Shown here piece after piece: positions 1 through 64,000 of a stretch of 64,000 nucleotides of DNA. Position numbers and translations under genes: made by a program. Position 1 is the stretch's first letter; each line of letters opens with the position of its first letter. Source of the DNA: Paenibacillus silvisoli (GTDB lineage: Bacteria; Bacillota; Bacilli; Paenibacillales; Paenibacillaceae); the NCBI RefSeq assembly GCF_030866765.1, contig NZ_CP133017.1, positions 3,640,001 through 3,704,000 of the forward strand, read 5' to 3'. The notes under the pieces were generated by a model. It had not been told where the DNA came from. It did no database searches and saw nothing but the letters and a program-made list of their open reading frames with translations.

Positions 1-462
1 TTTGTCTTCCATCGGGAGCTGGCAATGGGGTATGGAATTAATGAATTGAACAGCACGATTACGGTATATGCGTACGATGCCAACGAAGGGCAGCTTAGCG
101 TCGTGCAGACGGTTTCTACGCTGCCGGAAACTTTCACAGGGGAAAGCTCTTGCGCGGACATCCACCTGTCGCCGGATGGAAAGTTCTTATACGGCTCCAA
201 TCGCGGACATGACAGTCTGGCTGTCTACAGCGTCGACTCGGCTGACGGCCGCATTAAGCTGGTTGAATTCGCCCCTACGCTTGGCGGTCACCCGCGTAAT
301 TTCGCGTTGTCGCCGGACGGACGATTTGCGCTTGTCGCGAACCGCGATGGCAACCATATCGTGACGTTCAGCCGCGATGCCGAAACAGGCAAGCTGCAGC
401 CTACAGGCAGCGAGCTTCAGGTGTCCAAGCCTGTGTGCATTCGCTTCGCGGAAATGGACTAA
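1..462 (+). CDS. Lactonase family protein (6-phosphogluconolactonase-like beta-propeller), 5'-truncated
   Basis: The reading frame is open from the first base of the window, so the start lies upstream. The visible 153 residues are the C-terminal part of a YkgB/Pgl-type seven-bladed propeller. They show the family's FHRELAMGYGINELNSTI-like segment, and two blade motifs, HLSPDGKFLY and ALSPDGRFAL, at about residues 55 and 95. Members hydrolyse 6-phosphogluconolactone or related sugar lactones in the cytoplasm. The gene ends just before a hairpin shared with the convergent isomerase gene. Substrate cannot be told from the fragment. Confidence 0.85.
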   Translation, partial: FVFHRELAMGYGINELNSTITVYAYDANEGQLSVVQTVSTLPETFTGESSCADIHLSPDGKFLYGSNRGHDSLAVYSVDSADGRIKLVEFAPTLGGHPRNFALSPDGRFALVANRDGNHIVTFSRDAETGKLQPTGSELQVSKPVCIRFAEMD

Positions 463-465
463 CGC

Positions 466-503
466 AAAGAAGGCAGCCGCTTCAATAGCGGCTGCCTTCT
501 TTT
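466..503. terminator. Bidirectional intrinsic terminator
   Basis: A perfect stem AAGAAGGCAGCCGC / GCGGCTGCCTTCTT with a 7-nt loop is flanked by A-run and T-run. It lies between convergent genes and can serve both. Confidence 0.85.
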
Positions 504-516
504 CATGCATGACTAT

Positions 517-1350
517 CTAACCAACAGAACGTTGGATCAGTTGAATCGTCTTACGAGCCCCTTCGATCTCATCGCCGTCGGCCGGCACGCTTTCGATTCC
601 CCAAGTACCTTGAAACCCGCTGTCTACCATCAGCTTGCAGAAGGCGGGAACATTCTGGGTCAGCTCCTGTCCATCCTCCGTGAAATGGAAGGTTTTAATA
701 TGGGTGGCCGTGGCGTATTTGGCGCACTTCAACCAGCCTTCAGCCTGCTTCCCGCGTGCCCAGTTCCAAGAATCGAGCAGCAATCCCAAGCCAGGGACCG
801 ATTCCAGAAGCTTGACGGTATTATCCGGATCTACTGTAGGTCCCCAGTGATTTTCCACGAGCACCTTGATCCCTGCCTTCTGGGCACGATCAATGATATC
901 CGTATAGCCTTCAACGACAATGTCAAATACTTCGTCCGTCCACTGCTGAGGTCCGCCCGAGTCGATACGAATCGAGGATGCACCGAGCTTCTCCGCAATG
1001 GCGATCCAGCGGTACGCGCGCAGCCGGTTGCTTAGTCTTGCTTCTTCGGACTCTTCGTAAATATGTGCGCCATCAACGGCGATACAGCCGAATGGCAATC
1101 CGGCCTCATCGGCCGCGAGCTTCACGCGCTCCAGAAATTCGTCGTCCACTGCCTTCAAATGCTGGGATTGGTCCGGGTTAGCCCCGGCATGCAGCGCATC
1201 GTCGCCATGATTCAATTGGGCCAGGTGCGCGTTCCAGGGATCGAGCTGCGTACATCCGAGTTGTTTGCAATCCTGTATGTATTGGAAAATATCCTGCTTT
1301 CCCGCCGCCAGCAATCTGTGAAAACTGAAAGAACAAATGCTAATATTCAT
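517..1350 (-). CDS. Sugar phosphate isomerase/epimerase (TIM barrel, AP endonuclease 2 fold)
   Basis: A 277-residue xylose-isomerase-like TIM barrel. Typical strand ends carrying metal or substrate ligands are visible: RIDSGG at about 155, VENHWGP at about 190, LLDSWNW at about 215, HIKTFHF at about 243 and WGIESVP near the C-terminus. Such enzymes isomerise or epimerise sugars, inositols or keto-sugars using a divalent metal. The ATG is preceded by GGGAGGAAT at good spacing. It stands alone between two hairpins, so the substrate cannot be inferred from neighbours. Confidence 0.85.
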   Translation of the reverse strand: MNISICSFSFHRLLAAGKQDIFQYIQDCKQLGCTQLDPWNAHLAQLNHGDDALHAGANPDQSQHLKAVDDEFLERVKLAADEAGLPFGCIAVDGAHIYEESEEARLSNRLRAYRWIAIAEKLGASSIRIDSGGPQQWTDEVFDIVVEGYTDIIDRAQKAGIKVLVENHWGPTVDPDNTVKLLESVPGLGLLLDSWNWARGKQAEGWLKCAKYATATHIKTFHFTEDGQELTQNVPAFCKLMVDSGFQGTWGIESVPADGDEIEGARKTIQLIQRSVG

Positions 1351-1436
1351 TCTGTATTCCTCCCATGGTTACGGTTATGAATCGAATACGTCATTGGAAC
1401 ATATTCCATTAGCTTCATCTATTTTCCTTCTTGAAA

Positions 1437-1463
1437 TGAAAAAAGCCCGCGATATTCGCGGAC
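1437..1463 (-). terminator. Intrinsic terminator of the cupin gene
   Basis: On the minus strand the stem CCGCGA/TCGCGG with an ATA loop is followed by GGCTTTTTT. It lies 20 bp past the cupin stop codon. Confidence 0.75.
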
Positions 1464-1483
1464 CTCTGGACTTCGAGCGTTAG

Positions 1484-1882
1484 TTAAATGTCGTTATATT
1501 GATCGTCGCTGACTTTCTCCAGCCATTCGACCGCTTTCCCATCAAGTCGTTCTTGGATGGCAATATGGGTCATCGCCGTAGTCGGCGATGCGCCGTGCCA
1601 ATGCTTCTCGCCGGGCGGAAACCAGACGACGTCGCCCGGACTAATATCCTCGATCTGATCTCCCCATCGCTGGACCCGGCCTTTTCCCGAAGTGACAATC
1701 AGCGTTTGGCCCAGCGGATGAGTATGCCAGGCTGTCCGTGCCCCCGGCTCAAACGTAACGCTGGCGGCTGCTACCCGTGCAGGATCCGCCGTCTCAATCA
1801 ATGGATCGATACGAACCGTTCCGGTAAAATAGTCCGATGGTCCTTTTCCCGAAGGCTGCGATCCGATTCGTCTAATTTCCAT
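1484..1882 (-). CDS. Cupin domain protein
   Basis: A 132-residue single-domain cupin. Motif 1 reads [17 protein letters not shown] (about residues 46-62) and motif 2 [15 protein letters not shown] (about 82-96), giving the usual His-rich metal site. Small proteins like this include quercetinase-like and carboxymuconolactone-decarboxylase-associated enzymes and simple metal-binding proteins; the reaction cannot be assigned here. It is followed on the same strand upstream by a YciI-like gene, separated by 41 bp, and may be cotranscribed with it. Confidence 0.85.
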
Positions 1883-1923
1883 AAACTAAATTCCTCCAAA
1901 GAACATATATCCGAGCGCAAGCA

Positions 1924-2214
1924 TTATTTCGGCAAGACGGCCATCATCTGATAATACTCCATCGTCATTATACCAGCGATGACGGCAGGATCTTCAGCGA
2001 TGAGAGGAGGAATTGCATCTCCGTTCTCGACCTCAATGATGGCGAGTCCATGAGGATCGTTCGGCTTAAGCACCGGTCCGAAAACAAGCGCGATTCCTTG
2101 CTTCTGCTTATCCGTCCAATAGGCGATATGCTGCTGCATAATGTCGCGTTCTTCCGCGGTCATATCGTGATGGAAAGTCGTTCTTGGCGGCTTGGACCAT
2201 AGCATGAAGTGCAT
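1924..2214 (-). CDS. YciI family protein
   Basis: A 96-residue ferredoxin-like alpha/beta protein. It shows the YciI pattern: MHFMLWSKP at the N-terminus, MQQHIAYW in the first helix, a LVFGPVL strand, and MTMEYYQMM near the end. Members are putative small enzymes or dehydratase-like proteins without a settled reaction. The ATG at 2214 is chosen over one 18 bp upstream because the ribosome binding site GGGAGGT overlaps the upstream ATG and stands at the right distance from 2214. Confidence 0.8.
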   Translation of the reverse strand: MHFMLWSKPPRTTFHHDMTAEERDIMQQHIAYWTDKQKQGIALVFGPVLKPNDPHGLAIIEVENGDAIPPLIAEDPAVIAGIMTMEYYQMMAVLPK

Positions 2215-2247
2215 GAATATATAACCTCCCATTAGTAAATCAAGCTT

Positions 2248-2673
2248 CTAACAATCCTTCAGCGGAATAGAAAACTCCACGTAAAAAGAATGAGCAGCTT
2301 CATTCAAGCATAGTTCGATTCTCTCCTTGAAGTTGCCCCAACTTACCATTTCTAATGCGGTTTCGATCGGGAAATATCCGACTTCCAACGACTCGGAAGT
2401 CGTCGTTAATTGACCGCCCACCGGTCTGCCTAAAAATAACGTGTTGCAAATGCTAGCCCCTACATTTTGAAATATACCGCAAAATGTAGTCACTTCGATA
2501 TCGATACCGGTCTCTTCTTTGGTTTCTCTGATGGCTGCGTCTCTCAACGATTCGCCTTCTTCAACCTGCCCTCCCGGCATTTCCCAGCCTCGTTTAGGGC
2601 CGTTAATCAATAAGATTTCGTTGCGTTCGTTAACTACGATTGTTGCTGCGGAAATGATATGTTTAGGCGCCAA
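2248..2673 (-). CDS. NUDIX hydrolase
   Basis: A 141-residue protein with a clear Nudix box at about residues 35-57: G-x5-E-x7-RETKEETGI, including the REx2EE metal-binding core (Thr replaces the hydrophobic residue after RE). Members cleave nucleoside diphosphates linked to another moiety; the substrate here is unknown. The start is TTG, preceded by GGGAGGAGACC at suitable spacing. It is probably the first gene of a short minus-strand run with the YciI-like and cupin genes. Confidence 0.88.
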   Translation of the reverse strand: MAPKHIISAATIVVNERNEILLINGPKRGWEMPGGQVEEGESLRDAAIRETKEETGIDIEVTTFCGIFQNVGASICNTLFLGRPVGGQLTTTSESLEVGYFPIETALEMVSWGNFKERIELCLNEAAHSFYVEFSIPLKDC

Positions 2674-2750
2674 TTGGTCGGTCTCCTCCCTGCTATTCCT
2701 TCATTGTGGTAAACTATAGAAAATCGCATACAGACAAGGAGTATAATGAT

Positions 2751-3047
2751 ATGGCTGCATCGACAAAAACGTTAAGAACCTGCGAGCAAGGTCATCAGTA
2801 TTACAAAAGCAGCGATTGTCCGACTTGTCCGGCCTGCGCGCATGCCGGCAAGCCGGAGAACGGCTTCCTTTCCACGCTCTCGTCGCCCGCTAGACGTGCG
2901 TTGGAGCATATTGGCGTAACGACTGTGCAGCAATTGGCAGCGTACAGCGAGAAAGAGATTATGAAGCTTCACGGGATGGGACCAGCCTCTTTGCCTAGGC
3001 TCAAAGCGGCATTGGAGGAGAACGGATTAACGTTCACGACCAGCTAA
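2751..3047 (+). CDS. RNA polymerase alpha C-terminal-domain-like helix-hairpin-helix protein
   Basis: A 98-residue protein. The N-terminus has a Cys/His cluster CEQGHQYYKSSDCPTCPAC likely to bind zinc. The C-terminal half (about 40-95) resembles the alpha-CTD fold used for nucleic acid contact: LSSPARRALEHIGV, then LHGMGPASLPRLKAAL. The start at 2751 is preferred because AAGGAG lies 9 bp upstream; an ATG 45 bp further upstream has no such site. The stop overlaps that of the convergent VOC gene. The role is unknown; DNA or RNA binding is inference. Confidence 0.75.
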   Translation: MAASTKTLRTCEQGHQYYKSSDCPTCPACAHAGKPENGFLSTLSSPARRALEHIGVTTVQQLAAYSEKEIMKLHGMGPASLPRLKAALEENGLTFTTS

Positions 3048-3499
3048 TTCCCGATGGAGCTGCGGCCCTTCTCTTCAACAGCCCGCAAATAGTGACCGTC
3101 CGGATCGAAAAAAGTGAAATAGCCGTAATCATTCTTGAATTCGGGTTCTTTATCGATTTCGGTGCCGGCTTGCTTCAACCGTTCATGGAAGGCCAGCAAA
3201 TCATTCGTTAACAACTCCACCATCGTCACATGTCCCTTGCCGTTTGTGACAAAGAATGAACGTGGAAATACAAACTTCAGTTGAGTGACGTCCTCAGGCT
3301 TCGTTTCCATCAAGAAAATACCCGGACCGTTTCCGTTTTTCAATCTAACATGCGCCTCTCCGAATTCATAATCCGCCGAAATCAATTCGTAACCCAGCAC
3401 ATCGCAATAAAACGCTACCGAGGCTTTCAAATTCGTGACTGGAAATCGCAAGCAGCAGTACCCGATTACATTCGCATCCTTCGATTGATCGGTCGACAT
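3044..3499 (-). CDS. VOC family protein (glyoxalase/bleomycin resistance fold)
   Basis: A 151-residue protein with paired beta-alpha-beta-beta-beta modules: FPVTNLKASVAFYCDVLGYEL at the start and GYFTFFDPDGHYLRAVE at the end, a typical VOC ending with a potential metal-ligand Glu. The family includes glyoxalase I, dioxygenases and antibiotic-binding proteins, so the function stays open. ATG at 3499 has AAGGGGA 9 bp upstream; two upstream in-frame ATGs lack a site. Confidence 0.82.
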   Translation of the reverse strand: MSTDQSKDANVIGYCCLRFPVTNLKASVAFYCDVLGYELISADYEFGEAHVRLKNGNGPGIFLMETKPEDVTQLKFVFPRSFFVTNGKGHVTMVELLTNDLLAFHERLKQAGTEIDKEPEFKNDYGYFTFFDPDGHYLRAVEEKGRSSIGN

Positions 3500-3611
3500 G
3501 TACGCCATTCCCCTTAACATAATTTGGTATTAACGCCATAATACCGCACATATGTTCTCGTGTAAACCATTTTTTGACGTACAACCCTCCCCGGAAAGAA
3601 GGTGACCCGCC

Positions 3612-4508
3612 TTGTCCGATCCGATCAAGCCGCAATTTTACAACCTAGAGCGGATGCAGCTGCAGCTTTCAATCGGAGCGCTTCACGTCGATGTGATCAA
3701 GATCAACTACGTCCCGCCCGGTCCCGGCTGGCAAGTGCCGCAGCACAAGCATTCATCTTACGAGTTCCATTTTATCGTCTCCGGCAGAGGGCTCGTTCGG
3801 ATGCAGCATGCGTCGTTTACCGTCGAGCCCGGCACGCTGTATTTAACCGGTCCGGAAATCGTCCATGCGCAATATTCCGACAAAGCCGAGCCGATGGCAG
3901 AGCTATGCCTGCAATGCCAATTTACGCTGGATGATAACGAGGACTCGCACGCCTACCAAGAAGCGAAGCAGCTGCTCAATATTTTTAACACGCCGGTGTA
4001 TGGCAGTCTACCGGATCTACATAGCGCCATCCCTCGCTTCTTCGCTTGCGCGGCGGAGGCGAACCACCCTTATGTCGGCTACTATGCCGCCGTTCAAGGC
4101 TATGTGGCCGGTATCCTCATCGCTGCGGCACGGACGCTCGCCGGTTCGGCTGCCGGAGCGAATTACGCCGTGCCACGTAAACGGCCGGGCTTTGAAATCA
4201 TTTTGGAATCGATCTTGTTTCTCGAGGATCATTACCAGCGTCCGATCAAGCTCGAGCATGTCGCCGAGCATGTCCATTTCAGTCCCCGCCATCTAGGCCG
4301 CATGTTTAAGCACGTAACCGGCAAAACGATCAACCAATACTTGACGGACATTCGGTTGAATCGCGCCGTCCATCTGCTCCGCCACTCGGACTATACCCTC
4401 GACCGGATCGCGCAGGAAATCGGGTTCGCGAACGGCAGCTACCTCAGTCAGCTGTATCGCCGTATATACGGCATCCCCCCAAGCGAAATACGTCCCAAAA
4501 TTATATGA
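3612..4508 (+). CDS. AraC family transcriptional regulator with N-terminal cupin domain
   Basis: A 298-residue regulator. An AraC-type cupin at the N-terminus (PQHKHSSYEFHFIVSGRG at about 38-55) probably senses a sugar or oligosaccharide. The double helix-turn-helix DNA-binding domain is at about 195-298, with HLGRMFKHVTG and IAQEIGFANGSYLSQLYRR. Translation starts at TTG, 10 bp after AAGGTGA. The next gene, 175 bp downstream on the same strand, is a secreted glycoside hydrolase, so local control of polysaccharide use is likely (inference). Confidence 0.88.
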   Translation: MSDPIKPQFYNLERMQLQLSIGALHVDVIKINYVPPGPGWQVPQHKHSSYEFHFIVSGRGLVRMQHASFTVEPGTLYLTGPEIVHAQYSDKAEPMAELCLQCQFTLDDNEDSHAYQEAKQLLNIFNTPVYGSLPDLHSAIPRFFACAAEANHPYVGYYAAVQGYVAGILIAAARTLAGSAAGANYAVPRKRPGFEIILESILFLEDHYQRPIKLEHVAEHVHFSPRHLGRMFKHVTGKTINQYLTDIRLNRAVHLLRHSDYTLDRIAQEIGFANGSYLSQLYRRIYGIPPSEIRPKII

Positions 4509-4683
4509 CTACGGCACGCGCTTCCAGCATCAACAAAAATCAGGCTGCCCGGACCCGCTGAATTACAGCAGTGACATCGGTTTGCCCCGCTTTGCAACAC
4601 GTCCGGAATGTCCCGGTAGAACGCGGCAGGTCCGCACATACAATTCATATTGAATCCGATTACGCACAAACAAAGGAGGAAAA

Positions 4684-6171
4684 ATGATGATTAGCAAGGC
4701 ATCCAAATGGGTCGCGGCAATGATGCTCGCCGCGCTCGTCCTATCGGTTTTCGGCTTCGTTGGCGCTCGCGAGGCAAACGCAGCAGGTCCGCAGGGCATT
4801 CAGTTCGGGCGGCCGATCGACGACGCCGGCAACATTCTCATAACGAACGCGGTCGCGCAGGCGATGGCCGACAGCGGCGCAGGCTTCGTGAGGCTAAACT
4901 TCCGGCTAGGTCCCTATGCCTCGGACTCTGCGGCATTTTACAACACCTATGACACGATCGTGAACCTGCTGCGCAGCAAAGGCCTTCAGGTGATCGGCCT
5001 CATTTCCAACGAATCGTGGCCCGGCTCGCAAGCGGATTGGCAGGCGAACAACGCGGAAAACAATCCCGGCGGCGACGGCTACAACAATTTTATCGACGAC
5101 TTCGGCTATTTGGCCGGCAGATTAGCGGACCACTATGACGGCGTTATTAAGTATTGGGAAATTTGGAACGAACCAAACTGCTGGGGCTCGAATCCGTCTC
5201 CCGGCGTCTATACCGGCTGCTCCTACATTTACCCGTCCAACTTTGCCGCGATGCTCGCCCATGTCTATACCCAAATGAAGTACTATAACCACTATGATGT
5301 CGAAGTCATCAGCGGCGGCATTTTCGGCCATGATATCGCAGGCTACTCGTCCGGCGGCGCAGGCGCCGACTATATTAGCGATACCTACTACCAAGGCACG
5401 ACGGTCGGCAGCTGGAATTGGATTATGGCCAATGCCGGTACTTATCCGCTCGATCATATCGGGCAGCATATTTATATCGATCAAGGCAGCGCGGTGTCGA
5501 CCACGCAGCTGAACAACTATATCAACTATGTGCACAGCGCCTATGCCGCCTATGAAGGCTCCGGAACGCCGAAGAAGATTTTCATGACGGAAATCGGCTG
5601 GACGACGGATGCCGTCAGCGAAGCGGTGCAAGCGGCCAACATTACGTCGGCGTATAACGCGATGAAGGCATCCCCTTACGTGCAGTGCGCCGTTTGGTTC
5701 TACCTGCAGGATGAACCGTCGCTGAATTACGGGATTTTCAAGTCATCGGGACTTGGCGGGTCTGATAAGAAAACCGGTTGGACCAACTATCGCAACGCGA
5801 CGGCCTATGAGGGCAAGCTTGCCGGCGGTACGACGAACACGAACATCTTGAACTACTTTAACAGCCACGGCGGCATGGCGACAAACGGCTCGCCGTACGA
5901 TAACGGCGGCAGCGCCTACGTCCACTATTGGGATTATGGGTATGTCCAGGATTTCGACGGCGGCAGCATCGGACCGAATGCGATCATGACCTCGGGCAGC
6001 GGCACCTTCCAAGTGCGCAACGGCTTCTGGCAAACGTATCTTCAAGGCTCGAACCACTCGTATCTGCAATTCCCGACGAGCGACGAGTTCTCTTACGGAG
6101 GCGGAACGCGGCAGAACTTCCAAGGCGGATATATGACATGGGATCCGACGAATGGGGTTCAGGTGTTTTAA
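4684..6171 (+). CDS. Secreted clan-A glycoside hydrolase with C-terminal LGFP-like repeat region
   Basis: A 495-residue protein. Residues 1-34 form a Sec signal peptide ending in EANAAG. The catalytic (beta/alpha)8 domain spans about 35-385: the acid/base Glu is E163 in EIWNEPN and the nucleophile is E303 in FMTEIGWTT, a clan GH-A arrangement as in GH5/GH39/GH51. The last 100 residues (HGGMATNGSPYDNGG, YLQFPTSDEF, QNFQGGYMTWDP) resemble LGFP-type wall-binding repeats. GGAGG precedes the ATG. It is likely exported to cut a plant or microbial glycan; the exact family and substrate are uncertain. It follows an AraC regulator. Confidence 0.85.
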   Translation: MMISKASKWVAAMMLAALVLSVFGFVGAREANAAGPQGIQFGRPIDDAGNILITNAVAQAMADSGAGFVRLNFRLGPYASDSAAFYNTYDTIVNLLRSKGLQVIGLISNESWPGSQADWQANNAENNPGGDGYNNFIDDFGYLAGRLADHYDGVIKYWEIWNEPNCWGSNPSPGVYTGCSYIYPSNFAAMLAHVYTQMKYYNHYDVEVISGGIFGHDIAGYSSGGAGADYISDTYYQGTTVGSWNWIMANAGTYPLDHIGQHIYIDQGSAVSTTQLNNYINYVHSAYAAYEGSGTPKKIFMTEIGWTTDAVSEAVQAANITSAYNAMKASPYVQCAVWFYLQDEPSLNYGIFKSSGLGGSDKKTGWTNYRNATAYEGKLAGGTTNTNILNYFNSHGGMATNGSPYDNGGSAYVHYWDYGYVQDFDGGSIGPNAIMTSGSGTFQVRNGFWQTYLQGSNHSYLQFPTSDEFSYGGGTRQNFQGGYMTWDPTNGVQVF

Positions 6172-6175
6172 TGAG

Positions 6176-6206
6176 AAAAACGGGCTGCCGGTTGGCAGCC
6201 CGTTTG
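6176..6206 (+). terminator. Intrinsic terminator of the glycoside hydrolase gene
   Basis: A perfect 10-bp stem ACGGGCTGCC/GGCAGCCCGT with a 4-nt loop starts 8 bp after the stop. It is preceded by an A-run and followed by TT. Confidence 0.75.
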
Positions 6207-6228
6207 GCTATTACATCACCGGAGTAAG

Positions 6229-6436
6229 CCGGGATTTTGTGCGATTTTTCATACAACCGGCATCATCTAGCCGACCGTTTCGGAGCTTTTGGATGATTTT
6301 TCATACAATAATGACGATCCAACCATCAAATCCGGTACTTTTGTATGAATTATCATACAAAATGAACCTATCTGCCGGTTTTACCGGTCATTGTGTATGA
6401 TATTTCGATCATTTTGCATCATCCCACCTCGTGCCT
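6229..6436. repeat. Degenerate tandem repeat, four units of 52 bp
   Basis: Four consecutive 52-bp blocks start at 6229, 6281, 6333 and 6385. The conserved left half reads roughly CGGnncTTTTGtaTGAttttTCATACAA; the right half is divergent. Unit 3 contains a perfect inverted repeat TTGTATGA-ATTA-TCATACAA (6341-6360). The array fills the space between two convergent genes, and no open frame of note covers it. The function is unknown. Confidence 0.75.
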
Positions 6437-6446
6437 CTGCGAACCG

Positions 6447-7643
6447 TCATACGCTCACAAACAGCGCCGTCACGTACATCAGCAATATCCCCAGCGTCAA
6501 GCCGCCGAAGTTCAGCCACGATACAACCGGTTTGCCCGCCTTGCCGGCCTCTCGGACGATCATTTTGCTAATGACATAGATGACCTGCATGATCGCGCCC
6601 GCCCCGACGCCGAAGAACAGCGCGGCGAACGTTTCGTTGAACACGAAGCCGCCGGTCCACGTCCCGATAATAGCCGGCGCACCGCCGACGACCGCCAGCC
6701 CGAGGAACGTTCGCCACGTCGGTCGTTCGTTCAATAGAGGCGCCGCAATTCCGATCCCTTCGGTAACATTGTGCAGCGTAAAGCCAATGACGAGGAACGT
6801 CCCGAGCGCCGCTTCGCCCGCGGCGAACGCCGCGCCGATGGCCAGCCCCTCGCCCAGGTTGTGCAGCCCGATACCGCCGGCGATCTTATACGCGACATGC
6901 TTTCCGTTCGCGGCGTTTCGTTTCTCGCTCGACTGGTCGATCGCAAGCAGAAACAAGAAGCTGAGAAACGCGCCAAACCAGACAAGACCGGTGCCATGGA
7001 AGATGCCAGGCGCTTCCGCCCCTAGCTCCAGTCCTTCCTGCAGCGTATCAACGACGAGGAAGAACAGCAGTCCGACCGTCAACGCGAGCACGGCTTGCAT
7101 GCCGCCCTGCGAGAACCGGCGCAGAAACGGGAACCACAGCAGCCCGAGACCGACCGGCACGACGCCGACGTAGAAGCCGATCAGCGCATATTGGCCGACC
7201 CGCGAAGCATCCGGCACGGGCGTCTTTGCAGCGACCGCCACTTCACCCGTAAAAATAAGGCCGTTCCCCGTAAGGAGTTTTATTTCATACGGATCGCCTT
7301 CGACCCAGCCGTACGGAATCGTAATCGCCGTCTCGCCGAACCGCTTCAAGGTCGCGCCATTGCTGAACTCGGCATTCCAGAACGCGTCGTTCACAAGCAC
7401 CTGCGCGATCGTAACTTCCTCCGGTCCCGTATTCAGCACATCCACCGTGAAGCCTTCGTCGGTGAGCGTGATTTTCTGAACCTCCAATGCCTCAATCGGC
7501 GCAACGGGCTCATCTTTAATGCCGGTGCCAAGCGTCGTTATAAAATAAATCATGAACCCTAGCAGCAGTAGCGGGAGCACGCCCCACAGCCATACCAGCT
7601 TCGGCGGCTTGCGTTTCGGGTTTACAGCCGTATTTGCTTCCAT
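6447..7643 (-). CDS. ZIP family metal transporter with extracytoplasmic N-terminal domain
   Basis: A 398-residue membrane protein. A first membrane segment (about 17-37) is followed by an outside beta-rich domain (about 45-145) and then the ZIP core (about 150-398). The core has the two metal-binding helix motifs HNLGEG (261-266) and HNVTEG (291-296), the hallmark of zinc/iron uptake permeases. The outside domain is unusual for ZIP proteins. It starts 18 bp after the multicopper oxidase gene and is surely cotranscribed, so copper or iron oxidation and metal transport are probably linked (inference). Confidence 0.88.
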   Translation of the reverse strand: MEANTAVNPKRKPPKLVWLWGVLPLLLLGFMIYFITTLGTGIKDEPVAPIEALEVQKITLTDEGFTVDVLNTGPEEVTIAQVLVNDAFWNAEFSNGATLKRFGETAITIPYGWVEGDPYEIKLLTGNGLIFTGEVAVAAKTPVPDASRVGQYALIGFYVGVVPVGLGLLWFPFLRRFSQGGMQAVLALTVGLLFFLVVDTLQEGLELGAEAPGIFHGTGLVWFGAFLSFLFLLAIDQSSEKRNAANGKHVAYKIAGGIGLHNLGEGLAIGAAFAAGEAALGTFLVIGFTLHNVTEGIGIAAPLLNERPTWRTFLGLAVVGGAPAIIGTWTGGFVFNETFAALFFGVGAGAIMQVIYVISKMIVREAGKAGKPVVSWLNFGGLTLGILLMYVTALFVSV

Positions 7644-7661
7644 CTCGTTCCCTCCCCCTTC

Positions 7662-8708
7662 TTATGCCTTCGCTTCGAAGAAGCCCATCCAGCCGAGCTC
7701 CGCGAATTCGCTTTGATGCGCATGGAACATATATTGTCCCGGCTCGGGAAACACGATCTCCAGAATGCCGCGCTGCCCTTGGCATTGCATGATCGTATCC
7801 GTGAACAACGGCCTCGCTTCGGGATCGGCTCCCACCTCGTAGTAACGGAAGAAGTTCGCATGGAGATGGAACGAATTGATAAGGTCAAACTCCGTCAAAT
7901 TGCTGAGGTAAACCCGGACGAGCTCTCCGACCTTCACCTGAATCGGCCATGCCTGGTAAGCAAAAGCATACCCGTTCACGGTATAGATTTCATTCTCGCC
8001 GTCGAGATCGAGGTCGTAGCCGTTCATCACCATGTTCAGCTCGCGCGCGGGCTTTCTCGGCTTCTTCGGATCGACGATGAAATTGCCGTAAAGCCCTTTA
8101 TGGATATGTTTCGCAAGCGGCGGGATGTGGCAGTGGTACACGTGCATGCCGGCCGGCTTCGCCTCGAATTCATAAATAAATTCGGTGCCCGACGGCACGG
8201 GCTGTATGCCGTCCATCTTAGGCGGATGAACGCCGTGAAAATGAATGGAATGCGGATGCGTCGAGCCGTTCCAAAATTTGACCCGAACGATGTCGCCTTC
8301 CGTGCAGCGGATCGTCGGTCCCGGAATCGTGCCGTTGAAGGTCCAGCCCGGAAATTTGATCCCTTTCGCGATTTCGACCATCGTATCGGACGCGACAAGA
8401 TTATACTCCCGAACCGTGCGGCCATCGGCTCTCGTGCTTACTTTGCCGTAGTCGAATGCCGTCAACGCCTCGATGGCAGCCTTCAGGCCGTCCGTTTGCT
8501 CCTTGCCGGGATCATAGCCGTGCGCCATCATCTGATGCTTCTGATGACCGAGCGCGGAATGGACGTCATGCTTCGACATCGCGTTTGCCTGCTTGCCGAG
8601 CAGAGAGCCCGGGCTGAACAAATTGCCGCTGACGGCACCGAGCAGCCCAGCAGCCCCCCATTTGAGCACATCCCGTCGCGAGACGGGCTTTTTGAAATTA
8701 ATCGGCAT
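7662..8708 (-). CDS. Tat-exported two-domain multicopper oxidase
   Basis: A 348-residue protein. A twin-arginine signal (SRRDVLK, residues 10-16) precedes a hydrophobic stretch. Four HxH motifs that build a trinuclear copper site are present: HFH 156-158, HCH 192-194, HLH 281-283 and HAH 329-331. The type 1 copper site is in domain 1 only (H153, C193, H201 or H203), and Leu206 occupies the place of the axial Met found in NirK. Length and order match two-domain laccase/nitrite-reductase relatives; His156 replaces the NirK catalytic Asp, favouring an oxidase. ATG 8708 is preceded by GGAGGTG. Confidence 0.85.
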   Translation of the reverse strand: MPINFKKPVSRRDVLKWGAAGLLGAVSGNLFSPGSLLGKQANAMSKHDVHSALGHQKHQMMAHGYDPGKEQTDGLKAAIEALTAFDYGKVSTRADGRTVREYNLVASDTMVEIAKGIKFPGWTFNGTIPGPTIRCTEGDIVRVKFWNGSTHPHSIHFHGVHPPKMDGIQPVPSGTEFIYEFEAKPAGMHVYHCHIPPLAKHIHKGLYGNFIVDPKKPRKPARELNMVMNGYDLDLDGENEIYTVNGYAFAYQAWPIQVKVGELVRVYLSNLTEFDLINSFHLHANFFRYYEVGADPEARPLFTDTIMQCQGQRGILEIVFPEPGQYMFHAHQSEFAELGWMGFFEAKA

Positions 8709-8883
8709 TATGGCCACCTCCATTTTTGCATTAAGGCAAGTTTTTTAAAGTCACGCAAATTAATAGTTAAAAAAATATTATTATGGACAAGGGACAAAAT
8801 GTTTCCCGTGTGCAAAACTCAGATTAACTTAAATATATGCGGACTCTCGCTATTTGTAAACCATAATTTTCGCGGCTTGTTCG

Positions 8884-8913
8884 ACAAAAAAAGCCCGCGA
8901 AAGTCGCGGGCCC
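8884..8913 (-). terminator. Intrinsic terminator of the DUF4153/4173 gene
   Basis: On the minus strand the stem GCCCGCGA/TCGCGGGC with a 3-nt loop is followed by seven T residues. Confidence 0.8.
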
Positions 8914-8955
8914 TCAAATAATTAATCCTATTAAATTCACAATTAACCACATTAA

Positions 8956-10497
8956 TTACCTATCGTCCATGCTATTCAATACGCGGGAAACCGACAAATT
9001 CCACGATGGCCAGCCCCCTCTATTTTGCGCAGCCGCTTGCATTTTGCTTAAGATTTCGTCCGTGCCGGGCTGCAGTCCAGGCGCCAGCGCCGCCATTTCT
9101 TTGATGGCCGGGTAGGCATCCGAAGATAGCGAGCCGAGATAATCGAGATCGATTTCGCCGTGCGCCTCGTAACGATGCATGTTCTGCTCGGCAATAATGG
9201 CGTCCACATTCACGTAATTCATGACGACATAGGCGGCTACCGCCAGTCCGATGTAGGCCTTCGCCAGCGAGAAATGATCCCGCCAAATCCGAATGAAGGA
9301 AACGATCAGAATGACGCCGAGAAAAATCATAAAGCCATGAACCAAAATCCTCGTTTGCGTGTAACCGTAGGCGGATTCATAGAGCGAGAGTCTGCTGAAT
9401 GCCGAGATGAGCATGACGAGCGTACAGCCGACCAGCATGGACAGCGAAAGCTTTCTCCCCGTCTCCGCTGCCTTCCCCGATGTACGGATGCCATGCAGCC
9501 CGCCTAGTAGAAGCGCCAAATTGATCAACGAGACGATAACCAGCTGCGCGAAGCCCTGCCTAGCATAGTCCGCATATGCGGCCCCCGCAGGAAGAAGCCC
9601 ATTCGCCGCACCGAATAGATAGGAGAACTGAATGGCGGCGAAAATGATATAGACGAAATTGAAGCTCATGAGCAGCGTGACCGCGGTCAACGGATCGAGC
9701 TTCACCGCCGATGGCATCACCCCGCTAGTCGCGGAAACCTCTTTGAGGTACTCCTTCCAGCCATCGCCGGATTTGCGGAAAAGCAGCGTCCACAAGTAGC
9801 AAAACGCATACAGCGTAATGATGCCGGCGAGCAGTACCCGTCCAAGAAGCGTCCCAACGGACAAGCCGCCGAACAGCTCTGGCAGCCTGACCACCAGATC
9901 GAGGAAAATGCGATCCGCCGATGCCAGCAGCACGATAACCACGATTAACGGCGGCGCCGCAAGAAGCAGACCGAGCGCGATTCTCCGCAATTTGCCGTTT
10001 CTCGCTTTCCCTTCCTCGCCGTCACGCTTCGGCGCCAACCGATTTGTCACCAGGCCGAATGGAACCGTAAAGTAAGAGACCGGTTTAATCAGCGCGAGAT
10101 AGATAACGTCCTGATAGAACGCAACCCGATACCACGGCTTCGCGCTGCTCCGCGACAGCAGCACCGTCTGAGCTGCTACGAGCGCCGGCAGAACGATCAT
10201 ATTTAAGCTGCGAAAGAGCTCATTATGGAATAACACATAACTAACCGCCAGAAGCGCAATCGGCAGCAGCAGCAGCCAGCCCGATTTCGATTGGCCTCTC
10301 CACTGGTCGAAGCCGCCGATTCTTCCTTTCACGGCGTAGAAGAATAAGCCATAGAACATGGCTGCAAAAAGAAGTACAGATAGGCCAAGTGCATTTCCTA
10401 TGAATAGATATTGGCTGATCAGTCCGAATCCGAGCGAGCAGACCGCCATCAGTTCATATTTTCTTTGCCACGGCGCCGGATCTCTCACATGATTCAC
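8956..10497 (-). CDS. DUF4153/DUF4173-type polytopic membrane protein
   Basis: A 513-residue protein with about 11-12 hydrophobic segments. The central part (FNFVYIIFAAIQFSYLFGA at about 278-296, then YADYARQGFAQLVIVSLINLALL) is the pattern of the uncharacterised DUF4173/DUF4153 membrane family. The last 90 residues are soluble and outside or inside the membrane. No catalytic motif is evident. The ATG follows GGGAGTGA. It is divergent from the SgrR-like gene with a 127-bp promoter region containing TATAAAAT. Confidence 0.75.
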   Translation of the reverse strand: MNHVRDPAPWQRKYELMAVCSLGFGLISQYLFIGNALGLSVLLFAAMFYGLFFYAVKGRIGGFDQWRGQSKSGWLLLLPIALLAVSYVLFHNELFRSLNMIVLPALVAAQTVLLSRSSAKPWYRVAFYQDVIYLALIKPVSYFTVPFGLVTNRLAPKRDGEEGKARNGKLRRIALGLLLAAPPLIVVIVLLASADRIFLDLVVRLPELFGGLSVGTLLGRVLLAGIITLYAFCYLWTLLFRKSGDGWKEYLKEVSATSGVMPSAVKLDPLTAVTLLMSFNFVYIIFAAIQFSYLFGAANGLLPAGAAYADYARQGFAQLVIVSLINLALLLGGLHGIRTSGKAAETGRKLSLSMLVGCTLVMLISAFSRLSLYESAYGYTQTRILVHGFMIFLGVILIVSFIRIWRDHFSLAKAYIGLAVAAYVVMNYVNVDAIIAEQNMHRYEAHGEIDLDYLGSLSSDAYPAIKEMAALAPGLQPGTDEILSKMQAAAQNRGGWPSWNLSVSRVLNSMDDR

Positions 10498-10624
10498 TCC
10501 CGATAGTGCGCTGCGCTGGCAGCGATTGTACTTTTCTCCTTTTTATTGTAGCCTATAAAATAAGAACAAAAAGTGTAAGTTTCCGCAGAGAAATTTCATA
10601 TTTTAGATCGGGAGTCGGGCAACG

Positions 10625-12472
10625 ATGAAGATGAGACAGCATTACTTGGCTTTGCGCAGCGCGCTGCCGAAGCTGCAGGAGCAGGAGCCGTACGAGGTGA
10701 CGACGCAGGAGCTGGCCGAAGCGCTGGACTGCACGCACCGGAACATGGTGCTGCTGCTGCAGCGGATGCAGCGCGAAGGCTGGCTGAGCTGGACGGCCAA
10801 GCGCGGACGAGGCAATCGCTCGGTGCTCGCGTTTCTGGCGAAGCGGGAGGATATCGCGCTGCAGGAGGCGCAGGAAATCGCGCAGAAGCAGGATTTGCAA
10901 ATGGCGATTTCCTATTTGCAGTCGATGGAGAAGGAAAGCCCGCGGGGGCTGCGCGCGCAGTTTCAAGAATGGCTGTCGGAGCGGTTCGGCTTCCATTCCG
11001 AGGTGCAGGGCGAGCAGCGGCTTGATTTGCTGCGCTTCCCGCTTCCGCAGCGCATCCATACGCTCGATCCGGCCGCAATCCACTACTCCGGCGAATCGCA
11101 TTTGGTCAACCAGCTGTTCGACGGCCTTGTGCGCATGAGCGCTTCCGGTGACGCGATACAGCCGCATCTGGCCCATGCATGGGACGTTGACGACTCTCGC
11201 ACGCGGTGGACCTTCTATCTGCGCAAAGGCGTTCTCTTCCACCATGGACGCGAGATGGCGGCTTCGGATGTCGTATATACACTTAACCGGCTGCAAGCGC
11301 TGGCGCCGAAAGGCTTGTACAACTGGGTCTACATGGACATCATCGAAGTAAAAGCGTATGACGAGCGGACGGTGCGGTTTGTGCTCCGTCAGCGCAATGA
11401 AGCCTTCCTCGCGTTTCTGTCGACCAATCGGGCATCGATCGTACCGGCTCCGGAGCGGCATAACCAGCCGGTCGGCGAACTGAATTATCCGGAAATTGGC
11501 TTGCATCCCATCGGGACCGGGCCGTTCCGGCTAGCGGAGCAAACGAACGGCGTCATTGCGCTTGAAGCGTTCCAGAGCTATTTTCATGGGCGGGGCTTTC
11601 TTGACCGCGTGGAGGTGTGGACGACGCAGACGCAGTCAGCCGTTGAAGAGGCCGGCGGCGAGGCCACCTCGTTCCAAGTCATGCACAACGTGCGGCTATC
11701 CGATAACGCGAAGGAGCAGTGGCAGCAAATCCGCCAATCCGGCATGACCTGCAAATTCCTGACGGTCAACGAGCTGCGTCAAGGACCGCTTGCCAGCGCG
11801 GAAATCCGTCAAGCCTTCCACCTCGCCCTCGATCGGGCGGAGTTGATCGAACGGCTATCCGGCGACGTGATCGAACAGACCGGCAGCTTCTGGCCGGAAC
11901 GAACCGACGATGAGGAAGCCGAACAAGGCCATCCGAGTCCGAATCCAAGCGACCACGATCGTGCGACCCTTAGCGACCGATTAGCTCAGGCCGGTTATAC
12001 CGGAGAACCGATCGCGCTCGCCACGATTCCGCAATATGAGCATGATGCCCAAATCGTAAAGCAGGTTTGCGAACGGGCGGGTATTTCGCTCACGATCCGC
12101 CTCATCCCGGCCGAGCAATTCCAAGGCGAAGAACGGCTGCACGCCGACCTGCTCCTATTCGCCGTCATGCTGGATGAACATCGCGAGCTGCGGCTTATTG
12201 ACTTGTTCAAGAGCATGCAGCCCCATTTGGCTCCGGACACGCAGACGTCGATGGAGCGTCAGCTCGACGAGCTGCTATCCGAGCCGTGTGCCGAACGCCG
12301 GACAGAACGATTCCAAGCGATGGAGCGGGAGCTGACGAGCGCCCACCGCCTGCTCTTTCTCTACCGCAAGCATTTGAAAACCGCCTTCCATCCTTCCATT
12401 CGCGGCATCTCGCTCGAATCGCTCGGCTGGGTCAGATTCCGCGACATATGGTTCACCAATATATCAACCTAA
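10625..12472 (+). CDS. SgrR family regulator (helix-turn-helix plus solute-binding domain)
   Basis: A 615-residue protein. Residues 1-110 form the SgrR-type winged helix (VTTQELAEALDCTHRNMVLLLQRMQREGWLSW). From about 150 to 600 it is a cytoplasmic homologue of family 5 extracellular solute-binding proteins (HLVNQLFDGLVRM, DVVYTLNRL, GTGPFRL, IRQAFHLALDRAEL). It lacks a signal peptide. Such regulators sense a peptide, nickel or sugar-phosphate-like ligand; the target is unknown, and no transporter operon adjoins it, the neighbour being a divergent membrane protein. Confidence 0.85.
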   Translation: MKMRQHYLALRSALPKLQEQEPYEVTTQELAEALDCTHRNMVLLLQRMQREGWLSWTAKRGRGNRSVLAFLAKREDIALQEAQEIAQKQDLQMAISYLQSMEKESPRGLRAQFQEWLSERFGFHSEVQGEQRLDLLRFPLPQRIHTLDPAAIHYSGESHLVNQLFDGLVRMSASGDAIQPHLAHAWDVDDSRTRWTFYLRKGVLFHHGREMAASDVVYTLNRLQALAPKGLYNWVYMDIIEVKAYDERTVRFVLRQRNEAFLAFLSTNRASIVPAPERHNQPVGELNYPEIGLHPIGTGPFRLAEQTNGVIALEAFQSYFHGRGFLDRVEVWTTQTQSAVEEAGGEATSFQVMHNVRLSDNAKEQWQQIRQSGMTCKFLTVNELRQGPLASAEIRQAFHLALDRAELIERLSGDVIEQTGSFWPERTDDEEAEQGHPSPNPSDHDRATLSDRLAQAGYTGEPIALATIPQYEHDAQIVKQVCERAGISLTIRLIPAEQFQGEERLHADLLLFAVMLDEHRELRLIDLFKSMQPHLAPDTQTSMERQLDELLSEPCAERRTERFQAMERELTSAHRLLFLYRKHLKTAFHPSIRGISLESLGWVRFRDIWFTNIST

Positions 12473-12476
12473 GCAC

Positions 12477-12524
12477 AAAAAAACTGCCCCGAGCCCGGTC
12501 CCATCGGACCACCGCTCGGGGCAG
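12477..12524 (-). terminator. Intrinsic terminator of the ABC-F gene
   Basis: An 11-bp stem CTGCCCCGAGC/GCTCGGGGCAG is followed on the minus strand by seven T residues. It also lies just past the convergent SgrR-like stop. Confidence 0.8.
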
Positions 12525-12537
12525 ATTCATATACACA

Positions 12538-14094
12538 TTAAAATACTTTCGTCGTCCACGACTCGCAATTCCATACATCCGTCACGACATCGCGGTAAAA
12601 TTCCGGTTCGTGCGAAATCATGATAATGCTGCCTTTGTACGCCTTCAACGCGCGCTTCAGCTCATCCTTCGCGTCCACGTCCAAGTGGTTGGTAGGCTCG
12701 TCGAGCACGAGTACGTTCGTCTCGCGGTTGATCAGCTTGCAAAGCCGTACCTTCGCTTTCTCGCCGCCGCTAAGCACCGCGATTTTGCTCTCGATATGCT
12801 TCGTCGTCAAACCGCATTTCGCAAGCGCCGCGCGTACTTCGAACTGATTGAAGGACGGGAATTCGCTCCAAATTTCTTCGATGCACGTATTGTAGTTCGC
12901 ATCCTTCGCTTCTTGCTCGAAGTAGCCGATTTGAATGACATCGCCGAGCTGCACCGATCCGGAAATCGGCTTGATCTCGCCGAGAATGCTGCGCAGCAGC
13001 GTCGTCTTCCCGATGCCGTTCGCGCCGACAAGCGCAATCTTCTGGCCGCGCTCCATGCGCAAATCAAGCGGCCGCGACAACGGCGAATCGTAGCCGATGA
13101 CGAGCTGCTTCGTCTCGAAAATCAGCTTGCCGGAAGCGCGCGCATCCTTGAAGTTGAACTGCGGCTTCGGCTTCTCCTTCGCCAGCTCGATCACATCCAT
13201 CTTGTCGAGCTTCTTCTGTCTGGACATCGCCATATTGCGCGTCGCGACGCTGGCTTTGTTCCGCGCAACGAAATCCTTCAGATCCGCGATTTCCTGCTGC
13301 TGGCGCTTGAACGCGGATTCCAGCTGCTGCTTCTTCATTTCGTGCACGGACTGGAAGTGGTCGTAGTCGCCCACGTAGCGGTTCAGCTCTTGATTTTCCA
13401 TATGGTAAATCAAGTTGATGACGCTGTTCAGGAACGGAATATCGTGAGAGATGAGAATGAACGCGTTCTCGTACTCCTGCAGATAACGCTTCAGCCACTC
13501 GATATGCTGTTCGTCCAAGTAGTTCGTCGGCTCGTCAAGCAGCAAAATGTCCGGCTTCTCGAGCAGCAGCTTCGCAAGCAGTACCTTCGTACGCTGGCCG
13601 CCGCTGAGATCGTTGACGTCTTTGTCCAGGCCGATGTCGGTCAAGCCCAGGCCGCGCGCGGTCTCTTCGATTTTCGCATCGATCATGTAGAAATCCTGGT
13701 TCGTGAGCGTATCTTGAATCGTACCCACGTCCTCCAGCATTTGCTCGAGCTCCTCAGGCGTCACTTCGCCCATCCGCCCGTACATGTCGTTCATTTCCTG
13801 TTCCATGTCGAACAGATATTGGAACGCGCCTTTCAGCACGTCGCGGATTGTCATGCCTTTGCTAAGAACTGCGTGCTGATCCAAGTAGCCGACGCGCATC
13901 CGCTTCGACCATTCGACTTTGCCGTCATCGGGCTGCAGCTTGCCGGTAATGATGTTCATGAAGGTGGATTTTCCTTCGCCGTTCGCGCCGATCAGCCCGA
14001 TATGCTCGCCTTTCAGCAAACGGAAGGAAACATCGTTGAAGATCGCCCGGTCGCCGAAGCCGTGGCTCAGTCGTTCTACGTTTAATATGCTCAT
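12538..14094 (-). CDS. ABC-F family ATPase (YkpA/YbiT-like translation factor)
   Basis: A 518-residue soluble protein with two ATPase domains and no membrane segment. Walker A motifs are GANGEGKST (about 36-44) and GANGIGKTT (about 355-363). Signatures are LSGGQRTKV and LSGGEKAKV, with Walker B LLLDEPTN and VLDEPTN. The interdomain linker is about 215-320. The family acts on the ribosome, resolving stalled or slow translation; the YkpA/YbiT branch is housekeeping rather than resistance. A sigma-A-like promoter and spacing support independent transcription. Confidence 0.9.
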   Translation of the reverse strand: MSILNVERLSHGFGDRAIFNDVSFRLLKGEHIGLIGANGEGKSTFMNIITGKLQPDDGKVEWSKRMRVGYLDQHAVLSKGMTIRDVLKGAFQYLFDMEQEMNDMYGRMGEVTPEELEQMLEDVGTIQDTLTNQDFYMIDAKIEETARGLGLTDIGLDKDVNDLSGGQRTKVLLAKLLLEKPDILLLDEPTNYLDEQHIEWLKRYLQEYENAFILISHDIPFLNSVINLIYHMENQELNRYVGDYDHFQSVHEMKKQQLESAFKRQQQEIADLKDFVARNKASVATRNMAMSRQKKLDKMDVIELAKEKPKPQFNFKDARASGKLIFETKQLVIGYDSPLSRPLDLRMERGQKIALVGANGIGKTTLLRSILGEIKPISGSVQLGDVIQIGYFEQEAKDANYNTCIEEIWSEFPSFNQFEVRAALAKCGLTTKHIESKIAVLSGGEKAKVRLCKLINRETNVLVLDEPTNHLDVDAKDELKRALKAYKGSIIMISHEPEFYRDVVTDVWNCESWTTKVF

Positions 14095-14130
14095 CTATGA
14101 CACCTTTTCTATTAGTCTTTTACTCGTTAT

Positions 14131-14159
14131 ATTATAGCGTCATGGTTCCGACAACTCAA
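14131..14159 (-). promoter_or_regulatory. Sigma-A-type promoter for the ABC-F gene
   Basis: On the minus strand TTGAGT, a 17-bp spacer and a perfect TATAAT lie 37 bp before the start codon. Confidence 0.6.
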
Positions 14160-14161
14160 TC

Positions 14162-15295
14162 CTAATAACGCACTTCGCCATAATCCCTGACCTTGGTACG
14201 AACATGAACCTTCACGTCGGCTTTGGCAAAGCTGGCTTCCCAGTCCTCGCTGACCTTCTTAAAGTCCGCATACCGGTATGCGCGCGCGTAGAGACCGAGA
14301 CCGGTCGGGTCCACGGCCGCTTTCTGCATCTTCTTGATCAACGCCTCCATCTTCTGTTCCATCTGTTTGTTGATCAAGGCTTCCAGTTTGGACGCGTCAT
14401 GAATGACATCGAACGGAAACAGGAGCTCCGTCACATGTATGGGAAGGTCCAAATCGATGTCGAATATAAACCTCCCTTGGGCATAGTCTACCTTTACCTT
14501 CCGCTTCACCTCGGTCACGTAGAAGCTGACCGCCCGCGTTTCAAAGACGGATTCCTCATGCTTCACGTTCGGCAGAACGAGGGTGAGCGATAAATCGGCA
14601 AGCTGTTCGTCCTGAATGATTTGCAGCAGCTGATTCTCTTTCAAATTAATCACGGTCTGATAAAGCCCTTCGTTATCCAATAGCGCCGTACCGGTCAAAA
14701 CAACCTCTTTATCGACCAGTCGGAGCTCGGTCATAAAAGGCGTGATCGCTTTGTCGAACAACAACCGGTGAAATTCGAATATCGTCGAGCGCTCGACCAA
14801 ATTCCGCTCGTGGGCGGTGTCGACCAGCTTCGCGACATGAAGCGGGAGCCGGCGTTTGTTATCCGGCTTGAAAAACATAACCGGCTCGACCGGACCGTCC
14901 ACGCAAATCAGCCTCGCATTCGACCCTGCTTTCGAATCGCGGTACAGCACGTCAAGCAGCTGGATCCAGCCTTTATGCCGCAGGAGGCGTTTGCTGATGA
15001 GCACGTTTTGCAGCTTGCCGATGCTAATCAGCGCCGACACCTTCGCTTCAAGCGCCCCTCTCGCATCCCGGGCCGTGAGCGCCGTCACTTTCGTCGTCTC
15101 GTTCTTCGATTTGGCTTCCCTGCTGAATACAGGCGAGGACGAGTACAGCATGAGATTGTTGTTCTCGTCCAAATCAAGCCCAATCATGAGCAAGAGAGTC
15201 ACATTTTCCAAATCGACGCGGTCTTTGCAGCCGGACAATAATATCGCGAGCAGACTGACAACGACCGTTACGCAGCAAATTCGCTTCTTCATCAT
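14162..15295 (-). CDS. Spore germination lipoprotein, Ger(x)C family
   Basis: The third subunit of a gerA-type germinant receptor, 377 residues. A lipoprotein signal ends in LLSGC, anchoring it on the outer face of the inner spore membrane. The body follows the GerAC plan: DRVDLENVTLLLMIGLDLDEN at the N-terminus, repeated alpha/beta modules and a C-terminal YRYADFKKVSEDW region. The ATGATG start is preceded by AAGGTGG and overlaps the stop of the B-subunit gene, so the two are translationally coupled. An upstream in-frame start inside the B gene is rejected. Confidence 0.9.
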   Translation of the reverse strand: MMKKRICCVTVVVSLLAILLSGCKDRVDLENVTLLLMIGLDLDENNNLMLYSSSPVFSREAKSKNETTKVTALTARDARGALEAKVSALISIGKLQNVLISKRLLRHKGWIQLLDVLYRDSKAGSNARLICVDGPVEPVMFFKPDNKRRLPLHVAKLVDTAHERNLVERSTIFEFHRLLFDKAITPFMTELRLVDKEVVLTGTALLDNEGLYQTVINLKENQLLQIIQDEQLADLSLTLVLPNVKHEESVFETRAVSFYVTEVKRKVKVDYAQGRFIFDIDLDLPIHVTELLFPFDVIHDASKLEALINKQMEQKMEALIKKMQKAAVDPTGLGLYARAYRYADFKKVSEDWEASFAKADVKVHVRTKVRDYGEVRY

Positions 15296-16401
15296 TTCTG
15301 CCACCTTGGGAACAGCGACATCACGGATACGAGCCCCCACAAAGCGAGCGGGAGCAAGAAAGCCATCACGATTCCCATTTTCGTGAATAGTGCAACCCAC
15401 TTGTCATTCATAATCCAGCCCGGATCCCAAATAAAGGTCACCAGGAGCATGCCGGCAAGCAGCAGAAAGAGATGCGTTGCCGCTTTGCCGATCGGCAGCA
15501 GCCGATGCGTGCAATAGACGGTCATGTACACCGCGGGGATCCACGTTTTCGAGATGACGAGCAGATAACAGGTCAGCATCACGATATCGAAGCGTTCCAC
15601 GAAGCGGTATTCGATAATTTTCACCAGCGTCAGCATCGAATCGTTGTAGAACGATATTTCGTCCGGGCTAAACACGACAAAGCAGATCAGCGTCACGAAT
15701 AGGTATACGAGAAGCGTTAACGTATTCGCGATGATGATGCCGGAAGCCGCTTTGTTCTGTCTGGTCAGATGCGGGTAAAGAAAGAATGCCGATTCGAAGC
15801 CGAGAAACGCGAGGAACGTAGCAGGAACGGTCGAAATAACCGGCATCCAGCCCTCCTTCAGGACGGGGAGCAAATGCAGCCAATGCGCTTGATGAAACAG
15901 GCTCATCAGCACCAATGGCATCCATAACGAACAGAGGAGCACGATTTCCGCGTAACGGCCAAGCGCGCGCCACCCCCCTTTTACGATCATGTAAGCCGGA
16001 ATGATAAAGAGCAGCATGAGCACGTACGTACGTGACTGCTGCATAATCCAGCTTTGCACGTACAGAATCATCCGATCAAGCAGCAAATACGCGTATAACG
16101 TCATGTATATGCCGAAAGCAGCCGCCATGACATACCCGCTCCATCGGCCAAAATAGCGCGAAATCAAGTCGATGATCGTGCCGTTCGGATGCTTCTTCAT
16201 GATTTGAACGATAAACAAGCTGGCGGTAACGGAGGCCGCATAGCCGATGAACAGCGCGATCCAGCCGTCCGTTCCGCCTGTTTCCGCAAGCTCGCGCGGC
16301 AGCGAAATGACGCCGACGCCCAGCTGCATGCTGTGAATGATCAAAATATACTGCAGCAGCGACACCTGATTGCTCTTCGACGGTTTGAGATACAGCTCCA
16401 T
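15292..16401 (-). CDS. Spore germination permease, GerAB family
   Basis: A 369-residue integral membrane protein with about ten helices, of the APC superfamily. The N-terminal segment (LLQYILIIHSMQLGVGVISLPRELAE) is typical of GerAB/ArcD-like germinant-receptor B subunits, which bind the germinant. The start overlaps the stop of the A-subunit gene (TAATG) and the end overlaps the C-subunit start (ATGA). This gives a tightly coupled A-B-C operon, presumably made in the forespore. Confidence 0.92.
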   Translation of the reverse strand: MELYLKPSKSNQVSLLQYILIIHSMQLGVGVISLPRELAETGGTDGWIALFIGYAASVTASLFIVQIMKKHPNGTIIDLISRYFGRWSGYVMAAAFGIYMTLYAYLLLDRMILYVQSWIMQQSRTYVLMLLFIIPAYMIVKGGWRALGRYAEIVLLCSLWMPLVLMSLFHQAHWLHLLPVLKEGWMPVISTVPATFLAFLGFESAFFLYPHLTRQNKAASGIIIANTLTLLVYLFVTLICFVVFSPDEISFYNDSMLTLVKIIEYRFVERFDIVMLTCYLLVISKTWIPAVYMTVYCTHRLLPIGKAATHLFLLLAGMLLVTFIWDPGWIMNDKWVALFTKMGIVMAFLLPLALWGLVSVMSLFPRWQK

Positions 16402-17987
16402 TATTGGTCCTCATCTCCCGTCCGGTTCATTCCCATGCGGATCTTCTGCAGAGACTTCACGCTCTCCGGCCGTTTCAGCATGTTCCATAACGGCAGCCGC
16501 ACGAAGACATCCTTCCAGTCGCCGATGCGCAACGGTGCGATCGGCACGGTGAACGGCTGAGAAAGCGACGTTAAGGTGATGAGATGCGCGATCAGCACCA
16601 TGAAAGCGGCGATGATGCCGACAATGCCGAACAAGGAGGCAAGGATCATGACCGGAAAACGAATGAGCCGGACCGCGGACGCCATGTCGAAGTTAGGCAA
16701 AATAAACGACGCGACGGCCGTCGACGCGACGACGACGACCATCAGATTGCTGACGATGCCGGCTTGCACGGCAGCTTGCCCGATAACGATGCCGCCGACG
16801 ATGCCAACGGTTTGTCCCACCGGCGCGGGCAAACGAACGCCGGCCTCCCTCAGCATCTCCAGCGTAATCTCCATGATGAGCGCCTCGATAAACGGCGGGA
16901 ACGGAACGGCTGCCCTAAATTGGCCGATCGACAAAATGAGGTCGAGCGGAATGACCTCGTGGTTGAACGATATGCAGGCAATGTAAATGCCGGGCAGAAA
17001 CGCGGCGAGCATGCAAGCGAAGAAGCGAAGCAGCCGCATAAAGGTCGCAACCGGCCAGCGCGTGCTGTAATCGTCGATGCCTTGAAAGAACGCCGCGATG
17101 CCCGCGGGAGCGATCAGCACGCTCGAGGAACGGTCGACGACCACGCAAAGACGGCCCTGCAATAGTTGCGATGCGGCGGTATCCGGCCGCTCGGTCGTAA
17201 TATATTGCGGCAGCAGCGAGAACGGTCTGTCCTCGATCAGCTCCGCAAGCTCCCCCGTATTAAGGATGCAATCGACATTTAACGACGTTAATCGCCTCTC
17301 CATTTCAGCTACGAGTTCGGGATGCGTCACATCCTCCAAATACATAATGGATACCTTGCTCGCGACGCGGCTGCCGACGGACAGCTCCTTGATCTTGAGC
17401 TCCCGGCTGCTAATATAACGGCGGATAAGCGCGACGTTCATCTCCGACGTCTCGATAAAGCCTTGGTGCGCGCCCTTCAGCGAGGCTTCGATCTGAGAAT
17501 CGGATATCGCCCGCTGCGGCCAGCCTTGCGTATCGAATGCATAAGCTTGCGGGATGCCGTCGATGAAGAGCACGCTTTTGCCATGCAAAATCGAGAGCTC
17601 GATATGCTCAAAGCCGGTAAACGTCGAAATATGGCCAAGCGTTACGGGCAGAACCGGCATCTTAACCGTGCCGCTCGGTCTCTTGCCGTGGCCGGCAATA
17701 TCCTCCGATTCGAACATGAGCTGGTAGAGCACGTTGTTGTTAATCGAATTTTTATCCGCTAGCCCGTTCAAATAGATGAGCACGGCCTGGCTTCCCGTTT
17801 GATGAAAGGCGAAGCTGCGAATGACCAGATCCGGCGCATGGCTGAAGATGGAACGAATCGCTTCGAGATTCGCTCTCAGCGTATTCTGGACTGCGCCCCG
17901 CGCAGGCGTACGGTCCTTTTCCTTTTGAGCTGCGGCTTGCAGCTGGCGGCGATTGAAATATTTGAATAACCGAAGCAATAATTCCAT
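16401..17987 (-). CDS. Spore germination protein, GerAA family
   Basis: A 528-residue A subunit of a gerA-type receptor. A soluble N-terminal half (about 30-290) contains IRSFAFHQTGSQAVLIYLNGLADK and PFSLLPQYITTERPDTAASQLLQGR. The C-terminal half holds five or six membrane helices with PFPPFIEALIMEITLEMLREAGVRLP. It combines with the B and C proteins in the inner spore membrane to form the germinant-gated channel. A GAGGTGG site precedes the ATG. The germinant cannot be told from sequence. Confidence 0.92.
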   Translation of the reverse strand: MELLLRLFKYFNRRQLQAAAQKEKDRTPARGAVQNTLRANLEAIRSIFSHAPDLVIRSFAFHQTGSQAVLIYLNGLADKNSINNNVLYQLMFESEDIAGHGKRPSGTVKMPVLPVTLGHISTFTGFEHIELSILHGKSVLFIDGIPQAYAFDTQGWPQRAISDSQIEASLKGAHQGFIETSEMNVALIRRYISSRELKIKELSVGSRVASKVSIMYLEDVTHPELVAEMERRLTSLNVDCILNTGELAELIEDRPFSLLPQYITTERPDTAASQLLQGRLCVVVDRSSSVLIAPAGIAAFFQGIDDYSTRWPVATFMRLLRFFACMLAAFLPGIYIACISFNHEVIPLDLILSIGQFRAAVPFPPFIEALIMEITLEMLREAGVRLPAPVGQTVGIVGGIVIGQAAVQAGIVSNLMVVVVASTAVASFILPNFDMASAVRLIRFPVMILASLFGIVGIIAAFMVLIAHLITLTSLSQPFTVPIAPLRIGDWKDVFVRLPLWNMLKRPESVKSLQKIRMGMNRTGDEDQ

Positions 17988-18070
17988 GAGTCCACCTCAA
18001 TTCCAGGCGTAGGGTATCGTACTTCATTTTGCCAATTGCGGTGGAGAATTATTCCGGTTTTAACCAAGCC

Positions 18071-18104
18071 AAAGAGGCCGCCCTTCGGTAAGGGCGGCCT
18101 CTCG
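18071..18104. terminator. Strong hairpin between the aldolase and germination operons
   Basis: A perfect 12-bp stem GAGGCCGCCCTT/AAGGGCGGCCTC encloses a 4-nt loop. The following minus-strand sequence (TTTGGCTTGG) is only moderately T-rich, so termination efficiency is uncertain. Confidence 0.55.
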
Positions 18105-18131
18105 GCAATAGGCGGAGCTTCTCGCGTACGG

Positions 18132-19232
18132 TTATTTCGCCGACATCAATTTTTCGTTCAGCCGCCGGAACGCATCCTGAAGCAGCGCCTTCGGAATCGC
18201 CTCGTAGCGGTCGCCGAGACTAACTTCATAGTAGCAGGACGAATCATTAACGGCATTAATATTCCGAGTCAGTCCAATTCCCGTTTCTTTGTACAGCTCG
18301 AGCATCACGTCGACCAACGTTTCCTTCGCTGCGTCCGCATGAACATGGAACATATTCGACACTGGCACCTCCGGCACGGTTTTCAGCGCGGCGCAGCCGT
18401 TGTACAGCGACGCCAGCTCGACGGCCGCGGCATAGTAGTGCGGCATCTTGCCGATGCGGCGTTCGAAATAATAATCGCTGCTTACGATATACGGATACAG
18501 ACTGATCAAGTCCCCGCCATGGCGCCGTTTCCACACCTTAGACGTTTCCGTGAACGCTTGTCCACCGGCCAGAATAGCGCCGGCGATGCCGCCGATTCCT
18601 TTATAGAACGATACGTACACGCTGTCGAACAGCGCGCATACTTCCTCGGCTGTCTTACCGTAATAAGGCAGCACCTCGAACAACCTCGCTCCGTCCAGAT
18701 GGAGCTTGATTCCGCGGCTGCGGCACAGCTCGGCTATGGCCTCCAGCTCCTCGAACGCCGGAAGCTGACCGCCGATCTCGCGCTGCGGCAGCTCAAGCAG
18801 CAAGCACGAGATGTCCTCGGTCATCTCCGCGACATCGCTGAGCGCGATCAGCCGATCCTTGTCGGCCAGCAGCACCGGCTCCAGATGATGCAGCTCCTTC
18901 AGCCCGTCCTTCTCGTGAATTTCCAAGTGGCACAAAGGATGGTACGCGACCTTCTTCTTCCCCAGCACGTCGCTCCAGATGCGAAGCGCAATCTGCTGCG
19001 CCATCGTTCCGCTCGGAAAGAATACCGCGCTCTCCTTGCCCAAGAAAGCGGCCATTTTCGATTGAAAATCTTCGATCAGCTTGCCGTTCCCGTAAATATC
19101 GCTATCCGTATCCCCGTCCATCCTTTCGAACGCGTCCAACAGGAGCTGAACCGAATACTTGCTGTTTCCGGTCACCGGATACGGGGTTTGATTGAATGCT
19201 TCCAAGATCGGATTGACTTGCGCCATCGCCAT
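18132..19232 (-). CDS. Low-specificity L-threonine aldolase / beta-eliminating lyase family, PLP-dependent
   Basis: A 366-residue fold type I PLP enzyme. FFPSGTMAQQIALR (about 70-83) is the cofactor-phosphate loop, HLDGARLFEVLPYYG (about 178-192) holds the PLP-pairing Asp, and SFYKGIGGIAGAI (about 208-220) the Schiff-base Lys. The family cleaves threonine or allo-threonine to glycine and acetaldehyde; this branch also has tyrosine phenol-lyase-like relatives. Candidate starts are a GTG and two ATGs within 10 bp; ATG at 19232 best fits the AAGGAG site. Confidence 0.82.
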   Translation of the reverse strand: MAMAQVNPILEAFNQTPYPVTGNSKYSVQLLLDAFERMDGDTDSDIYGNGKLIEDFQSKMAAFLGKESAVFFPSGTMAQQIALRIWSDVLGKKKVAYHPLCHLEIHEKDGLKELHHLEPVLLADKDRLIALSDVAEMTEDISCLLLELPQREIGGQLPAFEELEAIAELCRSRGIKLHLDGARLFEVLPYYGKTAEEVCALFDSVYVSFYKGIGGIAGAILAGGQAFTETSKVWKRRHGGDLISLYPYIVSSDYYFERRIGKMPHYYAAAVELASLYNGCAALKTVPEVPVSNMFHVHADAAKETLVDVMLELYKETGIGLTRNINAVNDSSCYYEVSLGDRYEAIPKALLQDAFRRLNEKLMSAK

Positions 19233-19405
19233 CACGTCTCCTTCTCATGCTATCCGCCCATATTGTACTCGTTTCCGCGCGGCCGCATCAAGCCGTCTGC
19301 CTAGGGCTTGCCTTATAAATGGACATCTAGCCCAGTACGACCGATGGCCATGCTTCATATGATAACGTATGCAATAACTTTCTTCCTACGGGGAGGTGAT
19401 TCTTA

Positions 19406-19693
19406 GTGACATTTGCACTCACCGATTGGATGCTTTACTCGATGTGGGCCGTACTTGGATTTATGGGTCTGAACTTCTTGTTTGATTTCTTCAAAATGAT
19501 GAAGTCCGGCTCGTTCTCCACCGATTTCGTTCTTGGCTACATGAGAGACATGGTTTTCTTCGTGCTCCCGCTCTTCATGTTCGCCAACATGATGGCCCTC
19601 GACCACACGGGGTGGATCATGCACACCGCCTATTATGTCGGCGCGATCGGAGTCGTCTTCAAGTATCTGATGGACCTGAAAGGAAAAATGTAA
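19406..19693 (+). CDS. Small conserved membrane protein of unknown function
   Basis: A 95-residue protein with three predicted membrane helices (about 8-28, 47-65 and 70-88). There are no charged catalytic motifs, and the C-terminus is basic (DLKGKM). Translation starts at GTG after GGGAGGTGAT at good spacing. A terminator follows, so the gene is probably monocistronic. I do not recognise the family. Confidence 0.65.
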   Translation: MTFALTDWMLYSMWAVLGFMGLNFLFDFFKMMKSGSFSTDFVLGYMRDMVFFVLPLFMFANMMALDHTGWIMHTAYYVGAIGVVFKYLMDLKGKM

Positions 19694-19738
19694 CTAGACC
19701 CACGGGCCAAAGATACAGCTGTCGAATTGCGCATTCAT

Positions 19739-19775
19739 TCAGGCTGCCGACATTTCCGGCAGCCTGTTTTGTTTT
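19739..19775 (+). terminator. Intrinsic terminator
   Basis: Stem CAGGCTGCCG/CGGCAGCCTG followed by TTTTGTTTT, 46 bp after the small membrane protein gene. Confidence 0.85.
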
Positions 19776-19850
19776 CGAAAAAGTTCGCTTGTCACACTCA
19801 TTTAAATATGTTAAATAAGTAAAGGACGATATCGTTTAGGAGAGATTCAG

Positions 19851-20456
19851 ATGGCACAGCTCTATTACAAATACGGCACGATGAACAGCGGCAAATCGTT
19901 TGAAATCATCAAGGTCGCCCACAACTACGAAGAGCAAGGCAAGCGCGTACTTATTTATTCCCCGTCCGTCAGCGCCAGAGACGGCGCCGAATTGGTCGGC
20001 TCCCGCGTGGGCTTCGAACGGCCGGCCATTCCGGTCGACGAGAATACGAACCTGTACGAAAGCGTCAAATCCCATGTGTCCTCATCCGGTCCTAAACAAA
20101 TTTACTGCGTACTTATCGATGAAGCCCAGTTTCTGAAGAAGCATCATATTTTGGAGCTGACGCAGGTCGTCGATGAGCTGAACATTCCGGTTATGGCGTT
20201 CGGGTTGAAGAACGATTTTCAGAATCAGCTGTTCGAGGGCAGCTATAATTTGCTCGTGCAAGCGGACAAAATCGAAGAAATCAAGACGATCTGCTGGTAT
20301 TGCGACCGCAAGGCGACGATGGTCATCCGTTTCCGCGACGGCAAGCCGGTCAACGCCGGCGAGCAGATTCAGATCGGCGGCAACGAGGATTACAAGCCGG
20401 TATGCCGGCGCTGCTATAATCAAGCATTCCGGGGTCCTGACGAAGCGTCGGAATAA
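19851..20456 (+). CDS. tdk: Thymidine kinase
   Basis: A 201-residue type II thymidine kinase. The P-loop is GTMNSGKS (residues 9-16), the DEAQF motif lies at about 91-95, and the zinc site is CWYC near 146 with CRRC near 186. It phosphorylates thymidine with ATP for the pyrimidine salvage pathway in the cytoplasm. An AGGAGAG site precedes the ATG, and a strong terminator follows directly, so the gene is likely a single unit. Confidence 0.95.
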
Positions 20457-20464
20457 GGCATGCG

Positions 20465-20492
20465 AAAAGAGGCCGTTTCGGCCTCTTTTTTG
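20465..20492 (+). terminator. Intrinsic terminator of tdk
   Basis: Stem AAAAGAGGCCG/CGGCCTCTTTT with a 3-nt loop followed by a T-run. Confidence 0.88.
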
Positions 20493-20579
20493 TTATTTTC
20501 AGCCACTTTTTGACACGCTGCAGGCGCCCAAGTACAGTGGTGAAGGCAGGTACTTTGCATTACATATAAGGAGGCTGTC

Positions 20580-22043
20580 ATGTCCGCGAAAACGACAGAT
20601 TCACCCGTTATTCCGTTTACATCCATGCGGCAGCTGGTCGGTCCGCTTGCAGCCATTATCGTCGGCATCTTCATGGTTATTCTTGACAGCACGGCCGTCA
20701 ATGTCGCGATCCCCGCGCTCGTGAAAGATTTCGACAGCACGCTCAGCGCCGTGCAATGGACGGTCACCGGTTACGCGCTTGCGCAAGCGGCGGTCATCCC
20801 GCTGTCCGGTTGGATGACGGACCGCTTCGGCGCGAAGCAGATCTTTATCGTATCGCTCGCGCTCTTTACGCTCGGCTCCATCCTGTGCGCCTTCGCGAAC
20901 ACGGCTGAGCAGCTCATCGCCTTTCGCGTCGTGCAAGGCATTGGCGGCGGGATGGTCATTCCGATCGCCTTCGCGATGACCTACTTGCTGAGCCCGCCGG
21001 AGAAAGCAGGCTCCATCATGGGTCTAATGGGCATGCCGATCTTGCTGGCGCCTGCGCTCGGTCCGATCGTGGCCGGCTACTTGGTCGATTACGTCAAATG
21101 GGAATGGATCTTCTTGATCAATGTCCCGATCGGCATAATCGGCGTCGTTTTATGTTTGCTGCTGCTCCCTAAGCTGCCGAAGAAGGCTTTCACTTCGCTG
21201 GATTTGTGGGGCATCGCGCTCGGACCTCTCGCCTTTGCGGGCTTGTCGTACGGTCTAAGCGAAGGCGCGGCCAGCTGGACGTCCGACAAGACGATTATCG
21301 GCCTTGCAGTCGGTACGGTCGCATTGGTTGCGTTCATTTACGTCGAGCTGACGCGCAAGCAGGAGCCGCTGCTGGAGCTGCGCGTACTCCGCTCGCCCCT
21401 CTTCACCCGTGGGATCATCGTGCAGTGGGTGCTGCAATTCGTCATGTTCGGCATCATCTTCACCGTACCGTATTTCATGCAAATGCTGATGGGCATGAGC
21501 GCGTTCCATGCCGGTATGTGGACGCTGCCGCAGGCGATTGCCGCCGGCGTGTTTATGCCGATCGGCGGACGGCTGTACGACAAAATCGGCGCAAGACCGC
21601 TCGTGCTGACCGGCCTCACCATTGTGGCGGCCGGCGCCTTCCTGATCTCGCGCATCGATCCGACTGACAGCGCATGGTCGTTCCTCGTTCCGCGAGCGAT
21701 GCTCGGGATGGGCATGGGGCTGTCGTTCCTCGCGCTGAACACGCATCTGATTCAATCCGCTCCGGCCAACCTGGTAAGCCGGGTGACGTCGTTAACGAGC
21801 GCGACGCAGCAGGTCGTTACGTCCTTCTCCGTCGCAGGATTAACGACATTAATCGTCAGCCGTACGACATTTCACGCCGGGGAAGGCGAGCAAGTGATGC
21901 CGGATGCGACGACTCATGCGTTCCACGATGCTTACTTGGCGCTCGTAGGGCTCGCCATATTCGGTTTGCTTCTGGCCGTTACGCTGAAACGGCCGCAAAC
22001 GACCGGTCTGCAGACGCCTGCTCACTTAACCGATATGGGGTAA
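20580..22043 (+). CDS. DHA2 family multidrug efflux MFS permease (EmrB/QacA type)
   Basis: A 487-residue membrane protein with about 14 helices. Motif D1-like LDSTAVNVAIPAL is near residue 29, motif A-like GWMTDRFGAKQIF near 79 and motif C-like GMPILLAPALGPIVAGYL near 150, the order seen in the 14-helix drug:proton antiporters. It is likely to export toxic organic compounds with proton influx. The ATG has AAGGAGG upstream. No TetR or MarR regulator adjoins it, so control is unknown. Confidence 0.88.
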   Translation: MSAKTTDSPVIPFTSMRQLVGPLAAIIVGIFMVILDSTAVNVAIPALVKDFDSTLSAVQWTVTGYALAQAAVIPLSGWMTDRFGAKQIFIVSLALFTLGSILCAFANTAEQLIAFRVVQGIGGGMVIPIAFAMTYLLSPPEKAGSIMGLMGMPILLAPALGPIVAGYLVDYVKWEWIFLINVPIGIIGVVLCLLLLPKLPKKAFTSLDLWGIALGPLAFAGLSYGLSEGAASWTSDKTIIGLAVGTVALVAFIYVELTRKQEPLLELRVLRSPLFTRGIIVQWVLQFVMFGIIFTVPYFMQMLMGMSAFHAGMWTLPQAIAAGVFMPIGGRLYDKIGARPLVLTGLTIVAAGAFLISRIDPTDSAWSFLVPRAMLGMGMGLSFLALNTHLIQSAPANLVSRVTSLTSATQQVVTSFSVAGLTTLIVSRTTFHAGEGEQVMPDATTHAFHDAYLALVGLAIFGLLLAVTLKRPQTTGLQTPAHLTDMG

Positions 22044-22110
22044 TGCCGGCTTGCATGATTTCCGCCGCCTCCGCTCATCTTATGGAAGTGAAGTGGAGGT
22101 GAGCAGCATC

Positions 22111-22239
22111 ATGACAGGACGGAACAGCAAACCGAAGAATAAAGGACCGGCTTCCCATCCGGGTCGTTTGGATCAGTACGGCGAGAAGCTGTCGGAGCAA
22201 AGCGACGACAAGTCCGGGCAGCAAGGCAACCGCTGCTAA
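22111..22239 (+). CDS. Small hydrophilic protein, unknown
   Basis: A 42-residue basic, polar peptide rich in Lys, Gly, Ser and Gln, with a Cys at the end and no hydrophobic segment. It is supported by a strong GTGGAGGTGA site 8 bp before the ATG and a terminator directly after the stop. The composition recalls minor small acid-soluble spore proteins, but I see no diagnostic motif. It could be cotranscribed with the efflux gene 67 bp upstream. Confidence 0.5.
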   Translation: MTGRNSKPKNKGPASHPGRLDQYGEKLSEQSDDKSGQQGNRC

Positions 22240-22260
22240 TTCACCGCGTCAAAGAATACT

Positions 22261-22298
22261 AAAGCGCCGGTCCTCCCAGGAGGGCTGGCGCTTTCTTT
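22261..22298. terminator. Intrinsic terminator between convergent genes
   Basis: Stem AAAGCGCCGG/CTGGCGCTTT extended through TCCT/AGGG pairs, followed by CTTTC on the plus strand. It abuts the pyrH-like stop codon. Confidence 0.7.
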
Positions 22299-22299
22299 C

Positions 22300-23037
22300 C
22301 TATTCGAAGCTCATCGCGGATTCGGCGCTGATAAAGGTGCCGATATGCTTGCCGTCGCAGACGTCCGCCATCGAGCCGGGCTCGTCGAAATTAAACACAT
22401 GGATCGGCAGATTGTAATCCCGCGCCAGCAGAAAAGCCGATTGATCCATTATGCGCAGATCCTGCTTAATGACATCATTGTAATGAAGCGAGCTGAATTT
22501 TCTGGCCTCTTTGTTCTTCTTCGGGTCGGACTCATACACGCCGTCCACCCCCTGCTTCGCCACGAGCAGCGCGTCGCAATTCACTTCAATGGCCCGCTGT
22601 ACCGACGGATAATCGGTTGTGACGAACGGCTGTCCGTTGCCTCCGGCGAAGATGACGATGTACCCTTTTTCCAAATGGTGAATGGCCCGCAGCCGAATGT
22701 ATGGCTCCGCGACCGAAGCGAGCGGAATCGCGGTCATGACCCTCACCTCGCTGCCGCACTTCGACTTGAGCACGCCTCTGAGCATCAAGCTGTTGACGAC
22801 CGTCGCGAGCGTCCCGATATTGTCGGCTTCGGCCCGTTCAATGCCCCAGCCTTCCGCCATATTGCCCCGAAAAATATTGCCCCCGCCAATGACAAGCGAC
22901 ACTTCCACGCCCTTGTTCACTACGGACAAAATCTCGTTCGCGATATGATCGAGCCGCTCCGGATCGAAACCAAACTCGCTGTCGCCCGCTACCGCACCGC
23001 CGCTTAATTTGATCAGAATACGCTTGTAATTGCTCAA
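22300..23037 (-). CDS. pyrH: UMP kinase (PyrH-like), stand-alone paralogue
   Basis: A 245-residue amino-acid-kinase-fold protein. YKRILIKLSGGAVAGDSEFGF is at the N-terminus, IGGGNIFRGNMAEGWGIERAEADNIG at about 52-77, and VTTDYPSVQRAIEVNCDALLVAKQGVDGVY at about 150-180. It would phosphorylate UMP to UDP. Bacterial pyrH normally lies in rpsB-tsf-pyrH-frr; here it is alone, starts with TTG, and departs from the usual TTD-(S/T)-A-A triad (YPS here). It is therefore probably a second copy or a relative with altered regulation. Confidence 0.8.
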   Translation of the reverse strand: MSNYKRILIKLSGGAVAGDSEFGFDPERLDHIANEILSVVNKGVEVSLVIGGGNIFRGNMAEGWGIERAEADNIGTLATVVNSLMLRGVLKSKCGSEVRVMTAIPLASVAEPYIRLRAIHHLEKGYIVIFAGGNGQPFVTTDYPSVQRAIEVNCDALLVAKQGVDGVYESDPKKNKEARKFSSLHYNDVIKQDLRIMDQSAFLLARDYNLPIHVFNFDEPGSMADVCDGKHIGTFISAESAMSFE

Positions 23038-23301
23038 GCCGCCGCCACCTTTCCAATCATTCCCTTTGCAAGATTATATCGAATGAGAGCTCAGACCTAC
23101 AATGCCTAATTTTGCTTATCTTTCTGCAATCGAGAGGGTTACCTGTGAACTGTATCTATTTATTCGATTTTCAATAAATTGACACCTCTAGAAATGGTTC
23201 TCGTATGTAAGGAAATAGTGTACGATTGTAAAAGTGCTTTTAAACGGATTACGATCGGATCGCAAATGGACGCCGCAACCGGGAAGGAGGTGCGACAACG
23301 A

Positions 23302-24321
23302 ATGCCTTTATTTCTGCATTCCCTTTCATTAAAGCTGTTGAGGCTCAAAAACTCGGCCATTATCGTCGTATTCCTGTCCTTCCTGCTCATCGTCTCCACG
23401 ATCGCCTACGAGCTCGAACCGGACACCTTCGGCAGCTGGTTCAACGCGCTTTACTGGGTATTAACGACGATGTCGACCGTCGGCTACGGCGACTTCTACG
23501 CCCATACGGCGGCAGGCAAGGCGCTCACGATGGTCATCTATGTATTCGGCATCGGCTTGCTCAGCTTAATCATCGGTAAAATCATCGATTCGGTCGCGCA
23601 GTTTCATCGACAAAGGAGGGCCGGCAAATTGACCTATTCCGGCAGGCAGCATCTCGTCTTTATCAATTGGAGCAAGAAAGCGAAGTATGCCATCGAAGAA
23701 CTGCTGACGATCTCGCCGGCAGCGCAAATCGTTCTTATCGACGAGACGGATCAGCATCCTTACGAGCATCATCAGGTGCATTTTGTGAGCGGCGACCCGA
23801 GCTCCGGCGATATTTTGGTCAAAGCGGGCATTTCGAACGCGAAATCGGCCATTATTTTCGCGGATAACCGGATCGACGAGCCTTCCCTTGCGGACGGCAA
23901 ATCGCTGCTTATCGTTTCCAGCATCGAAAGCCTTGCGCCTCAGGTCCATACGACCGTGGAAATTATGCAGGAGAAGCATATTCCGAACTTCAAGCATGCG
24001 AACGTCAATGAATTCGTGCTCTCCCACGACGCGGTCGCGCGGCTGGCCGTTCGCTCGGCGTTGAACGACGGCAGCGCCGAAATTTTCTCCCAACTGCTAA
24101 GCCGCCAGCATGGCGCGGATGTGTTCCCCGTCCCCGTATCGCCGCAGTGGCGAACATACGAGGACGCCTTCCTCTCCCTTCTGAAGCAAGGCGCAACGCT
24201 CATCTCGGATCGCGGCGACATGTCCATCAATACGAAGCTGCAGGAGCCGATACCGCAGCATGCCAAGCTCTTCATGGTTTGCGATGTCGAGATCTATAAG
24301 AAAATCACGAAGGGAGTTTAA
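23302..24321 (+). CDS. Two-helix potassium channel with RCK/TrkA-N domain (YugO/MthK type)
   Basis: A 339-residue protein. Two membrane helices (about 16-36 and 72-95) flank a pore loop with the canonical selectivity filter TVGYGD (59-64). The cytoplasmic part (about 110-250) is a Rossmann-type RCK domain with VFINWSKKAKYAIEELL and IVLIDETD. The start at 23302 is chosen because GGGAAGGAGGTG lies 9 bp upstream. It heads a five-gene operon with a glutathionylspermidine-synthase-like ligase and a DUF350 protein, so gating may be tied to that modification system (inference). Confidence 0.88.
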   Translation: MPLFLHSLSLKLLRLKNSAIIVVFLSFLLIVSTIAYELEPDTFGSWFNALYWVLTTMSTVGYGDFYAHTAAGKALTMVIYVFGIGLLSLIIGKIIDSVAQFHRQRRAGKLTYSGRQHLVFINWSKKAKYAIEELLTISPAAQIVLIDETDQHPYEHHQVHFVSGDPSSGDILVKAGISNAKSAIIFADNRIDEPSLADGKSLLIVSSIESLAPQVHTTVEIMQEKHIPNFKHANVNEFVLSHDAVARLAVRSALNDGSAEIFSQLLSRQHGADVFPVPVSPQWRTYEDAFLSLLKQGATLISDRGDMSINTKLQEPIPQHAKLFMVCDVEIYKKITKGV

Positions 24322-24327
24322 CCCCGC

Positions 24328-24804
24328 ATGCACACGATTTCCTACCTGGAATGGGATGAAACCGGACGTCGCGTACGTCGGACGCTCAAGCAGTACACGA
24401 TCGGTACGGATGAAATTTTCGTCAGAAAGCTTGTCAATGCCACGGTCATCCAAAATTTGCTGCTGCACCACAGCTCGCATGAATCGGAAGCGAGCGGCCA
24501 GCATTTGATCTATGCAGCTCCTTTTCAGAGCAGCGATCTGGATGGGTACGGAACCGAAATGAAGGCCGCGCTGCTGGAACGCTGCGACCGGTCGGTATTT
24601 CTGGAAGCGGAATTCCTTTACTGGAACGGCATCCGGTTCGAATTAGGCGAAGCGCTGACGCGTACGCCGGATGCGCAGGCAATCGCCATGCTGCTGCTCG
24701 ATCATTATTTAGTGAAGCAAGATCGCACTTATGAATCGCTCTATACCGTGCTCGATGACGACCGCAACAAAGTTCTATTCTACTTGAAGGAGGTTCATAT
24801 CTAG
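24328..24804 (+). CDS. Unknown 158-residue soluble protein of the channel/ligase operon
   Basis: Not recognised. It has no signal peptide or membrane segment and shows mixed alpha/beta character, with an Asp/Glu-rich C-terminal half (LLDHYLVKQDRTYESLYTVLDDDRN). It begins 6 bp after the channel stop, with AGGGAG upstream, and the next gene starts immediately after its stop, so it belongs to the operon. In the enterobacterial yjf operon other DUF proteins hold similar positions; direct homology is not shown here. Confidence 0.7.
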   Translation: MHTISYLEWDETGRRVRRTLKQYTIGTDEIFVRKLVNATVIQNLLLHHSSHESEASGQHLIYAAPFQSSDLDGYGTEMKAALLERCDRSVFLEAEFLYWNGIRFELGEALTRTPDAQAIAMLLLDHYLVKQDRTYESLYTVLDDDRNKVLFYLKEVHI

Positions 24805-25149
24805 ATGAAAGAGGACCAAGACTCCGCCACTAACCGGATTAACGCGCACATGCACGCGCAGAGCTCCCCGTCGCAGCAGTCGTCCGGTCATCCGGCGAAG
24901 CTGCTCAAGTTCGCGCTTCTACTGGCTGTGCCGGTCGCCCTTAGCGGCTGCAATACGACCAGCTACGGCTGCGATCCGAATTATGAGGATTGCGACGATT
25001 ATAGCGGCGGCGGCGGTTCAAGCGGCGTGTATTACTCCGGGAGCGGTTCTTCGACGAAGAGCCCGTCCTACAACTCCGGCTCCGGCAGCAGCGGCTCAAG
25101 CTCCTTCAAGGGCTTCGGCAGCAGCGGCAGCCACAGCAGCGGAGGTTAA
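24805..25149 (+). CDS. Ser/Gly-rich lipoprotein, YgiB/YjfM-like (DUF1190-like)
   Basis: A 114-residue protein. A polar 31-residue N-terminal arm precedes a hydrophobic segment and lipobox ALSGC, with the lipidated Cys at 49. After it comes CDPNYEDCDDYSGGGG and a 50-residue Ser/Gly-rich tail that ends KGFGSSGSHSSGG. E. coli YgiB and YjfM, next to ATP-grasp ligases YgiC/YjfC, also carry Gly/Ser-rich tails with GFG. The C-terminal Gly-Gly could be the carboxyl end modified by the ligase encoded next (inference). AAGGAGG lies at the end of the previous gene. Confidence 0.7.
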   Translation: MKEDQDSATNRINAHMHAQSSPSQQSSGHPAKLLKFALLLAVPVALSGCNTTSYGCDPNYEDCDDYSGGGGSSGVYYSGSGSSTKSPSYNSGSGSSGSSSFKGFGSSGSHSSGG

Positions 25150-25152
25150 GCC

Positions 25153-26466
25153 GTGGTACGGATCGTACAGCTCGATGCTCGGCACGAGGACGTGTTCAAA
25201 GGCGAGATTGCGCGCCATATCCCTTACCACCGCATGAACGGCAAACAATACTGCCTCCCCGCGCTTACGTTGTATGCGTCCGATCAAGCGGCTGAGCTGG
25301 CAGAAGCATCCGAAGCCGTTGATCGTATTTATTGGAAGGCGCTGCGGTTTGCCCAGCGCGATTTGCCTGACAGCTTCTTGGTCCAGCAGCTCGGCCTCCA
25401 TCCCGCTCTGCTATCAGCCGCCCGGATCGAAGTCCCCTATCACGGGGTATCAAGACAGGATTGGATCGTAAACGGCGAACGCGGTATCAAATGCATCGAA
25501 AACAACACCGATACGCCGACAGGCATTCCGGAAACGGCTTATCTTGCCGCGAAGCTGATCGGCGATTACACGGACTTTGCAGCGGCTTCGTCCGGGATGA
25601 GAAGCACCATCCAGACTGCTTTCGACCGGCTGCTCCGGCATTATGCCGAGCAAGGCTTGGAAGGCCCGGTTGTGTTCTCCAGCTACGGCTGGCATCTCGA
25701 GGATCGAACCAATACGGAGTACCTGATGGAAGCCGTGCACGAGCTTGGCTACGACACCTTGTACGTGCCATTGGAAGAGCTCGAAATCGTGCCCGGAGAC
25801 GGTCTGTACGCGGGCGGACGGCGCATTGCCGTTTTATATCGCCTCTACCCGCTTGAATATTTGGTGCACGATACCGATGAACAAGGGACGGAGCCGATCG
25901 GCGAAGCTCTGCTGGAGCTCGTCGTTCAAGGACGCTTGGGCTTGATCAATCCCGCGCAAAGCATCATTACGCAGAGCAAGGGCTTCATGGCGCTGATCTG
26001 GTCGCTGTACGAGCGCCGGGATCAGACGGAAGCGTTTATCGGCCGGACGCTGTTCGATCCCGAGGATATCGCCGCTATTGAGCGTTATTTGCTTCCGACT
26101 TATTATGAGCCTTCCCTATTCACGCAATCCGAAACGCCTTTCGTTGCCAAAGGCTACTGGGGCCGCGAAGGAAAAGGCACTTCTCTATTCGACGGCGAAG
26201 GCCGTATGGTTGAGGAGGAATGGGGCCATGACGAGTCTGAGCTGGCCGACATTCAAGACTATTACGACCGCCAGCCGAAGGTTTACCAACAGCTATTTCC
26301 GCTGCAAGCGCTCCAAGTGGAAACGGAAGAAGGCGAATTTGATGGCTACCTGCTGACCGGCGCCTACGTGATCGGAGGATGCTATGCCGGCTTGCTGCCT
26401 CGCATCGGCGGCAAAATTACCGGCGATATGGCGTATTATTGTCCCGCGGCTATTACATACCCTTAA
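25153..26466 (+). CDS. Glutathionylspermidine-synthase-like ATP-grasp ligase (YgiC/YjfC type)
   Basis: A 437-residue protein matching the C-terminal ATP-grasp synthetase domain of glutathionylspermidine synthase, without the amidase half. Conserved pieces are IKCIENNTDTPTGIPE (about 112-127), the nucleotide loop FVAKGYWGREGKGTSLF (about 330-346) and YLLTGAYVIGGCYAGLLPRIGGKIT near the end. Such enzymes join a carboxyl group to an amine using ATP. The GTG start is 8 bp after GGAGG, which overlaps the lipoprotein stop codon. The substrate may be the lipoprotein tail or a free peptide; polyamine as the amine donor is inference. Confidence 0.85.
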   Translation: MVRIVQLDARHEDVFKGEIARHIPYHRMNGKQYCLPALTLYASDQAAELAEASEAVDRIYWKALRFAQRDLPDSFLVQQLGLHPALLSAARIEVPYHGVSRQDWIVNGERGIKCIENNTDTPTGIPETAYLAAKLIGDYTDFAAASSGMRSTIQTAFDRLLRHYAEQGLEGPVVFSSYGWHLEDRTNTEYLMEAVHELGYDTLYVPLEELEIVPGDGLYAGGRRIAVLYRLYPLEYLVHDTDEQGTEPIGEALLELVVQGRLGLINPAQSIITQSKGFMALIWSLYERRDQTEAFIGRTLFDPEDIAAIERYLLPTYYEPSLFTQSETPFVAKGYWGREGKGTSLFDGEGRMVEEEWGHDESELADIQDYYDRQPKVYQQLFPLQALQVETEEGEFDGYLLTGAYVIGGCYAGLLPRIGGKITGDMAYYCPAAITYP

Positions 26467-26478
26467 AGGAGGATCAAC

Positions 26479-26883
26479 GTGAATCAATTTGGAAACGATT
26501 TGTTAAACGTAGGCATTGGCATCATCATCTTGCTAGCCGCTCTTGTGGTCGGTTCGTTCGTGTTCAGCAGACTGACGCGGTTCAACGACTGGGCGGAAAT
26601 TCGGAAAGGCAACGAGGCGGCAGGCATCTATATGGGCAGCAAGCTGCTCGGCCTAGGCATCATTATCGCGATGGTTTCGTACAGCTCCCATGACTGGGAA
26701 GCGATGCTCATCTGGTCCGCTGTCGGCATCGTCCTGCTTTGCCTTGTGTATGTGCTGTTCGACTTCCTTACGCCGAAGCTGAACGTATGCGAAGAAATCG
26801 CGAAAGGCAACAAAGCGGTCGCCCAGCTGCTGCGCGCGATTATTCTCGGCTCGTCGATTGTCATCGGCACGTTCTTGATGTAA
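26479..26883 (+). CDS. DUF350 family membrane protein (YjfL-like)
   Basis: A 134-residue protein with four membrane helices in two homologous halves: FNDWAEIRKGNEAAGIYMGSKLLG (about 36-59) and LNVCEEIAKGNKAVAQLLRAII (about 98-119). This duplicated KGN-A pattern is diagnostic of DUF350, which travels with ATP-grasp ligases of the YgiC/YjfC type. Translation starts at GTG, 9 bp after AAAGGAGG. It is the last gene of the operon before a terminator. Its function is unknown. Confidence 0.88.
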   Translation: MNQFGNDLLNVGIGIIILLAALVVGSFVFSRLTRFNDWAEIRKGNEAAGIYMGSKLLGLGIIIAMVSYSSHDWEAMLIWSAVGIVLLCLVYVLFDFLTPKLNVCEEIAKGNKAVAQLLRAIILGSSIVIGTFLM

Positions 26884-26886
26884 AAC

Positions 26887-26928
26887 AAAAAGCCCCTGAA
26901 TCCATCATCGATTCGGGGGCTTCGTTTC
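26887..26928. terminator. Bidirectional intrinsic terminator
   Basis: A 13-bp stem AAGCCCCTGAATC/GATTCGGGGGCTT (one T-G pair) with a 7-nt loop lies between the DUF350 stop and the convergent amidase stop. Confidence 0.82.
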
Positions 26929-26931
26929 GGT

Positions 26932-27636
26932 TTAAGATAGAAAATCGATAATTCCGTTGACGATCGTTTGGGAAACGGTCGTCTGGAACGCATCCGACTG
27001 CATCCGGTCCTCTTCGGCTGCGTTTGAAATATAACCGAGCTCCAGCAGCAGGGCCGGCTTCGTATTATCGCGAAGCACCTGGTAATTGCCTTCCTTCACG
27101 CCGCGGTCCTTCGCGTCGACGCTGCCGGCAAGCGCGCCGTGCATAAGCTCCGCTAGCGGCAAATCCGCCTGGTTGTAATAATACGTCGTCATCCCCGCAA
27201 CCTCATTCGATTCAAACGCATCGTAATGGATGCTGATGAAGAGATCCGCGTTATACTCCTCCGCCATCGCGGCCCGCTGTTCCAAGGTTACGAACTCGTC
27301 CCCTTCCCGGGTCAGGACGACATCCGCTCCCGTCCGGTTCTGCAGCTCCTCGCGTATGCGAAGCACCGTCCGCAGCGTCACTTCCTTCTCGAACGTGCCC
27401 TTCTGCCCGATCGAGCCGGCATCCTTGCCGCCATGTCCGGCGTCCAGCACGATCGTCTTGCCGGCAAGCAGCGGATTGCGCGCTTCGACGGCTGCGCTGC
27501 TCGCGGCCTGCTTGTCCTCTCCCGAGCCGTTCGCCCGATCCTGCGCCTGCAGAATCATGGAAGCGGCAGCAAACACGAGGAGCGCCATGACAGCCACACC
27601 GGACATCGGGCTGCGCTTCTTCCGCTTCCGTTTCAT
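26932..27636 (-). CDS. N-acetylmuramoyl-L-alanine amidase (Amidase_3, CwlD-like size)
   Basis: A 234-residue protein. A membrane anchor or signal (about 12-31) precedes the zinc amidase domain (60-234). The zinc and catalytic residues sit in LDAGHGGKDAGSIG (His about 68), FEKEVTL (Glu about 84), FISIHYDAF (His about 138) and LLLELGYISN (catalytic Glu near 200). It cuts the bond between muramic acid and the stem peptide in peptidoglycan. The ATG has AAGGAGG upstream. The length resembles the sporulation enzyme CwlD, but the assignment to that role is open. Confidence 0.88.
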   Translation of the reverse strand: MKRKRKKRSPMSGVAVMALLVFAAASMILQAQDRANGSGEDKQAASSAAVEARNPLLAGKTIVLDAGHGGKDAGSIGQKGTFEKEVTLRTVLRIREELQNRTGADVVLTREGDEFVTLEQRAAMAEEYNADLFISIHYDAFESNEVAGMTTYYYNQADLPLAELMHGALAGSVDAKDRGVKEGNYQVLRDNTKPALLLELGYISNAAEEDRMQSDAFQTTVSQTIVNGIIDFLS

Positions 27637-27845
27637 ATCGTAGATTTCCTCCTTGCGAGACTGTATGCATATTTGTTATTACCCTACAAACTCCATCTAT
27701 CTAATCATATATGGCTAACCTTAATAACGGCTGAAAAGGGCAAAAAGTTTAATTTTACAATTTCTTCATGCATAACAATCCCCTTTTAAGGGGTACGATA
27801 GCATTTGTTGTCATTCACAACCAATCCAAGAAGGAGGCTACAACA

Positions 27846-28037
27846 ATGGCTAACGGTCAAAACGAAGTATCGAAAAGCGAGGTTCAGTCGACAGAACTGA
27901 ACAAGCTCCCGGTTGCTGGCGCGGCTGACACGGAATTCTCCGCGGAAGAAGCGGCTGAAGTATTCCAGCACAACCCGGCTTCGAACCAAACGGCTGCTAA
28001 TTTCGCGGCAAACGAAGCTGAGAACGAGCAAGAATAA
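27846..28037 (+). CDS. Small acidic protein, possibly gamma-type small acid-soluble spore protein
   Basis: A 63-residue hydrophilic protein, Ala/Glu/Asn-rich. The segment DTEFSAEEAAEVFQHN recalls the TEFASET-xAQQVR-QN unit of gamma-type SASP (SspE), and the start MANGQNEVSKSE is also similar in style. Gamma SASPs are amino acid reserves in the spore core. A strong AAGAAGGAGG site precedes the ATG and a strong terminator follows. A forespore promoter is possible (TGCATA at 27769) but weak. The family assignment is tentative. Confidence 0.5.
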   Translation: MANGQNEVSKSEVQSTELNKLPVAGAADTEFSAEEAAEVFQHNPASNQTAANFAANEAENEQE

Positions 28038-28049
28038 GCTCAAGCACGA

Positions 28050-28090
28050 AACGAAGCCCGTTCCTTTCCGGAAACGGGCTTCGTTATTTT
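28050..28090. terminator. Bidirectional intrinsic terminator
   Basis: Stem AACGAAGCCCGTTCC/GGAAACGGGCTTCGTT with one bulged A, followed by ATTTT. It overlaps the end of the DMT transporter gene. Confidence 0.8.
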
Positions 28091-29051
28091 AACTAGCGGC
28101 GGTAACCTTCAGCTGACGCTTCTTGGAGCCGGCCAGGCTCCCTTTCAGCAGCTCCGGCAGCGCGACGCCGAGCAGGACGAGAATGACGCCCGCCCACTGC
28201 AGGGCGCTCACATGCTCGTGCAGGACGACGGCGGACAGCATGACCGCCACCGGAAGCTCGGATGCGCCGAGAACGCCAGCCATCCCTTCGCCGATATGCG
28301 GCACGCCGGCAGCGAACAGCACAGGCGGGATAAACGCGCCGAACAAGCCGAGCAGGAAGCCAAACAGCAGCAGGCTGCTCCAGATGACGCCGTTAAACAA
28401 GTATACCGGCGGGAATAGAATAAAGACGAAGATCAAGCCGCCCGTAATCATCCATACGCTCCGGTAAGCCGGATGCGCCGCAGGAACAGCTCTGCCGCTG
28501 AATAGGACAAACAGCGAATAGCTGACAGCGGCCAGCAAGCCAAGCACGGCGCCCGTAACGTTAAATTCCGAAATGCCTTGCTCTATAATGCCTGCCGCAA
28601 GCACCGTTCCGCCGAACAGCACCGAGATCGTCAATAGCATGATGCCATTCGGACGTTTGCGCGTGCTGACGGCATGAATGAGAACGCCCATCCAAGTAAA
28701 TTGGAACAGCAGAATAATCGCGAGCGAGTTCGGGATAAACTTCAGCGACTGATAGTACAGCAGACCGGTCAACGCCGTCGGAATCCCTGCGGCCATTAGC
28801 ATGAAGCGCTGCTTCCAAGTGAGCTTCACGGTTGTCTGAACCGTCTCTCCTGCCGCTATCGCCTTGGCAGCCGCACGTTTGCTGCGGAGCTGCAAGCCAA
28901 GCACCAGCAGCCAGGACAGAATGAATCCGGTCAACAGCTGCGTGCCGACGACCTCTCCCAGACTATAGCCGTCGCCATACGCATGAACGACGATCGTCGA
29001 CAGAATGCCGTAGCTGACCGCGCCAAGAAAAACGGAAAGCATATATTTCAT
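28089..29051 (-). CDS. DMT superfamily transporter (EamA family)
   Basis: A 320-residue membrane protein with ten helices in two EamA halves. Each half ends with the family pattern (LLYYQSLKFIPNSLAIILLFQFTWMGV at about 105, and GVPHIGEGMAGVLGASELPVAVMLSAVVLHE at about 250). EamA proteins export amino acids, nucleobases or other metabolites. A purine-type riboswitch in the leader implies the transported compound is a purine or a related metabolite (inference). The ATG has AAAGGGG upstream. Confidence 0.88.
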   Translation of the reverse strand: MKYMLSVFLGAVSYGILSTIVVHAYGDGYSLGEVVGTQLLTGFILSWLLVLGLQLRSKRAAAKAIAAGETVQTTVKLTWKQRFMLMAAGIPTALTGLLYYQSLKFIPNSLAIILLFQFTWMGVLIHAVSTRKRPNGIMLLTISVLFGGTVLAAGIIEQGISEFNVTGAVLGLLAAVSYSLFVLFSGRAVPAAHPAYRSVWMITGGLIFVFILFPPVYLFNGVIWSSLLLFGFLLGLFGAFIPPVLFAAGVPHIGEGMAGVLGASELPVAVMLSAVVLHEHVSALQWAGVILVLLGVALPELLKGSLAGSKKRQLKVTAAS

Positions 29052-29109
29052 ATCTAAGATGCCCCTTTCAATCCTAACTCATTTAATTGTTGTGTAACTT
29101 CCGGACAAA

Positions 29110-29226
29110 GCAAAAAACTTCCTAACCGCAAATACGAAATCATCCTTCGATCATTCCGCATTCGTAGTTAGGAAGTTAAGGCTTCCCGTAGAAACCCTCA
29201 CCCTGTTTGTCGTGAGGTTATACGAA
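29110..29226 (-). promoter_or_regulatory. Purine-class riboswitch (guanine-type C74) with transcription-terminator ON platform
   Basis: Read on the minus strand. The aptamer spans 29226-29161: P1 TTCGTA/TACGAA, junction TATAA, P2 CCTCAC/GTGAGG, the signature J2/3 GTTTCTAC, P3 GGAAG/CTTCC with loop CCTTAA, and J3/1 AACTA. The position equivalent to 74 is C (29167), as in guanine aptamers. GG in loop 2 and CC in loop 3 can form the kissing pair. A terminator (29177-29110) uses the 3' strands of P3 and P1: AACTTCCTAAC-TACGAA pairs with TTCGTA..GTTAGGAAGTT, then TTTT. Ligand binding should prevent it, turning the exporter on. Confidence 0.85.
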
Positions 29227-29263
29227 TTCGAGTTATTCAGTTCGTTCGTGATCACTCTCAGAA

Positions 29264-29292
29264 AAGTAACATGTGCAAGCCTGGATTGTCAA
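29264..29292 (-). promoter_or_regulatory. Candidate promoter of the riboswitch-controlled transporter
   Basis: TTGACA (perfect -35) and, 17 bp on, an extended TG-TTACTT -10 lie about 40 bp before the aptamer. Confidence 0.5.
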
Positions 29293-29317
29293 CAGGAAGT
29301 TTCGCACTATCAACGGT

Positions 29318-30484
29318 TTAAGTCAGCTTACCGTAATCGCTTCGCATGATACTTCGGACAAGCCCGCTCCATCGACCGTTAGCCGGACAATACTTCCTCG
29401 CCACTTTCTCGATGGTCGTCAGGCCGCGCTCGACATAGTTATCGGAAAGGAGTTGTCCGAATTTCCGGACGCTGTCCCCCTTGGTTTTGAAGGTAAAGGC
29501 CTTCGTGTAGGCGCTCTTGCCTGTAACGGCGTTCAAGCCGAACAGATTATTTTTCGTTCGCGCCAGCTTGCTCTTCCCGTTACCGCTTTCAAGCTTCATC
29601 ACGGCTATCGTGAAGAACGCATTAATGCCGTATTTGTCTTCAATGCTGAGAATGACGCTTTCGAGACCTTGACCCGCCAGCTTCGTTCCTTTCAGGATCG
29701 TTGCGATGTGGTCGGCGTTAAGACCGGAATCCGAACTCACTTTAGAGGTAGGTCTTACCGGTTTAGAAGGCTTTACGGCAATTGAAGTGACGGCCGCTTT
29801 CGGTTTTATCGGCAATGCGTCGATTTGCTTCGCCTGAACAGCCTTGCTGACGGTTACGGCTGGCGCGGAAGCTGCAGATACTTCTGTCTTCGCGGCTTTT
29901 ATGTAATCAGTTGTGGCAGAATTTGAAATGGAAATCGGAGGTGCGGCCGGCTGCGTCGATTTCACGCTCGCGTCCGTGGTTGCGGGAACGGGGTCGGCAT
30001 AGCCGCCATGGACGTAGCCGCCGCCTTTTAAGGACAGCCAGCCCTCTGGGGTAACGGACATCACTTGGAGCAGCGTTCCCTGCTTGACATCGCGGAGGAT
30101 TTTCGCGCTCGCGTTTGGTTCGGAGCGCACGTTGAGGTAAAACGAGGTTACTTTATATGTACGGCTGGTTTCAGCCTTCGGCATTACGGCAGGAGCGGGA
30201 GTTGCCTTAAGCGGCGCTTTCACTTCAGCTTCAGCTGCAACGGTCACCTTATGAGCGGTCGGAACGACGGTAGCGGGCTGGAACAACAGGCCGCGGTTCG
30301 GTTCGGCTAGCGTATGCGACGAATCGGCTTTGTTCGATGAGGACATCAAAAACGGTATGTTGGAAGACCGGGTATTCCATAACGCGTTCGAAATCGTAAA
30401 CGAAAGGATGAGCGACGTCACTATCGCCGCGCAAATCATATAAGCCACTACATTCCATCCAATGGTTCTAGTCAATAGGTACAC
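29318..30484 (-). CDS. Membrane-anchored glucosaminidase with SH3 domain
   Basis: A 388-residue protein. An N-terminal signal anchor (about 10-32) is followed by a low-complexity Ala/Pro/Lys stretch and a bacterial SH3 domain at about 108-165 (LNVRSEPNASAKIL, GWLSLKGGGYVHGGY). A second linker leads to a C-terminal endo-beta-N-acetylglucosaminidase domain (about 255-388) with ILSIEDKYGINAFFTIAVMKLESGNG, where the Glu of KLESG is the expected catalytic residue. It probably remodels peptidoglycan. The start may be GTG at 30484 or TTG at 30475; GAGGTG fits the latter. Confidence 0.85.
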   Translation of the reverse strand: MYLLTRTIGWNVVAYMICAAIVTSLILSFTISNALWNTRSSNIPFLMSSSNKADSSHTLAEPNRGLLFQPATVVPTAHKVTVAAEAEVKAPLKATPAPAVMPKAETSRTYKVTSFYLNVRSEPNASAKILRDVKQGTLLQVMSVTPEGWLSLKGGGYVHGGYADPVPATTDASVKSTQPAAPPISISNSATTDYIKAAKTEVSAASAPAVTVSKAVQAKQIDALPIKPKAAVTSIAVKPSKPVRPTSKVSSDSGLNADHIATILKGTKLAGQGLESVILSIEDKYGINAFFTIAVMKLESGNGKSKLARTKNNLFGLNAVTGKSAYTKAFTFKTKGDSVRKFGQLLSDNYVERGLTTIEKVARKYCPANGRWSGLVRSIMRSDYGKLT

Positions 30485-30612
30485 CTCTTCCTTGGATTTT
30501 AAGGGCCTTTCCGATATAGGTTAGATTGTAAATCCAACCTTCTGAAAAGCTTGTCAAACCTTCTGAAAGAAAAATATGTACTTTTGTCGAGATACATGCT
30601 TCCCTTGACGAA

Positions 30613-30640
30613 CAAAAAAGAAGCCTGTGTCATACAGGCC
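30613..30640 (-). terminator. Intrinsic terminator of the DUF2203 gene
   Basis: On the minus strand the stem GCCTGT/ACAGGC is followed by TTCTTTTTTG. Confidence 0.7.
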
Positions 30641-30667
30641 CCTTTATGAGTGTTTTTTAATCTTTTT

Positions 30668-31081
30668 TCACGCTTCCGGGAACGCTTTGCGTCCCATAAA
30701 ACCGTCATTCCAGCCATGATAGTGGGTGGCACGCTCCTCGCCTTGCTTCCAACAAATTAGAATTTCCTCACCATCGAGAATCGAGGGAAAATCGATCAAT
30801 CCGGGGTTGATCATCTTGAGAAATACGCCTTTTCGGTCAAAATTGCCGATTTGCATGTCGATTTCCATCCGCATGAACTCCAATTGGCTCTCCAATTCAA
30901 AGTAGGGATCAGAACTTTCGACATCCGCCCCGCCGTTCAGCTGATGCTTTCCCTTGAGCATCTGAAGCTCCTCGAACTTTTCTTCAAACTGCTGAGCCAG
31001 CAGCTGAAGCTTCAATAAATCCTCCTGCAATTGCGGCAGTATGGCATTCGCTTCGTTTAATGTAAATAAGGTCGGTTGCAC
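30668..31081 (-). CDS. DUF2203 family protein
   Basis: A 137-residue soluble protein. The pattern is that of DUF2203: an N-terminal FTLNEANAILPQLQEDL helix, a coiled helix to about residue 80, GVFLKMINPGLIDFPS (about 85-100), then ILICWKQGEERATHYHGWNDGFMGRK at the end. The function is unknown; the helical hairpin with a Trp/His-rich end suggests ligand or cofactor binding. A SD-like GGAGTGA lies upstream. Confidence 0.82.
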   Translation of the reverse strand: MQPTLFTLNEANAILPQLQEDLLKLQLLAQQFEEKFEELQMLKGKHQLNGGADVESSDPYFELESQLEFMRMEIDMQIGNFDRKGVFLKMINPGLIDFPSILDGEEILICWKQGEERATHYHGWNDGFMGRKAFPEA

Positions 31082-31123
31082 GTCGTATCACTCCTTGCTA
31101 CAAGTGTACTAAAATTCGCGCCA

Positions 31124-31172
31124 AAATAAAAACGGGGACCGCTTATCCGTCTAAGGACAAGCCGGCCCCCGT
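31124..31172 (-). terminator. Intrinsic terminator of the epimerase/oxidoreductase operon
   Basis: A long imperfect stem with ACGGGGG/CCCCGT ends followed on the minus strand by TTTTTATTTT. Confidence 0.75.
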
Positions 31173-31183
31173 ATGTACGTGCA

Positions 31184-32053
31184 TTATTTAAAATAAGTCC
31201 GCAAATGCTGCGCCGCTTTCACGATCCCTTGCTGCTCCCGTTCCAGCGAGCCCCAGAACCGGTGATCCTCCAGCTCGATCCCGATGGCGCCTTGATAGCC
31301 AAGCCGCTCCAAACGAACGGCGACTTTGCCCCATTCCACCGTCCCATGGCCCGGAATCGTATACCGCCACGAGCCTTCCGAGAAGCCATACTTGGCTCCG
31401 AACGTGGCTGCCAATACGCCGCTCTCATACTGTTCCTCGGGAAGTATTTCCGTATCTTTCCCGTGGCAATGGTTAACCCGTTCGCCGAACTCATCCAGCG
31501 CGCGCAAGTAATCGATGCCGAGCCGAACGAGATGCGAAGGATCGTAATTGAGACCGAAATGCTTCGATGGGATCGCTTCGAACATCGCGCGCAACATCTC
31601 CGGCGTGCAGCCGAGCGTCGGGTAATACGGCGCCGGTCCCGGCCAGCCCTCGATGGCGATATACAGCTCGCGCTGCTCCGCGTGGCGTACGATCTCAGGG
31701 AACGACTCTTTAAAAATGGCGAAGCCCTCTTGGCGCGGAAGCGTAATATCCTCCGGCACGAGGCACATGAACAACACTTTTCCGCCCAGCTCCGAAATCG
31801 TATCCATCTGCAGCTTCAGCGCCTCCGACGCTTCGGCTCGTACGACTTCGTTTCGGCTGAGCAGCTTTGCCGTATGCCGTACATCGACCGAGCCGATGCC
31901 GATACCGGCATCCCGGCACGCTTGCTTGATTTCAGGCGTTAAATCCGGTACGTCCAGCAGATCGAGCCCGACTTCGGCAGCCCAAGCCGCTGTTTGCTGA
32001 ATGCCCGCCTTCCCGATGATCGGCGGAATTCGCATCCCAATTTGAAAGGTCAT
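31184..32053 (-). CDS. Sugar phosphate isomerase/epimerase
   Basis: A 289-residue TIM barrel of the xylose-isomerase-like family. Metal-site segments visible: IAIEGWPGPAPY (Glu about 155), FGLNYDPSHLVRLG (about 193-206), NHCHGKDTE (about 222-230) and IGIELEDHRFWG (about 262-273). It overlaps the Gfo/Idh gene by 4 bp (ATGA), so the pair is translated together. Such pairs oxidise and isomerise inositols or unusual sugars; the substrate is not evident. Confidence 0.87.
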   Translation of the reverse strand: MTFQIGMRIPPIIGKAGIQQTAAWAAEVGLDLLDVPDLTPEIKQACRDAGIGIGSVDVRHTAKLLSRNEVVRAEASEALKLQMDTISELGGKVLFMCLVPEDITLPRQEGFAIFKESFPEIVRHAEQRELYIAIEGWPGPAPYYPTLGCTPEMLRAMFEAIPSKHFGLNYDPSHLVRLGIDYLRALDEFGERVNHCHGKDTEILPEEQYESGVLAATFGAKYGFSEGSWRYTIPGHGTVEWGKVAVRLERLGYQGAIGIELEDHRFWGSLEREQQGIVKAAQHLRTYFK

Positions 32054-33048
32054 TTGCGGCCTGCCTCCTCATTCACCGGTTGAGCCAGCGGAGAGTAACC
32101 AGCCGCCTCGTAGATCATCTCGGAGAGCTTGACAACTTTATGGGCAAATTCGCCCGGCACCAGCACCTCATGGCGGCCAAGAATGGCGTCGATGAAGCTT
32201 TTATCCTGATTGGTCGTCTGTTCCGGCAGCTCCGGCACGATCGTCTCCTGCTTCAGACGGCGCAGCGTAATCTTGCCGTTGTCATAGAAGATGCCGCCTT
32301 CTTCGCCGCAGAAGACAAACGTTTCATGCCAGCACGGCGAGTAACCGACCAGATTGAGACCGGCAACCGCCCCTTCCGCGAAACGGATGGAGGTGAACGT
32401 ATCGATTTCGACCGTTGCGCCGTGCATATGCATTTGCGTTTGTACATCTATAGGCGTAAGCCCCGTCGTCCACAGCAGCACATCGATAATATGGCTGCCG
32501 GAATCCATCAGGAAGCCGCCGCCGGACAGCTTAGGATTCGCCCGCCACGAGCCTGGCGTCCCTTGCCGCCATTCTTGATAAAGGGAGGCTGTAATCGAAG
32601 TGAGCTTGCCGATTTCCCCTCTTGCGATCGCATCGCGGATGTAGAGAAACTCGGGCTGAAAATGACGCTGGTACGATACTTGCATGATTTTGCCCGATTC
32701 CTCGGCCAGCTTGATCAACGCTTCCGCCTCGGCGGACGAACAAGTCATCGGCTTCTCGATCAAGACGTGAAGCCCTTTGCGAAGCACGGCGCTCGCTTGC
32801 TCGAAATGCATCGTATGCGGCGAGCAGATGACGATCGCATCCAGCTCCGCTTGCTCCAGCATTTCCTGATAATCCGAGAATGCCGGAATATCGCCTAGCT
32901 TATGCTGATCCACGAATTTGTCTCTGCCGGCTTTGTTCGGGTCGGTGACTGCCGCGATGACGGCATCGTCCTCCAGCTCAAGCAGCTGGCGCGCGTGCCA
33001 ATTAGCGATTCCTCCGGTACCGATGAAGCCTACACGAATTTTGCTCAT
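32050..33048 (-). CDS. Gfo/Idh/MocA family oxidoreductase
   Basis: A 332-residue NAD(P)-dependent dehydrogenase. The N-terminal Rossmann fold has VGFIGTGGIANWHARQL (about 5-21), and the catalytic EKP motif is in VLIEKPMTCS (about 95). The C-terminal domain includes GGGFLMDSGSHIIDVLLW (about 175-192) with the usual Asp/His. The start ATG at 33048 is 8 bp after GGGAGG. It forms a coupled pair with the epimerase, acting on a sugar or cyclitol. Confidence 0.9.
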   Translation of the reverse strand: MSKIRVGFIGTGGIANWHARQLLELEDDAVIAAVTDPNKAGRDKFVDQHKLGDIPAFSDYQEMLEQAELDAIVICSPHTMHFEQASAVLRKGLHVLIEKPMTCSSAEAEALIKLAEESGKIMQVSYQRHFQPEFLYIRDAIARGEIGKLTSITASLYQEWRQGTPGSWRANPKLSGGGFLMDSGSHIIDVLLWTTGLTPIDVQTQMHMHGATVEIDTFTSIRFAEGAVAGLNLVGYSPCWHETFVFCGEEGGIFYDNGKITLRRLKQETIVPELPEQTTNQDKSFIDAILGRHEVLVPGEFAHKVVKLSEMIYEAAGYSPLAQPVNEEAGRK

Positions 33049-33237
33049 TCTTTTAGCCTCCCGCGATTGCAATTGGTTAATTTAGCCATTCACCTTCTTA
33101 ACCTACCATAAATCAAGCTATCCACCAATCCAAATATGCGACAATATAGGGTACGCAATCAGGACGTTTGCTCGTCCGCAAGTTAGGCAATGATAAGCAG
33201 GAACATCCATTTCAACGCAGGAGGATCACGTACAGCT

Positions 33238-33795
33238 ATGAAAAAAATCGTTCAACACACCGGCCGGACGGCGCTTTGCTTCGCCCTTCTGGCAGCGGCG
33301 ATCGGCGGAAATGCCGGCGCGAATCCCGCTCCGGAGGCGCAAGGGGAGACCGTTCAGATCAAGCTGGTGAACACGTCCGGCGCCGATGTCGGCTTAGCCA
33401 CGCTCACGCAGAAGAACGATGCCGTCGTGCTTCATGTAGAGGCCAAAAATTTGCCGCCGGGCTTACACGGCATTCACTTCCATGAGACCGGCAAATGCGA
33501 GGTGCCGGATTTCAAATCGTCCGGCGCGCATTTTAATCCGATGACGAAGCAGCATGGATTCAACAATCCGAAAGGCTTCCATGTCGGGGACTTGCCGAAC
33601 ATAACGGTTGCGGCGGACGGCACGGTGAAAGTGGATATCGAATCCCGCATCGTGACGCTTGCGAAGGATCAGCCGAATTCGCTGCTTAAATCCGGCGGAA
33701 CCGCGCTTGTCATCCATGCGCAGGCCGACGATTATGTGACCGATCCGGCCGGCAACTCCGGCGACCGCATCGCCTGCGGCGTGATCGGACAATAG
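33238..33795 (+). CDS. Cu/Zn superoxide dismutase family protein, secreted
   Basis: A 185-residue protein with a signal peptide (1-28, ending in NAGA). The Cu/Zn SOD core keeps all metal ligands: HFH in GIHFHETGKC, the bridging His in GAHFNP, QHG, FHVGD (His and Asp for zinc) and the last Cu ligand His in ALVIHAQADDY. The active-site Arg is in GDRIACGVIG, with both disulfide Cys. This contrasts with B. subtilis YojM, which lacks copper ligands, so activity is likely. The nearest SD (GGAGG) is 13 bp before the ATG, an unusually long spacing. Confidence 0.9.
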   Translation: MKKIVQHTGRTALCFALLAAAIGGNAGANPAPEAQGETVQIKLVNTSGADVGLATLTQKNDAVVLHVEAKNLPPGLHGIHFHETGKCEVPDFKSSGAHFNPMTKQHGFNNPKGFHVGDLPNITVAADGTVKVDIESRIVTLAKDQPNSLLKSGGTALVIHAQADDYVTDPAGNSGDRIACGVIGQ

Positions 33796-33802
33796 CATGA
33801 AA

Positions 33803-33838
33803 CCCATGGCTCCGCATGAAGATGCGGGGCCATGGCCA
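33803..33838 (+). terminator. Hairpin after the superoxide dismutase gene
   Basis: Stem CATGGCTCCGCAT/ATGCGGGGCCATG with a GAAG loop. The following sequence has few T residues, so it is a possible terminator only. Confidence 0.5.
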
Positions 33839-33937
33839 TTTACAACCGCGCCGGAATGGGCTAAATTGGTACATGGAGTTGGAGATATCGAACGCAAGCA
33901 ACTAGAGATGACCGATTAAAGGAGAAACGAACGACCT

Positions 33938-34396
33938 ATGCTGACAAAAGAATTATCGCCCCTCGTCAAAGCACTGGACCTAAAGCCGCATCCCGAAGGC
34001 GGCTGGTACAAGGAGCTTTGGAAGGCTTCCTTCGAAATTCCGCATGCCGTACTCGGCGAGCGCTATTCCGGCGCGCGCGTGGCGGCAACATCCATTTACT
34101 TCGTCCTGCATCCGGATGAAACGTCGGATTGGCACACGGTCCTGTCCGATGAGCTGTGGCTCTGGCATTCCGGAAGTCCGCTGCTGCTTCGTCTAGGCGG
34201 TACGGGCGACAACCCGGAAACGACGGAGGAAATCATAATCGGACCTGACATCGCCAAAGGACAGCGTCCGCAAGCGTTAGTACCGGCGAACGTCTGGCAA
34301 ATGGCCAAGCCGCTCGGCGACGAGCCCGTATTCGTATCCTGCGTCGTCGCGCCTGGCTTCCATTACGACGATTTCACGTTGATCGACCGCACTTAA
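33938..34396 (+). CDS. DUF985 cupin protein
   Basis: A 152-residue protein with the DUF985 pattern: LDLKPHPEGGWYKELW at the N-terminus, SIYFVLHPDETSDWHTVLSDELW (about 52-74) and ALVPANVWQMAKPLGDEPVFVSCVVAPGFHYDDFTL at the end. The cupin barrel binds a metal or small ligand; the function is not established. GGAG precedes the ATG, and a terminator follows. Confidence 0.85.
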   Translation: MLTKELSPLVKALDLKPHPEGGWYKELWKASFEIPHAVLGERYSGARVAATSIYFVLHPDETSDWHTVLSDELWLWHSGSPLLLRLGGTGDNPETTEEIIIGPDIAKGQRPQALVPANVWQMAKPLGDEPVFVSCVVAPGFHYDDFTLIDRT

Positions 34397-34414
34397 ACCA
34401 TTCCTTCATCCGCT

Positions 34415-34449
34415 AAGGCCAATCAGGCAAATTCTGATTGGCCTTTTCT
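34415..34449 (+). terminator. Intrinsic terminator
   Basis: A 12-bp stem AAGGCCAATCAG/CTGATTGGCCTT followed by TTCTC. Confidence 0.8.
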
Positions 34450-34632
34450 CATTGTCAACGGGCGTTTCATGAAGCTTTTCTCATCGCTTTCTAACAATCC
34501 GAACGAAACCCTTATAATAGTAGGTTCCCTCTCCACATTGGCAAGTTATGGATTTTTTTGCTGTGCTATAGTGTTTCGAGTAAGCACGGCAGCCAGTAAT
34601 TACACCATAATCTCACCATACAGGAGGAAGAC

Positions 34633-35133
34633 ATGACAAACACAACAAATAAACGCGTAGGTAAGAAAATGATTGGCGTCGTACTCAGCCTATCCGTCGC
34701 TTTTGCCGGAAGCATGCTTCTGACACCGAAGACGACACATGCGGCGACCGATGCTCAGGTCGCGTCTAAAATCATTGCTAAAGGCAAACAATACATGGGT
34801 ACACCTTATAGATTCGGCGCGAAAGCCGGTATTACAAGCGCCTTCGACTGTTCTTCTTTCGTTCAATACATCTACAAGAAATACGGCGTCAACCTGCCCC
34901 GCGGCTCGAAGGATCAAGCCAAACGAGGCGTAAAGGTGCTCAAGAAGAACCTGAAGAAGGGCGACCTGATCTTCTCCGACACGAACCGCGACGGCAAAAT
35001 CAATCACGTCAGCATTTACATCGGCAACGGCAAAGTGCTGCAAACTTACCGCGTCGGCATCGGCGTGACGATCTCGAACTTTAAGGGGAGCATTTGGGAT
35101 CGCACATTCGTAACGGCACGCGATGTCATTTAA
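34633..35133 (+). CDS. Secreted NlpC/P60 (C40) cell-wall peptidase
   Basis: A 166-residue protein. A signal peptide (about 1-38, ending THAA) precedes a single NlpC/P60 domain. The catalytic Cys is in FDCSSFVQYIY (about 70-80) and the His in INHVSIYIG (about 123-131). It likely cleaves the gamma-D-Glu to diaminopimelate bond in peptidoglycan stem peptides. There is no separate wall-binding domain. An AGGAGGAAG site precedes the ATG. A TATAGT box with upstream TGC at about 34565 may be its promoter. Confidence 0.9.
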   Translation: MTNTTNKRVGKKMIGVVLSLSVAFAGSMLLTPKTTHAATDAQVASKIIAKGKQYMGTPYRFGAKAGITSAFDCSSFVQYIYKKYGVNLPRGSKDQAKRGVKVLKKNLKKGDLIFSDTNRDGKINHVSIYIGNGKVLQTYRVGIGVTISNFKGSIWDRTFVTARDVI

Positions 35134-35145
35134 TAAACTTCAGTA

Positions 35146-35188
35146 AAAAAAAACGTGCAGGGCACCTCGGTGCCCTGCACGTTTTTTC
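35146..35188 (+). terminator. Intrinsic terminator of the NlpC/P60 gene
   Basis: A perfect 12-bp stem ACGTGCAGGGCA/TGCCCTGCACGT flanked by an A-run and TTTTTT. Confidence 0.9.
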
Positions 35189-35279
35189 GATTTGAAGGGC
35201 AAGCGTATATACCCTGCTCATCCGCATTCCATACACTAATTGCGAGACGGACTACGCTTGGTTAGGGAGGGCACGAAAC

Positions 35280-35909
35280 ATGAAGCTCGATATCGGCTGC
35301 GGTGCCCATAAGCTCCCAGACAGCTATGGCATCGACCGTTTGGCGCTGCCCGGCGTCAACCTGGTCAGCGATTTGAATGGCGGCATTCCGTTTCCCGATC
35401 ACTCCGTCGATTTTATCGCCTTGAGCCGCATGCTGCCTTATGTACATGATCTCACCTTCGTATTGAGCGAGCTATACCGGGTGAGCACCCATAAAGCCGT
35501 CTTTTGCCTCTTATGCCCCTATGCGCACAATTTCCGTTACAGCTCGAATCCGTATTTAAAACATAAATTCGACGAGCATACGCCTCGTTATTTGACATCT
35601 CAATTTTTGCAGCCTGAAGGCAGCCCCGTCTGTCCGCCGATTTCCCCTTATCATCATTTTCCGCAGCCGCCGTACGACTTTCGTCTGCTTCGCATGGAGC
35701 TGTTCTATGAAGCCCCGTACCGCTCCGATTTCTACGAACCGGATGAACTCGAGATGCTGAAGGAGCTGCAGGCGAATGTCGTGGCGGAAATCCTCTATTA
35801 TTTCGTTGTCGTAAAGGGACCTTTGACGGAGCAGGAGTGGGCAAGCATGTGCAATCAGGTGCATCCGGAGCCTCATACGGTCAAGCTCCTCCGTAGCATA
35901 GCCCCCTAA
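35280..35909 (+). CDS. Class I SAM-dependent methyltransferase-like protein
   Basis: A 209-residue protein. Motif I is LDIGCGAHKLP (about 3-13), followed by GIDRLALPGVNLVSDLNGGIPFPDHSVDFIALSRML, the pattern of small-molecule methyltransferases with Asp for SAM. The C-terminal half is His/Pro/Tyr-rich (SPYHHFPQPPYDF) and not typical. The substrate is unknown. GGGAGG precedes the ATG. It lies directly upstream of the giant DUF11-repeat gene, but a 65-bp gap and different codon bias give no clear link. Confidence 0.75.
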   Translation: MKLDIGCGAHKLPDSYGIDRLALPGVNLVSDLNGGIPFPDHSVDFIALSRMLPYVHDLTFVLSELYRVSTHKAVFCLLCPYAHNFRYSSNPYLKHKFDEHTPRYLTSQFLQPEGSPVCPPISPYHHFPQPPYDFRLLRMELFYEAPYRSDFYEPDELEMLKELQANVVAEILYYFVVVKGPLTEQEWASMCNQVHPEPHTVKLLRSIAP

Positions 35910-35974
35910 ACGGACGCATATGTTTGAGTTAGCGTGCACCTATACCAAACATTGAACCAAGGGAGGCGAGGAGC

Positions 35975-38900
35975 ATTGCACTTGTAGTTCGGGCTACCCT
36001 TAACGCAACCGGCGCCATTACCTTTACTGGTAATACGCTCGGCTTAAGCCGTTCCGAAACGGTTGGGGTTCCCGGTACCGTAGACAGTATCGGCGCTTTC
36101 GTAACGACCAATACAGCCGTTCGGGTTGGTACCTATCCCCTCGGGACGACGAGCAACTATTTGCTGAACAACTCATCCGCCATTCTAGCGCTGCCCGCCG
36201 GGAGCACTATTCTGTACGCGGAACTGATCTGGGGCGGCACATACCAGGTACCGGGCGTCAATTTGCAGTCGGCCATCAACAACACCGTCACACTCACGCT
36301 TCCGAACAACGTAAGCTTTAGCATCAGCCCTGACCCGGCGACGGCGAATACGTTCAACCTGGAAAGCGGCTCATTCGGTTATACTCGTACGTCAAACGTC
36401 ACGAGTCAAATCATGCAAGGCGGCGCCGGAACGTATACGGTCGGAGCTGTTGTCGGCACGGCTACGGTCACCGATCCAACGGTCAATCATGCAGGCTGGA
36501 CGCTTGGCGTCATCTACCAAAATCCTTCGCTGCCCTTCCGGAATATGTCGCTGCGTGCGGGAGCGGTGCTTGTACAAGCCACTTCCGCCCCCGTTGTCAC
36601 GACGATTACCGGTTTTGCCACTCCAATCTCCGGCGCGCTCGGCGGAAGAGCGCTGTTCAGCGCCCAGGAAGGCGATGCGACGCGGACCGGCGACCAGGCT
36701 CTGTTCGGACCGACGTCAGGCACGCAGGTTGCTCTATCCGGGCCGAACAACTTCGCCAACAACTTCTTTGCCTCGCAAATCAACGGCGATAACGGCTCGC
36801 TCAATACGACCGGCACGTTCGGCACGCGAAACCAGACGAACGGAGCGCCGGGCACGAACATTATCGGCGGCCGGCAAGGCTGGGACATCACGAACATCGA
36901 CGTATCGGCACGGCTGGTCAACAACCAATCGTCCGCCGTCTTAACGCTCACCACATCAGGCGATGCTTACGTCGTCAACGCGAACGCCATCCAAGTCAAC
37001 ATCAACGCGCCGGTCATTGCGACGACGAAGAGCGCGAACGTCACCGGATCCGTCATTGGCGATGAAATCACCTACACGGTGACGGTAGGCAATACGGGGA
37101 CGGCGAATGCCGCAAGCGTCGTCGTATCCGACACGCTGCCCGCCGGCTCCCAATTCATTGCCGGCAGCGTCGTCGTCGCCGGCGTCGCCAAGCCGACCTT
37201 CGACATTACGGCCGGCGTCCCGATCGGCACCCTTGCCCTGAACAGCTCGGTCACGCTTACATATAAAGCAAGGGTAACCTCCCTGCCCAACCCGCCGCAG
37301 ATCGCCAACGTCGCCAAAGCGGCGTTTACGTTCCAAAGCGTCGCCGGCGGCGATGTCATTACCGGGGTCATCCCATCCAATACGGTGTCGACCCCAGTCT
37401 ATGCCCCCGTATTAAGCATGGTGAAGACCGGCAGTACGGCGAACGCCGCGGTCGGCACGAACGTCACGTACACGGTCGTCATTTCGAACTCGGGCAGCAT
37501 CGGGGCGACCACAACGTTTACGGACAATATTCCGGCCAGCACGACCTTCGTGCCGAACAGCGTCACCGTCAATAATGTCACGCAAATCGGCGCAAATCCG
37601 GTCTCCGGCGTCCCGATTGGGCTTGTGCCGGCCGGCGGCTCCACGACGGTCACCTTCCAGGTTACCGTCAATACGCTTCCTGCCACCGTGAATCCGCAAA
37701 TTACGAACCAGGCGAACGCCTCCTATACATACTCGCCGCCTGACGGCAGCGGCAGAACATTAAGCGGCTCCGCAGCCTCCAATACGCTGACCATTCCGGT
37801 ATCGCTACCGAATATCAACGTGGTAAAGAGCTCGAATCGAACGGCGACGACGGTCGGCGATATCGTGACCTTCACCTCCGTCATTTCGAATAACGGCGTC
37901 GACAGCGTAACGAATGTCGTCTTTACCGACCCGATTCCCGCCGGAACGAGCTTCGTCTCCGGGTCCGTAACCGTCGGCGGGGCATCCAGGCCGACCGCAA
38001 ACCCGGCTGCGGGCATATCGATCGGAACGCTCGCATCCGGCGCTTCGATCTCGGTCGTGTTCCAGCTCAATGTCACTTCGCTGCCGTCGCCGGCGCAAAT
38101 CGACAACCGCTCCACCGTCTCCTACAGCTCCGGCACCTTCAACGGCTCGTCGTTGTCGAACCTCATCTCCGTACCGGTATTTCAGCCGATTATCAGCGCG
38201 CAGAAAACAGCCAACCAAACGCGCGCGACGGTCGGAGATACGATCACCTACACCTTCGCCGTCCGAAATACCGGCAACTTCGGTGCTCAGCTTACGTTGA
38301 CGGACGCGCTTCCGGCTGGAACGACTTACGTGCCGGACAGTATAACCGTAAACGGCTCCCCCCGCCCCGGCTCAACGCCGCAAACCGGCATTCCGGTCGG
38401 TCCCGTAGCCGCAGGCACGACGGTCAACGTTGTCTTTCAGGCCTTGCTTCAAACGCTGCCGAATCCGCCGACCTTAAACAATCAAGGGACGTTTACCTAC
38501 ACGTACACGCTCCCGGACACCCGGGTCATGAACGGCAGCGGCAGCTCCAATGCCGTATCGATCCCGGCTTCCGCGCCGAACGTGACCATTTCCAAAGGCG
38601 CGAGCGAGCCCGAAGCGGCCGTTGGCGACGAAATCACGTATACGATGGTCGTGTCCAACAATGGTTTTACGCCGGTCAATCAGGTGGTCGTCTCCGACCC
38701 GATTCCGGACGGCTCGCAATTCGTCTCCGGAAGCGTTACGGTCGGCGGCGTGCCGGTTCCCGGCGCAAATCCTGCGGCAGGCATCCTCATCGGCACGATC
38801 GGATCGTCTGCCGCATCCATTATTACGTTTCGCGTTCTCGTCATATCGCTGCCTGCCTCGGGCGTCTTATCCAACCGGGCCGCGGTCAGCTTCACTTCAG

Positions 38901-41900
38901 GCGCGATCGCGGGCTCTTCCTTCTCGGAAACGATCACCATTCCGGTCTATCAGCCGATCATTACCGTTGCGAAAAGCGCGAACTCGACGGCTTCGACGCT
39001 TGGCGACGCGATCGTTTACACGCTGCAAATCAGCAACAGCGGCAATATCGCCGCCGACATTACGTTGACGGACAACATTCCGGCGGGCTCCACGTTCGTG
39101 ACCAACTCCGTTATCGTGAACGACGTGCCGCAGCCGGGCGTCGACCCGGTCACGGGCATTCCGGTCTTCACGGTTCAGCCCCAGCAGACGTCGATCGTCA
39201 CCTTCCAGGTGTCGGTTGTTTCGCTGCCGAATCCGCAGCAGCTTGTCGATCAAGGCACCGCCGGCTACAGCTACACGCTGCCAGGCGGAAGAGCGATTGG
39301 GGGTTCCACGCTTTCCAATCCGGTTTCCATTCCGGTTTCGGCGCCAAACGTATCCGTCGTGCTCAGTACGACGGCGACGGATGCCATCACCGGCGATACG
39401 ATCCTGTACTCGGCCATCGTCACGAACAACGGGATCACGACCGTCAACAACATGATTTTTGTCGGTTCCATGATTCCCGGCACCGCGTTCGTTCCGGGAA
39501 GCGCCACCGTAAACGGCATTGCAGTTCCCCAGGCGGATGCGACCGCTGGAATCCCGATCGGTTCGTTGGCGCCGAATGCGTCCGCAACCGTGACCTATGA
39601 GGTGAAGTTAAACATGCCTGCGCAAAACCCAATTGTCAACCAATCGACCGTCAGTTTTACATCCGGTTCGTTCGCCAGCACGTCGTCGTCCAATGTCGTA
39701 ACGACGCCGATTACGCAGCCGGACATCAACGTCGTCAAGACAGCGAATACGAACAACGCCACCGTCGGCGATACGGTCGTCTACACGATTGCCGTCAGCA
39801 ATACAGGCAACCTCCCGGCCCAAGTCACCGTGACGGATACGATTCCCCCAACGACGACGTTCGTCGCGAACAGCGTCATCGTCAATGGAACGCCGCAGCC
39901 AAGCGCAACGCCGACCGGCGGCATTTCCGTAGGAACGGTGAATCCGAACGATACCTCTTACTTGATGTTCTCCGTCGTCATCGACTCGCTGCCGAATCCG
40001 CAGCAGATCAACAACCAAGCGACGGCGACCTACCAGTTCACGCCGCCGGACGGTCGTTTGCTGACACGCACCCAGCTGTCGAATACGCTCTCGATTCCGG
40101 TTTCTTCGCCAAACGTGACGGCCGTCAAAACGTCCGCGCAAACGTCGGTTTCCATCGGCGACATCATTCCGTACTTGGTCGTCGTTGCGAACAACGGGAT
40201 TGCGCCGATTACGAATACCGTCTTCGTTGACGCTATTCCAAGCGGCACGCAATTCGTTGAAGGCACCGTTGCCGTCAACGGCACCATCCAGCCGAACGCC
40301 AATCCGGCGTTTGGCGTAAATGTCGGCACCATTCCGAACAATAACTCGGCGACCGTAACTTTCAATCTGCTTGTAACGTCGGTTCCGACGCCGGCTGTCA
40401 TTTCGAACCAAGCCTCCGTCACGTATACGTCCGGCGCGTTCTCCGGCAGCTCCTTCTCGAACGGGTTAGACATTCCGGTCTATCAACCGATCATCAGCGT
40501 CGTGAAAAGCGCCAATACGACGAATGCAACCGTCGGAGACACCGTTATCTATACGATGGCCGTCACGAACTCCGGAAACTATGCGGCTTCCGTTACGTTG
40601 ACCGATGCGACGCTTGCGCCCGAGCTGTCGTTCATGCCGAACAGCGTCATTGTCGGCGGCTCCCCGCAAGCCGGAACCAGCCCGGCATCCGGCATTCCGG
40701 TAGGCACCGTGACTCCGAACCAGACCATCAACGTCACCTTTGCCGCCGTCATCACAGCCTTGCCGCCTACGCAGCAGCTGTCCAACCAAGCAACCGGTTC
40801 GTTTAGCTATACGCTTCCCGACAACCGGACGCTGAATGGTTCGACGCTGTCCAATACGCTAACCTTCCCGGTTTCCTCGCCGGACGTCGAAGTCGTGAAA
40901 ACCGCCCTGCTCTCGGCCGTTACGATCGGCGATACGCTCACCTACAGCATTGCCGTCACGAACAGCGGGATCGCCCCTGTCGATAACGTCATTTTTGCGG
41001 ATCCGATTCCTGCGGGAACGTCCTTCTTGTCGGGCAGCGTCACCATCAATACCGTACCGCAGCAAAACGCCAATCCGGCTGCCGGTTTCTCGCTCGGTCC
41101 GATCGCGCCCAACGATACGGTCGTCGTCACGTTCAGCGTTACGGTAACGGCTGTACCTTCCGGCGAGCTCGTCAGCAACCGCTCCTCGGTCAGCTTCACC
41201 TCCGGCGCCTTCTCGGCGGTTACGTTCTCCAACACGGTCACGACGCCGGTCTATCAGCCCGTCATTACCCTTGTCAAAACAGCGAACCAGACGATCGCCA
41301 GCGTCGGCAGCACCGTCGTCTACCGCGTCACCGTTACGAACAGCGGCAATTATCCGACAACGGTCACGATAACCGACCCGACGCCGGCTGGCACCACTTA
41401 CGTGCAGAACAGCGTCGTCGTGAACGGCCTGCCGCAAGCCGGCGCGGATCCTGCACTCGGCTACAGCATTGGCGTGGTTGCGCCGGGCACGAGTTCATTC
41501 ACGACCTTCGAGTACACGGTAGACTCTTTGCCGCCTACGCAAAACCTGACGAACCAAGCGACGGCCTCCTACGCCTTCACGCTGCCGGATAACCGTTCGT
41601 TCGTCCGCAGCGCGGCGTCCAATACGCTCCAGGTTCCGGTCAGTTCGCCGAACGTCAGCATCGTGAAAAGCACGCTGTCTACCGACGCCATCATCGGCGA
41701 CACCATCACGTATACGAGCATCGTGACGAATACGGGCGTCGCGAACTTGAACAGCGCCGTGTTTACGGATGCCGTTCCGGCCGGCACCTCCTTCGTTCCG
41801 GGCACCGTCTTTGTCGGCGGTACGCTGCAGCCCGACGCCAACCCGGCCACCGGTATTCCGCTCGGTGTCGTTACGCCTGGAAATCCGGTTACGGTTAGTT

Positions 41901-42694
41901 TCGATATTACCGTCAACTCGCTGCCTTCCAGCGGCATCATCAGCAATCAGTCGGTCGTCAGCTTTACGTCCGGCACCTTCTCCGGCACCGGACTTTCCAA
42001 CATCGTCACGACGCCGATCTACAACCCGATCTTGGCCGTCATCAAGAGCGCCAGTACGCAAAATGCCACCGTCGGGGATACCATTACCTATTCGCTGCAA
42101 ATTACGAATACGGGCAACTTGGCGGCGACGGTTACGCTGTTCGATACGATCCCGGCAGGCGCGGAATTCGTGCCGAACAGCGTCGTCGTCGGAGGCGTGC
42201 CGCAGCCTGGCGCCGATCCGACCTTGGGCATCAATGTCGGCTCCGTGCCGGCAGGCGCTACCGTGCAAGTTATCGTCACGCTTCAAGTTACCGTCGAAGC
42301 GCTGCCTTCGCCGCAGCAGCTCGCGAACCAGGCGACCGCCAACTATTCGTTCTCGCCGCCGGACGGCCGCGTCATTAATGCGACGGTCAATTCCAATACG
42401 GTCATCATTCCTGTCTCGTCGCCGGACGTATCCGTCTTGAAGAGCAGCGACGCCATCGACGCCGTTGTCGGCGATACGATCACGTATTTCATCACCGTCA
42501 CGAACAACGGGCTCTCGCCTGTCAACAACGTGACGCTGGTCGACCCGCTGCCGCCTAGCGCCAGCTTCATTGCGGGCAGCGTCTTCGTTGACGATGCGCA
42601 AAAGCTGACCGACAGCCCGAACACGGGCATCCACATCGGAACGATAGCGGTCGGCGGCGTGTCCAACGTGCGGTTCCAGGTACTCGTCGTATGA
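35975..42694 (+). CDS. Giant DUF11-repeat protein, N-terminal part (ATT start; broken by insertion)
   Basis: The frame reads IALVVRATLNATGAITFTGN from an ATT codon at 35975, placed right after GGGAGGCGAGGAGC; relatives begin MA-VVRATLN-tGaitFTGNTLGLSR. No ATG, GTG or TTG occurs in frame between the stop at 35930 and 36161. From ATT the product is 2239 residues: a 330-residue N-terminal module (LPAGSTILYAELIWGGTY) without a signal peptide, then 15 DUF11 repeats of about 133 residues, each with a VGDTITYT strand and a TDPIPAGTSFVSGSV loop. DUF11 proteins are surface or spore-layer proteins. An 8-bp insertion ends the frame early; the remaining repeats follow in the next frame. Confidence 0.8.
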   Translation: MALVVRATLNATGAITFTGNTLGLSRSETVGVPGTVDSIGAFVTTNTAVRVGTYPLGTTSNYLLNNSSAILALPAGSTILYAELIWGGTYQVPGVNLQSAINNTVTLTLPNNVSFSISPDPATANTFNLESGSFGYTRTSNVTSQIMQGGAGTYTVGAVVGTATVTDPTVNHAGWTLGVIYQNPSLPFRNMSLRAGAVLVQATSAPVVTTITGFATPISGALGGRALFSAQEGDATRTGDQALFGPTSGTQVALSGPNNFANNFFASQINGDNGSLNTTGTFGTRNQTNGAPGTNIIGGRQGWDITNIDVSARLVNNQSSAVLTLTTSGDAYVVNANAIQVNINAPVIATTKSANVTGSVIGDEITYTVTVGNTGTANAASVVVSDTLPAGSQFIAGSVVVAGVAKPTFDITAGVPIGTLALNSSVTLTYKARVTSLPNPPQIANVAKAAFTFQSVAGGDVITGVIPSNTVSTPVYAPVLSMVKTGSTANAAVGTNVTYTVVISNSGSIGATTTFTDNIPASTTFVPNSVTVNNVTQIGANPVSGVPIGLVPAGGSTTVTFQVTVNTLPATVNPQITNQANASYTYSPPDGSGRTLSGSAASNTLTIPVSLPNINVVKSSNRTATTVGDIVTFTSVISNNGVDSVTNVVFTDPIPAGTSFVSGSVTVGGASRPTANPAAGISIGTLASGASISVVFQLNVTSLPSPAQIDNRSTVSYSSGTFNGSSLSNLISVPVFQPIISAQKTANQTRATVGDTITYTFAVRNTGNFGAQLTLTDALPAGTTYVPDSITVNGSPRPGSTPQTGIPVGPVAAGTTVNVVFQALLQTLPNPPTLNNQGTFTYTYTLPDTRVMNGSGSSNAVSIPASAPNVTISKGASEPEAAVGDEITYTMVVSNNGFTPVNQVVVSDPIPDGSQFVSGSVTVGGVPVPGANPAAGILIGTIGSSAASIITFRVLVISLPASGVLSNRAAVSFTSGAIAGSSFSETITIPVYQPIITVAKSANSTASTLGDAIVYTLQISNSGNIAADITLTDNIPAGSTFVTNSVIVNDVPQPGVDPVTGIPVFTVQPQQTSIVTFQVSVVSLPNPQQLVDQGTAGYSYTLPGGRAIGGSTLSNPVSIPVSAPNVSVVLSTTATDAITGDTILYSAIVTNNGITTVNNMIFVGSMIPGTAFVPGSATVNGIAVPQADATAGIPIGSLAPNASATVTYEVKLNMPAQNPIVNQSTVSFTSGSFASTSSSNVVTTPITQPDINVVKTANTNNATVGDTVVYTIAVSNTGNLPAQVTVTDTIPPTTTFVANSVIVNGTPQPSATPTGGISVGTVNPNDTSYLMFSVVIDSLPNPQQINNQATATYQFTPPDGRLLTRTQLSNTLSIPVSSPNVTAVKTSAQTSVSIGDIIPYLVVVANNGIAPITNTVFVDAIPSGTQFVEGTVAVNGTIQPNANPAFGVNVGTIPNNNSATVTFNLLVTSVPTPAVISNQASVTYTSGAFSGSSFSNGLDIPVYQPIISVVKSANTTNATVGDTVIYTMAVTNSGNYAASVTLTDATLAPELSFMPNSVIVGGSPQAGTSPASGIPVGTVTPNQTINVTFAAVITALPPTQQLSNQATGSFSYTLPDNRTLNGSTLSNTLTFPVSSPDVEVVKTALLSAVTIGDTLTYSIAVTNSGIAPVDNVIFADPIPAGTSFLSGSVTINTVPQQNANPAAGFSLGPIAPNDTVVVTFSVTVTAVPSGELVSNRSSVSFTSGAFSAVTFSNTVTTPVYQPVITLVKTANQTIASVGSTVVYRVTVTNSGNYPTTVTITDPTPAGTTYVQNSVVVNGLPQAGADPALGYSIGVVAPGTSSFTTFEYTVDSLPPTQNLTNQATASYAFTLPDNRSFVRSAASNTLQVPVSSPNVSIVKSTLSTDAIIGDTITYTSIVTNTGVANLNSAVFTDAVPAGTSFVPGTVFVGGTLQPDANPATGIPLGVVTPGNPVTVSFDITVNSLPSSGIISNQSVVSFTSGTFSGTGLSNIVTTPIYNPILAVIKSASTQNATVGDTITYSLQITNTGNLAATVTLFDTIPAGAEFVPNSVVVGGVPQPGADPTLGINVGSVPAGATVQVIVTLQVTVEALPSPQQLANQATANYSFSPPDGRVINATVNSNTVIIPVSSPDVSVLKSSDAIDAVVGDTITYFITVTNNGLSPVNNVTLVDPLPPSASFIAGSVFVDDAQKLTDSPNTGIHIGTIAVGGVSNVRFQVLVV

Positions 42695-44350
42695 TGGCAG
42701 ATTCAGGGCCGCCGGAGATCATCCGCAACCAGTCCGTCGTTTCGTTTACAACAGGCAGCCAGGAGAGCTTCTCGTTCTCCAATATCGTCAATACGCCGGT
42801 TAACGGTCCGAACATCGCGGTCGTCCTTTCGACGACCGCAACCCAAGCCGGCTTGACGCTGCCGGTGACCTACCAGACTACCGTCAGCAACAGCGGCAAC
42901 CGGTCCGCGAACGTGACCGTCTACGCTCCCCTTCCGGACGGCACCATGTTCGTCATCAACAGCGTACTGGTAAACGGCTCTCCCGTGCCGGGCGTCTCGC
43001 CGGCGACCGGAATCCCGCTCGGCGACGTCAATCCGGGCAGCACGGTTACGATTCTGTATCAGCTGCTGCTCGTCACGGCACCGCCGTCCGGGGAGCTCGT
43101 GAATCAGGCATACGCCGACTATTATTTCGTCACGACCGACGATCGGACCATTACCGGCTCGGAAACGTCCAATACGGTGTCGCTCCCGGTCACCGTCCAG
43201 CAGGTCAGTCTTCTAAAAAGCTTGGACACCGCGATCACATACACCGGAGACATGCTGCAATTTACCGTCACGGCGGCGAATGAAGGAACGGAGCCCATGC
43301 GGCAGTGCGTGCTTTACGACGCACCGCCGCCCGGCACCCTCTTCGTTCAAGGCAGCGTTACGGTAAACGGCGTCCGCATGCCGTCGGCTTCGCCGGTTGC
43401 CGGCATCTTGTTGGGGCTGATTGATCCCGGCATATCCATGCAGGTCAAATTCAATGTCATCGTGCTCGATGTGCCGGTGCACACGCAGCTGTCGAACAGC
43501 GCGACGCTCAGGTTTAAGTACGGCAATTTCGATCAATCCGTCACTTCCAACACGGTCACCGCGATCGTGTCCGGACCTCAGCTCTCCGTCGGCAAATATG
43601 CTAGCGTCGCGCTTGCGACCGTCGGCGATACGATCCGCTATACGATCGACATCGCCAATAGCGGCACCACCGCCGCGGACTGCACGGTGAGGGACGCAAT
43701 TCCGAGCGGCGCGCTCTTCGTGCTGGGCAGCGCCGAAGTCAACGGGCGCGCGCTGCCCGGCGCGAACCCGGAGACCGGCATTTATCTCGGCTCGCTGCTG
43801 CCTAACCATCAATACAGTCTCTCCTTTCTCGTCACCGTGTCCAGAACCGTCACCACGCCGGTTCAATCCGAGCTGGTCAACCGGGCGCAGGTAGCCTATG
43901 CATTCCGGCTGCCCAGCGGCGTAACCGTGACCGATTCGATGATGACGAACGAAACGGTTACGGCGCTCGTTCTCCCGGTCATCCAAGCGCAGTTAAGCGC
44001 GACGCCTCCAGTCGTCGCGCCAGGCGATTTCATCAATGTCACCATCGCGGTAACGAATACCGGAAATTATCCGGCAGCCGTTACGTTATTCGCCCTAAGT
44101 CCGGATGAAACGAGCATCGAAATCGCCAGCATCCGGGTGAACGGCGTCGAAATCCCGTTCACGCCAGGCGCGGGCTTGCCGATCGGCATTATCGGACCGC
44201 ATCAAACCGTCATCGTGACGTACCGGCTGCGCGTTTCGAATCACCCGCTCCAAGATCGGCTGCGCTTCCGCATCAAAGCCGAGCTCTCCTATGAGGTAAA
44301 CGGCGTAACGATCACGTCCGCGGTTTATTCCAATGAAGTTACGATCGTGA
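37000..44350 (+). repeat. Array of 19 DUF11 protein repeats (about 400 bp each)
   Basis: Each unit starts with a xVVKSAN-(T/A)-xATVGDTxTYT motif. Fifteen lie in the first frame and four in the second. Two alternating types can be seen: one with SFTSGxFxxSSFSN at its end, the other with NQATxxYxYTLPDGR. The effective period is therefore about 265 residues. Boundaries are approximate. Confidence 0.85.
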
Positions 44351-44370
44351 TCGAGACGCATGAAGAGTAA
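42691..44370 (+). pseudogene. C-terminal part of the DUF11-repeat protein, separated by frameshift
   Basis: A 559-residue open frame carrying four DUF11 repeats that continue the upstream array. It overlaps the upstream stop by ATGA but has no good ribosome binding site. Removing the 8 bases at 42692-42699 (TGATGGCA) joins the frames as QVLVV-DSGPPEIIRN, which restores the 14-residue spacing seen in the other repeats. The joined protein would be about 2795 residues. It has no LPXTG or membrane anchor. It could still be translated by coupling through ATGA, so loss of function is not certain. Confidence 0.7.
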
Positions 44371-44387
44371 CGATCGGCGTTACACGT

Positions 44388-44435
44388 AAAAAGGCTCTCT
44401 GCCCATTCCTGCGAATGGGATCAGAGAGCCTTTTT
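44388..44435. terminator. Bidirectional intrinsic terminator
   Basis: Stem AAAAAGGCTCTCTG/CAGAGAGCCTTTTT with an inner CCCATTC/GAATGGG pair, between the DUF11 gene and the convergent YcgQ-like gene. Confidence 0.85.
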
Positions 44436-44441
44436 GAACGT

Positions 44442-45362
44442 TTAGGCGCGGTAAACATATGGATCCTCCGGCTTCGGAATCGTCGTCCACTCCGTCACCT
44501 TGAGCATCGGAATCGTTTGCTTGAACGGCTGGTAGAACGACCATGCAAGCTCCCCGGTTACGCGAACCCATTGATCGTCGTGAAATGACGTCTCTGACGG
44601 AAAATCTACCAGCATGCCGAAAACGCCGGAGTCAGCGACGCAGTGAATGAAGCCGAAGCGGAACACGAAATATTGGTTCGCCTCCGTCTGCTCGCCCCGG
44701 TACACGAACCCTTCGAAGCTGAGCGTCCGCGCCGTGAAAGCTTCCGGGAAGTTATAGATCGCTTCAAGTCCCTTCAAGTAGTTGGCGTCGGTCAGCTTCA
44801 CTTCCTTCAGTGGCAGAAACTCTTGCAGCTCCTGCTTCGACACCTTCGCGTAGCCCTGCTTGCCGTAGAAGACGCTGGAGTCCGGCTTCAAAAATTGATG
44901 ATAGCCGGGATTGTCGGCCGACGCGTCGAAATCCGGAAACGAGAACCCTTTTGCTTTGACAAAGCTGGAATCGAGCGTCTGGACAGGCAGGAAGAAGCCG
45001 GTGAGCAGCGGGAAAATCAATATGCCATAGGAGGCAAACCGTTTCCAGCGGATCGGCTGCTCATGCGAATGACCGAAGTGGTCGTGATGGTCATGATGAT
45101 CGTGATGGTCATGCTCGCCATGCTCATGCTTATGCTCCTGCGTCTCTGCATCGCCCGCTTGCTGCAATGCTTTTCGCTTGTTCGCTTCCCGCTCCTTCAC
45201 ATACAGCCTTATGAACTCGAAGACGAACAATACGGCCAGCAGCACGATGGCGCTTTCGGATAAATACGCATATTTCGTATTAATGTATTTATTCAAATTG
45301 CCGCCTAGGTGCATCATAATAAACAGACACGCAAAGCCTGCCAATATATAAAGTCTGATCAT
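44442..45362 (-). CDS. TIGR03943/YcgQ family membrane protein
   Basis: A 306-residue protein. Three membrane helices (about 2-20, 36-54 and 110-128) are followed by a soluble domain (about 150-306) with YNFPEAFTARTLSFEGFVYR and FRFGFIHCVADSGVFGMLVDF, the YcgQ pattern. Between helices 2 and 3 lies a striking His/Asp/Glu-rich loop (about 76-101, repeats of HDHHDHHDH), a probable metal-binding stretch. It overlaps the permease gene by 4 bp. YcgQ/YcgR pairs are poorly understood; the His loop suggests zinc, nickel or cobalt handling (inference). Confidence 0.85.
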   Translation of the reverse strand: MIRLYILAGFACLFIMMHLGGNLNKYINTKYAYLSESAIVLLAVLFVFEFIRLYVKEREANKRKALQQAGDAETQEHKHEHGEHDHHDHHDHHDHFGHSHEQPIRWKRFASYGILIFPLLTGFFLPVQTLDSSFVKAKGFSFPDFDASADNPGYHQFLKPDSSVFYGKQGYAKVSKQELQEFLPLKEVKLTDANYLKGLEAIYNFPEAFTARTLSFEGFVYRGEQTEANQYFVFRFGFIHCVADSGVFGMLVDFPSETSFHDDQWVRVTGELAWSFYQPFKQTIPMLKVTEWTTIPKPEDPYVYRA

Positions 45363-46276
45363 CCGAGCAGCCTCCCCACGATAAGCGAGCCTGCAAGCGT
45401 GAAGCTTGCGACAAGCGCTATTAAGACGATAACGAATTTGCCGCGGAATACGGACACCAGCATCAGCGTGTTTTTAATGTCGATCATCGGGCCGAACACG
45501 AGAAAAGCGGACAACGACCCGATCGAGAACGTGCCCCGGAACGATGAAGCGATGAACGCGTCCGCCTCCGAGCATAGCGACATCACGAACGCAAGCCCGA
45601 TCATAACGAGCGATGCCGTAACCGGCGTATTGCCCACATGCATAAGCGCCGAAGTCGGGATGAACGTTTGCATCGAAGCCGCAATGAAGGCGCCGAGCAC
45701 CAAATATTTGCCGACCGAGAAAAACTCGTCGATCGCATGCAGCATGACGTCATATAAGCGGCGCGTGAAAGGGAGCTGCTTCACAGGCTCCTGCACGGGT
45801 GCGTGAACGGCAGCCGCGATTTCCGCGTGAGCGAGCTCCATGTGCCGAAGCGGCAGCTTCGGATACAGAAACGACACCGCAATGGCCGTGGCATATGCGA
45901 CAACGATCGCCAAGCCCGCCCGGACGAACACCATCCGCCAATCGTTCCCGAACGCGATATAGGTGGCGAACAGCACGACCGGATTAATGATCGGGCCTGT
46001 CAGCATAAAGGCGATGCCTGCGTGAAGCGGGACGCCCTTTCGCAGCAATCGCCTCGTAATCGGCACGATGCCGCATTCGCATGCGGGGAAGAACAGCCCG
46101 ACGCCGCAGCCCAGCAGCGAGGATACATAGCGGTTTCGAGGCATCATTCGCGCAATCCACCGCTCCGACAGAAAGGTTTGAATCAGGCCGGATATAAGGA
46201 CGCCAAGCAATATGAACGGAATCGCTTCCATAATCATGCTGAGAAAAATCGTATTCAATTGAAGAAACGTAACCAC
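45359..46276 (-). CDS. YcgR family permease (DUF318/ArsP-like)
   Basis: A 305-residue membrane protein with about eight helices. Family motifs are FFPACECGIVPITRRLLRKGVP (Cys-Glu-Cys, about 63-84), FMLTGPIINPVVL (about 90-102) and LCSEADAFIASSF (about 235-247). The Cys and acidic residues could guide a metal or oxyanion. Translation begins at GTG shortly after GTGGAGGTG. It is cotranslated with the YcgQ-like partner downstream. No Zur-like operator was recognised upstream. Confidence 0.87.
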   Translation of the reverse strand: MVTFLQLNTIFLSMIMEAIPFILLGVLISGLIQTFLSERWIARMMPRNRYVSSLLGCGVGLFFPACECGIVPITRRLLRKGVPLHAGIAFMLTGPIINPVVLFATYIAFGNDWRMVFVRAGLAIVVAYATAIAVSFLYPKLPLRHMELAHAEIAAAVHAPVQEPVKQLPFTRRLYDVMLHAIDEFFSVGKYLVLGAFIAASMQTFIPTSALMHVGNTPVTASLVMIGLAFVMSLCSEADAFIASSFRGTFSIGSLSAFLVFGPMIDIKNTLMLVSVFRGKFVIVLIALVASFTLAGSLIVGRLLG

Positions 46277-46434
46277 GGAGCACCTCCACTATGTAACGAC
46301 CGGATTATATTATGAATCAATGCCGCGGAAATAGCTACCCTCTCCGCTTTTCCGATGCTTGCCGACTCTTCAAGACAGCAACGCCTAATTCTGTTACAAT
46401 GAAGGACGATAACTTTGCAGCGGAGGTTTCATGA

Positions 46435-47280
46435 TTGGACTACATTATTTTAGACATCGAGTTTAACGGACGTAAATTCGCAAGCGACCTCCCCATGGAA
46501 GTCATTGAAATCGGAGCGGTCAGGCTGAACGAAGCGCTGGAGCCGGTAGCCGAGTTCTCCTCTCTAATTAAGCCCGTATACTTCGCTAAGCTCAACGAGT
46601 TTATTAAACAGAAGACCGGCATTCCGCAGGAAGGCATCGATGCCGCGGCGGGCTTCCCTGCCGTCATTCGCGATTTCATGAGCTGGCTTGGGCCGAACGA
46701 TACATTTCTCATCGTCACGTGGGGCGGCGAGGACTTGAAGCGAATCGTGTTCGATACGCGGATGCACAAGCTGGATGACGCCTACTGGACGGCCGTCGAC
46801 TACTTCGATTTGCTCAAAGGCTATATCCGGCATAAAGGCGTTTCGAACGACGTCAGCGTGCAAACCGCGTTAACGGAGCTTGGTCTGGGCGGCGAGGATA
46901 ACAACGCTCACCGTGCGCTGGAGGATGCGCGCATGACGGCCGATATTTTCCGCGCGGTGTTCGCTCATATGGATTTCGAACGCATACAGAAGTATAAGGA
47001 CGTTTTCTCCAATGCGAAAGAACGCAAGCTTGTCAAAAATGCGATTCGGATTATCGCCGCGCAGAAGGTGACGCCGACATGGCCGATGATCGTGGAGCAT
47101 GTGCTGGCAGGCAAAGTGTCGCTCGAGGATCTGCGCAAGGCAGCCGAGCTGGAAGCTTATTTTGACGTTGAGCTGGCGAAAGCGCCGCGTAGAGTACGCA
47201 GCCCGAAGCCGCCGGAAACGAGCGAAGCGGGCGCAAGCGGAATCGAGCCATCGGATCCGCAGCAATCGGAATCGCAATAA
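46435..47280 (+). CDS. DEDDh 3'-5' exonuclease, KapD-like
   Basis: A 281-residue protein. The exonuclease domain (1-185) has the DEDDh residues: LDIEFN (Asp7, Glu9), Asp in GGEDLKR/VDYFDL and HRALEDARMT (catalytic His and final Asp). The sequence fits the KapD branch, known in Bacillus as a brake on the KinA pathway to sporulation. A 95-residue tail ending in a disordered Pro/Ser/Glu stretch is extra. The TTG start, 8 bp after GGAGG, is clear; an ATG 4 bp earlier is out of frame. Confidence 0.85.
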   Translation: MDYIILDIEFNGRKFASDLPMEVIEIGAVRLNEALEPVAEFSSLIKPVYFAKLNEFIKQKTGIPQEGIDAAAGFPAVIRDFMSWLGPNDTFLIVTWGGEDLKRIVFDTRMHKLDDAYWTAVDYFDLLKGYIRHKGVSNDVSVQTALTELGLGGEDNNAHRALEDARMTADIFRAVFAHMDFERIQKYKDVFSNAKERKLVKNAIRIIAAQKVTPTWPMIVEHVLAGKVSLEDLRKAAELEAYFDVELAKAPRRVRSPKPPETSEAGASGIEPSDPQQSESQ

Positions 47281-47320
47281 AAAAAAGCTTGGTGCCCGCC
47301 TTGGGCACCAAGCTTTTTTT
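47281..47320. terminator. Bidirectional intrinsic terminator
   Basis: Stem AAAAAAGCTTGGTGCCC/GGGCACCAAGCTTTTTT between convergent genes. Confidence 0.9.
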
Positions 47321-47325
47321 CGTTC

Positions 47326-47784
47326 TTATAGTTTGCGGAAATAGTGCAAATACGTCTCGTCCTTCTCGTACCCGTTCCGTTCGTACAGCCGCTGGGCGAC
47401 GAGATTGTCTTGCGCGGTACACAGCTCGATGCCCTTCGCCTCGGTCTGCTCCCCGAATTCCTTTGCGGCATCGATCAGCAGCTGACCTGCGCCTGCGCTT
47501 CGATACGCGCCGTCAACGAACAGATCGTTAAGAATCCAGGATCGCTGCATGGAGATCGAAGAGAAGGTCGGGTACAGCTGCGTGAAGCCGATCAAGCGCT
47601 CTTCGTCGCGAAGCGCCGCAACGAAAATAACCGATTGCCGGTGAAGGAACCGTTCCTTCAGAAACCGATGCGCCCCTTCCGCATCGGAAGGCTGGCCGTA
47701 AAATTGACGGTACCGGTCGAACAAGCCGGCCAGCTTGTCGAGGTCTTGAATCGTTGCTTGGTAAGTACGGATGTCGACTGTCAT
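47326..47784 (-). CDS. GNAT family N-acetyltransferase
   Basis: A 152-residue GNAT. The acetyl-CoA loop is DGAYRSAGAGQLLIDAA (about 97-113), preceded by beta-4 WILNDLFV and followed by GIELCTAQDNLVAQRLYERNGYE (about 123-145), the usual motif B. It would acetylate an amine on a small molecule or protein; the substrate is unknown. The lipase-like gene upstream is 33 bp away and may be cotranscribed. Confidence 0.87.
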   Translation of the reverse strand: MTVDIRTYQATIQDLDKLAGLFDRYRQFYGQPSDAEGAHRFLKERFLHRQSVIFVAALRDEERLIGFTQLYPTFSSISMQRSWILNDLFVDGAYRSAGAGQLLIDAAKEFGEQTEAKGIELCTAQDNLVAQRLYERNGYEKDETYLHYFRKL

Positions 47785-47817
47785 CGCGGCATGGCCCTCT
47801 TTCCTGCAAACGAAGCG

Positions 47818-48534
47818 CTACATGATGCTCGATGCCGCTAAGCACAGCTCGCGCGCAACCCGTTCCCAAATGGCGTCGATCATGACGACAAGATTAGGAC
47901 CGCGTTCCGGATGGACGTAAGGCGCTTCTTTGCGAAAATAATGCTGATGCCCGCCTAGAAGCGGGATTGGAATAATATGCTTAGGAGCATATTTTACACG
48001 ATTCCAATACCAGATGCCATACCGGCTGCGGCTGATTCCGCCCCAGCTGCCAAGCCTAGTGATGAAATCGGCGCAATCCCCGTTCTCATTGACGGCCACG
48101 ACGTAGTGAACCTTGCTCCTGTACTCCTCCTCGATCGGCATCTTCGGCGAACCGACCTGAATGACGCGCCAATCCGGGATAACGCCTTCCTTATGAAGCA
48201 TGACCGCGGCTTGATACGCCGCAACGCCTCCTCCGCTGTGCCCGATAAACAATACGGGCTTGCCCGCAGACAGGTGACGCACCTGTCCCGCAACGGCGCG
48301 GGCGCCCGACTGTACCGCCCTGCGAAACCGATAGAGATCTTTGCGTACCCGCAGCAGCTGATGGAAGAAGTTTTGGGTGTGGTCGCCGTACGGAAACAAT
48401 TCGCGAATGCTTGAAGCCCGGCCGGCTTCGGAATAGCGCCGCTGCAGCTCTTTGACGCATTCGGTAAAGATCGCCCGTGTGGAGCCGACGCCAGCCAATA
48501 GATAAACATCCCAATCCAAGGTAACTGCCTGCAT
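47818..48534 (-). CDS. Alpha/beta-hydrolase (lipase/esterase-like)
   Basis: A 238-residue protein. The nucleophile elbow GHSGGG is at about 98-103 in VLFIGHSGGGVAAYQAA. The catalytic Asp and His are probably in ENGDCADFI and the GGHQHYF segment near 205-210. The N-terminus VYLLAGVGSTRAIFTECVKEL carries the oxyanion region. It lacks a signal peptide. GGTGAGA precedes the ATG. The substrate is unknown. Confidence 0.8.
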   Translation of the reverse strand: MQAVTLDWDVYLLAGVGSTRAIFTECVKELQRRYSEAGRASSIRELFPYGDHTQNFFHQLLRVRKDLYRFRRAVQSGARAVAGQVRHLSAGKPVLFIGHSGGGVAAYQAAVMLHKEGVIPDWRVIQVGSPKMPIEEEYRSKVHYVVAVNENGDCADFITRLGSWGGISRSRYGIWYWNRVKYAPKHIIPIPLLGGHQHYFRKEAPYVHPERGPNLVVMIDAIWERVARELCLAASSIM

Positions 48535-48684
48535 GCTGTCTCACCGCCCAGTTGGTTATGCCGCCGGTCATGCGAGCGGCCTCTGCAGTTAGTATGCGGC
48601 GGTGAATACGGTGCCATTCACTGCTGCAAACGTTACCTTATTATATTCGGGACCCTTCGCCTCCGTTTCAGCTTCGGCTAAGAT

Positions 48685-50445
48685 TCAGCGCATGCTCAGC
48701 TGTTTCTTCTGCCGAAGCAGCTGTTTGTACTCTTCGTCCAGCGCCGCATACTGACTGTCCGTCGGCTTCAGCAGGCTGATTTCGCCGAGCAGCGTCACGA
48801 TCCGGTTCGAAATGACGAGCAGCTCCTCTTCCAGCTGCTTGCTGCTGTCTTCCGCCGAACCTCCGGCATTCGCGCCCTTTTTGGGACGCTCGCGATATTC
48901 TTGGTATCCCGATTCGATCCGGCGAATCGCGCCATCTTCAATGACCAGCAGCTTGTCGCAAATGCGGTCGATTAAATATCGGTCATGGGATACGACAATC
49001 AATGTTCCGTTATATTCGGACAGCGTCTCCTCCAGCTGCTCTCGGCTGGCCAAATCCAGATGGTTGGTCGGCTCATCGAGAATGAGCAAGTCCTGCTCCC
49101 GCATCATGAGCTGCGACAGCTTGATCCGGGTCCGCTCGCCAAGACTCAGCTGATGAATCGGCTTCTGCAGCATGGCCGCATCGAAGCCCATATTCGCGAG
49201 CATCGTTCGCGCTTTGCCGACATCGCTGCGAATGTCATGGCTGCCCTGGAGCAGCTCAAGCACGGTCCGCCGCTGATCCAGATCGGTCACATCTTGAGTC
49301 AGATAGGCAGCCTTCGCCGTCGGGCTGATCCACAGCCGGCCGGAATCGACGTCCTTCTGTCCAAGCAGCATCTGGATAAAGGTCGTTTTGCCGCTGCCGT
49401 TCGGACCGAGCAGGCCGATCTTCTCGCCCCGCTGCACATAGAAGGAGCTGTCCTTGAACAGCGGCCGGCCGCTATACGATTTGCCGATACGCTGCGCTTC
49501 CACGAGCCTGCGGCCGCGCTTCTCCGGCTGATCCCAGCCGAAGAGCACCTTCGCTTCCTCCTTCGGCTTCTTCACGCCTTCGAGATCGATCTTCTCAAGC
49601 CGGTGCAAGCGCGACTTAATCTGCTTATCCATGCTCTTGGCCTTGCTCCTGTAAAATTCCTTTACGCCTCGCATCTCCGCCATTTTACCTGTTTTGCCGG
49701 CTTCCCGATGCGCTTTATCCGACCAATTTTTCAGCCGGTTGATCTCCGCCTCGATCTTCTGCTCATACTTCTGCTGCTCCTCGAAATGATGCAGCTGGCT
49801 CTGATAGCGGCGCGCCTTCTCCTCCCGATAGAACGTATAGTTGCCAGGGAAAGGCGTAGACTTCCCGTCCTCCAGCTCGATGATGCGATCCACCGTTTGA
49901 TCGAGAAAATACCGGTCGTGCGAAATAATGATCGTCGTGCCGTTGTATCGCTTCAGCTCCTGCACAAGCCAGTCGACGCCGTCGAAGTCCAAATGGTTCG
50001 TCGGCTCGTCGAGCAGCAAAATATCCGGCTTAGACGACCAAATATGCGCGATGGCGAGCTTCGTCTTCTCCCCGCCGCTGAGCCCGGCCAGCCGTTCGCC
50101 GTCCCATTCCTTCACTTTATGCAAGCCCAAGTGGCTCGCCGTGGCCAGAAATTGCTCCGTTTCGCGGGCGTCCGGCTCCCGCTCCATCATCGAGCTGAAC
50201 GCATGCACCGTATAGGAGGTCGATTGAAGCAAGTAACCGATCCGCAGCTGCTGTTTGTGGAAGGTCAGTTTGCCTTCGTCGGGCTGGATCGATCCGAAAA
50301 TCAAATTGGCCAGCGTCGTTTTGCCGGCTCCGTTCATGCCGACCAGGCCGATCCGTTCACTGCCTGCGATATCGGCGTCTACGTTCGCAAGCACCATGGT
50401 ATCGCCGTAGCTTTTCTTTAAGCCTCGTAATGTTACTAATGTCAT
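48685..50445 (-). CDS. VmlR-like ABC-F ribosome protection protein
   Basis: A 586-residue soluble twin ATPase. Walker A motifs are GMNGAGKTT and GPNGSGKTT; signatures LSGGEKTKL and LSLGERTRIKL; Walker B LLLDEPTNHLD and LILDEPTNHLD. The linker (about 205-310) with NWSDKAHREAGKTG and KAKSMDKQIKSRLHRLEK, and the segment SREQLEETLSEYNGTL, closely follow B. subtilis VmlR, which displaces lincosamides, pleuromutilins and streptogramin A from the ribosome. The C-terminal tail of about 70 residues also fits. An attenuator leader upstream supports a drug-induced role. ATG at 50445 is taken; two GTG codons lie just before it. Confidence 0.85.
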   Translation of the reverse strand: MTLVTLRGLKKSYGDTMVLANVDADIAGSERIGLVGMNGAGKTTLANLIFGSIQPDEGKLTFHKQQLRIGYLLQSTSYTVHAFSSMMEREPDARETEQFLATASHLGLHKVKEWDGERLAGLSGGEKTKLAIAHIWSSKPDILLLDEPTNHLDFDGVDWLVQELKRYNGTTIIISHDRYFLDQTVDRIIELEDGKSTPFPGNYTFYREEKARRYQSQLHHFEEQQKYEQKIEAEINRLKNWSDKAHREAGKTGKMAEMRGVKEFYRSKAKSMDKQIKSRLHRLEKIDLEGVKKPKEEAKVLFGWDQPEKRGRRLVEAQRIGKSYSGRPLFKDSSFYVQRGEKIGLLGPNGSGKTTFIQMLLGQKDVDSGRLWISPTAKAAYLTQDVTDLDQRRTVLELLQGSHDIRSDVGKARTMLANMGFDAAMLQKPIHQLSLGERTRIKLSQLMMREQDLLILDEPTNHLDLASREQLEETLSEYNGTLIVVSHDRYLIDRICDKLLVIEDGAIRRIESGYQEYRERPKKGANAGGSAEDSSKQLEEELLVISNRIVTLLGEISLLKPTDSQYAALDEEYKQLLRQKKQLSMR

Positions 50446-50764
50446 ACCAATCACCACTTATTCGTTTAGTTGAACTACTGACATGGGCGATGATTGTCGA
50501 AGACAACAAAAAAACCGCAGACATCGCCTGCGGCTTGGATATACGGACATACGGATAGCGTGAATACGCCTCATACCAGGTAGCGCAAAAAAGCTTCGGC
50601 AACCTGAGAAAGGCAAAGGAGTCTGCTCCTATAGACACACGTAACCTATTCCGCTCCGCACGCAGGCTAAGCATCTCATCTCTTATCGTCATATTCGAAA
50701 ATCATGATCGACAGAAAATTAGGTCCACATGATGTCTAATTGGATACCTCCATCCGTTAAAAGT
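50446..50764 (-). promoter_or_regulatory. Long 5' leader with transcription attenuator upstream of the ABC-F gene
   Basis: About 320 nt separate the promoter from the start codon, longer than any other leader in the window. On the minus strand a perfect terminator hairpin CCGCAG-GCGATGT-CTGCGG plus seven T (50533-50508) lies 62 nt before the ATG. Upstream are other small hairpins (GGAGCAGACTCC at about 50610) and short open frames that could act as stalling sensors. This matches the attenuation known for vmlR and related resistance ABC-F genes. Confidence 0.7.
50506..50533 (-). terminator. Attenuator terminator in the ABC-F leader
   Basis: Six-bp GC-rich stem CCGCAG/CTGCGG with a 7-nt loop followed by TTTTTTT, located inside the leader rather than after a gene. 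Confidence 0.8.
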
Positions 50765-50770
50765 TACCCC

Positions 50771-50799
50771 ATTATAGCATGCCGTTTCCGAGATTGCAC
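50771..50799 (-). promoter_or_regulatory. Promoter of the ABC-F leader
   Basis: A perfect TATAAT (50776-50771) with an extended TGC; the -35 (GTGCAA, 17 bp upstream) is weak. Confidence 0.55.
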
Positions 50800-50823
50800 C
50801 TCTCATTTTCAAAATAAGGGCGG

Positions 50824-51258
50824 TTATTCGCTGTAAGCGGTGAAGTTAAAGCTTTCCGGCCCTACGCGAATTGTACCTAGAGCGGAGGATTGAATAAAGA
50901 CGGAATACGCTTGGTTTGCAACGTTCGGCGCGTTGAAGTCGGAGCCGGAGAACGCGAAGAGCTGAGGTCCTAAGAGGCTTAAATCAAGGTTTTGCGATGC
51001 GGAAAATACATTGATATCCGATGCTGTCAGTCCTCTTGTTACGAAAATGTTTATGGTCGTGAGAAGAGGCAGAAGCGGAAGCTGGACTGCGCATACCCCC
51101 GTAAATTCGACGCGAGTCAGCCCCGGCAAGCCTCCGGAAAGATCGAGCGTTTGCTGAGCAATCATATTCGGAGTGTTGATGAGCGTGATCGGGACTGCAA
51201 TGGAGTTTGCATAACTGGCATTTTGGGATGTTTTGGAATCCAATAATACGGCAGCCAT
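50824..51258 (-). CDS. Unknown 144-residue beta-rich protein
   Basis: Not recognised. It has no signal peptide, few charged residues, and is rich in Ser, Asn, Leu and Val (VPITLINTPNMIAQQTLDLSG, SSALGTIRVGPESFNFTAYSE), suggesting a beta-sandwich able to assemble, as in spore coat or surface proteins. A strong AAAGGAGGTGAT site precedes the ATG, so it is expressed. TATAAT at 51344-51339 might be its promoter. The assembly or spore role is inference. Confidence 0.6.
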   Translation of the reverse strand: MAAVLLDSKTSQNASYANSIAVPITLINTPNMIAQQTLDLSGGLPGLTRVEFTGVCAVQLPLLPLLTTINIFVTRGLTASDINVFSASQNLDLSLLGPQLFAFSGSDFNAPNVANQAYSVFIQSSALGTIRVGPESFNFTAYSE

Positions 51259-51349
51259 TGAGTATCACCTCCTTTATGTTAATAATTTTATGTCGAGATG
51301 AGGCCAATAGCTTGGACACTTGTTTATTTTTATTTGGGATTATATCCCA

Positions 51350-51380
51350 ATAAAAAATGACCGGCGATTGCTCGCCGGCC
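51350..51380 (-). terminator. Intrinsic terminator of the DUF3886 gene
   Basis: On the minus strand the stem CCGGCGA/TCGCCGG is followed by CATTTTTTA. Confidence 0.75.
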
Positions 51381-51401
51381 TATCGGTAAGGAATCAGGCG
51401 G

Positions 51402-51674
51402 TTAGCTCTTATTCGCCCGCCAATCCATCTTGCTGTTGTTCAGCAAGTATTCAAAATCGTTTTCAAGCCGCTTCTTCTCGGCCGCGCGCGCTTCTTCCTC
51501 GCGCTTGCGGATGTCGGCTTTCCGCTTCTCCTCCGCGTCCTTGAGCTCCTGCGCCGCGCCCTTCAGCTTATCCAGGACATCCGGACGAAGCAAATCCTTC
51601 AGCGTAGCCGGCTTCTCCTCGCTCGCTTGCTTCTGCTGCGCCGGAGCCGGTTTAAACTTGTTCTTCTTTGCCAT
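51402..51674 (-). CDS. DUF3886 (YqkE-like) protein
   Basis: A 90-residue protein. The N-terminus is basic and Gln/Pro-rich; ATLKDLLRPDVLDKLKGAAQELK (about 25-47) is followed by a highly charged coiled coil and a FEYLLNNSKMDWR end, the YqkE pattern. The role is unknown. ATG at 51674 with AGGTGATAC upstream is preferred to an ATT-like start 9 bp before. It lies between the nickel permease gene and its own terminator. Confidence 0.8.
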   Translation of the reverse strand: MAKKNKFKPAPAQQKQASEEKPATLKDLLRPDVLDKLKGAAQELKDAEEKRKADIRKREEEARAAEKKRLENDFEYLLNNSKMDWRANKS

Positions 51675-51722
51675 CTGTATCACCTGCCTGCCCTCATTAT
51701 AGCAAGCAACGCTTCAAGCTTA

Positions 51723-52733
51723 CTAGTACCGCTGCTCGAGCTTCATCGTTTTCCAAACCGTTACGGACACGATCCAGGCCAGGATGAAGATCGCTACGAG
51801 AAAATAACCGAGGTCTCCAAGGTCAAGCGAGCTCACCCATTGCAGAAACGGTCCTTGCAGGTTCAGCCGCTCCGTCAATATTTGCAGCAGCTCCACCATG
51901 CCGATCAATAGCGCCGAAACGACGGATACGCTGGTGACCGTGACGTTGTAAAACATTTTGCGAAGCGGCGTGTGGAACGCCCAGCGGTAAGCTTCGCTCA
52001 TAAACATGCCGTCGGCCGTGTCGAGCAGGCTCATGCCCGCCGCGAACAGCAGCGGCAGCGCGAGGATGCCCAGCATCGAAACGGAGCTTTGCGCTGCCCC
52101 GGCGGAAAGCGCCATCAGCCCTACCTCAGTCGCGGTGTCGAAGCCGAGCCCGAACAGAAAGCCGAGCGGGTACACATGCCAGCTGCGGTTAATGAGACGA
52201 AATAGCGGCTTGAACAGGCGCGAGAAGAAGCCTCTGGCTTCCATGAGCCGATCGATCTCGTCCTGGCTGTGCCGGCCCGCGCGCAGGCCGCGGAACATCT
52301 GAAACAGATTGATCAAGATAAGCAAATTGACAATGCCGATCAGCAGCAGAAAGATCCCGGATACGGATGTGCCGATCAGCTTGCCCGTGTGCTGCATCAT
52401 CGGCATTTCGTTCTGGATCCATTTGACCGAGAACGCGATCGCCAGCACCATCAGAAACACGACGGACGAATGGCCAAGCGAGAAATAGAAGCCGACGCCC
52501 AACGGGTTTCGTTTCTGCTGCACCAGCTTCCGGACCGTATTGTCGATTGCCGCGATATGATCGGCATCGAACGCATGCCTCATGCCGAGCGTGTATGCGA
52601 GCAGCCCGAGACTCCAAAAACCGGCGTCCGCGCGGACCGCGATCATGAGGCCGGTAAGCCCCAATAGATGCAAGGCGATGACGACAATGATGTAGCCCGC
52701 CCACGATTTTCGAGACTTCCAAAGGTTATGCAT
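51723..52733 (-). CDS. NiCoT family nickel/cobalt transporter (HoxN/NixA type)
   Basis: A 336-residue membrane protein with eight helices. The signature of the family, RHAFDADHIAAIDN, lies at about 52-65; LGHSSVVFLM near 87 and LGFDTATEVGL near 202 are the second and third motifs. It is a high-affinity uptake permease for Ni2+ or Co2+. ATG 52733 follows GGGAGGGCGAGGG. It is a single-gene unit with no visible nickel riboswitch or urease/hydrogenase genes nearby. Confidence 0.92.
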   Translation of the reverse strand: MHNLWKSRKSWAGYIIVVIALHLLGLTGLMIAVRADAGFWSLGLLAYTLGMRHAFDADHIAAIDNTVRKLVQQKRNPLGVGFYFSLGHSSVVFLMVLAIAFSVKWIQNEMPMMQHTGKLIGTSVSGIFLLLIGIVNLLILINLFQMFRGLRAGRHSQDEIDRLMEARGFFSRLFKPLFRLINRSWHVYPLGFLFGLGFDTATEVGLMALSAGAAQSSVSMLGILALPLLFAAGMSLLDTADGMFMSEAYRWAFHTPLRKMFYNVTVTSVSVVSALLIGMVELLQILTERLNLQGPFLQWVSSLDLGDLGYFLVAIFILAWIVSVTVWKTMKLEQRY

Positions 52734-52813
52734 GATTCCCTCGCCCTCCCATGTTACATTATCTAACAAACCCGCGTGAGTTCATTATAAAAGGAACCTC
52801 CTGGAATAGCTAC

Positions 52814-52846
52814 ACAAAAAAAAGACCGACTAATGAGGTCGGTCAA
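52814..52846 (-). terminator. Intrinsic terminator of the deacetylase-like gene
   Basis: On the minus strand GACCGAC/GTCGGTC with a 7-nt loop is followed by eight T residues. The stem overlaps the stop codon of the gene. Confidence 0.85.
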
Positions 52847-54207
52847 AATAAGGCCGGCTTTAGGGTCCACGTTTGCAGCTGGGAATGCCGAATCAATTTG
52901 GGTACCTTCAAGTCCTGCGGGAACGGACTCCACTTCGGCCCCCAAACTTCGTCTGTTTTGGCGTGCATGATCGGTACCAAGCGCCCCGTTACAAGCTCAA
53001 CGCGATCTTGCTCGCTAAGCCCGTTCGCAATGATGCTGGCTAGCGTGCAAGTGAGGTCAACCGGGCTGATCCGGCAGCCCGAAACGGTGAAGGAGTCAGG
53101 CAGCTGCTTGTAGTCCAGTACGCTTGGATATTCCACGGAGATGGCTTCGATGACAGCAGAGACGAGGAAGCTTTCAGATGCTCGTTCGCTCTCCACTTCA
53201 TGCTCTGGTCCGTATAGGAGCTCAGGCAACAATGAATCGCCGCGCAAATAGCTGCAAAAGAGCGAATGCAGCTCTGAAGCCGACAGCGAGTACCCGTTAT
53301 GTACGCAGTAGGTCAGATCACTTGATACGACGGAAGCAAGGGCGCGGACATCCGCGGCCGCCAATGGCTGCCGGTTGGACGTTTCCATTTGAAGCGCTTC
53401 TTCCGAAGTGATGTAAGTTACGTTTGGTTTCGTCAGCGTATAGTCCAGGAAGGAGCCGAGCATTTCAATATACGTTTCCATAGCGCCGGAAGGTCTAAGC
53501 GGAGCTGGCCGCCATTGATCGCGAGGCGTATTATGACCGTAGTTGAAGTTTACGCCGTCCCAGAAGCCCGTACACGCAAACTCGCAAGGATGATAGAAAA
53601 TGCTTATGAAGCCGCCGTCCTCCTGCATCAGCTCGTCGTATAGGCGGTCGAAGTCGCGTATGCCCTCTTGCAGCCCGTTCTCGTTCAACTCCATGCGCAT
53701 AATGCCTTTGAGATCGGTCAGATTGAGCATGCCGCCGTACCAGAATGGTTTGTTGTGGAGCGTAATTTGATCGTGGACATCGAGATAGACCGGAATCCCC
53801 CATTTGCGCAGCGCGGGAAAAGCTTGCGGCGCCCATGAATAACCGGGCTGACCGTAGCATTTGCTTGCCTTTCCCGTAATTCTCGCGACATCATCGAGTC
53901 CGTCTTTCTCTCGCCGTTCAAATTCCATTGCCCCTTCGGCGAACCCGTACGCCTCCAGATATTCGCTTTTCGTAGGATGCACGCTGTGGTAGTCCGTGTG
54001 ATAGCCAACCTCATGCGGCTTTAACTGTTCTATGATATCCGTCCTGCTGCCACGCTCCAGCTTGCGCGCTTTCTCGCCGACGATCTTGAAGCTTGCTTTT
54101 ATATTTCGGCTGTTCAGCATATTCAGCACGGCTAGCAGCGCATCTTCCGCTTCCTTCGTGATGTAGTCTTCCGTATCGAACCAGAGCATCACATGAATAG
54201 CTGGCAC
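52843..54207 (-). CDS. Polysaccharide deacetylase-like (NodB fold) protein
   Basis: A 454-residue protein. The NodB-type domain fills about 1-270: LWFDTEDY (metal and catalytic Asp pair), HTDYHSVHP (His pair; H-x-D-x-H-S-x-x-H), GQPGYSWAPQAFPALRKWG and YHPCEF near 215. The remaining 180 residues are an unassigned alpha-helical region. It lacks a signal peptide. The GTG start follows GGGGAGG; an ATG 66 bp upstream has none. A terminator separates it from the kinase gene above, yet the orientation and spacing place it at the end of the sulfatase cluster. The substrate is unknown. Confidence 0.75.
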   Translation of the reverse strand: MPAIHVMLWFDTEDYITKEAEDALLAVLNMLNSRNIKASFKIVGEKARKLERGSRTDIIEQLKPHEVGYHTDYHSVHPTKSEYLEAYGFAEGAMEFERREKDGLDDVARITGKASKCYGQPGYSWAPQAFPALRKWGIPVYLDVHDQITLHNKPFWYGGMLNLTDLKGIMRMELNENGLQEGIRDFDRLYDELMQEDGGFISIFYHPCEFACTGFWDGVNFNYGHNTPRDQWRPAPLRPSGAMETYIEMLGSFLDYTLTKPNVTYITSEEALQMETSNRQPLAAADVRALASVVSSDLTYCVHNGYSLSASELHSLFCSYLRGDSLLPELLYGPEHEVESERASESFLVSAVIEAISVEYPSVLDYKQLPDSFTVSGCRISPVDLTCTLASIIANGLSEQDRVELVTGRLVPIMHAKTDEVWGPKWSPFPQDLKVPKLIRHSQLQTWTLKPALF

Positions 54208-54234
54208 TTTATTTGCCTCCCCATTCTCACGTCG

Positions 54235-54261
54235 TAAAAAAATCCGCGAATGCCGCGGATT
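54235..54261 (-). terminator. Intrinsic terminator after the pantothenate kinase-like gene
   Basis: On the minus strand ATCCGCG/CGCGGAT followed by seven T residues, immediately after the stop. Confidence 0.75.
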
Positions 54262-55072
54262 ATCGATCATCAAGCTTCAATAGCGCGCCAATCGCGCCGC
54301 AATATTCGCCTTGCTCCAGAAACAGCGGCGCAGCTCCCCGAAGCACGGTATAATCTTGGATAACCGCTCTTAGATGGTCATTATCGATAAAAGACGAACC
54401 GATGTAAACGATCGAGGTCGTTCCGAATTGTCCGGCCGCCAGCACGCTTGCGGTCGCTACCGTTTCCCCTACCATGCCGACAACGGCCGCCAGCAGATCC
54501 TGCTTCGAAATCCGGTCGATCCCGTCGATATGACTGAGCTTCGCAAAGTTGCTCGCCGTTAAATGGCCCGGTATCGGCGTCTCGGCGCCGTTATAAATAT
54601 CGCTGACCGTCAAATCGATGCGCTCGCGAACGCCTTGCTTCGCCAACGAAACAATGTCGTTGAAATTCGACAGCCCGGTAACGAGCCGGGAGAGCCCCAT
54701 TAACGTACCGCCGCCAATGCCGGTACCGCCGATACGACGATGCTTAGCCGCGTCGACATAATGAATCGAGGTGCCTGTACCCACGTTCACAAGGACAAAC
54801 GCCTGCGGATTTGCACCGTTCTTACCCAGTAGGGAGTTCGCGCCGGCAACGGTGGCCTCGAATTCAATCATTTCGGACACGTTCGCGGATAGCCGCTCTT
54901 TGAGCCGGGCCGCTCCTCCGCCAGTGACGCAAACGGAAGCAGGCTTCACGCTTTCCACCCAGGACACGACGGCATCCAGCTCGGCGATTGCAACTTTTTT
55001 ATACTCCATGTCAAATTTGCTTACAAAAGCCAGCTTAATGAGCGTCCCGCCCACATCGATTCCGATTCTCAT
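54260..55072 (-). CDS. coaW: Type II pantothenate kinase-like protein
   Basis: A 270-residue ASKHA-fold kinase. IGIDVGGTLIKLAF (phosphate 1) is at about 3-16, VNVGTGTSIHYV (phosphate 2) at about 98, and GGTGIGGGTLMGLSRLVTGL at about 117-136, which is typical of the staphylococcal and bacillar type II pantothenate kinase. It would start CoA synthesis. In this context, next to a protein kinase and a sulfatase, it could instead phosphorylate another small molecule of the pathway. ATG 55072 has AAAGGA upstream; the gap to the kinase gene is 13 bp. Confidence 0.78.
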   Translation of the reverse strand: MRIGIDVGGTLIKLAFVSKFDMEYKKVAIAELDAVVSWVESVKPASVCVTGGGAARLKERLSANVSEMIEFEATVAGANSLLGKNGANPQAFVLVNVGTGTSIHYVDAAKHRRIGGTGIGGGTLMGLSRLVTGLSNFNDIVSLAKQGVRERIDLTVSDIYNGAETPIPGHLTASNFAKLSHIDGIDRISKQDLLAAVVGMVGETVATASVLAAGQFGTTSIVYIGSSFIDNDHLRAVIQDYTVLRGAAPLFLEQGEYCGAIGALLKLDDR

Positions 55073-55085
55073 GGTGGTTCCTTTC

Positions 55086-55913
55086 TCAGCGCTCGTTAAC
55101 GGCAGCCGTCCACGCCTCGTGCAGCTCACCGATCGATGGATAACGTTCGTTCTTCTCTAATTGTACGGCTTTCGACGCAATCGCATGCAAGCGTTCTCCG
55201 GCTTCCCATTTCTCGATCGAGCGGTCAACGCCGCCGCCGAACAATTGAAAGGCCGTCGCACCCATGACAAACACATTGGACCGCTCATCGATTTGAGCGC
55301 CTAGCTGTAACTCTTCCGGCGACATATACCTGCTCGATCCCCACATGCGGCCCATCGTATTCATAACGGGCATAGGTCTGTAAAACTCAATGTCGCACAG
55401 CATCGTATGCTTCGATTGAAAATCATACATGATACTGCCGTCATAGAAGTCGAGCGCAATATAACCGCAAGCGTGAACATGCTCGTGAAAATTCAGGATC
55501 GTCTCGAAAATCCGAAGCTTGTCCTCCACGGGCAAGGCGATAAATCGATCGTACGACTGGTATTGCCTGCCCATGCATTCGCCGTCGAACCAATCGAACA
55601 CCGTCAGATAGCCCCCGGCAATTTCTTTATGCTGATGGATCTGAATGAGGCTGGGGTGGCTCAAATGTTCATAGATGCGAATGGTTGATTTGAGCCGGGC
55701 GATGGCTTCTTCCGCGCTCACATTGCTTAACATCGTCGCGGCCCCCGCCAATTTCAAGAACAGCTTCTTGTCGCGTCCTTGAACGCCGAAACAGAGATTG
55801 CCGGAATCCTGCTGATCGAAAACGGCAAACACGCGGCCATATTCGGAAAGGAACGTAAAATCGAAGTCTTCCTTCAAATCGAACGCGACCTCGTCGATCG
55901 TTTTCGTAATCAT
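55086..55913 (-). CDS. Atypical protein-kinase-fold protein
   Basis: A 275-residue soluble kinase-like protein. The nucleotide-binding Lys is probably in KLFLKLAGA (about 50). The catalytic loop is YIALDFYDGSIMYDF: Asp is kept, but the usual Lys and Asn of DLKxxN are Tyr and Ser. The DFG motif reads DIE (LCDIEFY). The C-lobe is normal (GSSRYMSPEELQLGAQIDERSNVFVMGATAF). It may be active with altered chemistry, or a pseudokinase. It overlaps the sulfatase gene upstream by ATGA, so the two are coupled. Confidence 0.78.
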   Translation of the reverse strand: MITKTIDEVAFDLKEDFDFTFLSEYGRVFAVFDQQDSGNLCFGVQGRDKKLFLKLAGAATMLSNVSAEEAIARLKSTIRIYEHLSHPSLIQIHQHKEIAGGYLTVFDWFDGECMGRQYQSYDRFIALPVEDKLRIFETILNFHEHVHACGYIALDFYDGSIMYDFQSKHTMLCDIEFYRPMPVMNTMGRMWGSSRYMSPEELQLGAQIDERSNVFVMGATAFQLFGGGVDRSIEKWEAGERLHAIASKAVQLEKNERYPSIGELHEAWTAAVNER

Positions 55914-57313
55914 GCCTTGGCTCCTTCCAGCAGCTGCCTCCGCGTCCATTCGTTCGCGACGGCCGGGTCTTCATCCCCCGACAGCCGGTCAAACAGCCGC
56001 TTCCGCAGCTCCGCCACGACGTCTGCATGTTCCTTCCTGCCAATGACATTATCCAGCTCGCCTGGATCGTCATCCAGCCTGTAAAGCTCGTCGGTGTCCG
56101 TTAAGTTCCATATATATTTCCATTCCCGCGTACGGATCATGCGCTGCGTATACAGTCCGAACTGCTGGCCGTTATAGGAGGCTACGACCTCATCGCGCCA
56201 TGGCTGATCCGACTCGCCCGCCGTAACGAGCGGCGTCAAAGACCGGCCATGAAAAGCCGCGTCGTTATTCGCATCCAGCCCTGCTAATTCAAACAGCGTC
56301 GGAGCCATATCGAGCAAATTGTAAACGAAGTCATCGCGTTCGACGCCTGCTTGAACTTGTCCCGGCCAAGAAATCATAAGCGGCACGCGCACGACATCGT
56401 CGTAGAGAATATAGTGCTTATCCATCATGCGATGCGAGCCGCACATATCTCCGTGATCCGCCGTAAAAACGATCAACGTGTTATCGGCCGCCCCAATCCT
56501 TTCAAGCGCGCTCAGCACGCGGCCGATCGCGTCGTCAAGCTGGCTGATAATGCCGTAATAGCGCGCGACGACAGGCGCCCAGTCCGCCCACGCGTAATTT
56601 TCGATTCCCCAGCTGAGCAGCTGCTGACGTTGAATGTACGGCTTGCCGGCAAACGTCTCCTGGAAGCCGAGCCACTCCGGAATATCATCCGGATGATACA
56701 TCGCTGCGAACTCGCCAGCCGGGCGGCATGGCAAATGCGGCTCCTCAAAATGAAGAGCCACATGCCACGGGCCTCCGCCGGCCTGCAGCCGCTCCATCTC
56801 CTCGATAGCCCGGTTCGCGAACCAATGCGTTTCCGCATCCTCGACCGGGATCGGATTTTTCTCGCCGAAAAAGCCGTTCGTGTAACTCACTTCCGGGTAG
56901 AGGCTTTTCCGGAACGCGCGATAATCGTCTACGCCGACGTAGGAGCCGTAGCCGAACGCCGTCGGATCGAGCTCCGGGTTAACGCCCCATTTGCCGAGAA
57001 AAGCCGACGCATAACCGTGCCCTGCCAATGCGGCGCTCCAGGAATATTGATCGGGCTGCAAATAGCCGACAGGCAGAAACGCGTTGTAATTCCACAGCGC
57101 CCCGATCGTTTCGGCTCTTCTGCCGTGCAGCATCGACTGCCGCGCCGGACTGCAAACCGGAATATGCGAATAGGCGTGGTGAAACACGGTGCTTTGCGCC
57201 GCGAGCTTATCCAGATGCGGCGTCTGAACGGGATAGACGCGGCTATAGCCGACGCAATCGTAACGCAATTGGTCGGCTGTAATGAGTAATATATTAGGAG
57301 GGCTCTGTGCCAT
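55910..57313 (-). CDS. Sulfatase (Cys-type, formylglycine signature)
   Basis: A 467-residue protein of the alkaline phosphatase superfamily. The metal-binding N-terminus is NILLITADQLRYD (Asp14). The signature PVCSPARQSMLHG has Cys54, Pro56 and Arg58, exactly the CxPxR for oxidation to formylglycine. TADHGDMCGSH (about 305) gives the Asp-His metal ligands. It lacks a signal peptide, so it works in the cytoplasm on an imported sulfate ester. The start overlaps the AraC gene by 20 bp. A maturase is not encoded in the window. Confidence 0.85.
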   Translation of the reverse strand: MAQSPPNILLITADQLRYDCVGYSRVYPVQTPHLDKLAAQSTVFHHAYSHIPVCSPARQSMLHGRRAETIGALWNYNAFLPVGYLQPDQYSWSAALAGHGYASAFLGKWGVNPELDPTAFGYGSYVGVDDYRAFRKSLYPEVSYTNGFFGEKNPIPVEDAETHWFANRAIEEMERLQAGGGPWHVALHFEEPHLPCRPAGEFAAMYHPDDIPEWLGFQETFAGKPYIQRQQLLSWGIENYAWADWAPVVARYYGIISQLDDAIGRVLSALERIGAADNTLIVFTADHGDMCGSHRMMDKHYILYDDVVRVPLMISWPGQVQAGVERDDFVYNLLDMAPTLFELAGLDANNDAAFHGRSLTPLVTAGESDQPWRDEVVASYNGQQFGLYTQRMIRTREWKYIWNLTDTDELYRLDDDPGELDNVIGRKEHADVVAELRKRLFDRLSGDEDPAVANEWTRRQLLEGAKA

Positions 57314-58220
57314 TAGCGATAATCGTCTCCTCTCCGGTATAGCCGCTCGCGCGGTATTGGCTTGGCGAACAGCCGACATGCCGCAGAAACAGCCGATTAA
57401 AAAACGACTGATCCTCGTAGCCGACCATGGTCGCGATGACGATCACCTTCTCGTCCGTATCGTGCAGCAGATGCTTGGCCCGCTCGATCCGTATTTCGTG
57501 AAGCGCCTCGAAGACGCTTCGGTTATATTCTTCCTGCATCAGCCGGTTCAGCTGCCGGATGCTGGCATTGAACAAGGACGACAGCGACTGCAGCGTAATC
57601 TTCTTCTCGTAATTGCGCTCCAAGTAGCCGTAAATGCGCTTCGCCGTCATTTCGCGCTCCATTTGGCGGGGCGACGGATGGATGCGCTGCTGCTGCATCA
57701 GCGTGTAATACCGCGAGAGCAGCACGAGCAGCTCGATCATTTGCAGCCTGATGAGCGTCGTGTGGCCGATGGAGCGCCCGTTCATCTCGCGGATCATATT
57801 TTCCAGCAGCTGCAGCGCATGAGCCGCATCTTGGCCATGCAAATTGAGCCGATGGTTGAATCGCACCTCGTGCTTCAAAAACGGATGCACATAGAAATAG
57901 TCCATCGAGCCGGTAATTTCGAGCTCGCCCAGAAGCGCATCCGGGATAAAAGAAGGCATGAACAAGCAGTTGATGATTTCCATCTGCTCGCCCTTCTCCA
58001 CCTCGTACGCATGCGTTTCGCCGGGGTTGATGATGAAGACGTCGCCGGCATGAACGTCATAGTGCGTCCCTTCGAAGACATGCTTCCCCTTCCCGCGGAC
58101 GACATAGACGAGCTCGACAAATTCATGCCCATGCTCCCGAATGGAGCCTTGCACGGTTCGTGTAATCCAGAACGGAAATTCAACCTTCATGTAGCCGTTG
58201 CTGCTCAAAATATCCTTCAT
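57294..58220 (-). CDS. AraC family transcriptional regulator (cluster regulator)
   Basis: A 308-residue protein. A cupin sensor domain (about 15-120, FVELVYVVRGKGKHVFEG and DVFIINPGETHAYEVEKGE) precedes the AraC double HTH (about 205-300, with FNASIRQLNRLMQEEYN and IATMVGYEDQSFFNRLFLRHVG). It sits inside the minus-strand sulfatase cluster, overlapping the Cys-type sulfatase gene, so it probably controls the cluster in response to its substrate (inference). ATG 58220 follows GAGGGTGG. Confidence 0.88.
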   Translation of the reverse strand: MKDILSSNGYMKVEFPFWITRTVQGSIREHGHEFVELVYVVRGKGKHVFEGTHYDVHAGDVFIINPGETHAYEVEKGEQMEIINCLFMPSFIPDALLGELEITGSMDYFYVHPFLKHEVRFNHRLNLHGQDAAHALQLLENMIREMNGRSIGHTTLIRLQMIELLVLLSRYYTLMQQQRIHPSPRQMEREMTAKRIYGYLERNYEKKITLQSLSSLFNASIRQLNRLMQEEYNRSVFEALHEIRIERAKHLLHDTDEKVIVIATMVGYEDQSFFNRLFLRHVGCSPSQYRASGYTGEETIIANGTEPS

Positions 58221-58265
58221 ACACGCCACCCTCACTAGCAAGTCTGCGCCTGCGATGATGCGGAA

Positions 58266-59696
58266 CTATTTGCTGCTGTGCGAATGCTTTCCTGCCGCTT
58301 CGTCAAACCGGGCGCGGTCCGGGTTGCTCTTCCATTCGTCCCAGGACATGCCCGCCCCCGCCAAAATCTGCTCGATCCGTCTGCGGAAAGGAAGCCCTCT
58401 CTCCTTCAGCTGGATGCGCATCGGATCCGGTCTGCCTCCCAGCTTCCCTGCGACCCATTCGTCCAGCTCGCGCTCGAACGCATCGGCCAGCTCAGGCTCG
58501 ACTTCAGCGAGATTCATCGTCTCGCCGGGGTCGACGGATAGATCGTACAGCTCGCGCGGCGGCCTGGTGAAAGGTCCGGCATCGTACGTACGAATAAACT
58601 TGTAACGGCCGGTACGAATGCCCCTCGCCGCCTGCCACGCGCATTCGCTCAAATATACGGTGGCGTGGGTCCCGTCCGTTTTGCTTTCGATCGCATCCCA
58701 TAGACTTCTGCCGTCAAGTCCTGCCGGCTCGGCAAGCTTGGTAAGATCGATGCCTGCCGGCGCCTCCCGCTTAACCGCCTCCAGCAGCGTCGGAAGCAAA
58801 TCGACCTGCTGGACCAAACCAGGCGCGCGTCTGCCTTCCGGCAGTCTGCCCGGCCATCTCATAATGACGGGGACGTTGACGGTTGGCTCATACAGACCGC
58901 AATGATCCCAATAAATATCGTGCTCCGTCAAGCTTTCGCCATGATCGCCGAACAGGACGAGCAGCGTGTCATCCTGAATGCCTAAATTCGCCAAATGATC
59001 GTCAAGCTCCTTCAACCGGTCGTCCAAATAGCGGATTTCCGCGTCGTAGAGCGCGTCATAGTAATCGCTGTCGGTCACGTTTCCGACGAGATCGTAGTGA
59101 TGGTGCTTAAAGAACGGATAGGCGGAGTGATTGTACGCCGGCTCCATGCTTTTGTTGCGAGAATCGTAAGGATCTTTGGACGAGTCGTAAAATTCCGGGA
59201 TATACGAAGCCGGCGGCAAATACGGCGTATGCGCATCCCAATAATGCAAAAACAAGAAAAACGATTCATCCTTGTGCTGCTCGATCCAAGGCATTGCGAG
59301 GCTGTTGACCGTGCTGCCGTCGATCCAGCGGTTGCCGCCTACGCTGTTGATGTAGTACTGGTAACCGCGGGCGAACCATTCCTTCAGCTGGTACAGGTTA
59401 TCGACGGCGCCTGTCGTAAAGCCGGCCGAGCGCAGCAGATGAGGCAGCCATTCCACCGATTTCGGCAGCTGCGTCAGGTCTGAGCCGTGCGAGACGACGC
59501 CTGTCGTCAGGCCGATTTTGCCCGTAAAGACGCCGGTATGGGCGACCTCCGTCGGAATATCCGCGGCGTAAGCCTGCTCGAACAGCACGCCTTCGCTCGC
59601 GATGCGGTCCATATGCGGACTCGTTCGTTTGGCGTAGCCATAGCTGCTCAGCCGGGAGGCGCGAAGCGTATCGAGGGAAATCAGGATGATTTTCAT
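58266..59696 (-). CDS. Sulfatase-like hydrolase with Thr at the formylglycine position
   Basis: A 476-residue alkaline phosphatase superfamily enzyme. IILISLDTLRASRLSSYGY starts the domain; GDHGESLTEHDIYWDHCGLYEPT carries metal ligands. At the place of CxPxR the sequence is TEVAH (Thr49, His53). Cys-type sulfatase chemistry is therefore unlikely; Thr is the nucleophile in lipoteichoic acid synthases and nucleotide phosphodiesterases of the same fold. The ATG at 59696 overlaps the APS kinase stop (ATGA). No signal peptide or membrane segment is visible. The substrate may be a phosphate or phosphonate ester (inference). Confidence 0.82.
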   Translation of the reverse strand: MKIILISLDTLRASRLSSYGYAKRTSPHMDRIASEGVLFEQAYAADIPTEVAHTGVFTGKIGLTTGVVSHGSDLTQLPKSVEWLPHLLRSAGFTTGAVDNLYQLKEWFARGYQYYINSVGGNRWIDGSTVNSLAMPWIEQHKDESFFLFLHYWDAHTPYLPPASYIPEFYDSSKDPYDSRNKSMEPAYNHSAYPFFKHHHYDLVGNVTDSDYYDALYDAEIRYLDDRLKELDDHLANLGIQDDTLLVLFGDHGESLTEHDIYWDHCGLYEPTVNVPVIMRWPGRLPEGRRAPGLVQQVDLLPTLLEAVKREAPAGIDLTKLAEPAGLDGRSLWDAIESKTDGTHATVYLSECAWQAARGIRTGRYKFIRTYDAGPFTRPPRELYDLSVDPGETMNLAEVEPELADAFERELDEWVAGKLGGRPDPMRIQLKERGLPFRRRIEQILAGAGMSWDEWKSNPDRARFDEAAGKHSHSSK

Positions 59697-60262
59697 AGCC
59701 CACCGAGTCCTTTCCGGCTGTCCAAATGAATGACCGATGCCGCCTGCTCGAGCCATGCGAGCACCATCTGGACGTTCTGCTCCAGCGTTTGGGACGACGT
59801 GCATAGCGTAATATCGGGATTGGCCGGTTCCTCATACGGATCGGAAATGCCGGTAAAATGCTGAATTTCGCCGGCTCTCGCCTTCGCGTAAAGCCCCTTC
59901 ACGTCCCGCATTTCGCACACATGCAGCGGGCATTTCACATAAATTTCGACGAACGACGGAATTTGCTGCCTAGCGGCTTCCCGCATGGCGGTATAGGGGC
60001 TGATGGCCGAGACCAGCACATCAACCCCGTTGCGCGATAGCAAATTCGCGATATAGGCAATTCTTCTTACGTTTTCGAACCGGTCCTCCATGCTGAAGCC
60101 GAGTCCCTTGCAGATCGTCGCCCGTAATTCGTCGCCGTCCAGCAGCTCGACGCGGCGGCCGCGTTCCAGCAATTTTTTCTCAACGGCTTTGGCTGTCGTC
60201 GTTTTGCCTGCTCCGGATAGACCGGTGAACCAAAGTACCGAGCCGTAACCGCTCTTCATCAT
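59693..60262 (-). CDS. cysC: Adenylylsulfate (APS) kinase
   Basis: A 189-residue kinase. The P-loop is GLSGAGKTT (14-22), followed by LLDGDELRATICKGLGFS (about 40-57), RRIAYIANLLSRNGVDVLVSAISPY (about 67-91), and the DVKGLYAKARAGEIQHFTGISDPYE lid (about 119-143), all standard for CysC. It makes 3'-phosphoadenylylsulfate (PAPS) from APS. No ATP sulfurylase or sulfotransferase is in the window. It overlaps both neighbours by 4 bp (ATGA), so it belongs to the operon. A role in making or recycling sulfate donors here is inference. Confidence 0.92.
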   Translation of the reverse strand: MMKSGYGSVLWFTGLSGAGKTTTAKAVEKKLLERGRRVELLDGDELRATICKGLGFSMEDRFENVRRIAYIANLLSRNGVDVLVSAISPYTAMREAARQQIPSFVEIYVKCPLHVCEMRDVKGLYAKARAGEIQHFTGISDPYEEPANPDITLCTSSQTLEQNVQMVLAWLEQAASVIHLDSRKGLGGL

Positions 60263-61272
60263 CTGTTGTCCCCTTCGTGTCGGACGATAACGGGAGCACC
60301 GCCAAGCTCCTGCGAACGGATCGCCGCTTCGATAACCTCTTGGGCGGCCAGCGCATCCGCTCCCGATGCCGTTATTTGCTCAGGCTTCACGCCTGCTTTC
60401 AATTCGTCGATAAAGCAGCCGATCCGCTGCTCGAACGTATCGTCGAACCCTTTCATGCCGCCGAACAGCGAGTTGCGCACAACCGTCAGCTCGTCGGATT
60501 CATGCGGGTAATACGTCATGCTCTCGTACACGTTATCTACGACAAGACGCCCCGCATTCCCTGCTACCTCGCAATATTCGATCGGATGGCGCATCGACAT
60601 GTCGTAGCTGCCGGTCAGATGGCCGACGGCGCCGGACTTGAACTCGACGTTGACGGAAACCGTCGACCAGGACGTCCGTCCCGGCGCTTTCGTCATAAAC
60701 GACTGCACGCGGCTGATATCGCCCGCGAAGTAGCGCATGACATCGATGGAATGCGGATGAAGCGCCCGCATATGGAGCCATTCCGTATCCTCCTGCGGAT
60801 TGCGGATCGTGAGCCGCATGTTGAGAAACAAGAGCGATCCCAGCTTGCCGGACGTGACGAGCTCCTTCGCCTTATAAGCCGCCGGCGTGAACCGGTGGTT
60901 CAGGTTGCAAGCGAGCCGGATGCCGCGCTCTCGCGCGGCCGCTACCATCGCCCGGGCCTCCTCGATGTTGTTGGAAATCGGCTTCTCGACGAATACATCC
61001 TTGCCGGCCTCGACCGCGATCATGACCGGGGCATAGTGATGGCTGCCCTTCTCGACGCCTGCCGTCGCCACGACGACGACATCGACGTCCTCTCGCTCCA
61101 GCAGCTCGCGCAAATCCGTGTAGTGCGGAACGCCATGCAGCTTTCCGGCCGCTTCCGCCCGCTCCGGCATCAAATCGCAGACGGCGGCAAGCTTCGTATC
61201 CGGGCGCCGCGTGTAGACGTTGCAGTGGATTTTGCCGATATGATTGACGCCGACGACCGCAACCTTAATCAT
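60259..61272 (-). CDS. Gfo/Idh/MocA family oxidoreductase
   Basis: A 337-residue NAD(P)-dependent dehydrogenase. The Rossmann start is VAVVGVNHIGKIHCNVY (about 4-20), and the EKP motif is in VFVEKPISNNIEEA (about 93-106). LHMRALHPHSIDVMRYFAGDI (about 165-185) has the usual catalytic His. It overlaps the upstream sulfatase-like gene by 8 bp and APS kinase by 4 bp. It is likely to oxidise a sugar or uronate released by the cluster's hydrolases. Confidence 0.9.
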   Translation of the reverse strand: MIKVAVVGVNHIGKIHCNVYTRRPDTKLAAVCDLMPERAEAAGKLHGVPHYTDLRELLEREDVDVVVVATAGVEKGSHHYAPVMIAVEAGKDVFVEKPISNNIEEARAMVAAARERGIRLACNLNHRFTPAAYKAKELVTSGKLGSLLFLNMRLTIRNPQEDTEWLHMRALHPHSIDVMRYFAGDISRVQSFMTKAPGRTSWSTVSVNVEFKSGAVGHLTGSYDMSMRHPIEYCEVAGNAGRLVVDNVYESMTYYPHESDELTVVRNSLFGGMKGFDDTFEQRIGCFIDELKAGVKPEQITASGADALAAQEVIEAAIRSQELGGAPVIVRHEGDNR

Positions 61273-62695
61273 TGCTTTCCACCGGTTCCTTCGCTTCTTC
61301 CTTCTCCTGCGCCTTCTGCTGCAGCTTGCGCGCGTTATTGATGGAGCCGATATAGAGCGAGTCGTAGGCTTCTTGGGACGATTCGAAAAACTTATGATTG
61401 CCGTTCCAGTTCGTGTTCGTCAAGATCGGATTGACGCGGTTCACTTGCTCCTCGCGCTTCGCGATATAATCGTTCATCCGTTTCGTGAGCAGCGCAACGA
61501 CTTCCGGCTCTTGGTCGGCAACGTTGACGTTCTCCTCCGGATCGCGGATCAAGTTGTAGAGCTCGATTTCCGGTTTAAAGTGGAAGTCCGGCTCCAGCGC
61601 GCAAATCAACTTCCATTCCGGCGTGCGCCAGCCATGCTTGCGCATCCACGTGCATTCCGTGATGTACAGCTCGGTCTTCTCTTCGGACGGAGCCGCCGTA
61701 CCGTCGATGAACGCGTTCAAATTACGTCCGTCATACTGCGTTTCCGTCTCCACCTGCAGCAGGTCGAGCACGGTCGGCATAATGTCGGAAATGACGCTGA
61801 CGCTCGAAATGCGTTTGCCTTCCGGCAGACGGCCCGGGAATTTCAAAATCAGCGGCACGACCAGCGTGGCATCGTACAGACCGTGATGGTCGAAGTAGCA
61901 ATCATGCTCATAGAGCGTCTCGCCGTGGTCCGACGTAATGACGATGAGCGTCTCCTCTTCCAGTCCCATGTCGGCCAGCTTCGTGAACAGCGTTTGAATG
62001 CAAATGTCCATGTAAGCAATCGAGCCATCGTATTGAGCCGTCACGTATTCATGGTCGGTGACGTCTTCGCCGATCCACGATTTCAAATAATCGCCGAACG
62101 GCTTAAAGTTGTACACCGGCTCCATGGATGCATTGTCCGGATCCGTCTCGTCCTTGCCGTAGAACATCCGCTCGAACGGCTGCGGCGGCAAATACGGCGA
62201 ATGCGGGTCCATATGGCGCATGAACAGGAAGAACGGTTTGTCTTCCGCCGCGAGGCGCTCCAGCTCCGGAATGGCCACGACGTTCAGGTTTTCGGCTTTC
62301 GGCGCGCGTCCGCTCTCCTGATCCGGCAGCCAGGATTCGTAGTTGAGGTAGGTTTGGAAGCCGCGGGCGGACGGGTTGCCCGTGAATCCGATACAAGTCG
62401 TATTGTAGCCGTTCGCTTCCAGCACCTCGGCCAACGTTTGCACATGGCCGCCAAGCGGACCTTCGTGACGGAGCGCGACGACATCGGTACCGAATACGTC
62501 CATCCCGGTCAGCATGGATGCGTAAGCGGGCGTCGTCGGGATGCTCGGGCTGAAATGCTGCTCGAACAGCACGCCTTGCGAAGCAAGCTTATCCAGATAA
62601 GGCGTCGTCAGTTTGGAATAGCCGTAGCCGCTCATATGGTCGCGGCGCAAGCTGTCGATGCCGAAGAAGAGTAGGTTTGGTTTTTTCGCGGACAT
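61265..62695 (-). CDS. Sulfatase-like hydrolase with Thr at the formylglycine position
   Basis: A 476-residue homologue of the other Thr-variant. NLLFFGIDSLRRDHMSGYGY gives the metal Asp14; SDHGETLYEHDCYFDHHGLYD the remaining ligands. The signature region is SIPTTPAYASMLTG, aligning Thr54 with the catalytic Cys and Tyr58 with the Arg of CxPxR. The C-terminus is Lys/Glu-rich. It has no signal peptide. GGAGG lies 10 bp before the ATG. It is likely paralogous to the 58266-59696 gene and to share its non-sulfatase chemistry. Confidence 0.82.
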   Translation of the reverse strand: MSAKKPNLLFFGIDSLRRDHMSGYGYSKLTTPYLDKLASQGVLFEQHFSPSIPTTPAYASMLTGMDVFGTDVVALRHEGPLGGHVQTLAEVLEANGYNTTCIGFTGNPSARGFQTYLNYESWLPDQESGRAPKAENLNVVAIPELERLAAEDKPFFLFMRHMDPHSPYLPPQPFERMFYGKDETDPDNASMEPVYNFKPFGDYLKSWIGEDVTDHEYVTAQYDGSIAYMDICIQTLFTKLADMGLEEETLIVITSDHGETLYEHDCYFDHHGLYDATLVVPLILKFPGRLPEGKRISSVSVISDIMPTVLDLLQVETETQYDGRNLNAFIDGTAAPSEEKTELYITECTWMRKHGWRTPEWKLICALEPDFHFKPEIELYNLIRDPEENVNVADQEPEVVALLTKRMNDYIAKREEQVNRVNPILTNTNWNGNHKFFESSQEAYDSLYIGSINNARKLQQKAQEKEEAKEPVESND

Positions 62696-62725
62696 GGATC
62701 GGAAGCCTCCTAAATGATTTTATTG

Positions 62726-63529
62726 TTATCGGGCGCCTAGCTTCTTCAAGACTGCGTTCAAGTAGCCGTACGATTCCGAGGCAACGGCCGTTACGTGCTC
62801 GATGGAATGAGTCGGCTGCGCGCCGATCACCTCAAGCACGACCGGACCGTCATAGCCGCCGTTCACCATCGCCTCGCAATAGCCGAACAGATCGATGTCG
62901 CCTCTTCCGCACGCTTGCAGCTCAATCGGACCCGGACCTTGCTCGCGGCCTTTGCAATCGCGGATATGGATATGTTTCACGCGGCTGAGAACAGCGGGCA
63001 GCGCTTCTTCGGCGTTTTCGCCCGAACGGTGGATATGGCTCGGGTCCATGTCGATGCCGAAGGCCGGCGACGAGATCTGCTCCATCGCCGCGAGCGTCGT
63101 CGGCGTGTTGTAGATGGCGTTGCCGACATGCGCTTTCACGCAAAGCGTGACGCCATAGGTGCCTGCGACTTCGGACAAGTGGGTCAGCTTGGCGACCGAT
63201 GCGGCGAGATCTTCGTCCGAGCCGGATTTGCCGCCCGGTCCGATGTTGACGATCGGAATGCCGATCGCTTGCGCGGCTTGGAAGGCCAGCGTCAAACGCT
63301 CTTCATCGAGCGAAGCGACCTCCATGGACAGAAACTTAAGCCCGTTGTCCCGCGCGATCGCTTGGAGCTCATCCTTCTGCTCCTGCCAGCGGCTGAGCTC
63401 CAGATGCTCGCACATGCCTTGAATCGCCGATATTTCGACGCCGTCATAGCCGCAGCGCGCGATCAGCTGGGCGGCCTGGGCAAAATCATACGATTTGAAC
63501 AATACCGAATTGACGCCAACTTGAATCAT
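62726..63529 (-). CDS. Sugar phosphate isomerase/epimerase
   Basis: A 267-residue xylose-isomerase-like TIM barrel. Metal-site segments include GVEISAIQGM (about 31), PIVNIGPGGKSG (about 93-104), AFGIDMDPSHIHRSGE (about 156-171), VKHIHIRDCKGRE (about 180-192) and GPVVLEVIG near the end. AAGGAGG precedes the ATG. It sits between a partial Gfo/Idh gene and a sulfatase-like gene in the same orientation, so it should process the cluster's sugar or cyclitol. Confidence 0.88.
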   Translation of the reverse strand: MIQVGVNSVLFKSYDFAQAAQLIARCGYDGVEISAIQGMCEHLELSRWQEQKDELQAIARDNGLKFLSMEVASLDEERLTLAFQAAQAIGIPIVNIGPGGKSGSDEDLAASVAKLTHLSEVAGTYGVTLCVKAHVGNAIYNTPTTLAAMEQISSPAFGIDMDPSHIHRSGENAEEALPAVLSRVKHIHIRDCKGREQGPGPIELQACGRGDIDLFGYCEAMVNGGYDGPVVLEVIGAQPTHSIEHVTAVASESYGYLNAVLKKLGAR

Positions 63530-63581
63530 CGTTGGAAGCCTCCTTATGGGTTGGAAAATAAATGGAATGGGATAACCGGGA

Positions 63582-64000
63582 TTATTTCAGGAACAGCGGG
63601 TCGCCGTGCAGCGGCGGCAGCGGATGCGGACGGACCATTTCCCCGCCGCGCTCATAAGACTCGATAACGGCAAACGTATATTCCAAGACGGCGAGCGCAT
63701 CGCGGCCGTTGGCGCGCAGCTCTTCGAACGGCACGCGGTTCGACACGTCTTCCAGGAAGGCGTGAAGACGGTTGTTGAACGTTTTGTTGAAGTCGTTCGT
63801 GCCGTAGTCGGTCACTTCCGGCTCCGGCTGCACGCTGATGGCCGGAATGCCTTTGGCCGCTTTCCAGTACGAGATTTTCTCGACGCAGTTCTCGATGCAG
63901 AACGTGCCGCGCGAACCGGCCATCTCCAAGCTCCACCAGCCGCCAAGACCATACACCGCGTCGCCGCGCTGGCTGAGCAGGTAGCCTACGCCGCCATTGG
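63582..64000 (-). CDS. Gfo/Idh/MocA family oxidoreductase, C-terminal part (truncated by window end)
   Basis: The frame runs open into the window edge, so the start is beyond position 64000. The visible C-terminal 138 residues read NGGVGYLLSQRGDAVYGLGGWWSLEMAGSRGTF-like strands followed by NRLHAFLEDVSNRVPFEELRANGRDALAVLEYTFAVIESYERG, the end of a Gfo/Idh/MocA dehydrogenase. The epimerase gene follows after 52 bp. It is probably the first visible gene of the sulfatase cluster operon. Confidence 0.78.
   Translation of the reverse strand, partial: NGGVGYLLSQRGDAVYGLGGWWSLEMAGSRGTFCIENCVEKISYWKAAKGIPAISVQPEPEVTDYGTNDFNKTFNNRLHAFLEDVSNRVPFEELRANGRDALAVLEYTFAVIESYERGGEMVRPHPLPPLHGDPLFLK

Follow-up and report, generated by a model that had tools for sequence, protein, structure and literature searches.

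In the operon analyzed here, an ATP-grasp ligase would amidate the C-terminal glycine of the neighboring lipoprotein before export, and the core unit would thereby cap the lipoprotein tail with a small amine; we assign this reading a probability of a little under 0.6. The core unit is best explained as consisting of the ligase, the lipoprotein, a DUF350 protein and a small protein of 158 residues. By sequence comparison we found the neighborhood, the end of the tail and the catalytic residues to be conserved, and a potassium channel that accompanies the unit in some genomes to depend on the ligase.

The window, a stretch of 64,000 nucleotides from Paenibacillus silvisoli, carries five genes on the forward strand (23302..26883). 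They are separated by gaps of 6, 0, 3 and 12 bp, which bears out the original prediction of a packed five-gene operon with gaps of 0-12 bp. The first gene (23302..24321, +) encodes an MthK-like K+ channel of 339 residues with two transmembrane segments (2TM) and an RCK/TrkA_N domain, an optional member of such loci. It is followed by the gene of an unnamed protein of 158 residues without evident signal (24328..24804, +), and by that of an unnamed lipoprotein of 114 residues, the predicted substrate (24805..25149, +). The stand-alone GspS-type ATP-grasp ligase of 437 residues (25153..26466, +) and the DUF350 membrane protein (26479..26883, +) both start with GTG. A terminator-like hairpin with a 13-bp stem (26890..26922, +) lies directly 3' of the DUF350 gene and closes the operon. 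The scan in which it was listed gave no sigma-70-like site ahead of the channel gene, and its overall site numbers were about those of shuffled sequence.

The original prediction depended on a neighborhood that is conserved across Paenibacillaceae, and this could be found. We compared 92 type A loci, including the window, in which the ligase is at least 40% identical; several genomes are present twice among them, as two collections were used. DUF350 lies no more than 3.6 kb from the ligase and on its strand in all 92 loci, as does the gene of the 158-residue protein in 90, which makes the latter a core member of type A loci. The 158-residue protein itself has no Pfam or NCBIfam family above cut-off, and its model is β-rich (pLDDT 94.1). 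A distant relative exists in type C loci (profile match 96%, 1.5e-9), and the match to one single YjfK sequence is 0.1% (hhalign). For the DUF350 protein (PF03994, 4e-30, 105 bits at a curated cut-off of 26) four long helices are predicted (pLDDT 86.9).

The protein of 114 residues possesses a signal peptide with an LSGC lipobox after a hydrophobic stretch, and lipidation is predicted at Cys49 (24949..24951, +). Neither Pfam nor NCBIfam lists a family for it. Two further cysteines and acidic residues follow Cys49; three cysteines, the lipobox cysteine counted, occur within the first 40 mature residues of 92 out of 94 distinct lipoproteins. The Ser/Gly-rich tail contains a G-F-G motif (25111..25119, +) and ends SSGG, with Gly113-Gly114 (25141..25146, +) as the predicted ligation site. 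Both features recur in the relatives, as G-[FIYWLMV]-G is found 3-26 residues before the end of 93 out of 94 distinct tails, and 91 of these tails end in Gly-Gly compared to a mean of 3.4 and a maximum of 9 of 94 after shuffling. At the 29 other tail offsets examined Gly-Gly reaches at most 13%.

If partners are chosen by the lipobox only, 127 out of 140 loci have a strict lipobox partner, and for 124 of these the lipoprotein encoded next to the ligase has Gly-Gly at its end, where one must keep in mind that the loci are mutually related and the counts do not represent independent events. Partners picked partly by their Gly/Ser content were left out of these counts. The lipobox partners that do not end in Gly-Gly belong to loci L129, L189 and L195. 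A first count by regular expression had found the ligase motif in 19 loci, all 19 with Gly-Gly, and was discarded because the pattern was too strict. A count by hydrophobic stretches (114 out of 121 partners) was superseded by the lipobox-only count; of its seven misses four were wrong picks without lipobox (L103, L124, L136, L193) and three were true exceptions. The 13 loci without strict lipobox partner, which are not part of the 127, were inspected by eye, and 12 of them have an ORF ending in Gly-Gly nearby (L103, L136-L140, L182, L186, L188, L192, L202, L219); no such partner was seen in L194. In L182 the ORF ending in Gly-Gly carries no signal. In L219 it adjoins a second ligase-like ORF.

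Within the window no other greedy ORF of at least 100 residues ends in Gly-Gly. Over the window and the loci together, 66 such ORFs end this way out of 1263 distinct ones, a figure which does not set the ligase partners apart and is thus no background rate. Elsewhere in the genome of the window a DUF350 gene without ligase adjoins a DUF4247 lipoprotein that ends SRRR rather than Gly-Gly.

Partners of other protein families mostly obey the same rule. In E. coli, the DUF1190 protein YgiB, encoded beside YgiC, ends SMGG and YjfM, encoded beside YjfC, ends HWGG, and these two are the only products ending in Gly-Gly among 20 genes in three regions. The type B partners, which are anchored by a transmembrane segment, end in Gly-Gly in 5 out of 5 cases. 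A partner with this end occurs in 9 out of 15 plasmid regions, the nine being from Pseudomonadota, Actinomycetota and Bacillota; the partners from Asticcacaulis, Azospirillum B510 and two cyanobacteria lack it, and no partner was seen in two of the 15 regions. Since nearly all relatives examined end in Gly-Gly, the tail is likely the target of the ligase family. We did not find the Gly-Gly tail rule in the literature searched.

A further argument comes from the ligase itself. It matches PF03738 (GSP_synth) with 7e-41 and 141 bits, at a curated cut-off of 29.3, over residues 25-434 of 437. GSP_synth is its only Pfam domain; the amidase half that GspS (E. coli Gss) possesses was not found, so that it does not count as a bifunctional GspSA. 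At an identity to GspS of about 20%, nine residues which we take to be catalytic or binding (R316, D318, E330, N332, E391, K498, K533, R538 and R598 in the E. coli GspS numbering) are all identical in the alignment. D610 is not kept, being Tyr in the window ligase and Arg in YgiC/YjfC, and SAS of the glutathione site is replaced by TPT. The motif DTPT is common to the window ligase and YgiC/YjfC and absent from GspS. A sequence relation to YgiC/YjfC is seen in the matches to YjfC 7uk6 (9.9e-11) and to 7uk8 (5.3e-6), but in the ligase tree the 75 Bacillota ligases and YgiC/YjfC lie on opposite sides of a 100/99 branch. That the lipoprotein is modified by the ligase is supported by comparison, through the tails of 124 out of 127 loci, through YgiB and YjfM, and through the GspS residues; the modification itself we infer.

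This kind of operon is already known and not new, because it is in print (Ravi et al., mSystems 2024, PMC11237479) and RefSeq names YgiC/YjfC peptide--spermidine ligases. The latter also means that the function of the E. coli sets, stated earlier to be still open, is no longer fully so. In ygiB-ygiC and yjfIJKLMC, as in the window, the gene of a lipoprotein ending in Gly-Gly is immediately followed by that of a PF03738 ligase, and DUF350 is shared with the yjf set (YjfL). The E. coli sets differ by their DUF1190 lipoprotein, for which the window lipoprotein has no Pfam match at E 1, and by genes for PspA, DUF2170 and DUF2491, of which no Pfam match exists among the five operon genes. As described in PMC11237479, the PspA-linked "third group" operons share with the window a GspS-like ATP-grasp enzyme, a K+ channel with intracellular ligand sensing, DUF350 and a lipoprotein, whereas their PspA/CesT dyad, DUF1190 and DUF2491 are absent from the window. 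None of the words "glycine", "C-terminus" and "amidation" appears in the main text of this article, and a word search of PMC10407285 found no mention of Paenibacillus.

The amine is less certain. That it is a polyamine, as originally suggested as a possibility, is plausible through the kinship with YgiC/YjfC, and matches to AdoMet decarboxylase are present in 78 out of 79 type A genomes; P. silvisoli itself has matches to both this enzyme and spermidine synthase. A precedent is SUMO of eukaryotes, where spermidine is joined to the carboxylate of the C-terminal Gly-Gly (..LGG, +127.147 Da), comparable to the proposal made here (PMC12270671). There the substrate is not exported and E1/E2 enzymes are used, unlike the ligase and exported lipoprotein of the window. 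Against a polyamine stands that the ligase is kept in 46 out of 53 genomes without AdoMet decarboxylase match, and that in the 21 of these 53 genomes which were tested the best spermidine synthase match was just 1.3e-12; spermidine is thus not the home-made amine everywhere.

The same retention, together with the constant proximity of DUF350 in type A loci, could be read in favor of a conjugation instead of a cap, in which Gly-Gly is ligated to an amine that belongs to a protein (such as DUF350 or the channel), a lipid or the cell wall. We regard this as unlikely: the ligase needs cytosolic ATP, which disfavors wall acceptors, the annotation of YgiC/YjfC names spermidine, and relatives of GspS are not known to use the amine of a protein. 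Still less probable is a soluble peptide-amine metabolite as the product, with the Gly-Gly end of the lipoprotein serving protease processing, binding or similar. GspS does act on glutathione, and Gly-Gly is missing from three partners of the main set and from four plasmid-borne ones, but the five-gene operon contains neither a small-peptide gene nor a second synthetase, and a partner ending in Gly-Gly stays with the ligase across differing gene orders and protein families.

The channel (Ion_trans_2 7e-18, TrkA_N 3e-8) has its best solved relative in MthK (3.7e-18), a Ca2+-gated K+ channel, with which it shares the predicted combination of a 2TM pore (TVGYGD) and RCK domain; unlike MthK it is linked to a ligase module. 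It is very improbable that the whole system exists to gate this channel, in which case the modified lipoprotein would block it or be one of its subunits. In favor of this view, the ligase occurs in 122 out of 124 channel genomes, at most 12 kb away in 94 of 121; the channel gene may lie upstream or downstream, past DUF350 or on the opposite strand, and its presence in the locus requires no fewer than 10 gains or losses along the ligase tree. Against it, no such channel reaches E 1e-20 in 89 out of 211 ligase genomes, nor in 21 of the 26 type A genomes tested that have no linked channel. Being optional, the channel can make gating at most one output of the module, and its dependence on the ligase makes such a link likely. 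The predicted change of ion flow is therefore weak as a main function, the channel being present in 27 out of 92 type A loci.

We infer the chemistry and when it takes place, the identity of the amine, what DUF350 and the small protein do, and any influence on the channel. In the amidation mechanism proposed here, the ligase would activate the C-terminal glycine carboxylate of the lipoprotein as GspS does with the glycine of glutathione, and join it to a small amine, in type A most likely spermidine or another polyamine. As ATP is cytosolic and the tail is finally outside, the reaction would have to precede export, with the protein of 158 residues perhaps keeping hold of the precursor until then. 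This would yield a protein anchored by its lipid, in which an acidic stretch containing cysteines lies at the membrane and a flexible tail of Ser and Gly is capped by a cation. It could act at the envelope, perhaps together with DUF350, and in some genomes the module may additionally serve the MthK-like channel. A wider extrapolation, for which the odds are clearly against us, is that the Gly-Gly end represents a general signal similar to the ubiquitin tail on exported lipoproteins and membrane-anchored proteins of Bacillota, Pseudomonadota and, by one locus, Actinomycetota. GspS-type ligases would add a polyamine before export, leading to a polycation tethered at the outer face that would act on an MthK-like channel in some bacteria.

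In the literature passages searched we found no statement on the natural substrate of YgiC/YjfC. The tail rule offers one candidate per enzyme, which is YgiB for YgiC, YjfM for YjfC and the product of the partner gene in almost every locus studied, and singles out one residue, so that the substrate question could be reduced to a single mass-spectrometry measurement on a laboratory strain. We know of no description of a C-terminal modification of bacterial lipoproteins. If the proposal is true, such a modification would exist, and the neighborhoods of DUF350 would gain a chemistry.

The partner lipoprotein of each ligase was chosen by its lipobox and its position alone, so that the tail played no part in the choice. 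We compared 140 loci (the window, 60 unnamed and 79 named ones), which are not independent because several genomes occur in both sets. A lipobox partner is present in 127 of them and ends in Gly-Gly in 124; the other three partners belong to loci L129, L189 and L195. If the partners are collapsed to distinct 60-residue tails, 91 of 94 end in Gly-Gly. At 29 other offsets within the tails the pair occurs at a frequency of 0-13%, and 500 rounds of tail shuffling gave on average 3.4, and never more than 9, such ends per 94. The motif G-[FIYWLMV]-G lies 3-26 residues from the end in 93 of the 94 tails (shuffled mean 14, maximum 24).

The first 40 residues of the mature lipoprotein contain three cysteines, including the lipidated one, amid acidic residues in 92 of 94 forms. 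In the lipoprotein of the window (24805-25149) and its relatives, a Cys-flanked acidic segment (24949-25005) adjoins the lipidated Cys. A DxDxDG-like loop, a possible divalent-cation site, occurs in 19 of 59 lipoproteins accompanying type A ligases, the form found in the window, and in 2 of 35 others.

The Gly-Gly end was also observed in other protein families. YgiB (SMGG) and YjfM (HWGG) of E. coli are each encoded directly upstream of their ligase. Across 20 genes from three regions of E. coli, of which four neighbour the bifunctional gss, no other product has this end. All five loci of the more distant type B (L136-L140) encode an anchored protein of 219-284 residues which ends in FGG and whose gene overlaps the ligase start. 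The order there is a small protein, the TM-anchored Ser/Gly protein, the ligase, a second lipoprotein ending in FRGWA(N/K/S) or similar, and DUF350; in L137 and L138 a channel is present too. Among 15 plasmid regions, nine have a Gly-Gly partner (Rhizobium, Vibrio, Pseudomonas amygdali, Loktanella, Roseomonas, Arthrobacter, Bacillus amyloliquefaciens, Lactococcus, Jeotgalibacillus), located downstream of the ligase in Loktanella and Roseomonas and showing no lipobox within the first 45 residues in Arthrobacter. Four have a partner with another end (Asticcacaulis, Azospirillum B510, two cyanobacteria), and no partner was found in the Photobacterium and Azospirillum TSH58 regions. In the cyanobacterial plasmids (L265, L266) an exported-looking protein of 376-389 residues upstream of the ligase ends in GGASS or GGSSS. 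Four plasmid loci (L267, L268, L269, L262) pair the ligase with a Gly-Gly-ending lipoprotein or Gly-rich protein, with neither DUF350 nor a channel in the incomplete annotation nearby.

The host genome (6.73 Mb) holds one GSP_synth and three DUF350 matches. One DUF350 gene without a ligase adjoins DUF4178 and a DUF4247 lipoprotein ending in SRRR; this cluster (L224:4735-6507, about 4,095,200-4,097,000 in the genome) is followed by an MFS protein. The third (L223:6254-6673) immediately follows a large gene, MutS2-like by eye, with neither ligase nor lipoprotein called alongside. On this evidence the Gly-Gly end tracks the ligase and not DUF350. Li et al. 2019 are said to have mentioned DUF350 together with GspS relatives.

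The ligase itself (25153-26466) is identical to E. coli Gss at all nine of R316, D318, E330, N332, E391, K498, K533, R538 and R598, which we take to be catalytic or binding residues. It differs at D610, which is not conserved, and at the glutathione site, where SAS is replaced by the TPT common to YgiC and YjfC. A single-sequence search retrieved only these two as PDB relatives at E 1. RefSeq names both E. coli enzymes peptide--spermidine ligase, and the likely source of this name is Pederick et al. 2023.

The original prediction had placed five genes on the plus strand, and this arrangement holds, with gaps of 6, 0, 3 and 12 bp and a terminator-like 13-bp hairpin 3' of DUF350 (26479-26883). 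Pfam matches an ion channel with a TrkA_N/RCK domain (23302-24321), GSP_synth and DUF350; the lipoprotein and the 158-residue protein (24328-24804) match no Pfam or NCBIfam family above cut-off. By eye, the flanking minus-strand genes are UMP kinase-like (22300-23037) and N-acetylmuramoyl-L-alanine amidase-like (26932-27636).

Within the genus, GSP_synth occurs in 17 of 22 genomes; the family sample has it in 211 of 295 and the phylum sample in 42 of 398 (34 above cut-off). Type A ligases (at least 42% identity to that of the window) are found in 79 family genomes, the host included, and of the named relatives whose loci were retrieved, Paenibacillus sp. CF384 is the closest (78%). Type B ligases reach 32-34% and type C 29-37%, the latter in Bacillaceae, some Paenibacillaceae and others. 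All 92 loci with a ligase identity of at least 40% contain DUF350, 90 the 158-residue gene and 27 the channel. Among the remaining 48, DUF350 lies on the same strand in 44, and a channel occurs in 19 (same strand in 12). By profile comparison (96%, 1.5e-9), type C loci encode a distant relative of the 158-residue family. On a tree built from 75 of the 115 distinct ligases and five more (80 in all), a 100/99 branch parts the Bacillota enzymes from YgiC/YjfC; the GspS branch is very long.

The channel, closest to MthK among solved structures, co-occurs with the ligase: 122 of 124 family genomes with it (E 1e-20) and 89 of 171 without it have the ligase (Fisher 8.6e-22, kinship ignored), and both lie at most 12 kb apart in 94 of 121 genomes compared for position. 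Its place varies (upstream, directly downstream, past DUF350, opposite strand), and on the ligase tree its presence in the locus requires no fewer than 10 gains or losses. Yet of 26 type A genomes tested that lack a linked channel, 21 have none at E 1e-20 and five have it elsewhere. The channel therefore depends more on the module than the module on the channel.

Regarding the amine, AdoMet_dc is matched twice in the host genome, which also shows a match to spermidine synthase (2.6e-74). All but one of the 79 type A genomes contain AdoMet_dc; for 22 the only match is weak (about 1e-13) and may represent the other SpeD class. In 53 family genomes AdoMet_dc has no match, yet 46 of these keep a ligase, only one of the 46 being a type A genome; in the 21 of the 53 that were tested for spermidine synthase, the strongest match to that enzyme reaches 1.3e-12, and one genome has none at all. 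The amine there is therefore imported, made by another route, or something else. In the family sample, one genus (g13) lacks AdoMet decarboxylase in a large number of its genomes and a second genus (g7) in some, and all 20 of these that were listed keep ligase and channel.

The substrate carboxylate would be the terminal Gly of the lipoprotein, to which a polyamine or similar amine would be joined before export. The 158-residue protein could retain the precursor in the cytosol; we can only infer this holding role, since its confident beta-rich model (pLDDT 94.1) had no clear relative in the comparison. SUMO provides a precedent for spermidine at a Gly-Gly end, and a mass tag (PMC12270671). The main text of Ravi et al. 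(PMC11237479) cites Li et al. 2019 for AdoMet decarboxylase linkages and does not contain the words "glycine", "C-terminus" or "amidation". For the Pseudomonas aeruginosa bac operon, with DUF2170 and PspA genes, biofilm phenotypes are described (PMC10948618). We did not see the Gly-Gly rule stated by any paper that searches of open-licence PMC articles brought up; Pederick et al. 2023 could contain it. With this rule, the prediction of the lipoprotein as the substrate becomes open to direct test.
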